Shown in pieces: positions 1 to 45,231 of a stretch of 45,231 nucleotides of DNA. The translations under genes were made by a program, and so were the position numbers. The DNA comes from Ruminococcus sp. (GTDB lineage Bacteria > Bacillota > Clostridia > Oscillospirales > Ruminococcaceae), in contig JALELB010000049.1 of the NCBI GenBank assembly GCA_022768805.1, positions 1 through 45,231 on the forward strand, written 5' to 3'. Every line of letters begins with the position of its first letter. Position 1 is the stretch's first letter. The notes under the pieces were generated by a model. It saw only the letters and a program-made list of their open reading frames with translations. It was not told where the DNA came from and did no database searches.

Positions 1-2177
1 ACATTGAAGCTCTTGTTCCGGTTGCAGACGCTGGAGTAGATGGTCTTTTTCTCGTAGGTGCCGTAGGCAGTGCCTGCGTTTTCATTGGTTGCACCGCTGG
101 GCTCGCTGTTGACCACCTTTGCGCTGACCTGAGCCATATACTCCTCCGGTGTCACCTGGGGAGTCGGCGGCTCAACAACGGGGAAGGCCTTGATTTTGCC
201 AAGCAGATACTGCTGAATCAGCAGTGCATCCGCAATGGTGTTTTCACCGTCCCGGTTTACGTCTGCAGCATCCGCTGCAAATACACTGGCGAAGCCGCCC
301 TGGGTAAAGCCCTGTTTTGCCAGCATCAGGTCAAAGATATTGATTATGCCGTCAAAGTTGATGTCGCCGGGGATAATGGTATCCGGAATCTCTACAGCAG
401 CCGGACCCTCAATCACAACCCCGGCCTTTGCGCCGATGGCTTCGTCGATATAGAAATTGTCCGTTCCGCTTTCGGTTTCTACATAGAGGATAAAGTCCTT
501 GCCGTCCGCCGGCATGGTGTAGTTGGTGTTGGCCAGATGGCAGTACTGACCCTTGATCGCACCTGCGGAAGCAATGTTTGCGTACTTGGTCTCACCGTTG
601 GCATCCGTATACTGCAGGGACAGCTTGAACTTCTGGGAGTTCCCACCGTCCAGGTATGCTGCACATACGCTGAAGCTGTAGGTTTCGCCAGCCTTGAAGA
701 CCTTGGTGCTCAGCACCTTCTGTGCGCCGTTCCATGCTTTTTCCCGGTTCTGTGTCAGCAGTGCTTCCCCGTCCTTGTAGGGGCTGCGTCCGCTGAGGGT
801 CACATCGGCAGAGCCTCTGCCCTCCCAGCCGCACACATCACCCTCAAAGGTGTCGTGGAAGTAATAGCCGTTTTCGTCCGGTTCAATGATGACCGGGCCC
901 CCGTTGAGGGTTACCACAAAGGTGGAGACACTCTTGGCAGGGAGCTGTGCGTTGAAGGTGCCGCCGCTGTAGCTCATATTCAGCGTTGCTGCAAGGTTTT
1001 CGCTGGCAGAGGTTCTGTAGCGGTCAACATCGGTAATGTTCTGTCCCAGATCAAATACCTGGTTGTACTCGGAATCGCTCTTGTTGATGGCAACAATCGC
1101 AACCTGGTTTTCATCGTTTTTATATGCGGAAATGTATACGTTGCTTGCGGGCTGTTCTGTTGCGGCAATCCGGATATCACCGGGGCGCACAAACTTGCTG
1201 TACTGTGCCATGCAGTAGCCCCGCTTGCTCAGGGTGCCGTTTTCCTTCATGGGGCCGTAGCTCCGGCGGATATACCACCATACATAGGCGTTCATATTGC
1301 CCACTACCAGGCCGTTGTGGATATTCTCGGAAACGTCCAGCGCCATGGGCCATACATCAGCGTCGTTCTTACTGTCGGTATAAACCTCGGTCATGAAAAT
1401 TTCACGACGGTCGCTTTCCAGCTTCGGGTAGTCCATATTCTGGCGGCTGGTGCCGTAGAAGTGGGTGCCCCAGATGTCCACATTTGCATTTGCCTGGCTG
1501 TTGGCAAGAATCTTGTCGTAATAGCTCTTTCTGTAGCTGAAGGATTCCGGGGACATAACCGGGAACTGCAGCTGGCCGCCGTAATTGGCAAGGAAGTCAA
1601 CGCACTCGTCCTCCGTCCACCAGGTCCAGTCAAAGCCCCAGTCAGGCTCGTTCTGGATGGAGATGGAATAAAGGTTTACGCCGTTGCTCTTCATGTAATT
1701 GTAGAAATCGTTCAGATGCTGCGCATAGGCGCCATAGGAGCTTTTCTTCAGCCGCTTGGCGTCGGAGTCGTTTGATTTTGAAAAGGTTTCACACATGCTG
1801 TCCGGCGGATTCCAGGGGGATGCAAACACAATGGCTCCCTGTGACTGGGCATACTTTGCAGTTGCCAGCGCCCGGTACCACTGGTTCTTGTCCTCGTTGA
1901 TGAATACCCGGCATACCGTCAGACCCAGCTCGTTGCTGCCGTTTCCGAATGCCGTCTTTCTCTGTGCATCGGTCAGGTCGCCTATCCACTCCGGGTGATT
2001 CATGCCGCCAAATCCCTTGATTACCTGGTACTCGGTATCCACGTTGATTTCACAGACGGATGCTGCCAGAGCAGTGTCCTCCGCCGGTACATCGGACGCA
2101 AAGGGAAATGCCCCGGTGAATACGCCCAGCGCCATGACACCTGACAGGACAGATGCACATATTTGCTTGAACTTCAT
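1..2177 (-). CDS. Cellulosomal GH30 xylanase with CBM22 and internal dockerin, truncated at the window edge
   Basis: Secreted modular xylanase, 725 codons visible; the 3' end lies outside the window. The start is the ATG at 2175-2177 behind the strong site GGAGGAGGG. A signal peptide (MKFKQ, then a hydrophobic stretch) ends near residue 38. Residues about 40-430 match GH30, probably subfamily 8 (glucuronoxylan-specific xylanases): acid/base Glu177 in QNEPDW and nucleophile Glu264 in MTEVYTD. Residues about 437-578 look like CBM22, a xylan-binding module (from FHDTFEGD to FYIDEAIGA). Residues about 602-662 are a type I dockerin with two Ca-binding repeats (GDINFDGIINIFD and DVNRDGENTIAD), so the enzyme should dock on a cohesin scaffold. 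After a Pro/Thr linker a further module begins (YGTYEKKTIYSS), which resembles the N-terminus of CE1 acetylxylan or feruloyl esterases; this is an inference from about 40 residues. The dockerin is therefore internal. Confidence 0.92.
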   Translation of the reverse strand, partial: MKFKQICASVLSGVMALGVFTGAFPFASDVPAEDTALAASVCEINVDTEYQVIKGFGGMNHPEWIGDLTDAQRKTAFGNGSNELGLTVCRVFINEDKNQWYRALATAKYAQSQGAIVFASPWNPPDSMCETFSKSNDSDAKRLKKSSYGAYAQHLNDFYNYMKSNGVNLYSISIQNEPDWGFDWTWWTEDECVDFLANYGGQLQFPVMSPESFSYRKSYYDKILANSQANANVDIWGTHFYGTSRQNMDYPKLESDRREIFMTEVYTDSKNDADVWPMALDVSENIHNGLVVGNMNAYVWWYIRRSYGPMKENGTLSKRGYCMAQYSKFVRPGDIRIAATEQPASNVYISAYKNDENQVAIVAINKSDSEYNQVFDLGQNITDVDRYRTSASENLAATLNMSYSGGTFNAQLPAKSVSTFVVTLNGGPVIIEPDENGYYFHDTFEGDVCGWEGRGSADVTLSGRSPYKDGEALLTQNREKAWNGAQKVLSTKVFKAGETYSFSVCAAYLDGGNSQKFKLSLQYTDANGETKYANIASAGAIKGQYCHLANTNYTMPADGKDFILYVETESGTDNFYIDEAIGAKAGVVIEGPAAVEIPDTIIPGDINFDGIINIFDLMLAKQGFTQGGFASVFAADAADVNRDGENTIADALLIQQYLLGKIKAFPVVEPPTPQVTPEEYMAQVSAKVVNSEPSGATNENAGTAYGTYEKKTIYSSVCNRNKSFN

Positions 2178-2233
2178 ATTACCCTCCTCCAATAATCCAT
2201 GATTCCTTCAAGAATCGTTCATACTGCATTTAT

Positions 2234-2262
2234 ATTCTATCTGTTTTCTCTGCACAAATCAA
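2234..2262 (-). promoter_or_regulatory. Promoter of the GH30 xylanase gene
   Basis: On the minus strand TTGATT (2257-2262), a 17-base spacer and TAGAAT (2234-2239), followed by a leader of about 50 bases. An overlapping alternative is TTGTGC (2252-2257) with TATAAA (2229-2234), also 17 bases apart. No catabolite-repression (cre) box was recognised by eye. Confidence 0.6.
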
Positions 2263-2398
2263 CTCACAAAACAACGAAAGGGTGGACAAAAAAAGAAGTT
2301 TCACAGATTTCACCCGGATTTATCTATAAAGGCAACAGACACACCGGAGCCGGGTCAGCGGAGCGCCCACAGAGGCCGGACTTCTGCCCCCTATACAC

Positions 2399-2416
2399 GC
2401 CGGAAAATTTTCCGGC
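2399..2416. promoter_or_regulatory. 18-bp perfect palindrome next to the CLC promoter
   Basis: GCCGGAAAATTTTCCGGC is a perfect 18-bp palindrome. It ends 5 bases before the -35 element of the CLC transporter promoter and lies about 135 bases upstream of the divergent xylanase promoter. Its position and symmetry fit an operator for a dimeric regulator. It has no unpaired centre and no T run, so it is a poor terminator. Confidence 0.4.
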
Positions 2417-2421
2417 ATTTC

Positions 2422-2450
2422 TTGCGGAGCCCAGGGGAATGTGGTATAAT
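2422..2450 (+). promoter_or_regulatory. Promoter of the CLC transporter gene
   Basis: TATAAT at 2445-2450 with an upstream TGG (extended -10) and a weak -35 TTGCGG at 2422-2427, 17 bases apart. Transcription would start near 2457, leaving a leader of only about 20 bases before the start codon at 2477. Confidence 0.7.
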
Positions 2451-2476
2451 AATCTGTCGGAAACTGAAGGGGAAGG

Positions 2477-3745
2477 ATGAATGAAAAAATGGGAACACAA
2501 AAGCGAACCTGGCTGAGCCACAGCCTGTTTTCCGCCGGGTGCCTTTGTAAATGGACGCTGCTGGGTCTGGCCATGGGGGGGCTGGTGGGCCTGGTGGGCA
2601 CCGCCTTTTCCTGGGCGGTGGAAACGGTCACTGCCCTGCGACAGTCCCAGGGCTGGCTGCTGTATCTGCTGCCGTTGGCGGGGCTGCTGATTGTGGGGCT
2701 TTATCACCTGCTGGGCATCCGGGAGGACAAGGGCACAAACCTGGTGCTGCTGGCAGTGCGGGAAAACGGCAGAATGGATCTGCGGAATATGATCTGTATC
2801 TTCATCGCCTCCGTCATGACCCACCTTTGCGGCGGCTCCAGCGGCAGGGAGGGCGCCGCTCTCCAGATCGGGGGCAGCATGGGCGCCACCTTTGCCAAGG
2901 CGCTGAAGCTGGACGAAGCGGACAGCCGGATTCTGGTCATGTCCGGCATGAGCGCCTGCTTTGCCGCCCTGTTCGGCACCCCGGTGTCCGCCGCCTTTTT
3001 CGCCATGGAGGTCATCAGCATCGGGGTGCTCCATTACTCCGCCCTGCTGCCCTGTATGACCGCAGCCATTGCCGGTACCGGAGTTGCCCGGCTCTTCGGC
3101 ATGGGTCCCATGCAGCTGCAGGTGCTGGTGCCGGCTGCCGGCTGGCTGTCCTTCGGGAAAACCGCCGCAGTGGCTCTGGCCTGCGGTCTGCTGAGCTTTG
3201 TGTTCTGCTCCGCCATCCGCTGGGCGGCAAAGGGCTATCAGCGGTTCCTGAAAAATCCCTATCTGCGGGCAGCCGTGGGCGGCGGACTGGTGGTGCTGTG
3301 CAGCCTTTTGCTGGGCACCCGGCAGTATAACGGCGCCGGTACGGAAACCATCCTTGCCGCCTTCAGCCAGCAGCAGGCCTGGTATGTGTTCCTGCTGAAG
3401 CTGCTGCTGACGGCGCTGACCCTGGGGGCAGGCTTCAAGGGGGGCGAAATCGTTCCCGTATTCTTCGTTGGCTCCACCTGCGGCAGCGCCCTGTCCGGTC
3501 TTTTTGGGCTGGATCCTTCCTTTGCCGCCGCAGTGGGCATGATTTCCCTGTTCTGCGGCGTCACCAACTGCCCTCTGACCACCCTGTTCCTCAGCGTGGA
3601 GCTGTTCGGCGGAGAGGGTGCGGCATTCTATGGGGCAGCGGTTGCAGTGGCGTATATTTCCTCCGGCTATGCAGGGCTGTACAGCGAGCAGAAGATTCTG
3701 TATTCCAAGTTCAAGCCCCAGTTCATTGACAAAAAAGTGGGCTGA
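2477..3745 (+). CDS. CLC-family anion transporter, CLC-F (fluoride/proton antiporter)-like
   Basis: Integral membrane protein of 422 residues with about ten hydrophobic helices and no C-terminal CBS domains. Two CLC signatures are clear: GREGAALQIG (residues 123-132, gating Glu125) and GAGFKGGEIVP (about 317-327). The usual chloride-selectivity motif GSGIP is absent; GTNLV (86-90) occupies that region. Together with THLCGGSSGREG and the FKGGE context this points to the CLC-F clade, whose known members export fluoride in exchange for protons. Fluoride selectivity is an inference from these motifs; an ordinary chloride/proton antiporter is the alternative. The start at 2477 directly follows GGGGAAGG; a second in-frame ATG lies at 2489. 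The gene is monocistronic, with its own extended -10 promoter, and divergent from the xylanase. Confidence 0.85.
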   Translation: MNEKMGTQKRTWLSHSLFSAGCLCKWTLLGLAMGGLVGLVGTAFSWAVETVTALRQSQGWLLYLLPLAGLLIVGLYHLLGIREDKGTNLVLLAVRENGRMDLRNMICIFIASVMTHLCGGSSGREGAALQIGGSMGATFAKALKLDEADSRILVMSGMSACFAALFGTPVSAAFFAMEVISIGVLHYSALLPCMTAAIAGTGVARLFGMGPMQLQVLVPAAGWLSFGKTAAVALACGLLSFVFCSAIRWAAKGYQRFLKNPYLRAAVGGGLVVLCSLLLGTRQYNGAGTETILAAFSQQQAWYVFLLKLLLTALTLGAGFKGGEIVPVFFVGSTCGSALSGLFGLDPSFAAAVGMISLFCGVTNCPLTTLFLSVELFGGEGAAFYGAAVAVAYISSGYAGLYSEQKILYSKFKPQFIDKKVG

Positions 3746-3786
3746 TGCAGCATTGTGCATAAAAAATTCACAAAATGGTGCGGAAA

Positions 3787-3814
3787 TTGACACATACCTG
3801 CGGTATACTATAAA
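3787..3814 (+). promoter_or_regulatory. Strong orphan promoter
   Basis: Perfect -35 TTGACA (3787-3792), a 16-base spacer and TATAAA (3809-3814). It points into a region without a credible gene and towards the 3' end of a convergent kinase gene. Expected start point near 3821. Confidence 0.65.
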
Positions 3815-3820
3815 TAAAGA

Positions 3821-3949
3821 AAAACCACTTCCATGATTCAAGACAACACCGTACAGAGTGCATGCGGTGTTGCCGCATTTTCCTGTCCCCCGAAACAATG
3901 TAAAGCCGAAAGCGCTCCGCTGTATTTCTGCAGCGGAGCGCTTTCATGT
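3821..3949 (+). ncRNA. Candidate small RNA with alternative hairpins
   Basis: The predicted transcript can form two mutually exclusive stems: CAACACCG (3844-3851) with CGGTGTTG (3865-3872), or ATGCGG (3862-3867) with CCGCAT (3873-3878) followed by a short T run, which is terminator-like. Downstream is a perfect 15-bp hairpin (3908-3922 with 3931-3945, 8-base loop) without a T tract. A 41-codon Cys-containing frame (3833-3958) lies inside but has no ribosome binding site. No match to SRP RNA, 6S, tmRNA or RNase P cores was recognised. The boundaries are guesses. Confidence 0.35.
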
Positions 3950-4185
3950 AACATATAGGAGAAGATTTTGGATTCTGTGCGGATGGGGAACCGTACAGAA
4001 TACATTTGGGGGTCTCCCGGCGGCGGAACGGTCGGGGTAAACCAATTCCGCCGGAGGCAAGCAGCTGCGGTTTGGGGGCGCCGCCGTTGTTCGTATCTCT
4101 TCCGGGAACAATTACAGTATAAAAGCCCAATGTGAAAAACAGGTGACAGTTCCATGAATTGCGGGGGAAAACCCGGCGATGGTTT

Positions 4186-5835
4186 TCAGAACGTCATGGT
4201 AATGACCGTGCCCTTGTCCAGCTCGCTTTCCAGCGACAGGGTTGCCCCGTGGTATGCGGCGCCGTGCTTCACGATGGACAGCCCCAGTCCGGTGCCGCCG
4301 ATTTCCTTGGAGTGGCTCTTGTCCACCCGGTAAAACCGCTCGAACACCCGTTCCCGGTCGCTCTGGGGGATGCCGATGCCCGTATCGGCCACGGACAGGA
4401 ACACTGCCCCCCGGGGATCCCGGCTGACGGTAATGTCCACCCTGCCCCCTTCTACATTATATTTGATGGCATTGTCGCACAGGTTCAGCACCATTTCCTC
4501 CAGAATCTGATGCACACCGCTGACGGTTTCCCGGCTGCCGTGTACCGCCATAGTAATATGCTTTTTCGCCGCTGCCTGGGACAACCGTTCACAGGCAAAA
4601 TCCGCAATCTCCCGCAAATCCACCGGCTCCTTCTCCACGGGAATGGAGTTTTCGTCCATCTGGGACAGCTTGATGATATCCCCCACCAGGGTAATGAGCC
4701 GCTGTGCCTCTGCGTAGATATTGGTGGCAAAGTGGGTAATATCCTCCGGCCTGGCAAGTCCGCTCATGATGATCTCCGCAAAGCCGGAAATGGAGGTCAG
4801 GGGGGTTTTCAGCTCGTGGGATACATTTGCCGTAAACTCCCGGCGCTGGTTCTCCCGCTGATCCTTTTCCGTTACGTCCAGGATAATCAGCACGGCGCCG
4901 ATGATCCCGTCCTCCTGGTGCACCGGGTTGGCGATCAGCTGGTAGTAACGGCCGTCGTGGTGCATGGTGCGCTGGTAATGCTCCCCGGCGATGGAACGCT
5001 CCACCGCATCCCGGAAGCTGCTGCCGGAGTTGAGCCCCAGCACGCTCTGCCCCAGCACCGCATCGTCCGCCCCCAGCAGCCGCAGGGCACTGGTGTTGTA
5101 GGACAGCAGATTGGTGTCCCGGTCCAGGATCAGAAAGCCCTCCTGCATATTTTCGGTGATGGCTGCAAATTCCTGCTGCTTCCGGCGCAGCTCCCGGATC
5201 TGCTCGTCGATCTGGCCGCTCTGGGAGGACAGCCTGTCCAGCAAGGGGGAAAGCTCCGGATAGATCTCCGCCTTGTCCGGATGCTCCGGATCCAGCTGAT
5301 TGATGGGCCGCACAATGCTCCGGGTCAGCTTCAAAGCAAGGAACAGGGACAGCAGCACAACGATAACCGCAATCAGCAGCAGGGGCTTTGCCAGACTGCG
5401 CAGCACCTCCGGCAGGGTAAAGTCCGCTGCGGATACCCGCAGCACCCGGCCGTCCTCCAGCCGCAGGGCGTAATTATAGGTGCGCTCCCCCATGGTGGCG
5501 GAATACCGGCTGCTTTCTCCGGTGCCGGAGGCAAGAGCCTGCTGCACCTCCTGCCGCCCACTGTGGTTTTCCATATCCTGCGTGCCGGTGGAATCATACA
5601 GCACGGTGCCGTCAGCCCCGATCAGGGTAATCCGGCCGGAGCCGGCGGGAAGCGCCGCCAAAAAGGCGGTGCCGCCGGTTTCCAGGCCGGCAGCCGCATA
5701 GGCTGCCTCGTCCCGGAGCTGCTGCCGGTACCGCTGGGTATAGGCGGACTGGAGCATGCCCAGAATCAGCAGCATAGCCGCCAGCAGCGACACGCCGGCG
5801 GCGGTCATGATGGACAGAAAAACCCGCCGGGTCAT
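4186..5835 (-). CDS. PhoR-type sensor histidine kinase
   Basis: Membrane sensor kinase of 549 residues. TM1 spans about residues 8-29, an extracytoplasmic sensor domain follows, and TM2 spans about 147-170. A linker/PAS region holds the PAS core AAITENMQEGFLILDRD (about 220-325). The HisKA domain has its phosphoacceptor His340 in NVSHELKTPL. The HATPase domain shows the N box (NLCDNAIKYN), G1 (ADTGIGIP), F box (FERFYRVDKSHS) and G2 (GGTGLGLSIVKH). The start codon overlaps the last 4 bases of the upstream regulator gene (ATGA), so the pair is translationally coupled. The architecture is that of the PhoR/WalK group, but no phosphate genes are nearby; instead the pair follows a flippase gene. 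The ligand is unknown. Confidence 0.93.
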   Translation of the reverse strand: MTRRVFLSIMTAAGVSLLAAMLLILGMLQSAYTQRYRQQLRDEAAYAAAGLETGGTAFLAALPAGSGRITLIGADGTVLYDSTGTQDMENHSGRQEVQQALASGTGESSRYSATMGERTYNYALRLEDGRVLRVSAADFTLPEVLRSLAKPLLLIAVIVVLLSLFLALKLTRSIVRPINQLDPEHPDKAEIYPELSPLLDRLSSQSGQIDEQIRELRRKQQEFAAITENMQEGFLILDRDTNLLSYNTSALRLLGADDAVLGQSVLGLNSGSSFRDAVERSIAGEHYQRTMHHDGRYYQLIANPVHQEDGIIGAVLIILDVTEKDQRENQRREFTANVSHELKTPLTSISGFAEIIMSGLARPEDITHFATNIYAEAQRLITLVGDIIKLSQMDENSIPVEKEPVDLREIADFACERLSQAAAKKHITMAVHGSRETVSGVHQILEEMVLNLCDNAIKYNVEGGRVDITVSRDPRGAVFLSVADTGIGIPQSDRERVFERFYRVDKSHSKEIGGTGLGLSIVKHGAAYHGATLSLESELDKGTVITMTF

Positions 5836-6515
5836 CGTCCGCCCTCCGGCTCGCTGAGCTTATAGCCCACTCCCCGGACGGTTTCGATCACGTCCGCATA
5901 ATCCCCCAGCTTCTGCCGCAGCGAGCGGATATGTACGTCCACCGTCCGGCTCTCCCCGTCAAAGGCATAGCCCCACACCTTGTTGAGCAGCTGATCCCGG
6001 GTCAGCACCACGTTCCGGTTTTCTAAAAATACGCACAGCATCTCGAACTCCTTGAGGGTCAGGGAAACCGGCTCCCCGTCCACGGTGACGATATGCTTTG
6101 CCGGGCACACATACAGCCCCCGGATGGTATGCTCCGGCTGGGGATCCCTTGGCTCCGCCCGGCGCAGCAGCGCCTTTACCCGGGCGATGAGCTCCATCAT
6201 GCCGAAGGGCTTGGGCACATAATCGTCCGCCCCGCAGTCCAGCCCGATGACCTTGTCGTACTCGCTGCCCTTGGCGGTGAGCATCAGGATGGGCAGCTTC
6301 CGGGTGGGGGGATTGCTCCGGAGCTTTCTGAGAATCGAAAGCCCGTCCTCCTCCGGCAGCATAATATCCAGCAGCACCAGATCCGGCTGCTCCTGCTCCA
6401 TGCCCCGCCAGAAATCCGAGGGCTTTTCAAAGCCCTTTGTTTCCAGCCCGGAGTTGTTCAGGGAGTAGGTCACAAGCTCCCGGATGCTGTTGTCGTCCTC
6501 CAGCAAATAAATCAT
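5832..6515 (-). CDS. OmpR/PhoB-family response regulator
   Basis: DNA-binding response regulator of 227 residues. The receiver domain (1-118) has the acidic pair Glu6-Asp7-Asp8, phosphoacceptor Asp50 in LVLLDIMLPEEDG, the switch Thr in MLTAKG and Lys in VPKPFG. The C-terminal winged helix (about 130-224) carries the recognition region SRTVDVHIRSLRQKLG. It is the partner of the overlapping kinase at 4186-5835. Its start lies 15 bases after the flippase stop, behind GGAGG, so flippase, regulator and kinase should be one transcript. PhoB/PhoP-like by sequence; the regulon cannot be told from this window. Confidence 0.94.
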   Translation of the reverse strand: MIYLLEDDNSIRELVTYSLNNSGLETKGFEKPSDFWRGMEQEQPDLVLLDIMLPEEDGLSILRKLRSNPPTRKLPILMLTAKGSEYDKVIGLDCGADDYVPKPFGMMELIARVKALLRRAEPRDPQPEHTIRGLYVCPAKHIVTVDGEPVSLTLKEFEMLCVFLENRNVVLTRDQLLNKVWGYAFDGESRTVDVHIRSLRQKLGDYADVIETVRGVGYKLSEPEGGR

Positions 6516-6530
6516 AGCGGTCCTCCGTAA

Positions 6531-7949
6531 TCAGCGTTTGAGAATCTTTTTTGCAGTGGTGATGATCGCCTCATAGTTGAGAGCAAGGATCAGCCCCGTG
6601 CCGCACACCAGATACAGCACATACCGGGAGGGCTGCCGGATCACAGCGGCGCTCATGCCCAGCAGAATCAGGTTGTTGATGATGAACAGCAGGTGATTGA
6701 CCCGGAAGGGCACATACCGCCGGGCGTCCGCAATCCGGACGATATAGCACAGCAGATAGCTGATGTAGGTGGCGGCAATGGCGCCGTACACTCCCCACCG
6801 GGGAATCATCAGCAGATTCAGGGGCAGATTCGCCCCCGCCGCCACCAGGCTGGTCCAGAAGGAATTCCGGGTATGCTGGGTGGCGGTGTAGACGCTGCTT
6901 AAAAACTGGTTGAAGCACATGAGCAGCACGGACACCACCAGCACCGGAGTGTACCGGAAGGCCTCTCCGTAGGCGGCATCCAGCTTGTCGCTGATGAGCA
7001 GTGCGGACAAGGGCTGCACCAGGGCGATGAGAAAGGCGGCGGCGATATAGAGAATGGACTGGTACGCCCCGAAAACCCGCTGGTAGAACTTATTCCTGCC
7101 GGCGGAGTCGTTTTCCGTAATGGCGGAGATATTCCAGGCCTGGAAAAAGATCGTGGAAACCATGGAGATCAGGTTGGGGATCTTGGATGCCGCCCCGTAT
7201 ACCCCGGCGGCACTTTTGCCCACCAGCCCCTCCGGCCCATCCATGATGCCGATGAAGAACCGGTCCGCAAAGCCGGTGAAAATCCACAGCACCGCCGTGG
7301 GAATCAGGGGGATGGAGAACCTCAGCATCCGGCGCAGCAGCGTTTTGTCCACATACCGGAAGGAAAAGAACCGGGGGATGCCGGAAACGATGCACAGGAA
7401 CACGCCGCTGCAGAAATCCGAGCAGATCACCGACAGCATAAAGCCCCGGACCCCCATGCCCAGCACGGAAATGAACAGCACATTGAACAGATACAGGGTC
7501 AGGGCGGTGAGGATTCCGTCCACGGAATAGAGCTTCAGCAGACCCCTTGCCCGGACAAACTGGGCACACAGCTGCCGGAATGAGGAGGTGCAGATATAGA
7601 TAATCAGCAGCGCCAGAAACCCTTTCGTAAAGGAGAACAGCCCGATCAGGGGGGTGCACAGCAGCAGCAGCACCAGCCCGCCCAGCTCCGTCACCACCGC
7701 ATTGGAAAAGACACGCCGCTTGTCATAGGCCCGGTCGATGCCGTAGCGGATCACCGCCTCCGCAATGGAGAAGGTGAACACCGGAATCAGGAAGTTGGCA
7801 GTAATCTCCAGCAGCTCCTTGGTGTTCAGATTGTCCGAAATGATATTGCCCGTATACAGCCGGGTGAGGAAAAACAGCAGGATCTTGGATCCGAAGCTGC
7901 CTATGGCAAAGATGACGGTATTCAGGGCAAGGGTTTTGTATTTGTTCAT
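6531..7949 (-). CDS. Polysaccharide flippase-like membrane protein (MOP superfamily)
   Basis: Protein of 472 residues with about 12-14 hydrophobic segments, related to Wzx/O-antigen flippases and polysaccharide-biosynthesis exporters of the MOP superfamily, which move lipid-linked oligosaccharides across the membrane. The N-terminus MNKYKTLALNTVIFAIGSFGSKILLFFL is typical. I chose the ATG at 7949 because it has AAGGAAG at proper spacing; a longer frame up to 8063 would run over the promoter and over the terminator of the upstream gene. No glycosyltransferase genes are adjacent, which is unusual for a Wzx. It heads an operon with the two-component pair downstream. The substrate is unknown; a lipid II flippase role is possible but unsupported. 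Confidence 0.85.
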   Translation of the reverse strand: MNKYKTLALNTVIFAIGSFGSKILLFFLTRLYTGNIISDNLNTKELLEITANFLIPVFTFSIAEAVIRYGIDRAYDKRRVFSNAVVTELGGLVLLLLCTPLIGLFSFTKGFLALLIIYICTSSFRQLCAQFVRARGLLKLYSVDGILTALTLYLFNVLFISVLGMGVRGFMLSVICSDFCSGVFLCIVSGIPRFFSFRYVDKTLLRRMLRFSIPLIPTAVLWIFTGFADRFFIGIMDGPEGLVGKSAAGVYGAASKIPNLISMVSTIFFQAWNISAITENDSAGRNKFYQRVFGAYQSILYIAAAFLIALVQPLSALLISDKLDAAYGEAFRYTPVLVVSVLLMCFNQFLSSVYTATQHTRNSFWTSLVAAGANLPLNLLMIPRWGVYGAIAATYISYLLCYIVRIADARRYVPFRVNHLLFIINNLILLGMSAAVIRQPSRYVLYLVCGTGLILALNYEAIITTAKKILKR

Positions 7950-7991
7950 CGCATTCTTCCTTTTCGTGTTGCCGATACTCATACAAAGCTT

Positions 7992-8020
7992 ATTATAACA
8001 AACTTCCGGCAAAAAGAAAA
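7992..8020 (-). promoter_or_regulatory. Probable promoter of the flippase/two-component operon
   Basis: TATAAT on the minus strand (7992-7997) lies 43 bases before the chosen start codon. The -35 position (8015-8020, TTTTCT) is weak. It sits between the upstream terminator and the flippase gene, as expected for an operon promoter. Confidence 0.45.
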
Positions 8021-8049
8021 GCCCATACCGGAATTTTTCCCAAAGCCGC

Positions 8050-8078
8050 AAAAAGCGGGGCATCCGCCGATACCCCGC
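8050..8078 (-). terminator. Terminator after rnr
   Basis: Minus-strand hairpin GCGGGG/CCCCGC (8073-8078 with 8055-8060) around a 12-base loop, followed by five T (8050-8054). It lies 5 bases beyond the rnr stop codon. Confidence 0.8.
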
Positions 8079-8083
8079 CTGCT

Positions 8084-10294
8084 TTATTCCGTTACAAGGG
8101 AAAAGTCAATATTGCCGCTGTTCACGTCCGCCTTGTCACAGCGTACCCGGACAGCCTGTCCCACGGTGTACACCGTGTTGGAGCGCTGCTCCGTCAGGTG
8201 GATCACCCCGTCACAGGTATACTCCCCCTCCGGCAGGGAGCCCACATGCACCAGTCCCTGCACGGTGGAGGGCAGCTCCACATAGAAGCCGAAATCCGTT
8301 ACGCTGGAAATCACTGCGTCAAATTCCTCCCCGATATGTGCCAGCATATACTCCGCCTTGTAGCAGTCCTCACAGTCCCGCTCCGCCGTCATGGCACGGA
8401 GCTCTGCGGCGCTGGAGCGCTCGGAGGCATGCTGCACGAAGGCTGCATACCGCTTGTCAAACCAGTCCTTGTCGTAGCCCAGCACCACATCGGACAGAAT
8501 CCGGTGGATGGCAAGATCCGGGTACCGGCGGATGGGAGAGGTGAAATGGGTATAGTCCGCCAGGGCAAGGCCGAAGTGGCCGATGGGAGTGGGGGCGTAC
8601 TTTGCCTTTGCCATGGAACGGAGCAGCAGATTGTTCAGTGCCGGCAGCAGGGGGCTGTCCTTGGCGTTTTTCAGAATCTGGGCAAAGTGACAGGGGCGCA
8701 CATCCTCCAGCACAGGGTGCTCCACATTCATCCGGGTCAGGGTTTCCTCCAGCCGTTCCAGCTTTTCCAAAGAGGGATTTTCGTGCACCCGGTACACAAA
8801 GGGGATGGCCTTTTCCCGTGCCACCCGGGCGGCAGCCTCGTTGGCCAGCAGCATGAATTCCTCGATAAGCAGCTCGCTGCGTCCCCGGGTCCGGGGCTGT
8901 ACATCCACACAGACTCCGTCCTCGTTCAGGATCAGCTTGCTTTCCGGCGCATCCAGGGAGGGGGCGCCCCGGCGCTCCCGGTCCGCCAGCCGCTTTTCCG
9001 CCAGCTCGTTCATGATCTCCAGGGACTCGGTGACCTCTGCATACTTTTCTGCAATCTCCGGGGTCTGGGTGCCTGCCAGAATGGTGTTGATCTCCTTGTA
9101 GACCCCCTTGACCCGGGAACGGATCACGGACTTGTGGAAGGAATAGGAACGAAGCCCCCCGTCCTTGTCCAGATCCATAATGGCGGAAAAGGTGAGCCGG
9201 TCCTCCCCGGGATTCAACGAGCAGATGCCGTTGGACAGGCACTTGGGCAGCATGGGAATCACCTTGTCCGCATAATACACGCTGGTGCCCCGGTTCAGCG
9301 CCTCCATATCCAGAGGGGTATTCCCCCGGACGTAGTGGGATACATCCGCAATGTGCACCCCAAGCCGGTAGCCCTCCCCCCGGCGCTGGATGGATACCGC
9401 ATCGTCCAGATCCTTGGATTCCGCAGAGTCGATGGTGAAGATACACTCCTCCCGCAGATCCAGCCGGTGTACCAGATCCGCCGGCTGCACCCCTGCAAGC
9501 GCCAGCTTTTCCGCCTGGGTGATAACCTCCTCCGGAAATTCCGTGGGGATGCCGCTGACGGCGATCACCGCCTCTGCACAGCTTGCCGCCTGCTGGGCGC
9601 AGCCGTAGCTGAACAGAATCCGGGCACGGTGCTCCGCATGCCGGGCGCCCCGGTGGGAAATCTGCGCCAGCACCTTATCCCCGGGGGCAAAGGCACAGTT
9701 GCCCGTGCGGGAAATCCCGATCCGGCTTTTGGACATGGTGTCCGGCAGCAGATAGCAGTGCTTGTCCTCCTCCACGATCATGCCGGTAAGCTGGGCGGCG
9801 CTTTCCTCCAGAATGGTGACGACCTCCCCCTCCGGCTCCCCGGTGCGGGAGGGGATGGGACGCATCAGCACCTGGTCTCCGGGCATGGCCCCCATCAGGA
9901 ACTTGCCCGGCACGAAAAATTCGGTTTCATCCTCCAGCCGCTTGCAAAAGCCGAAGGTACGGCTGAGCCGGGTAACCTCCGCCCGGAAGTAGCCCCCCTC
10001 TGCCGCACCGATATAGGTGTGCTTCCGCTCCACAATCTCACCGGAGGCAAGCAGCGCCGCCAGGGCAGCGGCATAGGCGTCGCTGGCGCCCCGCTGGCTC
10101 CGGCATTTCGCCGCCAGCTCCTTTGCGCCGATGGGCTTTTTCCCGCTGCGTGCCAGGGCGCTGCGGATTTTTTCCGTATAATAGGCGGCGTCGTATTTTT
10201 CCTTCCCCGTATTCTGCTTGCCGCCATGGGGCTTCGGTGCGCTCCCCTTGCCCCGGCCGTGCTTTTCCTGCTTGTATTCACGCTTTTTCATCAT
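8084..10294 (-). CDS. rnr: Ribonuclease R
   Basis: 3'-5' exoribonuclease of 736 residues (RNB family) that degrades structured RNA. A basic N-terminus (MMKKREYKQEKHGRGKG) and a winged-helix region precede cold-shock-like OB domains. The RNB catalytic core (about 275-600) includes the metal-binding Asp cluster in SAESKDLDDAVS and HIADVSHYV. A C-terminal S1 domain (about 650-735) contains SVTDFGFYVEL. Start at 10294 (or the adjacent ATG at 10291), with AAGGAGA 8 bases upstream; the 22 codons further upstream overlap the secG terminator and are rejected. The secG-rnr order is common in Firmicutes; smpB, often next, is absent here. The short S1 tail lacks the long Lys-rich extension of the E. coli enzyme. 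Confidence 0.95.
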   Translation of the reverse strand: MMKKREYKQEKHGRGKGSAPKPHGGKQNTGKEKYDAAYYTEKIRSALARSGKKPIGAKELAAKCRSQRGASDAYAAALAALLASGEIVERKHTYIGAAEGGYFRAEVTRLSRTFGFCKRLEDETEFFVPGKFLMGAMPGDQVLMRPIPSRTGEPEGEVVTILEESAAQLTGMIVEEDKHCYLLPDTMSKSRIGISRTGNCAFAPGDKVLAQISHRGARHAEHRARILFSYGCAQQAASCAEAVIAVSGIPTEFPEEVITQAEKLALAGVQPADLVHRLDLREECIFTIDSAESKDLDDAVSIQRRGEGYRLGVHIADVSHYVRGNTPLDMEALNRGTSVYYADKVIPMLPKCLSNGICSLNPGEDRLTFSAIMDLDKDGGLRSYSFHKSVIRSRVKGVYKEINTILAGTQTPEIAEKYAEVTESLEIMNELAEKRLADRERRGAPSLDAPESKLILNEDGVCVDVQPRTRGRSELLIEEFMLLANEAAARVAREKAIPFVYRVHENPSLEKLERLEETLTRMNVEHPVLEDVRPCHFAQILKNAKDSPLLPALNNLLLRSMAKAKYAPTPIGHFGLALADYTHFTSPIRRYPDLAIHRILSDVVLGYDKDWFDKRYAAFVQHASERSSAAELRAMTAERDCEDCYKAEYMLAHIGEEFDAVISSVTDFGFYVELPSTVQGLVHVGSLPEGEYTCDGVIHLTEQRSNTVYTVGQAVRVRCDKADVNSGNIDFSLVTE

Positions 10295-10314
10295 TTTGCA
10301 ATTCTCCTTACAAC

Positions 10315-10365
10315 AAAAGCCCTGCAACCCACCCTGCCGCAAGAACGGCAGCCGGATCACAGGGC
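10315..10365 (-). terminator. Hairpin between secG and rnr
   Basis: Minus-strand stem GCCCTG (10360-10365) with CAGGGC (10319-10324) encloses a second stem CTGCCG/CGGCAG (10346-10351 with 10334-10339) and is followed by TTTT. It may terminate or attenuate transcription after secG, since rnr starts only 20 bases later and no separate promoter is obvious. Confidence 0.55.
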
Positions 10366-10382
10366 GTCAGCATCCTGTCAGA

Positions 10383-10643
10383 TCAGAATTTAATATAAAT
10401 CGGAAGAATGTTTACCAGTAGTGTGGCAACAAAGAAGACGATCAGCAAAATCCAGGTGAATCTGGAGAGGATGGCCTCCTTGGTGCGGCCGGCATTCTTG
10501 CCGTAAAAGGAATCGTTGCTGGCGCCGGTGATGGCAGAGGTCATGTTCTGATCCCGGTTCTGGTCCTGCATCATGCAGAGAATCGTTGCAAGCACAACGG
10601 TAATCAGCAGCAGAACGCCGCCGACAATCTCAATAATATTCAT
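10383..10643 (-). CDS. secG: Preprotein translocase subunit SecG
   Basis: Small membrane protein of 86 residues, the accessory subunit of the SecYEG translocon. Two hydrophobic helices (residues about 3-22 and 60-82) flank a polar loop; TSAITGASNDSFYGKN before the second helix is a SecG-like segment. The start at 10643 follows AGGAGGAGA; an upstream in-frame ATG would overlap the promoter. It is upstream of rnr in the common Firmicutes order. Confidence 0.9.
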   Translation of the reverse strand: MNIIEIVGGVLLLITVVLATILCMMQDQNRDQNMTSAITGASNDSFYGKNAGRTKEAILSRFTWILLIVFFVATLLVNILPIYIKF

Positions 10644-10710
10644 TTTTGTTTCTCCTCCTGTATAAGATCGGGTGGGGCCCTGTTCCTGTGGGCATCCGAA
10701 TTTCCCAATA

Positions 10711-10739
10711 AGTATACCACATCCGGCGAAAAAATGCAA
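10711..10739 (-). promoter_or_regulatory. Promoter of secG-rnr
   Basis: Minus strand: TTGCAT (10734-10739), 17-base spacer, TATACT (10711-10716) with an upstream TGG that makes it an extended -10. The leader before secG is about 60 bases. Confidence 0.65.
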
Positions 10740-10835
10740 GGCTTTCTTTGCTTTTTTTGCTTATTTCATGGCGCCGGGCTCATTTTGCGCATAGCACACA
10801 AAAACTATTCCAAAATTTGAAGCACATTGTATATA

Positions 10836-10864
10836 TTGACAAACAGCAGATTCCGTGCTATACT
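10836..10864 (+). promoter_or_regulatory. Promoter of the CAP-domain lipoprotein gene
   Basis: TTGACA (10836-10841), exactly 17 bases, TATACT (10859-10864). Close to the sigma-A consensus; the leader is about 38 bases. Confidence 0.85.
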
Positions 10865-10908
10865 ATAAGTAGTTAATTCGCAGACAATCGGCTGATGGGG
10901 GTGTTGGT

Positions 10909-11748
10909 ATGATGAGCATTCGCAGAGGACTTGCAGCATGCTGTGCACTGCTGCTGCTGACAGCTGCCGGCTGCGGCGCTATGGAGGACAGTGCCCAGAC
11001 TGCCCGGGTATCGCCGCCGGTTACCGTGGCACAGGCACGGGCTGAGGGCACCAGGGTCTACCGCACTCCGGCAGTTTCTGCAACAACGGCGCCGGAAACT
11101 ACGGCTCCGGTGACAACGGCTCCCCCGGTACAGACCACCGCTCCTGCCCGGATCACCACCACATGCACCACCACTGCGCCCCCGGCGGAAATCACAGATT
11201 TGCCGGTGCAGGAAACCACTGTGCCCCCTCCGGCAAAAACGGCGCCCCCTTCCACCGCCCGGCGTGAGCCTGTCCGGACCACTGCCGTCCCGGAAACGAA
11301 GCCTGCTCCCGCAACCAGTCCGGCAACAAAGCCTGCCCCTGCGCCGGAGACAACGCCGGAGACCAAGCCCACAGTCTCTGCGCCGGCCTATGCCACAGAG
11401 ATTCTGGCGCTGGTGAACCAGACACGGGCGGAATATGGTCTGCCTGCCCTGAAGCTGAACCAGGAGCTGCTCCGGGCGGCGAATATCCGTGTCGGAGAAA
11501 TTGCCCAGTCCTTCAGTCATACCCGGCCGGACGGCACGCCCTGCTTTACCGTGCTGGAGGACTGTGAGCTTTCCTTCCTGACCGCAGGAGAAAATATTGC
11601 CCAGGGCTATGCCACCGCCCAGGAGGTTATGGCGGGCTGGATGCAGTCCGAGGGGCACCGGGTGAACATCCTCAACGGGGGCTTTTCCATGCTGGGGGTG
11701 GGCTATGACGCTGCCACCGACAGCTGGGTACAGATCTTCGCCGGATAG
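10909..11748 (+). CDS. CAP (SCP/PR1-like) domain lipoprotein with Thr/Pro-rich linker
   Basis: Predicted exported protein of 279 residues. A type II signal peptide ends at a probable lipidated Cys22 (LTAAGCG; position -3 is Ala, slightly off the usual Leu/Val). Residues about 50-165 are a low-complexity Thr/Pro/Ala linker rich in TTAP and ETTP, typical of wall-spanning spacers. Residues about 168-279 form a CAP domain: ALVNQTRAEYGLPAL, FSHTRPDGTPCF (His of the cavity), GENIAQGY, and the conserved GHRVNILN. Bacterial CAP (YkwD-like) proteins are surface proteins of mostly unknown function. The gene is monocistronic with a strong promoter and terminator. Start at 10909, with GGGGG 7 bases upstream; 10912 is equally possible. 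Confidence 0.88.
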   Translation: MMSIRRGLAACCALLLLTAAGCGAMEDSAQTARVSPPVTVAQARAEGTRVYRTPAVSATTAPETTAPVTTAPPVQTTAPARITTTCTTTAPPAEITDLPVQETTVPPPAKTAPPSTARREPVRTTAVPETKPAPATSPATKPAPAPETTPETKPTVSAPAYATEILALVNQTRAEYGLPALKLNQELLRAANIRVGEIAQSFSHTRPDGTPCFTVLEDCELSFLTAGENIAQGYATAQEVMAGWMQSEGHRVNILNGGFSMLGVGYDAATDSWVQIFAG

Positions 11749-11789
11749 CCGGATATACAACCATATATGACCCCATCGCTGAACACAGG

Positions 11790-11819
11790 GGAGGTTTTCC
11801 AACGGAAAGCCTCCTTTTT
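11790..11819 (+). terminator. Terminator after the CAP lipoprotein gene
   Basis: 11-bp stem GGAGGTTTTCC (11790-11800) with GGAAAGCCTCC (11804-11814, one G-U pair), 3-base loop, then five T. Confidence 0.9.
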
Positions 11820-11885
11820 CGTGTTTATGCCAAGAAAATGCCCGGTACAAGCCGTTATTTTATTCACAATCGTGAAAGAATTGTA

Positions 11886-11914
11886 TTGACTTTTGGCATA
11901 AAACGCGCTATAAT
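11886..11914 (+). promoter_or_regulatory. Promoter of serC-serA
   Basis: TTGACT (11886-11891), 17 bases, TATAAT (11909-11914). The leader of about 78 bases is too short for a T-box and no riboswitch core was seen. Confidence 0.85.
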
Positions 11915-11998
11915 GATTATATGTTATGTACTGTGGGCGGTCATGCGTGCGCCATGGGCGGACAGTGACCCCATCAAATTTAACGGAGGTTATCTACA

Positions 11999-13090
11999 AT
12001 GAGCAGAGTTTACAATTTCAGCGCAGGTCCGGCGACCCTTCCTGAGGAGGTTCTCAAGCGCGCAGCGGATGAGCTGCTTGAATACGGTGACAGCGGCCAG
12101 TCCGTAATGGAAATGTCCCACCGCTCCAAGGAATACCAGGCAATCATCGACGACTGCGAGGCAAGACTGCGCAAGGTGATGTCCATTCCCGACAACTACA
12201 AGGTTCTGTTCCTCCAGGGCGGCGCTTCCTCTCAGTTTGCCATGATCCCCCTGAACCTGATGAACAAGACCGGCAAGGCTGACTTTGTCATCACCGGCCA
12301 GTGGGCAAACAAGGCATACTCCGAGGCTGCAAAGCTCTGCGGCGCAGAGAACTGCAATATCGTTGCATCCTCCAAGGATAAGACCTTCTCCTATATCCCG
12401 GAGCTTGACAAGTCCAAGTTCAACCCCACCGCAGACTACTTCCACATCTGCCAGAACAACACCATCTACGGCACCCGCTTTGCAGAGCTGCCGGATACCG
12501 GCAATGTGCCCCTGGTGGCTGACCTGTCCTCCTGCATCCTGTCCGAGCCGGTTGACGTCAGCAAGTACGGCATGATCTACGCAGGCGCACAGAAGAACAT
12601 GGGCCCTGCAGGCCTGACCGTTGTCATCATCCGTGAGGATCTGATCGGCAATGCCAAGGAAGGCACACCCACCATGTTCGACTACAAGACCCATGCAGAG
12701 AACGGCTCCATGTACAACACTCCCCCCACCTACGGCATCTACATTCTGAAGCTGGTGCTGGAGTGGGTTGAGAAGATGGGCGGCCTTACCGCAATGAAGG
12801 AGCACAACGAGAAGAAGGCAGCCATTCTGTACAGCTTCCTGGACAGCTCCAAGCTCTTCAAGCCCACCGTACAGGGCAAGGACCGTTCCCTGATGAACGT
12901 ACCCTTTGTTACCGGAGACGCTGATCTGGACGCAAAGTTTGTAGCAGAGGCAAAGAAGAACGGCTTTATCAACATCAAGGGTCACCGGAGCGTAGGCGGC
13001 ATGCGTGCTTCCATCTACAACGCAATGCCCATCGAGGGTGTGGAAAAGCTGGTTGCATTCATGAAGCAGTTCGAGGCTGAGAACGCCTGA
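11999..13090 (+). CDS. serC: Phosphoserine aminotransferase
   Basis: PLP enzyme of 363 residues that converts 3-phosphohydroxypyruvate and glutamate to phosphoserine (serine biosynthesis, step 2). The N-terminal signature YNFSAGPATLPEEVL and the GGASSQFAMIP phosphate-binding segment are typical. The Schiff-base lysine is Lys199 in YAGAQKNMGPAG. The end RSVGGMRASIYNAMP is also family-typical. The start follows CGGAGGT at good spacing. serA follows after 24 bases. Codon use is strongly biased to GCA, GTT and AAG, as expected for a highly expressed gene. No serB phosphatase is in the window. Confidence 0.97.
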   Translation: MSRVYNFSAGPATLPEEVLKRAADELLEYGDSGQSVMEMSHRSKEYQAIIDDCEARLRKVMSIPDNYKVLFLQGGASSQFAMIPLNLMNKTGKADFVITGQWANKAYSEAAKLCGAENCNIVASSKDKTFSYIPELDKSKFNPTADYFHICQNNTIYGTRFAELPDTGNVPLVADLSSCILSEPVDVSKYGMIYAGAQKNMGPAGLTVVIIREDLIGNAKEGTPTMFDYKTHAENGSMYNTPPTYGIYILKLVLEWVEKMGGLTAMKEHNEKKAAILYSFLDSSKLFKPTVQGKDRSLMNVPFVTGDADLDAKFVAEAKKNGFINIKGHRSVGGMRASIYNAMPIEGVEKLVAFMKQFEAENA

Positions 13091-13114
13091 GTATACATAC
13101 AGGAGGGTTTTGTC

Positions 13115-14278
13115 ATGTTTCAGATTCAGACACTCAATAAGATTTCCAAGGTAGGCACCTGCCGCCTGGATGCTGCAAAATACACCGTAGCAGACGCACC
13201 GGAGAATCCGGATGCGATTATGGTCCGCTCTGCTGCTATGCACGATATGGAATTCGGCAGCAATCTGCTTGCCATCGCCCGTGCCGGCGCCGGCGTCAAC
13301 AACATTCCCGTTGACAAGTGCGCAGAGCAGGGCATCGTAGTATTCAACACCCCCGGCGCAAACGCAAACGCTGTAAAGGAGCTGGTAGTCGCAGGACTGC
13401 TGCTGTCCTCCCGGAAGATCTCCGAGGCTATGGCCTGGGTTCCCTCTCTGAAGGATGAGGGAGACAACGTGGGCAAGCTGGTGGAGAAAGGCAAGAGCCA
13501 GTTTGCAGGCCCGGAGATCAAGGGCAAGACCCTGGGTATCATCGGTCTGGGCGCAATCGGCGCACTGGTTGCAAACGTTGCCATCGACCTGGGCATGAAG
13601 GTCATCGGCACCGACCCGTTCCTGTCCGTGGGCGCAGCGCTCCGCCTGTCCCCGGCAGTACAGGTTGCAAAGTCCGCTGACGAGGTTCTGGCTGCTGCGG
13701 ATTACCTGACCATCCACGTTCCCTACAACGCAGACACCAAGGGCTTCATCAACGCCGAGGCTATTGCCAAGATGAAGGACGGGGCAAGAGTGCTGAACTT
13801 CGCAAGAGGCGAGCTGGTGAACGATGCTGACATGATCGCTGCCCTGGAAAGCGGCAAGATCGCTTGCTATGTCACCGACTTCCCCAACGCCAATACCATC
13901 GGCGTGAAGAATATCATTGCGATCCCCCACCTGGGTGCATCCACCCCGGAGAGCGAGGACAACTGCGCAATGATGGCGGCTGACGAGCTGGTTGCTTACC
14001 TGGAGCAGGGCAACATCATCAACTCCGTGAACTTCCCCAATGCGGAAATGCATGCAAACGGCACCAAGCTGTGCGTGCTGCACAAGAATGTGCCCACCAT
14101 CATCGCACAGATCACCGCTGCACTGGGCGACGCAGGCAAGAACATCGACAATATGGTCAATGCAAGCAAGAAGGACAACGCCTACACCATGATCGACGTT
14201 GCCGGCGACGTTGCCGACAGCATTGTAGACGCTGTCAAGGCTATCGAAGGCGTCATCCGTGTCCGTGTAATCGCATAA
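13115..14278 (+). CDS. serA: D-3-phosphoglycerate dehydrogenase, ACT-domain form
   Basis: NAD-dependent dehydrogenase of 387 residues that commits 3-phosphoglycerate to serine. The substrate-binding half contains AIARAGAGVNNIPVD. The Rossmann domain carries GIIGLGAIGALVANVA (about 145-160), with Asp in IGTDPF as the ribose-binding acid. Catalytic Arg231 (NFARGEL) and His272 (IPHLGAST) are present. The Glu of the usual DVFxxEP segment is not: VTDFPNAN (Asp255) stands there. A C-terminal ACT domain (about 315-387), probably for serine feedback, ends the protein. The intervening domain of the longest forms is absent. Start behind AGGAGGG; operon with serC. Confidence 0.95.
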   Translation: MFQIQTLNKISKVGTCRLDAAKYTVADAPENPDAIMVRSAAMHDMEFGSNLLAIARAGAGVNNIPVDKCAEQGIVVFNTPGANANAVKELVVAGLLLSSRKISEAMAWVPSLKDEGDNVGKLVEKGKSQFAGPEIKGKTLGIIGLGAIGALVANVAIDLGMKVIGTDPFLSVGAALRLSPAVQVAKSADEVLAAADYLTIHVPYNADTKGFINAEAIAKMKDGARVLNFARGELVNDADMIAALESGKIACYVTDFPNANTIGVKNIIAIPHLGASTPESEDNCAMMAADELVAYLEQGNIINSVNFPNAEMHANGTKLCVLHKNVPTIIAQITAALGDAGKNIDNMVNASKKDNAYTMIDVAGDVADSIVDAVKAIEGVIRVRVIA

Positions 14279-14293
14279 ATCCATACAAACAGC

Positions 14294-14329
14294 AGCGCCC
14301 GTTCCCACAGCAGGGAACGGGCGCTTTTT
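14294..14329 (+). terminator. Terminator after serA
   Basis: Perfect 13-bp stem AGCGCCCGTTCCC (14294-14306) with GGGAACGGGCGCT (14313-14325), 6-base loop, then TTTT. It also separates serA from the convergent EAL gene. Confidence 0.95.
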
Positions 14330-14344
14330 GCATATCCCGGGGTA

Positions 14345-17065
14345 TCAGGGATTGATCCGCACACTCTTGCGGCCACCCTGGGTGGAGACGCTGCCGCAGC
14401 GGGTGCCCACGTCGATAACGCTGGCCGCCAGCATGGTCATATCCAGCTCCGCATCCTTCAGCAGAATGGAGCCTGCCCCCTTGGGGTCTCCGATGCCGGC
14501 AATCTCCGACCCTTCGCAGTTCAGGGCAATATTGGCGTTGTCCACCACCGTGTTGATGGTGCCGTCGATGGTGCCGATGGCGGAGCAGAACCGGGCGTTG
14601 ATGGCCATGCTCACGGAGGAATCCCGGATGTCGATGGTGCCGGTACCCTTTTCCAGGGTACCGATGCCCACGGATTTGTTGCCGGTTCCCCGGAAATCCA
14701 CCCGGGCATTCACGGCAATATCCACGCTGCCCTTAAAGGAACCGATGCCCACGGAGCTTGCCGCATCCGCCGTCAGCGCCAGCTCACAGTCGGACACCTC
14801 CACCCGGGCATTGCCCTCCCGGCTGCCCACACAAATGCCGGCAATGCCGGAGGTGGTAACGCTGATTCCCCCGGACAGCAGCCGGATCCGGGCGCCGGAG
14901 TCGTTAAGCCCGCCGCCGATACCCACGCACTGCTCCCCGTTGGTGTTGAGACACACCTTTCCCCCGGTGGCAAGGGTAATGTTTCCATAGGCGTGCTCCA
15001 TATCATTGCCGATGCCGAAGCTGTTGGCCCGGTCCGTGCTGACGGTCAGATCCCCGTCCCCCACAATGGTAATGGAGGAGCCCTCCGGCACGCAGATGCC
15101 CATATGCTCCAGACGGTTGACCCCCTCCAGCACCAGGGTCAGGCTGCACATGTCTCCCAGCTGGATGCAGGGACTCCCCACGCCCCGCAGGTTCACATCC
15201 CGCAGGGTCAGGGTGCAGTCCAGCCCGTCCTCCAGCTTCAGCACCATATTGGAGGTATGGGCAGCCTCCCCCACGATGGTGAGGCACTGCTCCCGGATGA
15301 GAATATCCGTGTAATGCTCCAGGGCAAGCCGGATAAGATCCACGCTTTCGTCACTTTTGGCGGTATAGCTGCGGCTGGCAAAGATGCGGTTTTCCAGATT
15401 AAAGCTGATGATCTCGTTCTGGACGGTTTTGGAAATCTGCCGCACCAACACCGGCTTGGGCCGGGAGGTGTAGAACCCCTGGATAAGATCCGCCCCCAGC
15501 TGGATTACCGTCCGCAGCTCCTGCCGGGTCTCCACGCATTCCGCAATGACGGAAATGCCGTTTTCGTGGGCAAAGCTGATAATATCCGACACAAGGCGCC
15601 GCTTTTTGGCGTCGTTTTCAATGCCGCTGATGAGGGCACGGTCAATCTTCACATAATCCGGCATCATCATCAGCAGCCCGGAGGTGTTGGAGTAGCCTGC
15701 CCCGTAGTCGTCAATGGCGAAGCTGCAGCCCAGGGTGGTGCACCGTGCCTTGAGGGTATCCACCAGGTCGCTGTTCACATCGCTCTGCTCCGTCACTTCA
15801 ATGACGATATTTTCTAAAAGCTCCCCATAGGTGGTCTGGAGCAGGTCAAAGTCCGTTTCCGTGAGAAGATGATCGGAAATGGCGTTGATGAACAGCTTTT
15901 TGTCCGCAAGAGCCTCCTGGTGCTCGCTGAAAACCTGCATGGCGTTGAACATGGTGGCATGCTCCACCGCATACAGCCGCTTGTTCTGCTCCGCAATCCG
16001 GAGAATCTGGGTGGCGGTGAGGGGCAGCTCCCCTGCCCGCATGAGAATTTCAAAGGCAAAAATCTCTCCGGTCTTGGCGCTGACAATGGGCTGAAAATGA
16101 TAGGTAAAGGCATTTTCGCTGACCAGCCGGCGGAACAGCTGCAGCTCCCGGAACTGGGTCTTGTCCGCCTCGTACCGGGTCTTGTTGAAGGCGCAGATGT
16201 CCTTCCGCTCGTTGATGGCCTCAAACACGGAGAAGTTGGCGTGGTTGATGAGGGTATCCAGATCATAGCTGCCGGCGGTGCGGACCGAGTACCCCAGGCT
16301 GATGGTCAGGGCGTTGCTGGCGTCAATCTTCAGCACCTCGCCGAAATCATCGGTAATGACGCAGCCGGAAATCGCCTCCCGCATGCGCTGGAAGATGGTT
16401 CCCACCTGCTCGGCGGCGCTTCCCCCCACATAGACCATGAATTCCTTATAGGAGCGCATGCCGATGATGACCTGGGGAGAGGAAAAGCTCCGCAGCGCCT
16501 GGCTGATGGCAATTACACACCGGTCATTCTGGCTGTAGCCGTACTGCTGGGCAATCTGCTCGATGCCGTTGACGTGCAGAATGGCAAAATAGCCCGCTCC
16601 CGGATAGCTGCGCATACACTGCTCCGTGTGGCGGATAAAGGCGCTCCGGTGGTACAGGTGGGTCAGGGCGTCGTATTCCCCCGCATCCTGGAACACCGGA
16701 CAAAAGGCGTCGTTGTAGTGAGTAATATCCTGAACAAAGCCCATCCAGCTCTGGGCGTCCCGCTCCACAAAGCTCAGCCGCAGCTGGAGCTGCTCCTCCC
16801 CAAGGCTGTACTGATAGACCTGGTTCTGCCGGGCAACCGGATTCCGGGTAATGTCCTGCATCACCTGGGTGAACTGGTCGTGGGACAAAAGCCCGTTGGG
16901 ATGTTCCTTCTTGATATGCAGGATCCGGAAGGTATTGTCATCCAGATAAGCCTCCCGGGTGGTGTGGATGTATAAAAAAGCGCCCATATAGGGAAACAGC
17001 TTCTGAAAGATTTCCCAGTCATGATCCGTGGGACTGGCAGCGTGTTCGGAAAGGTTGAAAATCAT
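14345..17065 (-). CDS. PAS / degenerate GGDEF / EAL protein fused to a repetitive beta-solenoid-like domain
   Basis: Predicted cytoplasmic protein of 906 residues without a signal peptide or TM helices. Residues 1-125 look like a PAS fold (from FLYIHTTREAY to FVQDITHYND). Residues about 130-268 are GGDEF-like but lack the active GG(D/E)EF motif (GMRSYKEFMVYV). Residues about 320-550 form an EAL phosphodiesterase domain with most catalytic motifs: FEILMRAG (for EAL), TEQSD, DDYGAGYSN, KIDRALI, AECVET, IQGFYTSRP; it should hydrolyse cyclic di-GMP to pGpG. Residues about 594-906 are repeats of roughly 28 residues with a recurrent (S/C)VGIG-type turn, at G686, G717, G747, G775, G802, G831, G859 and G887, as in right-handed beta-helices of secreted Clostridia surface proteins. 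The start at 17065 follows GAGGTG; upstream codons overlap the promoter. The fusion is the striking feature; the solenoid ligand is unknown. Confidence 0.88.
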   Translation of the reverse strand: MIFNLSEHAASPTDHDWEIFQKLFPYMGAFLYIHTTREAYLDDNTFRILHIKKEHPNGLLSHDQFTQVMQDITRNPVARQNQVYQYSLGEEQLQLRLSFVERDAQSWMGFVQDITHYNDAFCPVFQDAGEYDALTHLYHRSAFIRHTEQCMRSYPGAGYFAILHVNGIEQIAQQYGYSQNDRCVIAISQALRSFSSPQVIIGMRSYKEFMVYVGGSAAEQVGTIFQRMREAISGCVITDDFGEVLKIDASNALTISLGYSVRTAGSYDLDTLINHANFSVFEAINERKDICAFNKTRYEADKTQFRELQLFRRLVSENAFTYHFQPIVSAKTGEIFAFEILMRAGELPLTATQILRIAEQNKRLYAVEHATMFNAMQVFSEHQEALADKKLFINAISDHLLTETDFDLLQTTYGELLENIVIEVTEQSDVNSDLVDTLKARCTTLGCSFAIDDYGAGYSNTSGLLMMMPDYVKIDRALISGIENDAKKRRLVSDIISFAHENGISVIAECVETRQELRTVIQLGADLIQGFYTSRPKPVLVRQISKTVQNEIISFNLENRIFASRSYTAKSDESVDLIRLALEHYTDILIREQCLTIVGEAAHTSNMVLKLEDGLDCTLTLRDVNLRGVGSPCIQLGDMCSLTLVLEGVNRLEHMGICVPEGSSITIVGDGDLTVSTDRANSFGIGNDMEHAYGNITLATGGKVCLNTNGEQCVGIGGGLNDSGARIRLLSGGISVTTSGIAGICVGSREGNARVEVSDCELALTADAASSVGIGSFKGSVDIAVNARVDFRGTGNKSVGIGTLEKGTGTIDIRDSSVSMAINARFCSAIGTIDGTINTVVDNANIALNCEGSEIAGIGDPKGAGSILLKDAELDMTMLAASVIDVGTRCGSVSTQGGRKSVRINP

Positions 17066-17105
17066 GGCGCACCTCGTTTCTGCATGGGCATGCGATATTT
17101 CACTT

Positions 17106-17134
17106 ATTATACTACGACCCGGCGGATTTGTCAA
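17106..17134 (-). promoter_or_regulatory. Consensus promoter of the EAL/solenoid gene
   Basis: Minus strand: TTGACA (17129-17134), 17 bases, TATAAT (17106-17111). This is a perfect match to the sigma-A consensus, with a leader of about 35 bases. Confidence 0.9.
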
Positions 17135-17216
17135 TGCTCCCAGTTTTCATGGATTCTTCCGGCAGAATTCAGACAAGGCGCACAAATCCAGCCGGGAAAT
17201 TCATATAGTTTGTACA

Positions 17217-17246
17217 TGGACAGCCTCCGCAGCCCCATGCTATAAT
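17217..17246 (+). promoter_or_regulatory. Promoter of the GH5 gene
   Basis: TGGACA (17217-17222), 18-base spacer, TATAAT (17241-17246). The leader before the ATG at 17283 is about 30 bases. Confidence 0.7.
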
Positions 17247-17282
17247 GAGCTGACTGCAAACAGAAGGAACGGAGTGTTGGAG

Positions 17283-18335
17283 ATGAAGGAACAGAACAGG
17301 CCCTGTACCGGCGAGGAAATGGCGGCACGGATGCACATCGGCTGGAATCTGGGCAACAGCCTGGACTGCTTTGCCCCGGGCAAGGGGCTGGAGGCGGAAA
17401 CCGCCTGGTTCAACCCGCCGGTGACCCGCCGGGTGCTGGAAACCGTAACGGAGGCGGGCTTTGACGTGCTGCGCATCCCCGTGACCTGGGCGGGGCATTT
17501 CGGCAAGGGGCCGGAGTACCGGCTGGACGAGGCATGGCTCTGCCGGGTGGAGGAGATTATCAGCTGGGGGCTGGAGCTGGGCGCCTATGTGATTGTCAAC
17601 CTGCACCACGACGGCTCCGCCATGAACGATCCCCATACCTGGCTGGTGCCGGATGGGGCGCACATCGAAAGCGTGCTGCCGGTTTTCACCGCCCTGTGGA
17701 CCCAGCTGGCGGCCCGGTTCGGCGGATACGGGGAAAAGCTCATCTTCGAGTCCATGAACGAGCCCCACTGCGGAAATGACTGGGTGGGAAATCCGGAGCG
17801 GTATGCTGCGGTAAACCGGCTTAACGAAGCCTTTGTCCGGATTATCCGTTCCTCCGGAGAGCAAAACCGCACCCGGAAGCTGCTGCTGCCCACCTATGCG
17901 GCGTCCCCCAAGGAGGCCGCCATTAAGGGGCTGGTGCTGCCGGAGGATCCGTACCTGATGGCCTCGGTACACGCCTACACCCCCACGGAATTCTGCTTCC
18001 CCTCCCGGGAGGTGAACTGGGCGGAGCCCCGGATCCGGTGGGGCAGCCCGGCGGACCGCACCCAGCTGACGGAGCAGCTTGATCGGCTGGAGAACCGGTT
18101 TGTACGCCGGGGAATTCCCCTGCTGATCGGGGAATTTGCCGCCGTGTGCAAGCCCGACGATGCACAGCGGCTGGCCTGGGCGGAATACTACGTCCGGGAG
18201 GCTGCACGCCGGGGAATCCGGTGCCTGTGGTGGGATACCTGCACCGGAAAGGAAAGCATGGGGCTGCTGGATCGGCACAGCTGCCGCTGGCTGTATCCGG
18301 AGCTGGTACAGACCCTGATCCGGGCAGCATACTGA
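17283..18335 (+). CDS. GH5-family glycoside hydrolase, apparently intracellular
   Basis: Single-domain enzyme of 350 residues of the GH5 family (endoglucanases and relatives). Motifs in order: HIGWNLGNSLDCF (barrel start), FDVLRIPVTW, VIVNLHHDG, acid/base Glu160 in FESMNEPH, SVHAYTP, nucleophile Glu284 in LLIGEFAAV, and CLWWDTC. Unlike the xylanase at 1-2177 there is no signal peptide, binding module or dockerin, so it probably acts in the cytoplasm on imported oligosaccharides. The start at 17283 is preceded by GGAACGGAG. The frame stays open upstream to 17028, but that stretch overlaps the divergent promoter and 5' end of the EAL gene and encodes no leader peptide. Monocistronic, with its own promoter and terminator. 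The exact substrate (beta-glucan, xyloglucan or mannan) cannot be told. Confidence 0.9.
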   Translation: MKEQNRPCTGEEMAARMHIGWNLGNSLDCFAPGKGLEAETAWFNPPVTRRVLETVTEAGFDVLRIPVTWAGHFGKGPEYRLDEAWLCRVEEIISWGLELGAYVIVNLHHDGSAMNDPHTWLVPDGAHIESVLPVFTALWTQLAARFGGYGEKLIFESMNEPHCGNDWVGNPERYAAVNRLNEAFVRIIRSSGEQNRTRKLLLPTYAASPKEAAIKGLVLPEDPYLMASVHAYTPTEFCFPSREVNWAEPRIRWGSPADRTQLTEQLDRLENRFVRRGIPLLIGEFAAVCKPDDAQRLAWAEYYVREAARRGIRCLWWDTCTGKESMGLLDRHSCRWLYPELVQTLIRAAY

Positions 18336-18344
18336 ATAAGAAGC

Positions 18345-18375
18345 CGGTGCATGAACCCCATGCACCGTTCTTTTT
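18345..18375 (+). terminator. Terminator after the GH5 gene
   Basis: 8-bp stem CGGTGCAT (18345-18352) with ATGCACCG (18360-18367), 7-base loop, then TTCTTTTT. Confidence 0.9.
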
Positions 18376-18640
18376 ATGCTCCGGAAAGAAAAAGGACTAT
18401 GTACGCGGACACGCACATAGCCGGAAAACAAAGCAAACGATCAAATGGGGGGAATTGGGGATTTTTCAATCCATGAGTAAGTATAGGGCATAAGGCTTAA
18501 AATAATCTTAAAAACCATGAAGCGCAAAAAAATTGCCGTGCACTGCACGGCGAGGAGAAATCAGGGTTCAGAGGGGGGTGAGAGGGATGTTCACATCCAG
18601 CTGTATTATACCCCGGCTTCCTGAAAATAATCTGAAAAAA
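18376..18640. other. Intergenic region between convergent GH5 and CPBP genes
   Basis: No credible gene. It holds a CTATGT/ACATAG hairpin near 18397-18420, the probable CPBP terminator at 18526-18551, and a near-identical pair of A-rich segments, AAAATAATCTTAAAAA (18499-18514) and AAAATAATCTGAAAAA (18624-18639), 125 bases apart in the same orientation. Composition is clearly more AT-rich than the flanks. Confidence 0.5.
18526..18551 (-). terminator. Probable terminator of the CPBP gene
   Basis: Minus-strand inverted repeat GCCGTG/CACGGC around a 5-base loop (18535-18551), then AA and seven T (18526-18532). It lies about 90 bases past the CPBP stop codon. Confidence 0.65.
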
Positions 18641-19771
18641 TCAGCCGTTGTTCATCCCCATATACAGCAGGGCAGCGCCGATGTGGATAAGGGCGGTGAG
18701 CACCAGGGGCCAGGCGCCGATGGCAATCCTGCCGCAGCGCAGGCTCTGCCGGGGGGTATTGTCCGGCAGCCGCTCCATAATCAGGGTGTAAATAAACAGT
18801 ACCGCCCCGCCCACCAGGATGATGACGGCGGTAAGGCCGGAAAACATATTGGCAAGCTCCTCGTTATAGCTGTCCAGCAGGGAGCAGAGCATGCTGTAGG
18901 AGTTGATGGTGAAATGCACCAGGATGCAGGGGATGATGGAGTCATGCTTGGTGGCGATGTAGCCCAGCAGAACGCCCACCAGGAAGGTGAGGATGCCCTG
19001 GGCGATGTTTTCGTGGGCAAGGGAAAAGAACAGAGCGCTCATAAAAATGCCGAACCGCTGGCTCACCCGGGACATCACCTTGAGGAAAAAGCCCCGGTAT
19101 AAAAGCTCCTCAGTAATGGGCGCCACCAGGCAGGTGCTGAGCACCATGGCGGCAAGCTGCAGCTTGCTTCCGGACAGGCTGAAGTCCGGGGTATAGGTGC
19201 CGTAGCCCCCCTTCACCAGCAGATCGTCCACAAAGGTGGCAAGCAGGGCGGAAACCATCTGCAAAAACAGCCCCAGCCCCATATACCGGAGCATGGTGGG
19301 CACGGTGAGCTTCTTGGTCTGGAACAGGGAGCCCACGGGAATCTTCGCCCATTTGCACCCCAGCAGGAAGATTCCCGTATTGCACAGCAGGAACACAAAG
19401 GCGTTCAGTGCCATGGACAGGGAGGAATTGCTGATGTAATTGCTGACGATGGTGTCATAATTGTCCGGCAGTGCGCCGGCGCTCCGCCTGTCCGCCACGG
19501 ACAGCACCAGGGGGAAGACGGCGTATAAGACGGTGGCAATAATGTTGGTTGCCACCAGGTGCAGCAGCAGCATACCGCCCCCCAGATTATAGAACCGGCG
19601 GATGTTGTGCTGCTCCAGCTTGGCGGGCAGCACCGGCATAGTATACCCCGGAGCGGTCACGGGAGGGAGAATATCGGAGTAATCCAGGTTATAGTCCCGG
19701 TTCTCCGTGGGATTGTCAAAGGGGTTCCGGGGGTCGATGGTTCCGGCGGTTTCGGTTTGTTGTTCCTGCAT
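18641..19771 (-). CDS. CPBP (CAAX protease / bacteriocin-processing) family membrane protein
   Basis: Membrane protein of 376 residues with about eight hydrophobic segments. The polar N-terminal 75 residues (MQEQQTETAG...) are cytoplasmic-looking. The CPBP/Abi glutamic intramembrane protease motifs are intact: EELLYRGFF (EExxxR), FSLAHEN (FxxxH) and HFTINSYSM (HxxxN). Known relatives process prenylated proteins or peptides or give bacteriocin immunity; no substrate is evident here. The start at 19771 follows CGGAGGC; 10 upstream codons are rejected. It has its own promoter just after the spoIVA terminator and is not part of the sporulation operon. Confidence 0.88.
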   Translation of the reverse strand: MQEQQTETAGTIDPRNPFDNPTENRDYNLDYSDILPPVTAPGYTMPVLPAKLEQHNIRRFYNLGGGMLLLHLVATNIIATVLYAVFPLVLSVADRRSAGALPDNYDTIVSNYISNSSLSMALNAFVFLLCNTGIFLLGCKWAKIPVGSLFQTKKLTVPTMLRYMGLGLFLQMVSALLATFVDDLLVKGGYGTYTPDFSLSGSKLQLAAMVLSTCLVAPITEELLYRGFFLKVMSRVSQRFGIFMSALFFSLAHENIAQGILTFLVGVLLGYIATKHDSIIPCILVHFTINSYSMLCSLLDSYNEELANMFSGLTAVIILVGGAVLFIYTLIMERLPDNTPRQSLRCGRIAIGAWPLVLTALIHIGAALLYMGMNNG

Positions 19772-19840
19772 AATAGCCTCCGTGAAATGTAATGGCAGCA
19801 CCGCACGGAAATCACGCGCCGCTGCCCTGTCTTACTTAGT

Positions 19841-19869
19841 AGTATATACCCTTTTTCGGCATTCGTCAA
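19841..19869 (-). promoter_or_regulatory. Promoter of the CPBP gene
   Basis: Minus strand: TTGACG (19864-19869), 17 bases, TATACT (19841-19846), leader about 65 bases. Confidence 0.8.
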
Positions 19870-19879
19870 GGCGTGGCGC

Positions 19880-19909
19880 AAAAAAGCCGGACAGCTTTCC
19901 GCTGTCCGG
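19880..19909 (-). terminator. Terminator after spoIVA
   Basis: Minus-strand 9-bp stem CCGGACAGC (19901-19909) with GCTGTCCGG (19887-19895), 5-base loop, C and six T. It lies within 7 bases of the spoIVA stop. Confidence 0.9.
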
Positions 19910-19915
19910 TCAGGG

Positions 19916-21388
19916 TCAGAGTATAAAGCAGATGAGTCCGCCGCAGCCCTCGTTTATGACCCGCTCCAGGGTCTCCTGCAGCTTCATCCGGGCCTCCACC
20001 GGCATTTTGTACAGCTTGTTGTGGAGTCCCTCGTTCACCAGCTCGTGGAGGGATTTGCCGAAGATGTTGGATTCCCAGATCTTTGTGGGATTCTCCTCAA
20101 ACTCCTGCAGAAGATACTTGACCAGCTCCTCGCTCTGCTTTTCCGTGCCCACGATGGGGCTGACGGTGGTATTGATGTTCGCCCGCATAAGATGCAGGGA
20201 GGGGGCGGAGGCCTTGAGCCGCACCCCGTATTTGCCCCCCTGCCTGATGATCTGGGGCTCCTCCAGGGACAGCTCCGTAATATCCGGCATCACGATGCCG
20301 TAGCCGGTTGCCTCCACCTCAGAAAGGGCAGCCTCCAGCCGGCCGTATGCCTTCTTGATGCGGCTCAGCTCCAGCAGCACCGGCAGCAGATCACTTTCCG
20401 AGCCGATTTCCAGCCCGGTGGCCTCTCCCAGAATCTGATAGAACAGTCCCGGATCCAGGCTGACCGCCACGGTGACCGCACCGCAGCCCAGATCAATATC
20501 CCGGACCCGGGCGTCGGTGATCTGGGGGCAGCTGATGCTTCCGCACAGGCTCCTTGCGTCCCTGACGGTGACCAGCTCCGCTGCGGCAGAGCGGATGGCG
20601 CCGAATACGGATTCCCGGAGCCAGTGATCCGGGGCAAGCTCCGTGATCCAGCCGGGCATCTCCACCCGGATCTCCCTGACCGGAAAGGCGTAGAGAATCT
20701 GGGTGATGATGCTGCGGATGTCGGTTTCCGTCAGCTCCAGGCAGCTTACCGGAATGACCGGCGCCCCGTATGCCCGGCGCATCTCCTCGCACAGGGCAAG
20801 GGCCTCCTCCCCCTCCGGCTCCGTGCAGTTGAGAATCACCACAAAGGGCTTCCCCAGATCCTGCAGCTCCCGGATTACCCGCTGCTCGCACTCGGCGTAT
20901 TCGCTCCGGGGAATATCCGAAATGGAGCCGTCGGTGGTAACCACCAGCCCGATGGTGGAATGCTCGGAAATCACCTTCCGGGTGCCCACCTCCGCCGCCA
21001 TGCTGAAGGGCACCTCCTCCTCAAACCAGGGGGTTGCCACCATCCGGGGGGCTTCGTTCTCGATATACCCCAGGCTGCTGGGCACGATGTACCCCACACA
21101 GTCAATGAGCCGCACCCGGAGCCGTGCTCCCTCCTCCGGACTGATCTCCACCGCCTCCTCCGGAATGAACTTGGGCTCGGTGGTCATAATGGTCTTTCCG
21201 GCAGCGGACTGGGGCAGCTCATCCATGGCCCGCTCCCGCTTGAAGTCCCCCTCAATATTGGGAATCACCAGGGTTTCCATGAACCGCTTGATAAAGGTGG
21301 ATTTTCCGGTACGCACCGGTCCCACCACGCCGATGTAGATGTCGCCGCCGGTGCGCCCGGCGATGTCGCTGTAAATATCCTGTGCCAT
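19916..21388 (-). CDS. spoIVA: Stage IV sporulation protein A (spore coat basement ATPase)
   Basis: Protein of 490 residues, full length for SpoIVA, the ATP-driven polymerising protein that forms the platform for the spore coat around the forespore. The N-terminal P-loop is GPVRTGKS (residues 23-30); the switch-like IDCVGYIVPS and a GTPase-like NCTEP follow, as in the TRAFAC-derived SpoIVA ATPase. The C-terminus GGLICFIL resembles the hydrophobic membrane-targeting tail of the family. The start at 21388 follows AGGAGGT. sipL ends 4 bases upstream, so the two are cotranscribed, which matches the known SpoIVA-SipL interaction in Clostridioides difficile. Confidence 0.96.
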   Translation of the reverse strand: MAQDIYSDIAGRTGGDIYIGVVGPVRTGKSTFIKRFMETLVIPNIEGDFKRERAMDELPQSAAGKTIMTTEPKFIPEEAVEISPEEGARLRVRLIDCVGYIVPSSLGYIENEAPRMVATPWFEEEVPFSMAAEVGTRKVISEHSTIGLVVTTDGSISDIPRSEYAECEQRVIRELQDLGKPFVVILNCTEPEGEEALALCEEMRRAYGAPVIPVSCLELTETDIRSIITQILYAFPVREIRVEMPGWITELAPDHWLRESVFGAIRSAAAELVTVRDARSLCGSISCPQITDARVRDIDLGCGAVTVAVSLDPGLFYQILGEATGLEIGSESDLLPVLLELSRIKKAYGRLEAALSEVEATGYGIVMPDITELSLEEPQIIRQGGKYGVRLKASAPSLHLMRANINTTVSPIVGTEKQSEELVKYLLQEFEENPTKIWESNIFGKSLHELVNEGLHNKLYKMPVEARMKLQETLERVINEGCGGLICFIL

Positions 21389-21392
21389 TCGG

Positions 21393-22934
21393 TTACCTCC
21401 TGTCCGCCAAGGGAATGAGGAGCATGCCGTTTTCGGTCAGCCGCTCCTGGGTCAGATTGTTTTCCTCCACAATGGCCCCGATGGAGGTGCAGTACTTTTT
21501 CGCAATATCCCAGACCGCCTCGCCTGCGGTGCCGTAATACAGCAGCAGTGCGCAGCCGTCCTTGGGGGCGATGCGTTCCTCTTCGTTGATCTGCACCTCC
21601 GTCAGCAGGGGCATGGTCCGCTGCACCCGGGTATCCGCCAGAATCCGCAGCTCCGGCTGAAGCACCACCGTATCCGGCCCCGTCAGGGTATAGGAGCAGG
21701 CGGGAATCTGCACCTGTACCTGGGCGGCGGTGCAGTCCTCCGGGGCAGGCAGCATCCGGGTAAAGGGAAACTCCTGCTCCAGCATCACCGGAGCGGCGCC
21801 GTCACTCTGGGCAAGCACGCTGCAGGCCAGCATGCCGCTGACCTCGATGCTCCCGGCTTCCGGCAGCACCCGTGCCCCCATGTTCCGGGGGGTACACCAT
21901 ACGTCATAGACCCGGCGCAGCTCCCCCTCCTTGCTCACCAGGGTGCAGCGCTCCGCTCCGCTGTCGGATACGGGAGCGCCGCAGCCGGAAAGCCGCACGG
22001 GCGCTGTGGTATAGGTGCAGGGATGCCGGGTGGAAAAGGCGTCCGTCACCAGCTCCGTTACCGAGGTTCTCACCGCTGTGCACACCAGCCGGATGCTCAG
22101 CTCGCACTGGAAGCTCCGTGCCTCCCCGTCATTCTTCGCCGCCGGGGTGATCTCACAGTCTGCAAGCTCCGGCCGGACGGTACAGGAAAAGGTGTCGTCC
22201 ACCCCCTCCAGATCCACGATCTGGCTGTAGGGCAGGGTGAACTGCATGGACTCCATGCCCCCCTGGCAGCTGTACAGCAGCCGCACCACAGCGTCCCCCT
22301 TTGCCGCCAGCTTTCCGGCGATGATCCGGGTGTCCCCGCCCAGCAGCTGCACATCCGTCCGGAGCACCTGCAGCGCCGCCGGCTTTGCCTCCCCCAGCTC
22401 CGCCTGCTCGCTGAGGGTAAAGGTGCGCACCCCGTGGAGCCGCCGGGAGGTATAGGTCACCGGCTCCTTCCGGGTCTGGGCGCAGAGCCCGAAGATGTCC
22501 CCGATTACCTCCTGCTGGGTGACGCAGGTGGCACGGATCCGGATGGATACCGCCCCCCGCAGATCAATGCGCCGCTGATTCACCGCCCGGCAGTTCACAT
22601 AGTCCGGCTTTGCATTAAGCTCCGGGGCGATGCCCTCGCACTGTCTGCCCAGCTCCGCCGTTCTGGTGTAGCACAGCTTCTGGCGCACGCAGTGTACGTC
22701 GGCGCTGTCCTGGGCGCAGTACAGCACGCAGATTTCCACGCACAGTTCATAGGTCAGCACGCCCTCGCTGATCGTATAGCCGGTGATCCGGGGCTCCATC
22801 CGGGCCTGGATAATCCGGAAAATCTCCGGGAAGTAGTCCGGCAGAATATAATCAAGCTCCGTGCTCTGCTCCTGCACGCCGCTGTACAGCTCCTCGCAGA
22901 CCGAAATGACTTCCCTGTTCACCTTCAATTCCAT
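21393..22934 (-). CDS. sipL: SipL-like SPOCS (DUF3794) and LysM protein
   Basis: Protein of 513 residues. Most of it consists of SPOCS/DUF3794-type beta-rich units (e.g. QSTELDYILPDYFPEIFRI near the N-terminus, then two related regions). A C-terminal LysM domain (about 465-510) has GEAVWDIAKKYCTS and EENNLTQERL. This is the architecture of SipL, which binds SpoIVA and tethers the coat in C. difficile; LysM mediates the contact there. No signal peptide. The start at 22934 follows AAAGGAGGT; the upstream extension is rejected. It is directly upstream of spoIVA with a 4-base gap. No sigma-A promoter is visible, which fits use of a mother-cell sigma factor, but I could not identify a convincing sigma-E site. 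Confidence 0.9.
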   Translation of the reverse strand: MELKVNREVISVCEELYSGVQEQSTELDYILPDYFPEIFRIIQARMEPRITGYTISEGVLTYELCVEICVLYCAQDSADVHCVRQKLCYTRTAELGRQCEGIAPELNAKPDYVNCRAVNQRRIDLRGAVSIRIRATCVTQQEVIGDIFGLCAQTRKEPVTYTSRRLHGVRTFTLSEQAELGEAKPAALQVLRTDVQLLGGDTRIIAGKLAAKGDAVVRLLYSCQGGMESMQFTLPYSQIVDLEGVDDTFSCTVRPELADCEITPAAKNDGEARSFQCELSIRLVCTAVRTSVTELVTDAFSTRHPCTYTTAPVRLSGCGAPVSDSGAERCTLVSKEGELRRVYDVWCTPRNMGARVLPEAGSIEVSGMLACSVLAQSDGAAPVMLEQEFPFTRMLPAPEDCTAAQVQVQIPACSYTLTGPDTVVLQPELRILADTRVQRTMPLLTEVQINEEERIAPKDGCALLLYYGTAGEAVWDIAKKYCTSIGAIVEENNLTQERLTENGMLLIPLADRR

Positions 22935-23082
22935 CTGGGTACCTCCTTTGGTTTTCTCGCTTACGGAATATACATATTCGGACGGGTCTGCGCTTATGTC
23001 ACCCGGCGGGAAATCTTCGGGACAGTGAAGCAAAACCGCAGCAAAGGTGACATTCGGTCATAGATTTTCCCCCTCCCATCCG
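22935..23082. other. Divergent region between sipL and the GH31 gene
   Basis: Upstream of the sipL ribosome site lies the inverted repeat GAATATACATATTC (22966-22979). No clear sigma-A promoter faces sipL. The GH31 promoter and leader occupy the remainder (from 23083). Confidence 0.35.
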
Positions 23083-23111
23083 TTGACACCTGCCGGGAAT
23101 TATGCTACAAT
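23083..23111 (+). promoter_or_regulatory. Promoter of the GH31 operon
   Basis: TTGACA (23083-23088), 17 bases, TACAAT (23106-23111) with an upstream TG. Strong; the leader is about 150 bases. Confidence 0.85.
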
Positions 23112-23117
23112 GATAAG

Positions 23118-23266
23118 CGAAACGGCATGGGCTTCTGCCTGCCGGGAAAGAAATATACCACGCTGTCTGCTCCGCCGTGCCGGCAGCGTGTTCAGGCCGG
23201 TTTTTCCGTGCGCAGGAGACTCCGGCGCCTCCTCTCAGTCTGACGGCGGAGAAACGGAGTATTTCT
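23118..23266 (+). promoter_or_regulatory. Structured leader of the GH31 gene, possible attenuator
   Basis: Stem CACGCTG/CAGCGTG (23159-23165 with 23184-23190) cannot coexist with CCGGC/GCCGG (23180-23184 with 23196-23200), which is followed by TTTTT (23201-23205) and so resembles a weak terminator. A third stem CTCCG/CGGAG lies just before the ribosome site. The arrangement is attenuator-like; no known riboswitch class or ligand was recognised. Confidence 0.35.
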
Positions 23267-25603
23267 ATGAAATTTTCTGACGGATTCTGGCTTAACCAGA
23301 GGGGCTATGAGGTGGATTATGCAGTACAGGCTTATGCTGTCACCACCACGGAGCACGCCATCACCGTGCTGGCCACCTCCCAGACCATCTACAACCGTGC
23401 CATGACCCTGGGGGGCGTCACTCTGGAGATCACCTATTCCTCCACCCAGGAGAATGTCATCCGGGTTTCCATCCGGCATTTTAAGGGAACCCTGCAGAAC
23501 GAGCCCAAATTCGAGCTGCATGCGGACCAGGGCTATACCCCGAAGATCACCAACGAAAAGGACTATGCCGAGCTGGTTTCCGGGGACACCGTACTGCGGA
23601 TCGGCAAGGGCCAGAGCTGGGATGTTTCCTTCTCCTACAAGGGGAAGCGGCTTACCGGGGGCGCATGGCGCTCCACCTCCTACATCCAGGAAAACCAGTT
23701 CCGGGCGGAAAACCGCAGATACGCCCAGTGCGACGATACCTTCTGGAGCGAGCCTGCGGATCCCCGCAGCACCTACATCCGTGAGCAGCTGACCCTGAGC
23801 GTGGGAGAATGCATCTACGGCTTCGGGGAAAAGTTCACCACCTTTGTGAAGAACGGCCAGACCGTGGATATCTGGAATGCGGACGGGGGCACCTGCAGCC
23901 AGCAGAGCTACAAATCCATCCCCTTCTACATTTCCTCCCGGGGCTACGGCGTCTTCGTCAACAGCCCGGACCGGATCAGCTATGAGGTTGCCTCCGACAC
24001 AGTGTCCAAGGTGTCCATCACCAAGCCCGGGGAATTTCTGGAGTATTTCCTCATCGGCGGAGAGAATCTGCAGGAGGTGCTGTCCAACTACACCACCCTT
24101 ACCGGCAAGCCCGCCCTGCCCCCGGCAAACACCTTCGGCCTGTGGCTGTCCACCTCCTTTACCACCACCTACGACGAGGAAACCGTCACCTCCTTCATTG
24201 ACGGCATGGCCCAGCGGGACATCCCCTTGCAGATGTTCCACTTTGACTGCTTCTGGATGAAGGAATACGAGTGGACCAGCTTCCAGTGGGACAAAAGCCA
24301 GTTCCCGGATCCCCCTGCCATGATTAAGCGGCTCCGGGACAAGGGCCTTGGCATCTGCGTGTGGATCAACCCCTATATCGCCCAGCGCTCCTGCCTGTTT
24401 GACGAGGGCGTGGAAAAGGGCTACTTCATCAAAAACCCGGACGGCAGCGTGTTCCAGACGGATATGTGGCAGCCGGGCATGGCCATTGTGGACTTTACCA
24501 ACCCTGCCGCATGCGAATGGTTCGCTGCCGGTGTGCGGAGTCTGTGCGAAATGGGCGTCACCGCCATCAAGACCGACTTCGGCGAGCGGATTCCCACCAA
24601 CGTGCAGTATTACGACGGCTCCGCCCCCATCCCCATGCACAATTACTACACCTATCTTTACAACAAGACCGTGTTCAATGTGCTGAAGGACTACTACGGG
24701 GAAAACAAAGCGTGCCTGTTCGCAAGAAGCGCCACCGCCGGCGGACAGCAGTTCCCGGTTCACTGGGGCGGCGACTGCTCCGCAGAGTATTCCTCCATGG
24801 CGGAGACCATCCGGGGCGGCTTGTCCCTGTGCGCCTCCGGCTTCGGCTTCTTCAGCCACGATATCGGCGGCTTTGAGGCTACCGCCTCCCCGGATGTGTA
24901 CAAGCGCTGGTGCGCCTTCGGCCTTATGTCCACCCACAGCCGGCTCCACGGCTCCACCTCCTACCGGGTGCCCTGGCTCTTTGACGAGGAATCCGTGGAC
25001 GTGCTCCGGTTCTTCACCAAGCTGAAGGGTCGGCTCATGCCCTATCTCTACGCCCAGGCAGTGAAAACCGCCACTGTGGGCGTGCCCATGATGCGTGCCA
25101 TGGTCATCGACTACGCAGAGGATCCCGCCTGCCTGTATCTTGACCGGCAGTATATGCTGGGTGACAATCTGCTGTGTGCACCGGTGCTCAGCGAGGACGG
25201 CACGGTGGAATTCTACCTGCCTCAGGGCGTCTGGACGGATATCATCACCGGAGAGGAAATCCAGGGCGGCAGATACGTCCGCCGGACCTGCTCCTATCTG
25301 GAGATGCCGGTGCTGGCAAAGCCCAATTCCATCATCACCTACGGCGCATTTGCATCCGATTTTGAATACGACTATCTCACCGGCGCCACCGTCACCATCT
25401 ACCAGCTTTCCGACGGGGCTTCGGCACAGACCTCCGTGTATGACAAGGAGGCAAACAAGCTGATGGAGCTCACTGCACACCGTGCAGGGAATACCATCAC
25501 TGTCACATATACCAAGACAAACCGGACATTTACAGTTGCTGTTGCCGGCACGGACAAGTGCGTGACCGCTGACGGCTCCGGCAGTCTGACGATCAGCCTC
25601 TGA
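23267..25603 (+). CDS. GH31 alpha-xylosidase (YicI-like)
   Basis: Enzyme of 778 residues that should remove alpha-xylosyl residues from xyloglucan-type oligosaccharides (isoprimeverose); alpha-glucosidase is the alternative. An N-terminal beta-sandwich precedes the catalytic barrel (about 300-640), followed by C-terminal beta domains. Nucleophile Asp437 lies in KTDFGERIP, a motif shared with E. coli YicI, and acid/base Asp503 in HWGGDCSAEY; QMFHFDCFWM and CVWINPYIAQ are also family motifs. No signal peptide, so cytoplasmic. The start at 23267 follows ACGGAG; the frame extends upstream into the leader without a binding site. No terminator separates it from the PH-domain gene 48 bases downstream, so cotranscription is likely. 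Confidence 0.93.
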   Translation: MKFSDGFWLNQRGYEVDYAVQAYAVTTTEHAITVLATSQTIYNRAMTLGGVTLEITYSSTQENVIRVSIRHFKGTLQNEPKFELHADQGYTPKITNEKDYAELVSGDTVLRIGKGQSWDVSFSYKGKRLTGGAWRSTSYIQENQFRAENRRYAQCDDTFWSEPADPRSTYIREQLTLSVGECIYGFGEKFTTFVKNGQTVDIWNADGGTCSQQSYKSIPFYISSRGYGVFVNSPDRISYEVASDTVSKVSITKPGEFLEYFLIGGENLQEVLSNYTTLTGKPALPPANTFGLWLSTSFTTTYDEETVTSFIDGMAQRDIPLQMFHFDCFWMKEYEWTSFQWDKSQFPDPPAMIKRLRDKGLGICVWINPYIAQRSCLFDEGVEKGYFIKNPDGSVFQTDMWQPGMAIVDFTNPAACEWFAAGVRSLCEMGVTAIKTDFGERIPTNVQYYDGSAPIPMHNYYTYLYNKTVFNVLKDYYGENKACLFARSATAGGQQFPVHWGGDCSAEYSSMAETIRGGLSLCASGFGFFSHDIGGFEATASPDVYKRWCAFGLMSTHSRLHGSTSYRVPWLFDEESVDVLRFFTKLKGRLMPYLYAQAVKTATVGVPMMRAMVIDYAEDPACLYLDRQYMLGDNLLCAPVLSEDGTVEFYLPQGVWTDIITGEEIQGGRYVRRTCSYLEMPVLAKPNSIITYGAFASDFEYDYLTGATVTIYQLSDGASAQTSVYDKEANKLMELTAHRAGNTITVTYTKTNRTFTVAVAGTDKCVTADGSGSLTISL

Positions 25604-25651
25604 TCCCGTCTGCCCCAGCAGAATGTCCCACGCAGCAAAGGAGCTTTACTG

Positions 25652-26086
25652 ATGGCAAAAGAAGAAATCCAGTATGTCTGGAGCGACAAGAAGCGGACCC
25701 TGTTCGGTCTGCCCCTGTCCTTCACCCGTTATTTTCTGACGGAAACCAAGTTCATTACCCGGCGGGGTCTGCTCAGCCTGGAGGAGGATGAGCTGGAGCT
25801 GTACAAGGTAGTGGACAAGAAGATGCAGCTGTCCTTCTGGCAGCGGATCTTCGGCTGCGGCACCATTGTGCTGTACGTAAAGGATACGGATACCCCCGTG
25901 AAGGAGGTTCTGTCCGTGAAGGCGCCCCGCCGGGTTGCCCAGCTGATCGACAAGTATGTGGATCAGCAGCGGGACCGGTACCATATCCGGGGACGGGATA
26001 TGATGGGGGCCACCCACCAGGATTATTACGATGAAAACGATGATGATATGATGGAAGATGATGCAGACTATGACGACGCAGAATAA
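25652..26086 (+). CDS. Small bacterial PH-domain-like protein with acidic tail
   Basis: Protein of 144 residues. Residues about 10-108 look like a bacterial PH domain: mixed beta strands (SFTRYFLTETKFITRRGLLSL, DELELYKVVDKKMQLSFWQRIFGCGTIVLYV) and a C-terminal helix (RRVAQLIDKYVDQQRDRY). The last 30 residues are almost entirely Asp/Glu/Met/Tyr. No membrane helix is seen, unlike the YdbS/YdbT relatives. Function unknown. The start follows AAGGAG. The acidic tail is encoded by the same DNA that holds the start of the next gene. Confidence 0.75.
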   Translation: MAKEEIQYVWSDKKRTLFGLPLSFTRYFLTETKFITRRGLLSLEEDELELYKVVDKKMQLSFWQRIFGCGTIVLYVKDTDTPVKEVLSVKAPRRVAQLIDKYVDQQRDRYHIRGRDMMGATHQDYYDENDDDMMEDDADYDDAE

Positions 26087-27167
26087 CGGACAGCCGGAAG
26101 CAGTGCTTCCCTTTATTCAGGAAACCCGCAGCAGCTGGGACAAGCTGAAGGAAGAACAGCGGCCTATCTTTATCTACGGCATGGGGGACGGGGCAATCAA
26201 GATCATGACCGCCATGAAGTCCTACGGCATTCCCCTTGCCGGAATCTTTGCCAGCGATGAATTCGTCCGGGGTCACTCCTTCGAGGGCTACCGGGTGCAT
26301 AAGCTCTCCGAGGTGGAGGAGGCGGTGGAGGATTTCGTCATCGTCCTTGCCTTTGCCGCCGGATTCCAGTCCCTGGTGGACAAGATCGTAGCCCTTTCCC
26401 AGAAGCATACCCTGATTGTACCGGACGTACCGGTAACCGGCGGAGGGCTCTTTACTTACGAATACTGCCTGGAGCATGCGGAGGAATTGCAGCAGGTTTA
26501 CGATCTTTTGGCGGACGATTTCTCCAGAAAGGTGTACGCCGGGATTCTCAATTTCAAGATCAGCGGCAATATCGAGTATCTGACCCCTGCCACCACCCCC
26601 AAGGCGGAAATCTACAAGGAGCTGATCCGCCCCACCACCAACGAGATTTTCGTGGATCTGGGTGCCTACAACGGGGATTCCATCCGGGAGCTTCTGGAGT
26701 TTTCCCGGGGGAAGTTCAACCGGATCATCGCCTTTGAGCCGGACAAGAAGAACTTCAAGAAGCTCACCAAATTCATCGGCCACACCCCTGCCATTGACGC
26801 CTACAACTGCGTGGCCTGGTGCGTGGATACGGAGCTGCCCTTTGCCACAAAGGCAGGCCGCCAGTCCGCCATCTCCAGCGACGGCACCATGACCCAGGCA
26901 AGGAGCGTGGACAGCATCCTGGACGGAGAGCGTGCCACCATCATCAAGATGGACGTGGAGGGCGCCGAGCGGGAAGCCATCTGGGGCGCAAGCCGCACCA
27001 TTTCCCGGTATTCTCCCCGGCTGATGGTGTCCCTCTATCACCGGAACGAGGATATTTTCGAGCTGCCCCTGCTGATCCAGCGCATCAACCCCAAATACAA
27101 GCTCTACATCCGGCACCAGCTTTACATCCCTGCCTGGGAGACCAATCTTTACGCCACCGTGGAGTAA
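26058..27167 (+). CDS. FkbM-family methyltransferase with N-terminal Rossmann-like domain
   Basis: Protein of 369 residues. Residues about 34-130 form a Rossmann-like domain opening with IFIYGMGDGAIKIM. Residues about 190-365 match the FkbM SAM-dependent methyltransferase family: motif I IFVDLGAYNGDSI, the acidic end of strand 2 in AFEPDKKNF, then SVDSIL and IIKMDVEGAEREAIWGA, which is the FkbM hallmark. FkbM enzymes methylate hydroxyls on glycans or natural products; the acceptor here is unknown. The start is uncertain: ATG at 26058, 26061 or 26070, all overlapping the upstream gene by 17-29 bases; GGAAG at 26053-26057 favours 26070. Last gene of the GH31 operon, ended by the hairpin at 27173. 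Confidence 0.88.
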   Translation: MMQTMTTQNNGQPEAVLPFIQETRSSWDKLKEEQRPIFIYGMGDGAIKIMTAMKSYGIPLAGIFASDEFVRGHSFEGYRVHKLSEVEEAVEDFVIVLAFAAGFQSLVDKIVALSQKHTLIVPDVPVTGGGLFTYEYCLEHAEELQQVYDLLADDFSRKVYAGILNFKISGNIEYLTPATTPKAEIYKELIRPTTNEIFVDLGAYNGDSIRELLEFSRGKFNRIIAFEPDKKNFKKLTKFIGHTPAIDAYNCVAWCVDTELPFATKAGRQSAISSDGTMTQARSVDSILDGERATIIKMDVEGAEREAIWGASRTISRYSPRLMVSLYHRNEDIFELPLLIQRINPKYKLYIRHQLYIPAWETNLYATVE

Positions 27168-27172
27168 TTCTG

Positions 27173-27208
27173 TCGCATCTGCGTGAAAACGCAGGTGCGA
27201 TTTCTTTT
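27173..27208 (+). terminator. Terminator of the GH31 operon
   Basis: 12-bp stem TCGCATCTGCGT (27173-27184) with ACGCAGGTGCGA (27189-27200, one wobble pair), GAAA tetraloop, then TTTCTTTT. Confidence 0.92.
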
Positions 27209-27226
27209 GAAATTGCCCCAAAGCAC

Positions 27227-27255
27227 TGGACATTTTCACAAAACTGTGCTATACT
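27227..27255 (+). promoter_or_regulatory. Promoter of the Nudix gene
   Basis: TGGACA (27227-27232), 17 bases, TATACT (27250-27255); leader about 50 bases. Confidence 0.8.
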
Positions 27256-27315
27256 GAATACAGTTTTTCTGTACCTTCGGCGTGCAGACAAATTTTCATG
27301 GAAAGGACGTCTGAT

Positions 27316-27729
27316 ATGCTGCATGAGAAATCCTGTGGCGCCATTGTTTACCGCAAGTCCCACGGCAACATTGAAATCCTGCTGATCAAGCACGTGAACA
27401 GCGGTCACTGGTCGTTCCCCAAGGGTCATGTGGAAGGGGACGAAACCGAGGTGGAAACAGCGGAGCGTGAAATCCGGGAGGAAACAGGCATCGAGGTCAA
27501 TATTGACCCCACCTTCCGGGAAACGGTCTCCTATTCCCCCAAGCGGGACACCCAGAAGGTTGTGGTTTACTTCCTTGCCAAGGCAAAGACCTTCAACTTT
27601 GTCCCCCAGGAGGAGGAAATCGCAGAGATCCGCTGGGTGGATATCGTTCACGCCGGCCATGTGCTGACCTATGAGAACGACAAGACCATCGTCACCAAGG
27701 CAAGAGCCGCAATCAAAGAAACCGGGTAA
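27316..27729 (+). CDS. Nudix hydrolase, Ap4A hydrolase-like
   Basis: Protein of 137 residues with a complete Nudix box at residues 37-59 (Gx5Ex7REUxEEx[22 protein letters not shown] and following TG), which binds the catalytic metal. The N-terminal CGAIVYR and HWSFPKGH context resembles bis(5'-nucleosyl)-tetraphosphatases; other nucleoside-diphosphate substrates are possible. The start at 27316 has AAAGGA 8 bases upstream; the ATG at 27298 lacks a site. Monocistronic between its own promoter and terminator. Confidence 0.92.
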
Positions 27730-27733
27730 GGCA

Positions 27734-27779
27734 AATCCGGCGGTGTGTGGATTCCATACGCCGCCGGATTCGTTTTTTT
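27734..27779 (+). terminator. Terminator after the Nudix gene
   Basis: 10-bp stem AATCCGGCGG (27734-27743) with CCGCCGGATT (27761-27770), then CG and seven T. Confidence 0.92.
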
Positions 27780-27833
27780 GTCGAATATACCCCGGTGCTC
27801 TTTGTATGCTATGTGGAATTTTCGGCAAAAGCA

Positions 27834-27862
27834 TTGACACAGCACACCGTTTCTGCTATGAT
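27834..27862 (+). promoter_or_regulatory. Promoter of the TM2 gene
   Basis: TTGACA (27834-27839), 17 bases, TATGAT (27857-27862); leader about 25 bases. Confidence 0.85.
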
Positions 27863-27893
27863 GGAGGCATCATATAGGAAAGGGGTTTCCCAC

Positions 27894-28091
27894 ATGAAAA
27901 ACAAAACAACAGCAATTCTTCTCTCTATTTTCCTTGGGTCCTTTGGGGTGGACCGTTTTTACCTTGGCTATACCGGCCTGGGCATCCTGAAGCTGTTGAC
28001 TATTGGGGGCTTCGGCATCTGGTACTGGATCGACCTGATTATGATCTGCACCGGATCCCTGAAGGCAGCGGACGGTTCCGAGCTTCAGTAA
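27894..28091 (+). CDS. TM2-domain membrane protein
   Basis: Small protein of 65 residues built entirely of a TM2 domain: two hydrophobic helices, [18 protein letters not shown] and [19 protein letters not shown], joined by a short turn and carrying the GVDRFYLG and [10 protein letters not shown] signatures. TM2 proteins are widespread and of poorly defined function. The start at 27894 follows GGAAAGGGG; the longer frame from 27747 would cross the promoter. Monocistronic. Confidence 0.88.
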
Positions 28092-28100
28092 GTCCAAGAC

Positions 28101-28136
28101 AAAAAAGCGCATGCGGATTGCTCCGCATGCGCTTTT
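28101..28136. terminator. Bidirectional terminator between the TM2 gene and clpB
   Basis: 14-bp stem AAAAGCGCATGCGG (28103-28116) with CCGCATGCGCTTTT (28123-28136), 6-base loop. It has a T run on both strands, serving the TM2 gene (+) and clpB (-). Confidence 0.93.
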
Positions 28137-28146
28137 CTTATTGGAA

Positions 28147-30753
28147 TTATGCCTCCTGCTGGGTCAGAGTCAGCGAACTGCCGTCGTAATCCACCACTGC
28201 CACACCGGAGGTGCGCAGCTGATCGCCGATAATGGCACGGGCAATCAGGGTCTCCAGCTTCTGCTGGATGAACCGCTTCAGAGGACGGGCACCGTACAGG
28301 GGGTCATAGCCGCATTCGATGATGTGATCCTTTGCCCGGTCGGTGACACGCAGGGTAATCTGCTTGTCCGACAGACGCTTCTCCAGATCCTGCAGCATCA
28401 GATCCACGATAGCGCCGATTTCCGCCTTTGCCAGAGGCTTGTAGAAGACAATCTCGTCCAGACGGTTGAGAAACTCCGGCCGGAACTGCCGCTTCAGCAG
28501 AGCCTCCACCTGTTCCCGTGCCTCCGGGGAAATCTCATTGTCGGCGGTAATGCCGCTGAGGATTGCGTCCGACCCCAGGTTGGAGGTCAGGATGATGATG
28601 GTATTCTTGAAGTCCACGGTTCTGCCCTGGCTGTCCGTGATTCTGCCATCGTCCAGCACCTGCAGAAGAATGTTGAACACATCCGGGTGAGCCTTTTCGA
28701 TTTCATCGAACAGCACAACGGAATAGGGCTTCCGGCGGACTGCCTCGGTAAGCTGGCCCCCCTCGTCATAGCCCACATATCCGGGAGGCGCACCGATCAG
28801 ACGGGACACGCTGTACTTCTCCATATATTCGCTCATGTCGATCCGCACAATGTTCCGCTCGTCGTCGAACAGGGCCTCCGCCAGAGCCTTTGCCAGCTCC
28901 GTCTTGCCCACGCCGGTGGGACCCAGGAACAGGAAGGAGCCGATGGGCCGGTCCGGATCCTGAATGCCTGCCCGGGAACGGAGGATGGCTTCGCTGACCT
29001 TTTCCACTGCCTCGTCCTGTCCCACCACTCTCCGGTGCAGGATGGACTCCATCCCCAGCAGCTTCTGGCGCTCCCCCTCCATGAGCTTTGCCACCGGGAT
29101 GCCCGTCCACCGGCAGATGATCCGGGCGATTTCCTGCTCGGTGACCTTGTCCCGCAGCAGGCTGGATTCCTTCCGTTCCGCCGCCAGCTTTTCTTCCTCC
29201 TCCAGCTCCTTTTGCAGCTGGGGCAGCTTTGCGTATTGCAGCTCCGCCGCCTTGTTGTAATCCGCATTCCGGGTTGCCTGCTCGATTTCCCCCTTAACGG
29301 ATTCCACCTCCGCCCGCAGGCTCTGCACCTTGGTGATGGCGTTCTTCTCGTTCTGCCACTTTGCCTTCATTTCGTCAAACCGGGAGCGCATTTCCGCCAG
29401 TTCCTTCTGAATCTGCTCCAGATGCTCCCGGGACAGATTGTCCGTCTCCTTTTTCAGGGCGGTTTCCTCGATTTCGTGCTGCATGATCCGGCGGGACAGC
29501 TCGTCCATCTCGCTGGGCATGGACTCCATCTCGGTCTTAATCATGGCGCAGGCCTCGTCCACCAGGTCAATAGCCTTATCCGGCAAAAACCGGTCGGTAA
29601 TATACCGGTTGGACAGGGTTGCCGCTGCAATCAGCGCCTGATCCTGAATCTTGACCCCGTGGAATACCTCGTACCGCTCCTTCAGACCACGGAGAATGGA
29701 GATGGTATCCTCCACATTGGGCTCGTTCACCGTAACCGGCTGGAACCGGCGTTCCAGGGCGGCGTCCTTTTCAATATACTGCCGGTATTCGTTCAGGGTG
29801 GTGGCGCCGATGCAGTGCAGCTCTCCCCTTGCCAGCATGGGCTTCAGAATATTGCCTGCATCCATGGCCCCGTCGGTCTTGCCGGCACCCACAATCAGAT
29901 GCAGCTCGTCGATAAACAGGATGGTTTTGCCCTCGGTCTTGCGGATCTCCTGCAATACCGCCTTCAGCCGTTCCTCGAATTCCCCCCGGTACTTGGCGCC
30001 GGCAACCAGCGCACCCATATCCAGGCTGAAAATCCGGTGATCCTTCAAAGAGCCGGGCACATCCCCCCGGACGATCCGCAGGGCAAGCCCCTCCGCAATG
30101 GCGGTTTTGCCTACGCCGGGCTCACCGATCAGCACCGGGTTGTTCTTGGTCTTCCGGGAAAGAATCCGGATCACGTTCCGGATCTCATCGTCCCTGCCGA
30201 TCACCGGGTCCAGCTTGTTGTTCCGTGCCAGCTCCACCAGATCCTGGCCGTATTTTTTCAGCACGTTGTAGGTGCCCTCCGGGTTGTCGCTGGTAACCTT
30301 TGTGCTGCCCCGGACGGTCTGCAGCACCGCAAGCAGCTTCTGCTCCGTGAGATCGTGGCTGTTCAGCAGCTGGGCCAGCTTGCCCTCGGCGGTCTGGATC
30401 AGTCCCAAGAACAAATGTTCGACAGATACGTATTCGTCCTGCATCCGCTGGGCCGCCTTTTCCGCTGCGGTCAATGCCTTGTCCGTGCCGGAGGTCACAT
30501 ACACCTTGTCCGGCTCTCTGCCGCTGCCGGATACCTTGGGCAGCTGATCCACCAGCCGCTCCGTTTCCTGCCGGAGCATCTGCAGATCCGCCCCCATCTG
30601 GGGAATGATCTGGGGAATCAGGCCATCCTGCTGGGACAGCAGCGCCAGGAACAGATGCGCCTGGTCGATCTGCTGATTGCCGTATTCCACAGCCAGACTG
30701 CTGGCACTGCGGATTGCCTCCATGGATTTCTGGGTGAGTTTCTCTGTATTCAT
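28147..30753 (-). CDS. clpB: ATP-dependent disaggregase ClpB
   Basis: AAA+ chaperone of 868 residues, full length for ClpB, which threads proteins out of aggregates together with DnaK. Domains: N-terminal Clp repeat domain (1-150), first AAA domain with Walker A GEPGVGKT (210-217), the coiled-coil M domain (about 400-530, rich in Glu/Lys), second AAA domain with Walker A GPTGVGKT (611-618), and the C-terminal small domain. No ClpP-binding IGF/L loop was noticed. Start behind AAGGAAG. No CIRCE or CtsR site was found. It follows a ribbon-helix-helix gene by 48 bases with no terminator between, so that gene's promoter probably drives clpB too. Confidence 0.96.
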
Positions 30754-30801
30754 AAAGCCATCTTCCTTTCTGTACTGGGTTTACGGGTAACGGCACCCCG
30801 G

Positions 30802-31467
30802 CTAGATATACACGAAGTGGGTGGGAATCAGCTGCTGATAGGCTGCGGTGGCTGCCTCTACGGCGGCATCCTCCCCCTGGGGCAGGGCTGCAAAGTATAC
30901 CTTTAGAATGTGATCGAACATCCGGATATATGCAGCGATGCGCTCCCCGATCTGCTGATTAGAAAGCTCCTGCTGATCCGGAGGCAGCCGGAAGGTCCGG
31001 ATAAACCTGCCGTCCTCGATCTGATAATGGATCCCCTCCGGCATCCCCGGCAGCAGGAACTGCTGCTCCAGCGCCGCCCATAGCCGGTAAAAGCCGGTGA
31101 GCTCCGACAGCAGCTTTGCGGACTGGGTCCGAAAGGACACCTTCAGCGCCCCCAGGGTCCGCCCCGGAGACCGGTAAAGCTCCAGACTGTAGCGGATGGT
31201 GGGCTTGTACTTGTATTTCAGTGCCGAGCGGATGGACAGCATGGCCTCCGAGGGCTGGGTCTGCACCTGAAAGCAGTCGTCCGCAATCCGGTCGGAAACG
31301 GTGCTGAAAATGTCGTTCATCCGCATCTGGGGGGTGATGCAGCAGACCCGTTCCGCCAGAATCTGGTTAATCAGGTTGGAACGGCTTGTATTCTGCTGAT
31401 AGGCCAGCCGGTCGATGGCCTCCACTACCTCGTCCATCAGCACCAGGCTGTATACATGCTTGCTCAT
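30802..31467 (-). CDS. Ribbon-helix-helix protein of unknown function, upstream of clpB
   Basis: Protein of 221 residues. Residues 1-42 resemble a ribbon-helix-helix (CopG/MetJ-type) DNA-binding unit: strand HVYSLVLM, helix DEVVEAIDRLAYQQN, then TSRSNLINQILAERV. The remaining 180 residues (e.g. ALKYKYKPTIRYSLELYR and IGERIAAYIRMFDHILKVYF) match no family I recognise; they are mixed alpha/beta and soluble. The start at 31467 follows AGGAGGGG; the longer frame to 31524 would cover the -10 and -35 elements. Given the likely shared transcript with clpB and the tandem palindromes just upstream of its promoter, it may be an autoregulating repressor of clpB. This is an inference. Confidence 0.75.
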   Translation of the reverse strand: MSKHVYSLVLMDEVVEAIDRLAYQQNTSRSNLINQILAERVCCITPQMRMNDIFSTVSDRIADDCFQVQTQPSEAMLSIRSALKYKYKPTIRYSLELYRSPGRTLGALKVSFRTQSAKLLSELTGFYRLWAALEQQFLLPGMPEGIHYQIEDGRFIRTFRLPPDQQELSNQQIGERIAAYIRMFDHILKVYFAALPQGEDAAVEAATAAYQQLIPTHFVYI

Positions 31468-31495
31468 GCTCTGCTCCCCTCCTTTCCATGGTTTT

Positions 31496-31524
31496 ATTTT
31501 AACACTGTTCTGATAACTTGTCAA
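31496..31524 (-). promoter_or_regulatory. Promoter of the RHH-clpB operon
   Basis: Minus strand: TTGACA (31519-31524), 17 bases, TAAAAT (31496-31501). A sigma-A type promoter, not a heat-shock sigma site. Confidence 0.8.
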
Positions 31525-31528
31525 GCGG

Positions 31529-31558
31529 ATTATATAATATTACGCACAAATTATATAA
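31529..31558. promoter_or_regulatory. Tandem AT palindromes upstream of the RHH-clpB promoter
   Basis: ATTATATAAT (31529-31538, a perfect palindrome) and ATTATATAA (31550-31558) repeat 21 bases apart, i.e. two helical turns. They begin 4 bases upstream of the -35 element. They could be operators for the RHH protein or an AT-rich UP element. Confidence 0.4.
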
Positions 31559-31566
31559 GTTTGTAT

Positions 31567-31596
31567 AAAAAGTCCCGTATCCGAAGCATACGGGAC
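31567..31596 (-). terminator. Terminator after the MFS gene
   Basis: Minus-strand 9-bp stem GTCCCGTAT/ATACGGGAC (31588-31596 with 31572-31580), 7-base loop, then five T (31567-31571). Confidence 0.9.
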
Positions 31597-31613
31597 ATGT
31601 AGTTGTGCAATTT

Positions 31614-32783
31614 TCACAAAATCTCCCTGGACCGGGGCACCCGTACCCGGAGCAGAAAGAAGCTGAGGCACAGCAGGAACATGGAAACCGGCAGAATCTG
31701 AATGGCAGTGCCGAAGCCCAGCCAGTCGATGAGTCTGCCGAAGCAGGCGTTGAACGCCACGTCAAACAGGGTGGCAAAGCCGGTGATGAAGCCGGTGGCG
31801 GTGCCTGCAAGCCCCGGGTCGTAGTATCTGCCGATCAGCAGCACGATGGTGGGCCAGAGGATGGAAAACCCCAGGCCGGAGCCGCACAGCAGCAGCATGC
31901 CCCGGCGCTCCAGCAGCATGCCGGCAATGTACAGCACACCGGCGGCGGTGACGAATACCCGCATGCTGCGCATGATGCCCCATTTCTGCACCAGCGGGGC
32001 AAACAGCAGCCGCCCTGCCATGATGCCCCCGAAGAAAAAGGACAGATACCGGGCAGCCTGGGGCACGGTGTAGCCCAGACAGTCGCTGCCGTAGGTCACC
32101 AGCCAGTTCTGGAGCCCGTGCTCGGTGATGCAGTAAAAGCCGCACAGCAGGAACAGGTACTTGCAGGCCGGGTTCCGGATCACCGCCCCATACCCGCCGG
32201 CGGATCCGGCAGAGGGCTTGGGCTGGGGCAGCTTCACAAACCACAGCAGGATGAGCCCCACACAGCCGCAGAGCAGCAGAATCAGATTTGCCCCCTTCCA
32301 GGCGGACAGGGAGGAGGCGAACCTGCCTCCCACGTTCTGGGCGGTGCTGATGCCGGCGCCCTGGAGAAAGTTGAAGAAGTTCACGAAGAAGGCCGGGGCG
32401 GCGTACAGCATGGGGGTGATGAGATTCACCGTGGTGGACAGCATGGTGGACGCCCCCAGGCTGAAGATCATGAACACCAGCAGGGCGTAGTAATTGGCGG
32501 TAAGCAGATAGGCGGTCAATGCCCCCATCCACAGGAGCATCACCCCGAACAGGAATTTTTTCCGGCTGATCCGGTCAACCAGCCTGCCCCCGATGCACAG
32601 AAACAACAAATTGCCGATGTAGCTGCACATAATGATGGCGGAGGACTGGGAGGGTGAGAGGGAGAAGCTGTCCCGGAACACCGGCAGGAACACGCCCCGC
32701 AGGGCATCGCTGGCGCCCAGCACGAACATCATCAGCACACAGTACACGGTGACGATGCATTTCTGTAATCTGGATTCGGTCAT
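31614..32783 (-). CDS. Major facilitator superfamily transporter
   Basis: Membrane protein of 389 residues with 12 predicted helices. The first helix is CIVTVYCVLMMFVLGASDA; a loop 2-3 MFS-like motif (GGRLVDRISRKKFLFG) is clear. The substrate cannot be told; the ASDALRGVFLPVFRDSF region recalls sugar permeases of the FucP-like group, a weak resemblance. The start at 32783 follows CGGAGGC; an upstream in-frame start at 32894 is rejected because it would overlap the -10 element. Divergent from the NERD gene. Confidence 0.88.
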   Translation of the reverse strand: MTESRLQKCIVTVYCVLMMFVLGASDALRGVFLPVFRDSFSLSPSQSSAIIMCSYIGNLLFLCIGGRLVDRISRKKFLFGVMLLWMGALTAYLLTANYYALLVFMIFSLGASTMLSTTVNLITPMLYAAPAFFVNFFNFLQGAGISTAQNVGGRFASSLSAWKGANLILLLCGCVGLILLWFVKLPQPKPSAGSAGGYGAVIRNPACKYLFLLCGFYCITEHGLQNWLVTYGSDCLGYTVPQAARYLSFFFGGIMAGRLLFAPLVQKWGIMRSMRVFVTAAGVLYIAGMLLERRGMLLLCGSGLGFSILWPTIVLLIGRYYDPGLAGTATGFITGFATLFDVAFNACFGRLIDWLGFGTAIQILPVSMFLLCLSFFLLRVRVPRSREIL

Positions 32784-32882
32784 AACAAGCCTCCGGCGGC
32801 ACAGCCCCCCTGCATACCGCCTGCGTAAGCGGCTGCGTTTTTTCTGTCCGGGCGGACTCTGCCGAATAAGATCGCATGGATT

Positions 32883-32911
32883 ACCATAGCACAAAACCGG
32901 CGGAATGTCAA
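32883..32911 (-). promoter_or_regulatory. Promoter of the MFS gene
   Basis: Minus strand: TTGACA (32906-32911), 17 bases, TATGGT (32883-32888). It lies back to back with the NERD promoter; the two -35 boxes are separated by 17 bases. Confidence 0.78.
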
Positions 32912-32928
32912 GGGCGCCGGCACCCGGT

Positions 32929-32957
32929 TTGACAAGACACCGCCTGTGTAGTATAAT
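32929..32957 (+). promoter_or_regulatory. Consensus promoter of the NERD gene
   Basis: TTGACA (32929-32934), 17 bases, TATAAT (32952-32957): perfect consensus. Leader about 75 bases. Confidence 0.9.
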
Positions 32958-33037
32958 ATGGCTGAATCTTACGGCAATCCCCCGGCGCCGCCAGGCGTGC
33001 TTTGCGGGAGCTGCCTGAAACGGAAAGGGGTGGGCTT

Positions 33038-33655
33038 ATGCCCGTATTCTATCGCTGTATCTGGATTGCCGCAGGGCTTTTGGGGCTGTTTCTGCTGCTG
33101 TGGCTGGGAAACCGGTTTTCCAAGCGCCGGGGCAGAAAAGGCGAACGGCTGGTGGCGGCACAGCTGCGCCGGTTTGCCCGGAAGCATGGAGGGCGGGTAT
33201 GCAGCAATGTGTACCTGCCCCTGTACAAGGACACCTGTGAAATCGACCACCTGCTGTTCGGCAGCTTCGGGGTGCTGGTGGTGGAAACCAAGCATGTGGG
33301 AGGAGAAATCTCCGGAAACGGCAGGGAGCTCCGGCAGGTTATGGGCACCAGAACCCACCGGCTGTACAATCCCCAGCTGCAAAACAAGACCCATGTGGAC
33401 AATGTGCGGCATCATCTGCGGAAAGCCGGCCTGGAGGGGATGCCGGTGCAGGGGCTTGTGGTTTTCTCCAACCCCCGGGCGGTGCTGCATACGGATGCAG
33501 GCATCCCCCTGTCCCGGCTGCCGGAGGTGCTGAACCGGCTGCCGGACAGCCGCCAGCCCTGGGAATCCGCCTATGCAGCCCTCCGGCGGGTGCAGGTACG
33601 CAATCCCCTGCGGCAGCTGTGGCATGACTGGAAGCCCCACCGAAACAAACAGTAA
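33038..33655 (+). CDS. Membrane-anchored NERD (nuclease-related) domain protein
   Basis: Protein of 205 residues. One N-terminal helix (about 6-26, CIWIAAGLLGLFLLLWLGNRF) anchors a cytoplasmic NERD domain (about 32-150). The PD-(D/E)xK-like core is visible: Glu in GRKGERLVAAQL, Asp in TCEIDHLLFG, then VLVVETKHVGG, and later GLVVFSN. NERD proteins are predicted nucleases; activity is rarely shown. The start at 33038 follows AAAGGGGTGGG; a 12-codon longer start exists. Monocistronic. Confidence 0.87.
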   Translation: MPVFYRCIWIAAGLLGLFLLLWLGNRFSKRRGRKGERLVAAQLRRFARKHGGRVCSNVYLPLYKDTCEIDHLLFGSFGVLVVETKHVGGEISGNGRELRQVMGTRTHRLYNPQLQNKTHVDNVRHHLRKAGLEGMPVQGLVVFSNPRAVLHTDAGIPLSRLPEVLNRLPDSRQPWESAYAALRRVQVRNPLRQLWHDWKPHRNKQ

Positions 33656-33658
33656 CAG

Positions 33659-33690
33659 AAAACGGATCCGGAATACTCCGGATCCGTTTT
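33659..33690. terminator. Bidirectional terminator between the NERD and YfhO genes
   Basis: 14-bp stem AAAACGGATCCGGA (33659-33672) with TCCGGATCCGTTTT (33677-33690), 4-base loop. T runs on both strands serve the two convergent genes. Confidence 0.93.
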
Positions 33691-33694
33691 TATT

Positions 33695-36688
33695 TTATTT
33701 CGCCTTTACCTTGCGCTTTGCACGGCGCTTGGTGAGGAATGCCTCCCGTGCCTGCTGATGCTCTGCGATGGCAGCCAGCATAGCCTTGTTGTGCTTCCGG
33801 TCATAGCAGCCCAGTCCGATGGTTGCGGCGATGCCCAGCAGCATCAGCCCAAAGCCCTGGACAAAGCCGTTGGGCAAAAAGCTCATTTCCACTTGGTGGG
33901 TGCCCGGAGACAGGGGCACGCCGATCATGGCGTTGAATAGCACAACCGGCTCCACCTTCTTGCCGTCCACCTTCACGGTCCAGCCCGGCTCGTAGGGGAT
34001 GGAGGTCATCATGATCTGGTTTTCACCGGCGGTGATGGTGCCCTCCAGCCGGCGCTCGCTGTAGTCGGTGAGCTCCCACTGCTGCTGCTTCAGCTTGGCA
34101 ATGTCCGCCTCGAACTGCGCCTGGTTGAAGTGATAGAAGAATGCGTTCTGGAAGATGGTATACTCCTTGGTGACCGTCACCCGGATGGTGAACTCCTGAC
34201 CTGCGGGCAGGGACCCCAGGCTGACAATCCGGTAATCGTCCCCCTCAAAGTAGTAGGTGAGGAACTCTCCGTCCAGGAACTCCCCGTCCTTGTTCCAGAA
34301 GGGGCTGTACCACAGGTTCACCTGCCGCTGGTTCTCGGTCTTGAAGAAGAAGTAGATCGGATCGTCACTCAGCGCCTTGAATTTCAGGTCGATGGTGTGA
34401 TCCCCTTCCCCGCTGACGTCATAGCAGGTCTGTACCCCGTAGGGACGGGCGGTGAGATTGTTGAGGATGGGCTCTCCCTCCTGGGGAACGGGGTAGAAAT
34501 ACTCGGTATTGCCGGTGATGGCGCCGGTGGTGGGGTCAAAGGTGGTGCTGCCGCAGATGGTGCTCATCATCACGTTCTGGCTGTTGAAGGGGTTGTCGTT
34601 GCCAAGACCGGTGATCCGGCGGGCGGTGTTGCTGGCCATATAGCCGATGGACAAAGCGTTGGGGTTTTCGTAAACCGTTACCAGCTGCTCCTTGAGGTCC
34701 TGCTTCTTGCACATTTGGCTGAATACTTCCTGATAGCTTTCATCCACGCTGTCGGACTGATCCATCACGTACTTGATGCCCAGCAGACTGTCGGACAGGG
34801 GGGTTGCCCCGTTGTACTTGGTGTAGTAGCTGTGGCAGGTATAGCCCATGGCCTCGATGAACTTGATGATCCGGGTGTTCATGACGGAGCTGGAGTGGGT
34901 GATGCCCCGCAGGCCGAAGGCAAGATCGTCATTGACGGTCCGGTGGTAGGTCTTGTCCGCACGGTAGAAGGAGCTGTCGTATTCCTTCAGCCGTTGGGTA
35001 ATGTCCCGGCCGCTCTGGATGTAGGCGATATAGGTGCGGCGCTCGGAGTATGCCACCTCCTTGTCGGTGGCTTTCATGGTATCCAGGGCATTGTAGGTGA
35101 GCTCGCCGCCGATGAGCAGCATCATAAGGATGGGCAGCACCTTTTTGCTGTTGCTTTTCTGCTGGATAAACAGCAGCAGTGCATACACCGCAAACAGCGC
35201 CACGGAAACCCAGATTGCGCCCTTGGTGTCCAGGTAGTCAAACTCCCCGTGCTTGTTCTTTTCGTACAGCACCAGCATCAGGAACATAAACCAGATAAAG
35301 AAGCTGCCGTAAATGGCGGCGGGCTTGATGTCCTTCAGGTTCCGGAAGGCCATAGCCGCCATGGTGAGAATCACAAAGGAGAAAATGAAGGAGTACCGGA
35401 AGGGCAGCCAGTTGGGCATCTGTCCCCCGTGCCACATCATATCCACCGGCCGGATATACATGCTGGTGAACAGCGCCGCCGCCAGCAGTCCCATACCGAT
35501 CTTCTTGCGCAGCTCGATTTTGCTGTTCAGGAAGAACAGGGGCAGCAGCAGGGCGGTGATAAGGCCGCAGTAAATCTCCGGCATACCCTGCACATTGACG
35601 GAGTTGTACTGCGCCACAGAGGCGATCTGGGCGAAGAAGTCAATGGGGGTGAACTGGAGGGCGAAGGAGTAATCCGGGTTGGCGGTAAAGTCGAATTTAC
35701 CCAGCGCCAGAGCGTTGTATACCGGCAGCATCAGTACTGCCGCACACATCAGCGCCACCACGGTACACATGAACATCCGCAGGATGCTGTACCCGTAGGC
35801 CTTCAGATCCTTGCTCTTCATGTGGAAATGCTTCAGCTTGTCGGAGCCGGCAAACAGGTAGTAAGCAAAGTACAGGGCGGTGAAGATGCAGATCATGAAG
35901 CCGATATAGAAGTTTGCAAAGCACATCAGCGCCAGGGGGATGATGTAGTTGATCTTCCTGCCGTCGTCGATGAGATACTCCACCCCAAGGCAGATGAGGG
36001 GCAGGAACACCAGACCGTCCAGCCACATGGGGTCGATGAGCTGGGTGATGGCGTAGGCCATCATGGCATACATCATGGAGAACAGCAAAGCGTGCAGGGG
36101 CTTCAGCTTCCGGGATTTCTGCAGGAAGTAGCAGAAGGTCACCGCCGCCGTACCCAGCTTGCAAAGCTGCATGATGAGCAGGCTGCCCAGAATCATGGTC
36201 CGGGGCAGGAGAATGACGATCAGGGTAAATGGACTTGCCAGGTAGTAGCCGATGATGCCGAAGAATTCACCGGACAGGTTCCGGGACCAGTTGTAGAAGA
36301 TGCTCCCGTCCCCCCAGAAGGCGTCCCGGATGGCCTCGAAGTAGTACACATACTGACCGTTCAGGTCCAGACAGAGCACGGATTCCGGGCCGAAGGGGTA
36401 CATGCCGAACAGGGCGTAGGCCAGATAGGTCAGCGCCACGGGGATGAAGAACGCCAGAATATAGATGTAGTTCCGGGCGCACCAGCACTGGAGCCGCTCA
36501 AAGGGCGTGATTTTTCCCAGGGGCGGCAGCTTTGCTTCGGTTTTGGCTGCTGCCTTTCCGGGCTTTTCCGCCGGCGCCTGCTCCGGCAGAGGTGCCGCAG
36601 CAGCAGCCTGTGCCTGGGGCTCCGGCCTGGAGGCAGCCTGCTTTGCAGCCATCTGCTTGCGCTTTGCCTTGGATGGTTTGGATGCCAT
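33695..36688 (-). CDS. YfhO-family membrane protein
   Basis: Large membrane protein of 997 residues. A cytoplasmic N-terminal tail (1-65) is rich in Lys, Ala, Pro and Gln. About 12-13 helices span residues 75-580 (e.g. YIYILAFFIPVALTYLAYALF), with the family's YFEAIRDAFWGDGSIFYNWS segment after helix 1. A large extracytoplasmic beta-rich domain (about 590-940) follows, then a final helix near 950-970 and a basic tail (AFLTKRRAKRKVKAK). YfhO proteins resemble GT-C glycosyltransferases; in Bacillus and Listeria, relatives add sugars to lipoteichoic acid. The sugar and acceptor here are unknown. The start at 36688 follows GGAGGA; the frame upstream overlaps the promoter. Monocistronic. Confidence 0.9.
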   Translation of the reverse strand: MASKPSKAKRKQMAAKQAASRPEPQAQAAAAAPLPEQAPAEKPGKAAAKTEAKLPPLGKITPFERLQCWCARNYIYILAFFIPVALTYLAYALFGMYPFGPESVLCLDLNGQYVYYFEAIRDAFWGDGSIFYNWSRNLSGEFFGIIGYYLASPFTLIVILLPRTMILGSLLIMQLCKLGTAAVTFCYFLQKSRKLKPLHALLFSMMYAMMAYAITQLIDPMWLDGLVFLPLICLGVEYLIDDGRKINYIIPLALMCFANFYIGFMICIFTALYFAYYLFAGSDKLKHFHMKSKDLKAYGYSILRMFMCTVVALMCAAVLMLPVYNALALGKFDFTANPDYSFALQFTPIDFFAQIASVAQYNSVNVQGMPEIYCGLITALLLPLFFLNSKIELRKKIGMGLLAAALFTSMYIRPVDMMWHGGQMPNWLPFRYSFIFSFVILTMAAMAFRNLKDIKPAAIYGSFFIWFMFLMLVLYEKNKHGEFDYLDTKGAIWVSVALFAVYALLLFIQQKSNSKKVLPILMMLLIGGELTYNALDTMKATDKEVAYSERRTYIAYIQSGRDITQRLKEYDSSFYRADKTYHRTVNDDLAFGLRGITHSSSVMNTRIIKFIEAMGYTCHSYYTKYNGATPLSDSLLGIKYVMDQSDSVDESYQEVFSQMCKKQDLKEQLVTVYENPNALSIGYMASNTARRITGLGNDNPFNSQNVMMSTICGSTTFDPTTGAITGNTEYFYPVPQEGEPILNNLTARPYGVQTCYDVSGEGDHTIDLKFKALSDDPIYFFFKTENQRQVNLWYSPFWNKDGEFLDGEFLTYYFEGDDYRIVSLGSLPAGQEFTIRVTVTKEYTIFQNAFFYHFNQAQFEADIAKLKQQQWELTDYSERRLEGTITAGENQIMMTSIPYEPGWTVKVDGKKVEPVVLFNAMIGVPLSPGTHQVEMSFLPNGFVQGFGLMLLGIAATIGLGCYDRKHNKAMLAAIAEHQQAREAFLTKRRAKRKVKAK

Positions 36689-36752
36689 GATGATCCTCCT
36701 TCTTTTGTGAATGGGCGCAAAGGTCCGCACCCGAATTTCCATATACCATTCT

Positions 36753-36781
36753 ATTATACACGATAGGTATATTTTTTTCAA
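36753..36781 (-). promoter_or_regulatory. Promoter of the YfhO gene
   Basis: Minus strand: TTGAAA (36776-36781), 17 bases, TATAAT (36753-36758); leader about 60 bases. Confidence 0.85.
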
Positions 36782-36867
36782 CCCTTCCCGGAAATTTTCC
36801 GCCGCAGTATGCTAAAGCCCCCGCAGGCAGGCCGGCAGCAGACCCGGTTTCGGGAGGGAATCCCCCA

Positions 36868-36896
36868 TTGACAAGCAACCCGGGCTATAGTATAAT
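36868..36896 (+). promoter_or_regulatory. Consensus promoter of the citrate synthase-recA operon
   Basis: TTGACA (36868-36873), 17 bases, TATAAT (36891-36896). It is followed by a GC-rich leader of about 115 bases with a possible GGCTG/CAGCC hairpin (about 36960-36992). This is the only strong promoter seen ahead of the eight-gene run. Confidence 0.9.
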
Positions 36897-37016
36897 AAAA
36901 TATAAGTGTAGGCTAGCGCATCAAACCCGCAGACGCCTATGGAAGTGTGTCCGGCGGACGGCTGTTTCCCCGCAGCAGCAGGTCAGCAGCCCCCCGGCAG
37001 AGAAAGGCGGCATCCC

Positions 37017-38378
37017 ATGAACCAGCAGAATGAAAATATGATGAATCTCAAGCCCCTGTGCGACAAGCTGATCGCCGGCTCCCGGATTGAGCCCCAGCTG
37101 TACGACAGGTTCCATGTAAAGCGGGGGCTGCGGCGCAGCGACGGCACCGGCGTCATTGCCGGCATCACCAAGATCTGCAACGTACACGGCTATGTGGTCA
37201 ACGAGGGGGAAATCGACCCCATCCCCGGAGAGCTCATCTACCGGGGGTATCAGATCAACGACCTGATTTCCCACACGGAGCAGGAAAACCGCTTCGGCTT
37301 TGAGGAAACCGTCTATCTGCTGCTGCTGGGGGAGCTGCCCAACCGGCAGGAGCTGGATGCCTTTACCCGGCACCTGTCCGCCTGCCGGCCCTTGCCGGAT
37401 AATTTCGTGGTGGATATGATCCTCAAGGCGCCCTCCAACAACATCATGAACAAAATGGCCCGGTCCGTGCTGGCGCTGTACTCCTATGACCCGGAGTGCG
37501 AAAGCCGGAGCATCGAAAACGAGCTGCGCACCGCCATCAGCCTGATTGCCAAGCTGCCGGTGATCATGGCTGCCGCATACCAGGTAAAGCGCAGCCACTT
37601 TGACGGGGAAAGCATGATTATGCACCCCCTCCGGCCGGAGGAAAACTCCGCCCAGACCGTACTGTCCCTGCTGCGGAACGACCGGCAGTATACCGAGGAG
37701 GAAGCCCATCTGCTGGATACCCTCATGACCCTGCATGCGGAGCACGGCGGCGGCAACAACTCCACCTTTACCTGCCGGGTGCTCACCTCCTCCGGAACCG
37801 ATGCCTATTCCGCCTATGCGGCAGCCATCGGGGCGCTGAAGGGTCCCCGGCACGGCGGCGCCAACATCAAGGTAATGCAGATGCTGGAATCCTTCAAGGA
37901 AAACGTGAAGAACTGGGAGGATGAGGGCCAGGTGGCGGACCATATGCGGAAAATCCTCCGGAAGGAAGCGGGAGACGGCTCCGGCCTGATTTACGGCATG
38001 GGACATGCGGTATACACCCTGTCCGACCCCAGGGAGGTCATCCTCAAGCGCAAGGCCATGGAGCTTGCCCGGGGCAGGGAAATCGAGGCGGAATTCAAGC
38101 TGCTGGACACCATCGAGCGGCTCACCCCGGAGATCTTCCGGGACTTCAAGGGAAGCGACAAGGCCATCTGTGCCAATGTGGACATGTACTCGGGGCTGGT
38201 ATACAAAATGCTGGGGATCCCCCAGGATCTGTACACCCCCATGTTCGCCATCTCCCGGATTGCCGGGTGGGCTGCCCACCGGATGGAGGAAACCATCACC
38301 GGCAAGCGGATTATCCGGCCGGCCTACAAGGCAATCGCAAAGGAACGCCCGTATGTGCCCCTGGCGGACCGGGACTGA
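37017..38378 (+). CDS. gltA: Citrate synthase
   Basis: Enzyme of 453 residues that condenses oxaloacetate and acetyl-CoA; in an anaerobe this normally feeds 2-oxoglutarate and glutamate synthesis. The catalytic triad is visible: His243 (AEHGGGNNSTF), His330 (YGMGHAVY) and Asp389 (ANVDMYSGLVYKMLGIP), the last in the canonical citrate-synthase signature context. An N-terminal extension of about 45 residues precedes the core, as in many Clostridia and Bacteroidetes enzymes. The start at 37017 has AAAGGCGG upstream; the longer frame from 36939 is unsupported. The lipoprotein gene begins 15 bases after its stop. No aconitase or isocitrate dehydrogenase is adjacent, which is unusual. Confidence 0.95.
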   Translation: MNQQNENMMNLKPLCDKLIAGSRIEPQLYDRFHVKRGLRRSDGTGVIAGITKICNVHGYVVNEGEIDPIPGELIYRGYQINDLISHTEQENRFGFEETVYLLLLGELPNRQELDAFTRHLSACRPLPDNFVVDMILKAPSNNIMNKMARSVLALYSYDPECESRSIENELRTAISLIAKLPVIMAAAYQVKRSHFDGESMIMHPLRPEENSAQTVLSLLRNDRQYTEEEAHLLDTLMTLHAEHGGGNNSTFTCRVLTSSGTDAYSAYAAAIGALKGPRHGGANIKVMQMLESFKENVKNWEDEGQVADHMRKILRKEAGDGSGLIYGMGHAVYTLSDPREVILKRKAMELARGREIEAEFKLLDTIERLTPEIFRDFKGSDKAICANVDMYSGLVYKMLGIPQDLYTPMFAISRIAGWAAHRMEETITGKRIIRPAYKAIAKERPYVPLADRD

Positions 38379-38393
38379 CCCGGAGGCAGGGTG

Positions 38394-39695
38394 ATGAAAG
38401 CAAGGCTGCTGGGAGCGGTGACGGCGGCGGTGATGCTGCTGTCCGGCTGTACCTTCAGCACCAGCATTGACGGGCTGCTGTCCCCCCCGAAGCTCAGCCT
38501 GGAGCAGGAGCAGATCTATGACGCCCTCCGGCGGGCGGCAGGCAGCAGCATCAGCCTGAAATACCCGAAAACCGGGGGTTACCTTTCCGCCTTCATCGTC
38601 AGCGATATTGACGGGGACGGAGAGGACGAGGCGCTGGTGTTTTACGAAAAGAACCTGCTCCGGAACGAGGAAAATGCCCTGCGGCTCAATGTGCTGGACC
38701 AGATAGAGGGCAGCTGGCGCTCCGTATACGATCTGGCGGCAGGGGGCGCCGAGGTGGAGGAGGTTATGATCTCCCGGCTGGGCAGCAACAGCCGCACCAA
38801 CATCATCGTGGGCTACAGCATGGTAAACCAGGGAGAGCGGGTGCTCAGCGTTTACGACTACCGGCAGGGAGAGCTGACGGAAACCCTGAACAGCAGCTAC
38901 TCCCTGGCGGATGTGTGCGATCTGGACCGGAACGGGGAAAACGAGCTGCTCATCGTCTGCGGCCAGGCCCTGTCCCAGTCCGCCCGTGCCATGACCTATG
39001 TGCTGTCCCAGGACGGCAGCTATTACGAATCCCGGGTGGAGCTGAACGAGGCCTTTACGGACTTTGCCAACCTGCTGTACGGGAATACGGCGGAGGGCAT
39101 CCCCTGCGTGTGGCTGGACGGCATCACCGGCCCCTCCACTGTCCAGACCCAGGTGCTGACTTTGGAAAACGGGGTGCTGACGCTGTTGTATTCCGACAAG
39201 GACTCCGGCATCCGCACCGTCCGGCAAAGCGGCTATCTCACCTGTGACCTGGACGGGGACGGGGTTGCGGAAATCCCCGTCAACACCCTGTTCCCGGGGT
39301 ATACGGACGCCACGGAAAGCGAACAGATCCCCATGACCAGCTGGTATGAATGCCGGGGAGGCAGGCTGATGCGCAAGTGCTCCGGCTATTACAGCCCCGC
39401 CCGGCAGTTTGCCTTTGTTCTGCCCCGGCGGTGGGAACGGAAGGTTACCCTCAAGCAGGACGCCCTGGCGGAGGAGCTGGTGTTTTACCGGCTGGGCAGG
39501 AGTCTGGAGGACAGCACCGTGCCGCTGCTGAGGCTGTGCGTCACGGATAACGCAGATACCGCCCAGGACCGGCTGGACAACGGCTATATCCTGCTTTGCT
39601 CCAAAAACGGCCTCCGGTATCTGGCCCAGCTGCCGGATACCGGGGATGAGCTGGCGCTGACCGTCAGCGAAGCAATTCTGCTGTTTCATGCATGA
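38394..39695 (+). CDS. Lipoprotein with FG-GAP/VCBS-like Ca-binding repeats
   Basis: Exported protein of 433 residues. The signal peptide ends in a perfect lipobox, LLSGC (Cys18). Three repeats of the FG-GAP/EF-hand-like kind are spread along it: VSDIDGDGEDEALVFY, VCDLDRNGENELLIV and LTCDLDGDGVAEIPV, suggesting a small beta-propeller that binds calcium. The rest matches nothing I recognise. The start at 38394 is 7 bases after GGAGG; a GTG immediately upstream is in frame. It lies between citrate synthase (15-base gap) and the response regulator (20-base gap), so an accessory sensing role for the two-component system is plausible but inferred. Confidence 0.85.
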   Translation: MKARLLGAVTAAVMLLSGCTFSTSIDGLLSPPKLSLEQEQIYDALRRAAGSSISLKYPKTGGYLSAFIVSDIDGDGEDEALVFYEKNLLRNEENALRLNVLDQIEGSWRSVYDLAAGGAEVEEVMISRLGSNSRTNIIVGYSMVNQGERVLSVYDYRQGELTETLNSSYSLADVCDLDRNGENELLIVCGQALSQSARAMTYVLSQDGSYYESRVELNEAFTDFANLLYGNTAEGIPCVWLDGITGPSTVQTQVLTLENGVLTLLYSDKDSGIRTVRQSGYLTCDLDGDGVAEIPVNTLFPGYTDATESEQIPMTSWYECRGGRLMRKCSGYYSPARQFAFVLPRRWERKVTLKQDALAEELVFYRLGRSLEDSTVPLLRLCVTDNADTAQDRLDNGYILLCSKNGLRYLAQLPDTGDELALTVSEAILLFHA

Positions 39696-39715
39696 GGAAA
39701 GGAAGGTAGCGGAAC

Positions 39716-40414
39716 TTGAAACGAATTCTTGTATGCGAGGATGAGGATGTGATCCGGGATTTCGTGGTCATCAACCTCAAGCGTGCCGGTTACGATGTAA
39801 CCGACGTGAACTGCGGCGAGGAAGCGCTGAAAACCTTTGACGCGGAGCACGGCAACTTTGACATTGTGCTGCTGGACATTATGATGCCCGGCATCGACGG
39901 CTTCACCGTCTGCAAGAAGCTGCGGGAGCGCAGCTCCACCCTGGGCATCATCATGCTCACCGCAAAGGCACAGGAAATGGACAAGGTCAGCGGCCTGATG
40001 ATCGGGGCGGATGATTACATCACCAAGCCCTTCTCCCCTTCGGAGCTCACCGCCCGGGTGGACGCCATTTACCGCCGGGTATGCATGAGCTTCATCAAGA
40101 ACGAAAACAACCCGGTAATCGAATCCGGCCCCTTCCTGCTGAACCTGAAGAGCCGCACCGTGTCCAAGAACGGCAAGCCGGTGGATCTGACCCAGGTGGA
40201 GTACCAGATTCTGGAGTACTTCATGAACAACAAGAACACCGCCCTGGACCGTTCCAGCATCCTGAGCCACATCTGGGGGGACAGCTACTTCGGGGACGAC
40301 AAGATCGTGGACGTGAATATCCGGCGGATCCGCATGAAGATCGAGGACGAGCCCTCCAACCCCCAGTACATCATCACCATCTGGGGCTACGGCTATAAGT
40401 GGAATGACGCCTGA
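39716..40414 (+). CDS. OmpR-family response regulator with TTG start
   Basis: Regulator of 232 residues. The receiver has Glu8-Asp9-Glu10, phosphoacceptor Asp54 (IVLLDIMMPGIDG), MLTAKA and ITKPFSP. The C-terminal winged helix (about 130-230) contains DLTQVEYQILEYF and KIVDVNIRRIRMKIED. Alignment to the family N-terminus (KRILVCEDE) requires the TTG at 39716; AGGAAAGGAAGG lies 9 bases upstream and no in-frame ATG is near, so TTG is the start. This weak start may keep the regulator level low. Partner of the kinase 23 bases downstream. Confidence 0.93.
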   Translation: MKRILVCEDEDVIRDFVVINLKRAGYDVTDVNCGEEALKTFDAEHGNFDIVLLDIMMPGIDGFTVCKKLRERSSTLGIIMLTAKAQEMDKVSGLMIGADDYITKPFSPSELTARVDAIYRRVCMSFIKNENNPVIESGPFLLNLKSRTVSKNGKPVDLTQVEYQILEYFMNNKNTALDRSSILSHIWGDSYFGDDKIVDVNIRRIRMKIEDEPSNPQYIITIWGYGYKWNDA

Positions 40415-40437
40415 GGGCGTGTCCGGGGGAATGTGAT

Positions 40438-41856
40438 ATGGCAAGGCAAACCATCACCAAGCGGTGGATTCTCAATAATCTGTGCGTGGTGCTGCTGGTG
40501 CTGCTGACGGTGGAGCTGGGCTTTATCTACGCCATCCAGAAATATTACTACGGAGGCGCCCAGCAGTATCTGCTGTCGAAAATGAACGCAGTGGCCGGGG
40601 TGCTGAGCCGCTATGCGGAGGACAGCCCCGCCAGCTTTTCCGCAGAAATCCGCAATACCCTGGAAAACTTCAGCGACAAGGACAAGATCGAGCTGATGGC
40701 CATTGACGCCCGGGGGCATGTGGTGCTCACTTCCTCCGGCTTTTCCCCGGACGAGCGGGTCAGTATGCCGGACTACGATATGGCTATGGAGGGGGACAGA
40801 AACGCCTACAGCTACACGGTGGGCAGGCTCCGCAGCGGCGAGCATGTGATGGCGGTGACCTATCCCATCGAGGATCTGTCGGACGAATACACCGCCGTGC
40901 GGATGGTGGTTTCCCTGACGGAGGTGGACGCCAATATCCTGACCTTCTCCGTGGCCATGACCCTGCTGTGCATCGGGGTATTCCTGCTGCTGGCGCTGTC
41001 GGGCATGTACTTTATCCGTTCCATCGTGTTCCCCATCCGGCAGATCAGCACCACGGCGGAAAAATTCGCAAAGGGGGATTTCTCCGTGCGGATCGCCGCC
41101 TCCGGCAAGGACGAAATCGGGGATCTTTGTACCGCCATCAACCATATGGCGGACGAGCTTTCCGCTGCGGAGACCATGAAAAACGAGTTCATCTCCTCCG
41201 TGTCCCACGAGCTGCGGACGCCGCTCACCGCCATCAAGGGCTGGGCGGAGACCCTGAACGCCGGGGGAGATATGGAAACCATGCACAAGGGCATCCGGGT
41301 CATCACCAACGAAACCGAACGGCTTTCCCGGATGGTGGAGGAGCTTCTGGACTTTTCCCGGATGCAGAGCGGCCATTTCACCATGCAGATGGACAAAATG
41401 GACGTGCTGGCAGAGCTGGGAGAAGCGGTGCTTATCTACACCGAGCGGGCAAAGCGGGATCATATCGAAATCCTCTACGATGAGCCGGAGTTCCTGCCCA
41501 TCGTATACGGGGACAAGAACCGGATCCGGCAGGTGTTTATCAATATCATCGACAATGCCATCAAATACTCCAACCCGGGGGGGCGGGTGCAGATTACCGC
41601 CACCCAGAAGGACGACGGAAACACGGTGTGCATTGTGGTGGAGGATCAGGGCGTGGGGATCAAGGCCTCGGATCTTCCCAAGATCAAAACCAAATTCTAC
41701 AAAGCCAACCACAGCCGCCGGGGCTCCGGCATCGGGCTGGGTGTGGCGGACGAGATCATCCGGCAGCACGGGGGCAGGCTGGAGATCGCCAGCGGTGAGG
41801 GCGTGGGCACCACGGTGACCATCGACATTCCCGCCGCCGGGCATGGAAAAGCGTAA
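40438..41856 (+). CDS. Sensor histidine kinase
   Basis: Kinase of 472 residues. TM1 spans about 12-33, an extracytoplasmic domain about 34-160, TM2 about 170-195, HAMP about 196-250 (FPIRQISTTAEKFAKGDFSVRI). HisKA has phosphoacceptor His257 in SVSHELRTPL. The HATPase domain shows NIIDNAIKYS, VEDQGVGI and RRGSGIGLGVADEI. There is no PAS domain, unlike the kinase at 4186-5835. It should phosphorylate the regulator at 39716-40414. The signal is unknown; the adjacent lipoprotein may take part. The DUF1385 gene starts 11 bases downstream. Confidence 0.94.
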   Translation: MARQTITKRWILNNLCVVLLVLLTVELGFIYAIQKYYYGGAQQYLLSKMNAVAGVLSRYAEDSPASFSAEIRNTLENFSDKDKIELMAIDARGHVVLTSSGFSPDERVSMPDYDMAMEGDRNAYSYTVGRLRSGEHVMAVTYPIEDLSDEYTAVRMVVSLTEVDANILTFSVAMTLLCIGVFLLLALSGMYFIRSIVFPIRQISTTAEKFAKGDFSVRIAASGKDEIGDLCTAINHMADELSAAETMKNEFISSVSHELRTPLTAIKGWAETLNAGGDMETMHKGIRVITNETERLSRMVEELLDFSRMQSGHFTMQMDKMDVLAELGEAVLIYTERAKRDHIEILYDEPEFLPIVYGDKNRIRQVFINIIDNAIKYSNPGGRVQITATQKDDGNTVCIVVEDQGVGIKASDLPKIKTKFYKANHSRRGSGIGLGVADEIIRQHGGRLEIASGEGVGTTVTIDIPAAGHGKA

Positions 41857-41867
41857 AAGGAGCAGCT

Positions 41868-42830
41868 ATGGCAGAAGAAACAAAGGCGCAGAAAGCGCTG
41901 CACAAAAGCAAGATCGGCGGACAGGCGCTGATCGAGGGCGTGATGATGAAGGGCCCCCTGAAGGGAGCCATGGCCTGCCGGCTTCCCAGCGGCGAAATCG
42001 AGGTGGAGGTCTGGGAGGAGAAAAACGGCAAGAATCCCCCCTGGTACCGGCGTGTGCCCCTGATCCGGGGCTGCGTCAATTTCGTGCTGTCCATGAAGGA
42101 CGGGTACCGGTGTATGATGAAATCCGCCGAAAAGCAGGTGGAGGAGGACGAGGAGGAAGAGGAGCTGAGCCGGTTCGAGCAGTGGCTGACGGATCATCTG
42201 GGTGAAAAATTCATGCAGATCCTGATGGTATTCAGCGTCCTGCTCAGCACCGCAGCGGCATTTCTGCTGTTTTTGTATCTGCCCAAATGGGTGGTGGGGC
42301 TGATCGAGCCCCTGACGGGCAACCACATCATCCGGAGCATCGCCGAGGGTATTGTGAAAATTGCGGTGTTTGTGGCGTATATGGCCATTACCGCCTGCAT
42401 GAAGGACATCCGGCGTACATACGAGTACCACGGTGCGGAGCATAAGACCATCGCCTGTCACGAGGCACACCTTCCCCTGACGGTGGAGAACGTGAAGAAG
42501 CAGACCCGGTTCCACCCCCGCTGCGGCACCAGCTTCATCTTTATCGTGCTGATTGTGGGCATCTTTGCCGCATGCTTCATTCCCGCCCGCTTCGTGGTGT
42601 GGCAGCGTGTGCTGTGCAGCCTGGGGATGCTGCCCCTGGTGGTGGGTGTCTCCTATGAGTTCATCCGGCTGGCAGGCAGATATACCAACCCCTTTACCAG
42701 AACCCTGTCCGCACCGGGACTGCTGCTCCAGCGGATCACCACCCGGGAGCCGGACGACAAGCAGATTGAAGTGGCCATTGCCGCCATCACTCCCTGCATC
42801 CCCCAGGATCTGGCGGACGATCAGTGGTGA
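41868..42830 (+). CDS. DUF1385 (YqhQ-like) membrane protein
   Basis: Protein of 320 residues. The N-terminal hallmark IGGQALIEGVMMKGP (about 16-30) is followed by a charged acidic segment (EEDEEEEELSRFEQW) and about four hydrophobic helices. The second family motif, YEYHGAEHKTIACHE (about 184-198), and RFHPRCGTSFIFIV are intact; their conserved His, Glu and Cys could bind metal. YqhQ proteins are conserved in Firmicutes and of unknown function. The position next to prmC is common in Clostridia. The last codons overlap the prmC start. Confidence 0.92.
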   Translation: MAEETKAQKALHKSKIGGQALIEGVMMKGPLKGAMACRLPSGEIEVEVWEEKNGKNPPWYRRVPLIRGCVNFVLSMKDGYRCMMKSAEKQVEEDEEEEELSRFEQWLTDHLGEKFMQILMVFSVLLSTAAAFLLFLYLPKWVVGLIEPLTGNHIIRSIAEGIVKIAVFVAYMAITACMKDIRRTYEYHGAEHKTIACHEAHLPLTVENVKKQTRFHPRCGTSFIFIVLIVGIFAACFIPARFVVWQRVLCSLGMLPLVVGVSYEFIRLAGRYTNPFTRTLSAPGLLLQRITTREPDDKQIEVAIAAITPCIPQDLADDQW

Positions 42831-43690
42831 CCCGCCGGGAGGCCTTTGCTGCTTTGCGGCAGCAGCTCCGGGCAGGAGGGCTGGAAAGCCCGGAGTTTGA
42901 GGCAGGGTGTCTTGCAGAGCAGCTGTTCGGCACAGCCTGGCGACTCATGACCCCCCAGCAGCTGGCGCAGCCCCTGACCCCGGAAGAGGATGCCGCGCTG
43001 CATACCCTGGCACGGCGGCGGCTTGCCGGAGAGCCCTTGCAGTATCTGCTGGGAGAGTGGGAGTTTTACGGGCTGCCCTTTGCGGTGGGCCCCGGGGTGC
43101 TGATTCCCCGGCAGGACACGGAAACCCTGGTGGAGTGCGCATTGCAGGCGACAGAGGGCATTCTTGCCCCCAGCATTCTGGATCTTTGCGCCGGCAGCGG
43201 CTGCATCGGCATCGCCCTGGCCCACTGTCTGCCGGATGCCCGGGTCACGGCGGTGGAGCGTTCACAGGATGCCCTTGCCTATCTGCACCGGAACATCGAA
43301 AAAAACGCCGTGCAGGTTGCGGTGATTGCCGGGGACGTGCTGGAGCCGGAGCTTGCAGCAAGCATCCGGGGGGCGGACATCATCGTCAGCAATCCCCCCT
43401 ATCTTTCCGCAGCGGATCTTGCCGCACTGCAAAAGGAAGTACAGGCCGAGCCCAGAGCCGCCCTGGATGGCGGAGAGGACGGGCTGCTGTTTTACCGGCA
43501 AATGCCGGCACTGTGGCTGGAGAGCCTGAAGCCGGGAGGCCGGCTGCTGTTTGAAATCGGCATGGGACAGGAGGAAGCGGTCAGCGGCTTTCTTGCCCGT
43601 GCGGGCTATACAAATATAGAGATTTTCCCCGATCTTGCAGGCATCAGCCGTGTGGTAAGCGGCAGGCGTCCTGCCGGGGAACGGAGGTAA
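42824..43690 (+). CDS. prmC: Release-factor glutamine methyltransferase PrmC
   Basis: SAM-dependent enzyme of 288 residues that methylates the Gln of the GGQ loop in release factors RF1 and RF2. The N-terminal helical domain precedes the Rossmann fold with [16 protein letters not shown] (motif I) and the catalytic NPPY in [10 protein letters not shown]. The GTG start overlaps the DUF1385 stop codon; two adjacent GTG codons (42824 and 42827) are possible. prfA (RF1), its usual neighbour, does not follow; recA does, after 4 bases. Confidence 0.95.
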
Positions 43691-43694
43691 TACC

Positions 43695-44918
43695 ATGGCA
43701 AAAGCGGAACTGAAAAAGAAGTCTGCGGCGGCGCCGGTGAAGCTCACCACCGCCGAGGAAAAGAAAAAGGCACTGGCAAGCGCCATCGCCCACATTGAAA
43801 AGGTGTACGGCGCCGGGGCGGTAATGAAGCTGGGGCAGACCAAGGCGCTGAATGTGGACGCCATCCCCACCGGCTCCATGACATTGGACATGGCGCTGGG
43901 CATCGGTGGCGTTCCCCGGGGCAGAATCGTGGAGCTGTACGGGCCGGAAAGCTCCGGCAAGACCACGGTGGCACTGCACATCATCGCCGAAGCCCAGAAG
44001 CTGGGGGGCGAGGTTGCCTTCATCGACGTGGAGCATGCCCTGGATCCGGTGTATGCGGAAAAGCTGGGGGTTAACATCAACAACCTGCTGGTTTCCCAGC
44101 CGGACAGCGGCGAGCAGGCGCTGGAAATTGCCGAGGCGCTGGTGCGCTCCGGCGCCATTGACGTCATCGTGCTGGACTCGGTGGCGGCGATGACCACCAA
44201 GGCGGAGATCGACGGAGAAATGGGGGACAACCATGTGGGGCAGCTTGCCCGGCTCATGTCCCAGGCCATGCGGAAGCTCACCTCCGTCATTGCAAAGTCC
44301 AACTGCGTGGCAATCTTCATCAACCAGGTCCGGGAGAAGATCGGCGTGCTGTACGGCAATCCGGAAACCACCCCCGGCGGACGGGCACTGAAGTTCTACG
44401 CCTCCGTGCGGATGGAGGTACGGAAGGGAGAGCCCATCAAGAACGGCTCCCAGATCATCGGCAACCGTACCCGGGTGAAAATCGTCAAGAACAAGGTGGC
44501 GCCCCCCTTCAAGGAATGCGAGTTCGACATCATGTTCGGCCAAGGCATCTCCCGGGTGGGCGAGGTGCTGGATCTGGCGGTGGATCTGGACATCGTCAAG
44601 AAGGGCGGCTCCTGGTTCTCCTACAACGATCAGAAGCTGGGACAGGGCCGTGACAACGTGAAGGAGATCCTGGCGAATAATCCGGAGCTCATGAAGGAAA
44701 TCGAAGGGAAGATCCTGGAGCAGAAGGATAAGCTGCTGCTGGTATCCAAAAAATCCAAGAAATCTGCCGATCTGAAAAAGGCGGCGGACGAGGCTCTGGC
44801 GGACACAGAGGAAATTCCGGAGGAGACCCCGGCGGATGCGGCGGAAAGCTACGGTGCGGACATCAGCCCCATTGTAAACGCTGAGGATGACTTTGAAGAA
44901 TTCACCCCGGCTGAATAA
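43695..44918 (+). CDS. recA: Recombinase RecA
   Basis: RecA of 407 residues; the family norm is about 350. Walker A is GPESSGKT (83-90), Walker [11 protein letters not shown], and loop L2 starts at [20 protein letters not shown]. The core ends near residue 345. The last 60 residues are a Lys-rich hinge ([15 protein letters not shown]) followed by a strongly acidic tail (ends [11 protein letters not shown]). Acidic C-termini in other RecA proteins damp DNA binding. The start follows CGGAGGTAATACC. No LexA box was seen close by, since the gene lies deep in an operon. recX follows. Confidence 0.98.
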
Positions 44919-44923
44919 GCAAA

Positions 44924-45231
44924 ATGAAAATTACCGATATTCAACCATATAAGGGCAGTATCCTGCAGGTAGACCTGGAGGATGCGGACCCCCTGTTCCT
45001 CCACCGGGATATTGCGGCGGAGTTTCACTTAAAGCCCGGGCTGGAGCTGCCGGAGGGGGCGCTGGAGGAAATCCGCACCGCCTCCCAGCGACGCCGTGCC
45101 TATGAGCGTGCCCTGTATCTGCTGGATGTGCGGGCATACGGCTTTGCGGAGCTGTTTGAAAAGCTGGAGCAGAATTACGAGGAGGACGTGTGCTACTGGG
45201 TGCTGGGGCGGCTGGTAAAGCTGGGGATGAT
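44924..45231 (+). CDS. recX: Regulatory protein RecX, truncated by the window end
   Basis: The first 102 codons of a small basic protein 5 bases after recA. RecX caps and inhibits RecA filaments. The helical repeat RRRAYERALYLLDVRAYGFAELFEKL is the typical first RecX three-helix unit, preceded by an N-terminal extension (MKITDIQPYKGSILQV) with beta character found in Clostridia RecX. No ribosome site is evident, so translation is probably coupled to recA. The 3' end is outside the window. Confidence 0.9.
   Translation, partial: MKITDIQPYKGSILQVDLEDADPLFLHRDIAAEFHLKPGLELPEGALEEIRTASQRRRAYERALYLLDVRAYGFAELFEKLEQNYEEDVCYWVLGRLVKLGM

Follow-up and report, generated by a model that had tools for sequence, protein, structure and literature searches.

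What is a large repetitive domain doing behind the EAL domain of a bacterial signalling enzyme? The question is raised by one gene in the window, by which we mean the whole stretch of 45,231 bases that was analysed; it is one complete contig (G000:C35) of a Ruminococcus genome of 1.91 Mb that is 99.35% complete. Enzymes of cyclic di-GMP (c-di-GMP) turnover usually vary in their sensors and end with an EAL or GGDEF domain. Here, a large domain follows the EAL domain, across many genera and in paralogues with different sensors. An earlier note on this DNA had proposed a c-di-GMP phosphodiesterase fused to a β-solenoid, and had left room for the architecture being common and already characterised. 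No EAL protein with a β-helix or solenoid tail was found among the titles and abstract openings searched, in a collection with few subscription journals, and the c-di-GMP signalling of Ruminococcus relatives is hardly present in the same literature.

The features of the locus are collected in Table 1. Over its full length, the gene has relatives with identities of 92% (L014), 60% (L015) and 38% (the R. flavefaciens loci L212 and L249). The promoter-like site matches the perfect consensus that the earlier note had described, with no mismatch in either hexamer. The convergent gene beyond the hairpin carries the name serA-like on our own reading by eye.

Table 1. Coordinates of the EAL-solenoid gene, its domains and its flanking features in the window.
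Feature	Position	Strand	Remarks
EAL-solenoid gene	14345..17065	minus	Open frame, ATG at 17065, 906 aa plus stop
N-terminal region, residues 1-130	16676..17065	minus	No PAS match
Degenerate GGDEF domain, residues 131-283	16217..16675	minus	Signature SYKEF; Pfam PF00990, E 5e-9
EAL phosphodiesterase domain, residues 311-536	15458..16135	minus	Pfam PF00563, E 7.7e-50
C-terminal β-helix-type repeat domain (predicted fold), residues 566-906 (~340 residues)	14348..15370	minus	Rungs begin at residue 684, with 27-31 residues each
Promoter-like site, TTGACA-17-TATAAT	17106..17134	minus	12/12 matches; just upstream of the EAL-solenoid gene
Terminator-like hairpin	14294..14325		13-pair stem, on both strands; between the EAL-solenoid gene and the convergent serA-like gene
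GH5 cellulase-family gene	17283-18335	plus	PF00150; divergent from the EAL-solenoid gene

The EAL domain scores 169.9 bits against PF00563, far above the curated cut-off of 31.3 bits. Eleven positions that we take to be the metal-binding and catalytic set of active EAL domains (E339, N394, E423, E426, D452, D453, K473, D475, E509, E512 and Q529) are identical in all 55 EAL domains aligned, in agreement with the intact EAL domain that had been proposed. With this full motif set the enzyme should be active, and the protein is probably a phosphodiesterase that degrades c-di-GMP. The closest solved structure by sequence is Bd1971 (6hq4, E 1.3e-19). The protein shares its EAL domain and motif set with the PF00563 phosphodiesterases, and differs from them by the 340-residue repeat domain at its C-terminus. 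NCBIfam listed 24 models of EAL or GGDEF type, all below their cut-offs, with GepA and DosP the nearest. A C-terminal domain after the EAL has a precedent in YkuI of B. subtilis, where the extra domain is PAS-like rather than a solenoid.

Upstream of the EAL domain, the GGDEF-like domain is degenerate, as the earlier note had read it. None of 51 aligned GGDEF-like domains of the family, including that of the window protein, keeps GG[DE]EF, and the window protein lacks this signature of a diguanylate cyclase. Outside the 51-domain set, the signature is retained as GGDEF in the LacI-type protein L111 and as SGDEF in L110 and L113. The PAS-like domain suggested for the N-terminus fared less well: neither Pfam nor PDB searches gave a PAS match for residues 1-130, and it remains a pattern seen by eye. 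The best PDB profile match of this region covers 23 residues of a designed TIM barrel (E 0.0017). Across nine relatives, residues 1-130 contain seven invariant columns (W, G, F, D, L, Y and G).

The C-terminal tail is a genuine repeat. It had been placed at residues 594-906 (about 310 residues); the repetitive tail itself stands, and its start moves, as the conserved domain begins near residue 566. The glycine spacing of 27-31 residues fits the proposed repeat of about 28. Seven of the eight glycines picked out in the earlier note (686, 717, 747, 775, 802, 831 and 859) fall in columns that are 93-100% glycine among 55 tails, and the eighth, G887, is present in this protein and is not among the conserved columns. 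In a plain autocorrelation, lag 28 was the best for both hydropathy and glycine and passed the 95% level set by 2000 shuffles, yet stayed under the shuffle maximum (0.213 versus 0.215 for hydropathy, 0.191 versus 0.289 for glycine). Because the plain autocorrelation did not exceed the maximum of the shuffles, we added a rung test, in which seven rungs were cut at the conserved glycines. The mean between-rung hydropathy correlation was 0.268, and none of 5000 within-rung shuffles exceeded 0.184; with only the last five rungs, the corresponding values were 0.321 and 0.28. By this test the repeat is beyond chance. Each rung contains short alternating hydrophobic runs, which are typical of parallel β-helices.

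The pairing of EAL domain and tail is widespread. Among 396 sampled genomes of the same family, a profile built from nine tails matched 96, which belong to 24 of 126 genera. It also matched 22 of 394 genomes sampled from the order and 16 of 391 sampled from the class, and a 55-row profile matched two of 299 genomes in the phylum sample. These samples overlap, and, by the score lists, nothing more than weak partial matches stands behind two of the 96 family genomes (G109 and G349), four of the 22 from the order and three of the 16 from the class. We then considered 161 sources, namely the window and 160 stretches from matched places in the family, order and class samples. They contain 149 frames that reach at least 100 bits for the tail, of which 144 carry an EAL domain in the same frame. 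Among the five that do not, contig ends truncate L088, L338 and L349, with the last part of an EAL domain still visible in L088; L347 is a fragment, and L135 is a secreted-type protein with six tail copies. Another ten frames, none with an EAL domain, stay below 100 bits, and two of them are second frames in loci that also hold a strong one (L325 and L329). In four of the examined loci the 55-row profile found no match. As an aside, L347 (G302:C12) is an orphan tail of 192 residues.

Named genome contigs gave the same picture. A scan with a single tail confirmed no relative, and a scan with seven tails yielded 138 related stretches, the best 80 of which were used. Of these best 80, 65 are titled Ruminococcus, including R. 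flavefaciens FD-1, ATCC 19208, MA2007, Y1, YL228 and YAD2003; the remainder comprise MAGs titled Oscillospiraceae, Clostridiales or Clostridia, together with Anaerotruncus sp. MC2020 and a single MAG that bears the label Alistipes. The last (L213) has a Ruminococcus-type gene, and its label may be wrong. GGDEF-like domain, EAL domain and tail lie in one frame in all of the best 80 named loci, three of which are cut by the locus end. The earlier note had asked whether a sequencing frameshift might have joined two genes. Such an artefact is ruled out, as the same joint occurs in 144 of the 149 strong frames and in 80 of 80 named loci. The proposed search for this architecture in other genomes has thus returned 144 EAL-tail frames: the pairing recurs in many gut bacteria, and the tail is a conserved part of it.

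What varies is the N-terminus. Among the 144 EAL-tail frames, 32 have a soluble GGDEF-like N-terminus, 34 a LacI-type one (three of these with GGDEF) and 30 a short one; a further 24 have two TM-like segments as called by a hydropathy scan (23 of them with a GGDEF-like domain), 22 are soluble and of other kinds, and two are cut. In Pfam searches of 55 N-termini, 25 matched GGDEF and 19 a LacI-family binding domain. The linker between EAL domain and tail is 21-24 residues long in 118 of the 144 frames.

An EAL tree of 80 rows (55 with and 25 without the tail) requires two changes of the tail label, compared with a mean of 21.4 when the labels are shuffled, and one change is enough in 14% of 200 bootstraps; the rows with a tail had been selected through that tail, and the tail-less rows come from 13 genomes only. 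Removal of two long rows reduces the count to one change, but the branch that would unite a single clade has a support of 0. The EAL search of the 13 relatives gave 39 matches, of which five are the tail-bearing places of the family sample. The simplest reading is one fusion followed by exchange of the inputs, and a single origin is likely. One EAL domain without a tail (L163, from G006) has a long branch and falls among the tail-bearing rows, as a possible loss or an artefact of the tree.

The short, near-constant linker invites an explanation that stays within the molecule: the tail might stabilise the EAL dimer or gate the active site, with no outside partner. This would agree with the near-confinement of the tail to one EAL group, and with the gradient of conservation along the tail, where mean identity is 0.43-0.49 near the EAL domain and falls to 0.32 at the C-terminal end. 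However, many EAL enzymes do without such a tail, including three of the four EAL matches in the window's own genome (the tail is present on the fourth only), and 340 residues is large for a lid. We regard an intramolecular role as somewhat unlikely, if worth keeping in mind.

The relatives of the tail offer a clue to its fold. The architecture is real and conserved. No Pfam or NCBIfam model covers the tail, and in the Pfam search of the window protein nothing came near the cut-off on it. Ten frames of 373-2477 residues with weak tail matches, none of them carrying an EAL domain, proved more informative. Seven of the ten have a hydrophobic segment of signal or anchor type. Five were scanned with Pfam, and all five match Beta_helix_3 (PF18889), three of them above the cut-off. 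Two, L126 and L131, also contain InlB-type repeats, together with CBM_X2 in L126 and SLH in L131. A comparison of the 55 tails with 19 secreted segments by hhalign gave a probability of 99.4% and an E of 1.5e-21 over 156 columns, which indicates homology even though the segments had been chosen with the tail profile, a choice that favours the match, and even though part of the score reflects repeat periodicity, since the reversed profile still reached 72.5% and E 3.2e-5 (ten column-shuffled controls gave E 0.25-0.91). The earlier note's comparison with the GIG-rich secreted solenoids of Clostridia is thereby upheld at the level of profiles. The aligned columns include the block N.L...GI.VP....L.I.G.G.L. 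The secreted PF18889 proteins differ from the family studied here in their signal- or anchor-like segments and in having no EAL domain, and PF18889 in turn gave no match in the 55 tails at E 0.1.

The secreted segments lead on to a family of known structure. Against 15 Cthe_2159 members from relatives they gave 97.8% and E 9.9e-13 in hhalign, whereas the tail itself matches Cthe_2159 only weakly when compared directly (34.6%, E 4e-4; reversed control, E 0.11), and no Pfam match of the tail to Cthe_2159 (PF14262) was obtained. The only PDB match of the 55-row tail profile is 4peu/4phb (E 0.0085), which is named 'Uncharacterized protein' in the PDB and which we take to be Cthe_2159 (PF14262). 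The likeness to this carbohydrate-binding β-helix family, which is extracellular, is linked through the secreted domains. We infer through the same secreted intermediate that the tail folds as a parallel β-helix. The kinship points to an intracellular use of a fold family that is known from surface adhesins.

Kinship with surface proteins could also mean that the tail is no more than a relic, left over from a fusion with the gene of such a protein. Both the homology to secreted proteins and the greater divergence of the C-terminal rungs would be compatible with this. It is hard to reconcile with the occurrence of 144 EAL-tail frames across several families and many genera, or with the rate of substitution: between the window gene and L014, dN/dS is 0.121 in the tail, compared with 0.093 in the EAL domain, 0.070 in the GGDEF-like domain and 0.082 in residues 1-130. 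The tail is therefore under purifying selection, and we consider a relic very improbable.

The gene neighbourhood does not point to a target. A divergent pair of GH5 and EAL-solenoid genes is kept in the window, L014 and L015, the three genomes of the same genus that were compared. At the R. flavefaciens-type loci, the neighbours of the EAL-tail gene are instead rpoD-like and ychF-like genes, as recognised by eye. Since the neighbours differ between the groups, gene context names no target, and a cellulase-linked function, considered on account of the GH5 neighbour, was dropped. Several smaller observations belong here. Among 77 of the 80 loci L185-L264, 65 have a ychF-like ORF immediately downstream, and in 32 the first ORF upstream is rpoD-like, both named by eye. 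A signal peptide is not evident by eye in the GH5 gene. Further along, at 19916-21388 on the minus strand, lies a gene for the sporulation protein SpoIVA, matched by all three of its Pfam domains. No known RNA family was found in the window at gathering level.

Our best explanation of the whole, which we hold tentatively and rate a little short of an even chance, is that the protein belongs to a distinct family of cytoplasmic c-di-GMP phosphodiesterases, whose EAL domain is joined to a C-terminal β-helix for output, assembly or docking. In such an enzyme, the EAL domain would hydrolyse c-di-GMP, and the input would come from the exchangeable N-terminus, be it a GGDEF-like region, a sugar-binding domain of LacI type, TM helices or hardly any sequence at all. 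The tail would be an output or assembly module rather than an input, because it is found behind the EAL domain whatever the N-terminus. It may cluster the enzyme, or dock it to a partner with a fixed place in the cytoplasm, and the removal of c-di-GMP would thereby be local. Docking or assembly is the least certain step of this explanation.

The composition of the tail bears on what it could bind. Tryptophan makes up 0.08% of the residues in the 55 tails, phenylalanine and tyrosine about 2.4% each, and there is no conserved row of aromatic residues. The net charge ranges from -3 to -24. In the 55-tail alignment 20 columns are invariant or close to it, 15 of these are glycines, and hence no partner-binding patch stands out. 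Scarce tryptophan, glycine-dominated conservation and net charge together argue against a typical aromatic glycan-binding face, and leave assembly, docking or an intramolecular role.

These features weigh on the proposal that the tail is a ligand sensor, for a glycan or another polymer, that switches the EAL domain allosterically, in line with the carbohydrate binding suggested for its secreted relatives. The proposal has several attractions: the homologous secreted domains occur together with SLH, InlB-type and CBM_X2 domains, the LacI-type inputs in 34 of the 144 frames make sugar sensing a theme of the family, and in the window's genus the gene next to it, in divergent orientation, encodes a GH5 protein. 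Against it stand the aromatic-poor composition just described and the location of the protein. The earlier note had seen no TM helix, and the hydropathy scan likewise shows no TM-like segment in the frame; a polymeric glycan is rarely free in the cytoplasm. Moreover, the tail accompanies every type of N-terminal input, unlike the usual sensors. We therefore think a sensory tail quite unlikely. Among the roles of the tail we favour assembly or docking, if only modestly.

For the assembly of a cytoplasmic protein through a β-helix, bactofilins provide an analogy. They are cytoplasmic and polymer-forming, and their fold has been modelled as a β-helix, with a left-handed helix hypothesised (PMC4372379). 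The likeness to the EAL-tail protein is by analogy only, and no bactofilin Pfam match was seen in the 55 tails at E 0.1. A more specific version of the assembly reading, which we judge unlikely as it stands, would have the tail act as a self-assembling or partner-docking cytoplasmic β-helix from the superfamily of surface adhesins. The phosphodiesterase might then form filaments or clusters that act as a spatially organised c-di-GMP sink, with exchange of the inputs (GGDEF-like regions, LacI-type sugar domains or membrane anchors) and retention of the assembly module. With such a protein, local control of c-di-GMP by a dedicated assembly or docking domain becomes directly testable.

Finally, we looked at the wider c-di-GMP complement of the window's genome. 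It contains nine GGDEF and four EAL matches, so that a c-di-GMP signalling network is likely; no PilZ match was found in this genome. On another of its contigs, in a stretch of C58 at about 14.7-21.7 kb, two ORFs that match Cthe_2159 β-helix proteins have a GGDEF match close by, which makes this a second place where c-di-GMP signalling and β-helix proteins meet.
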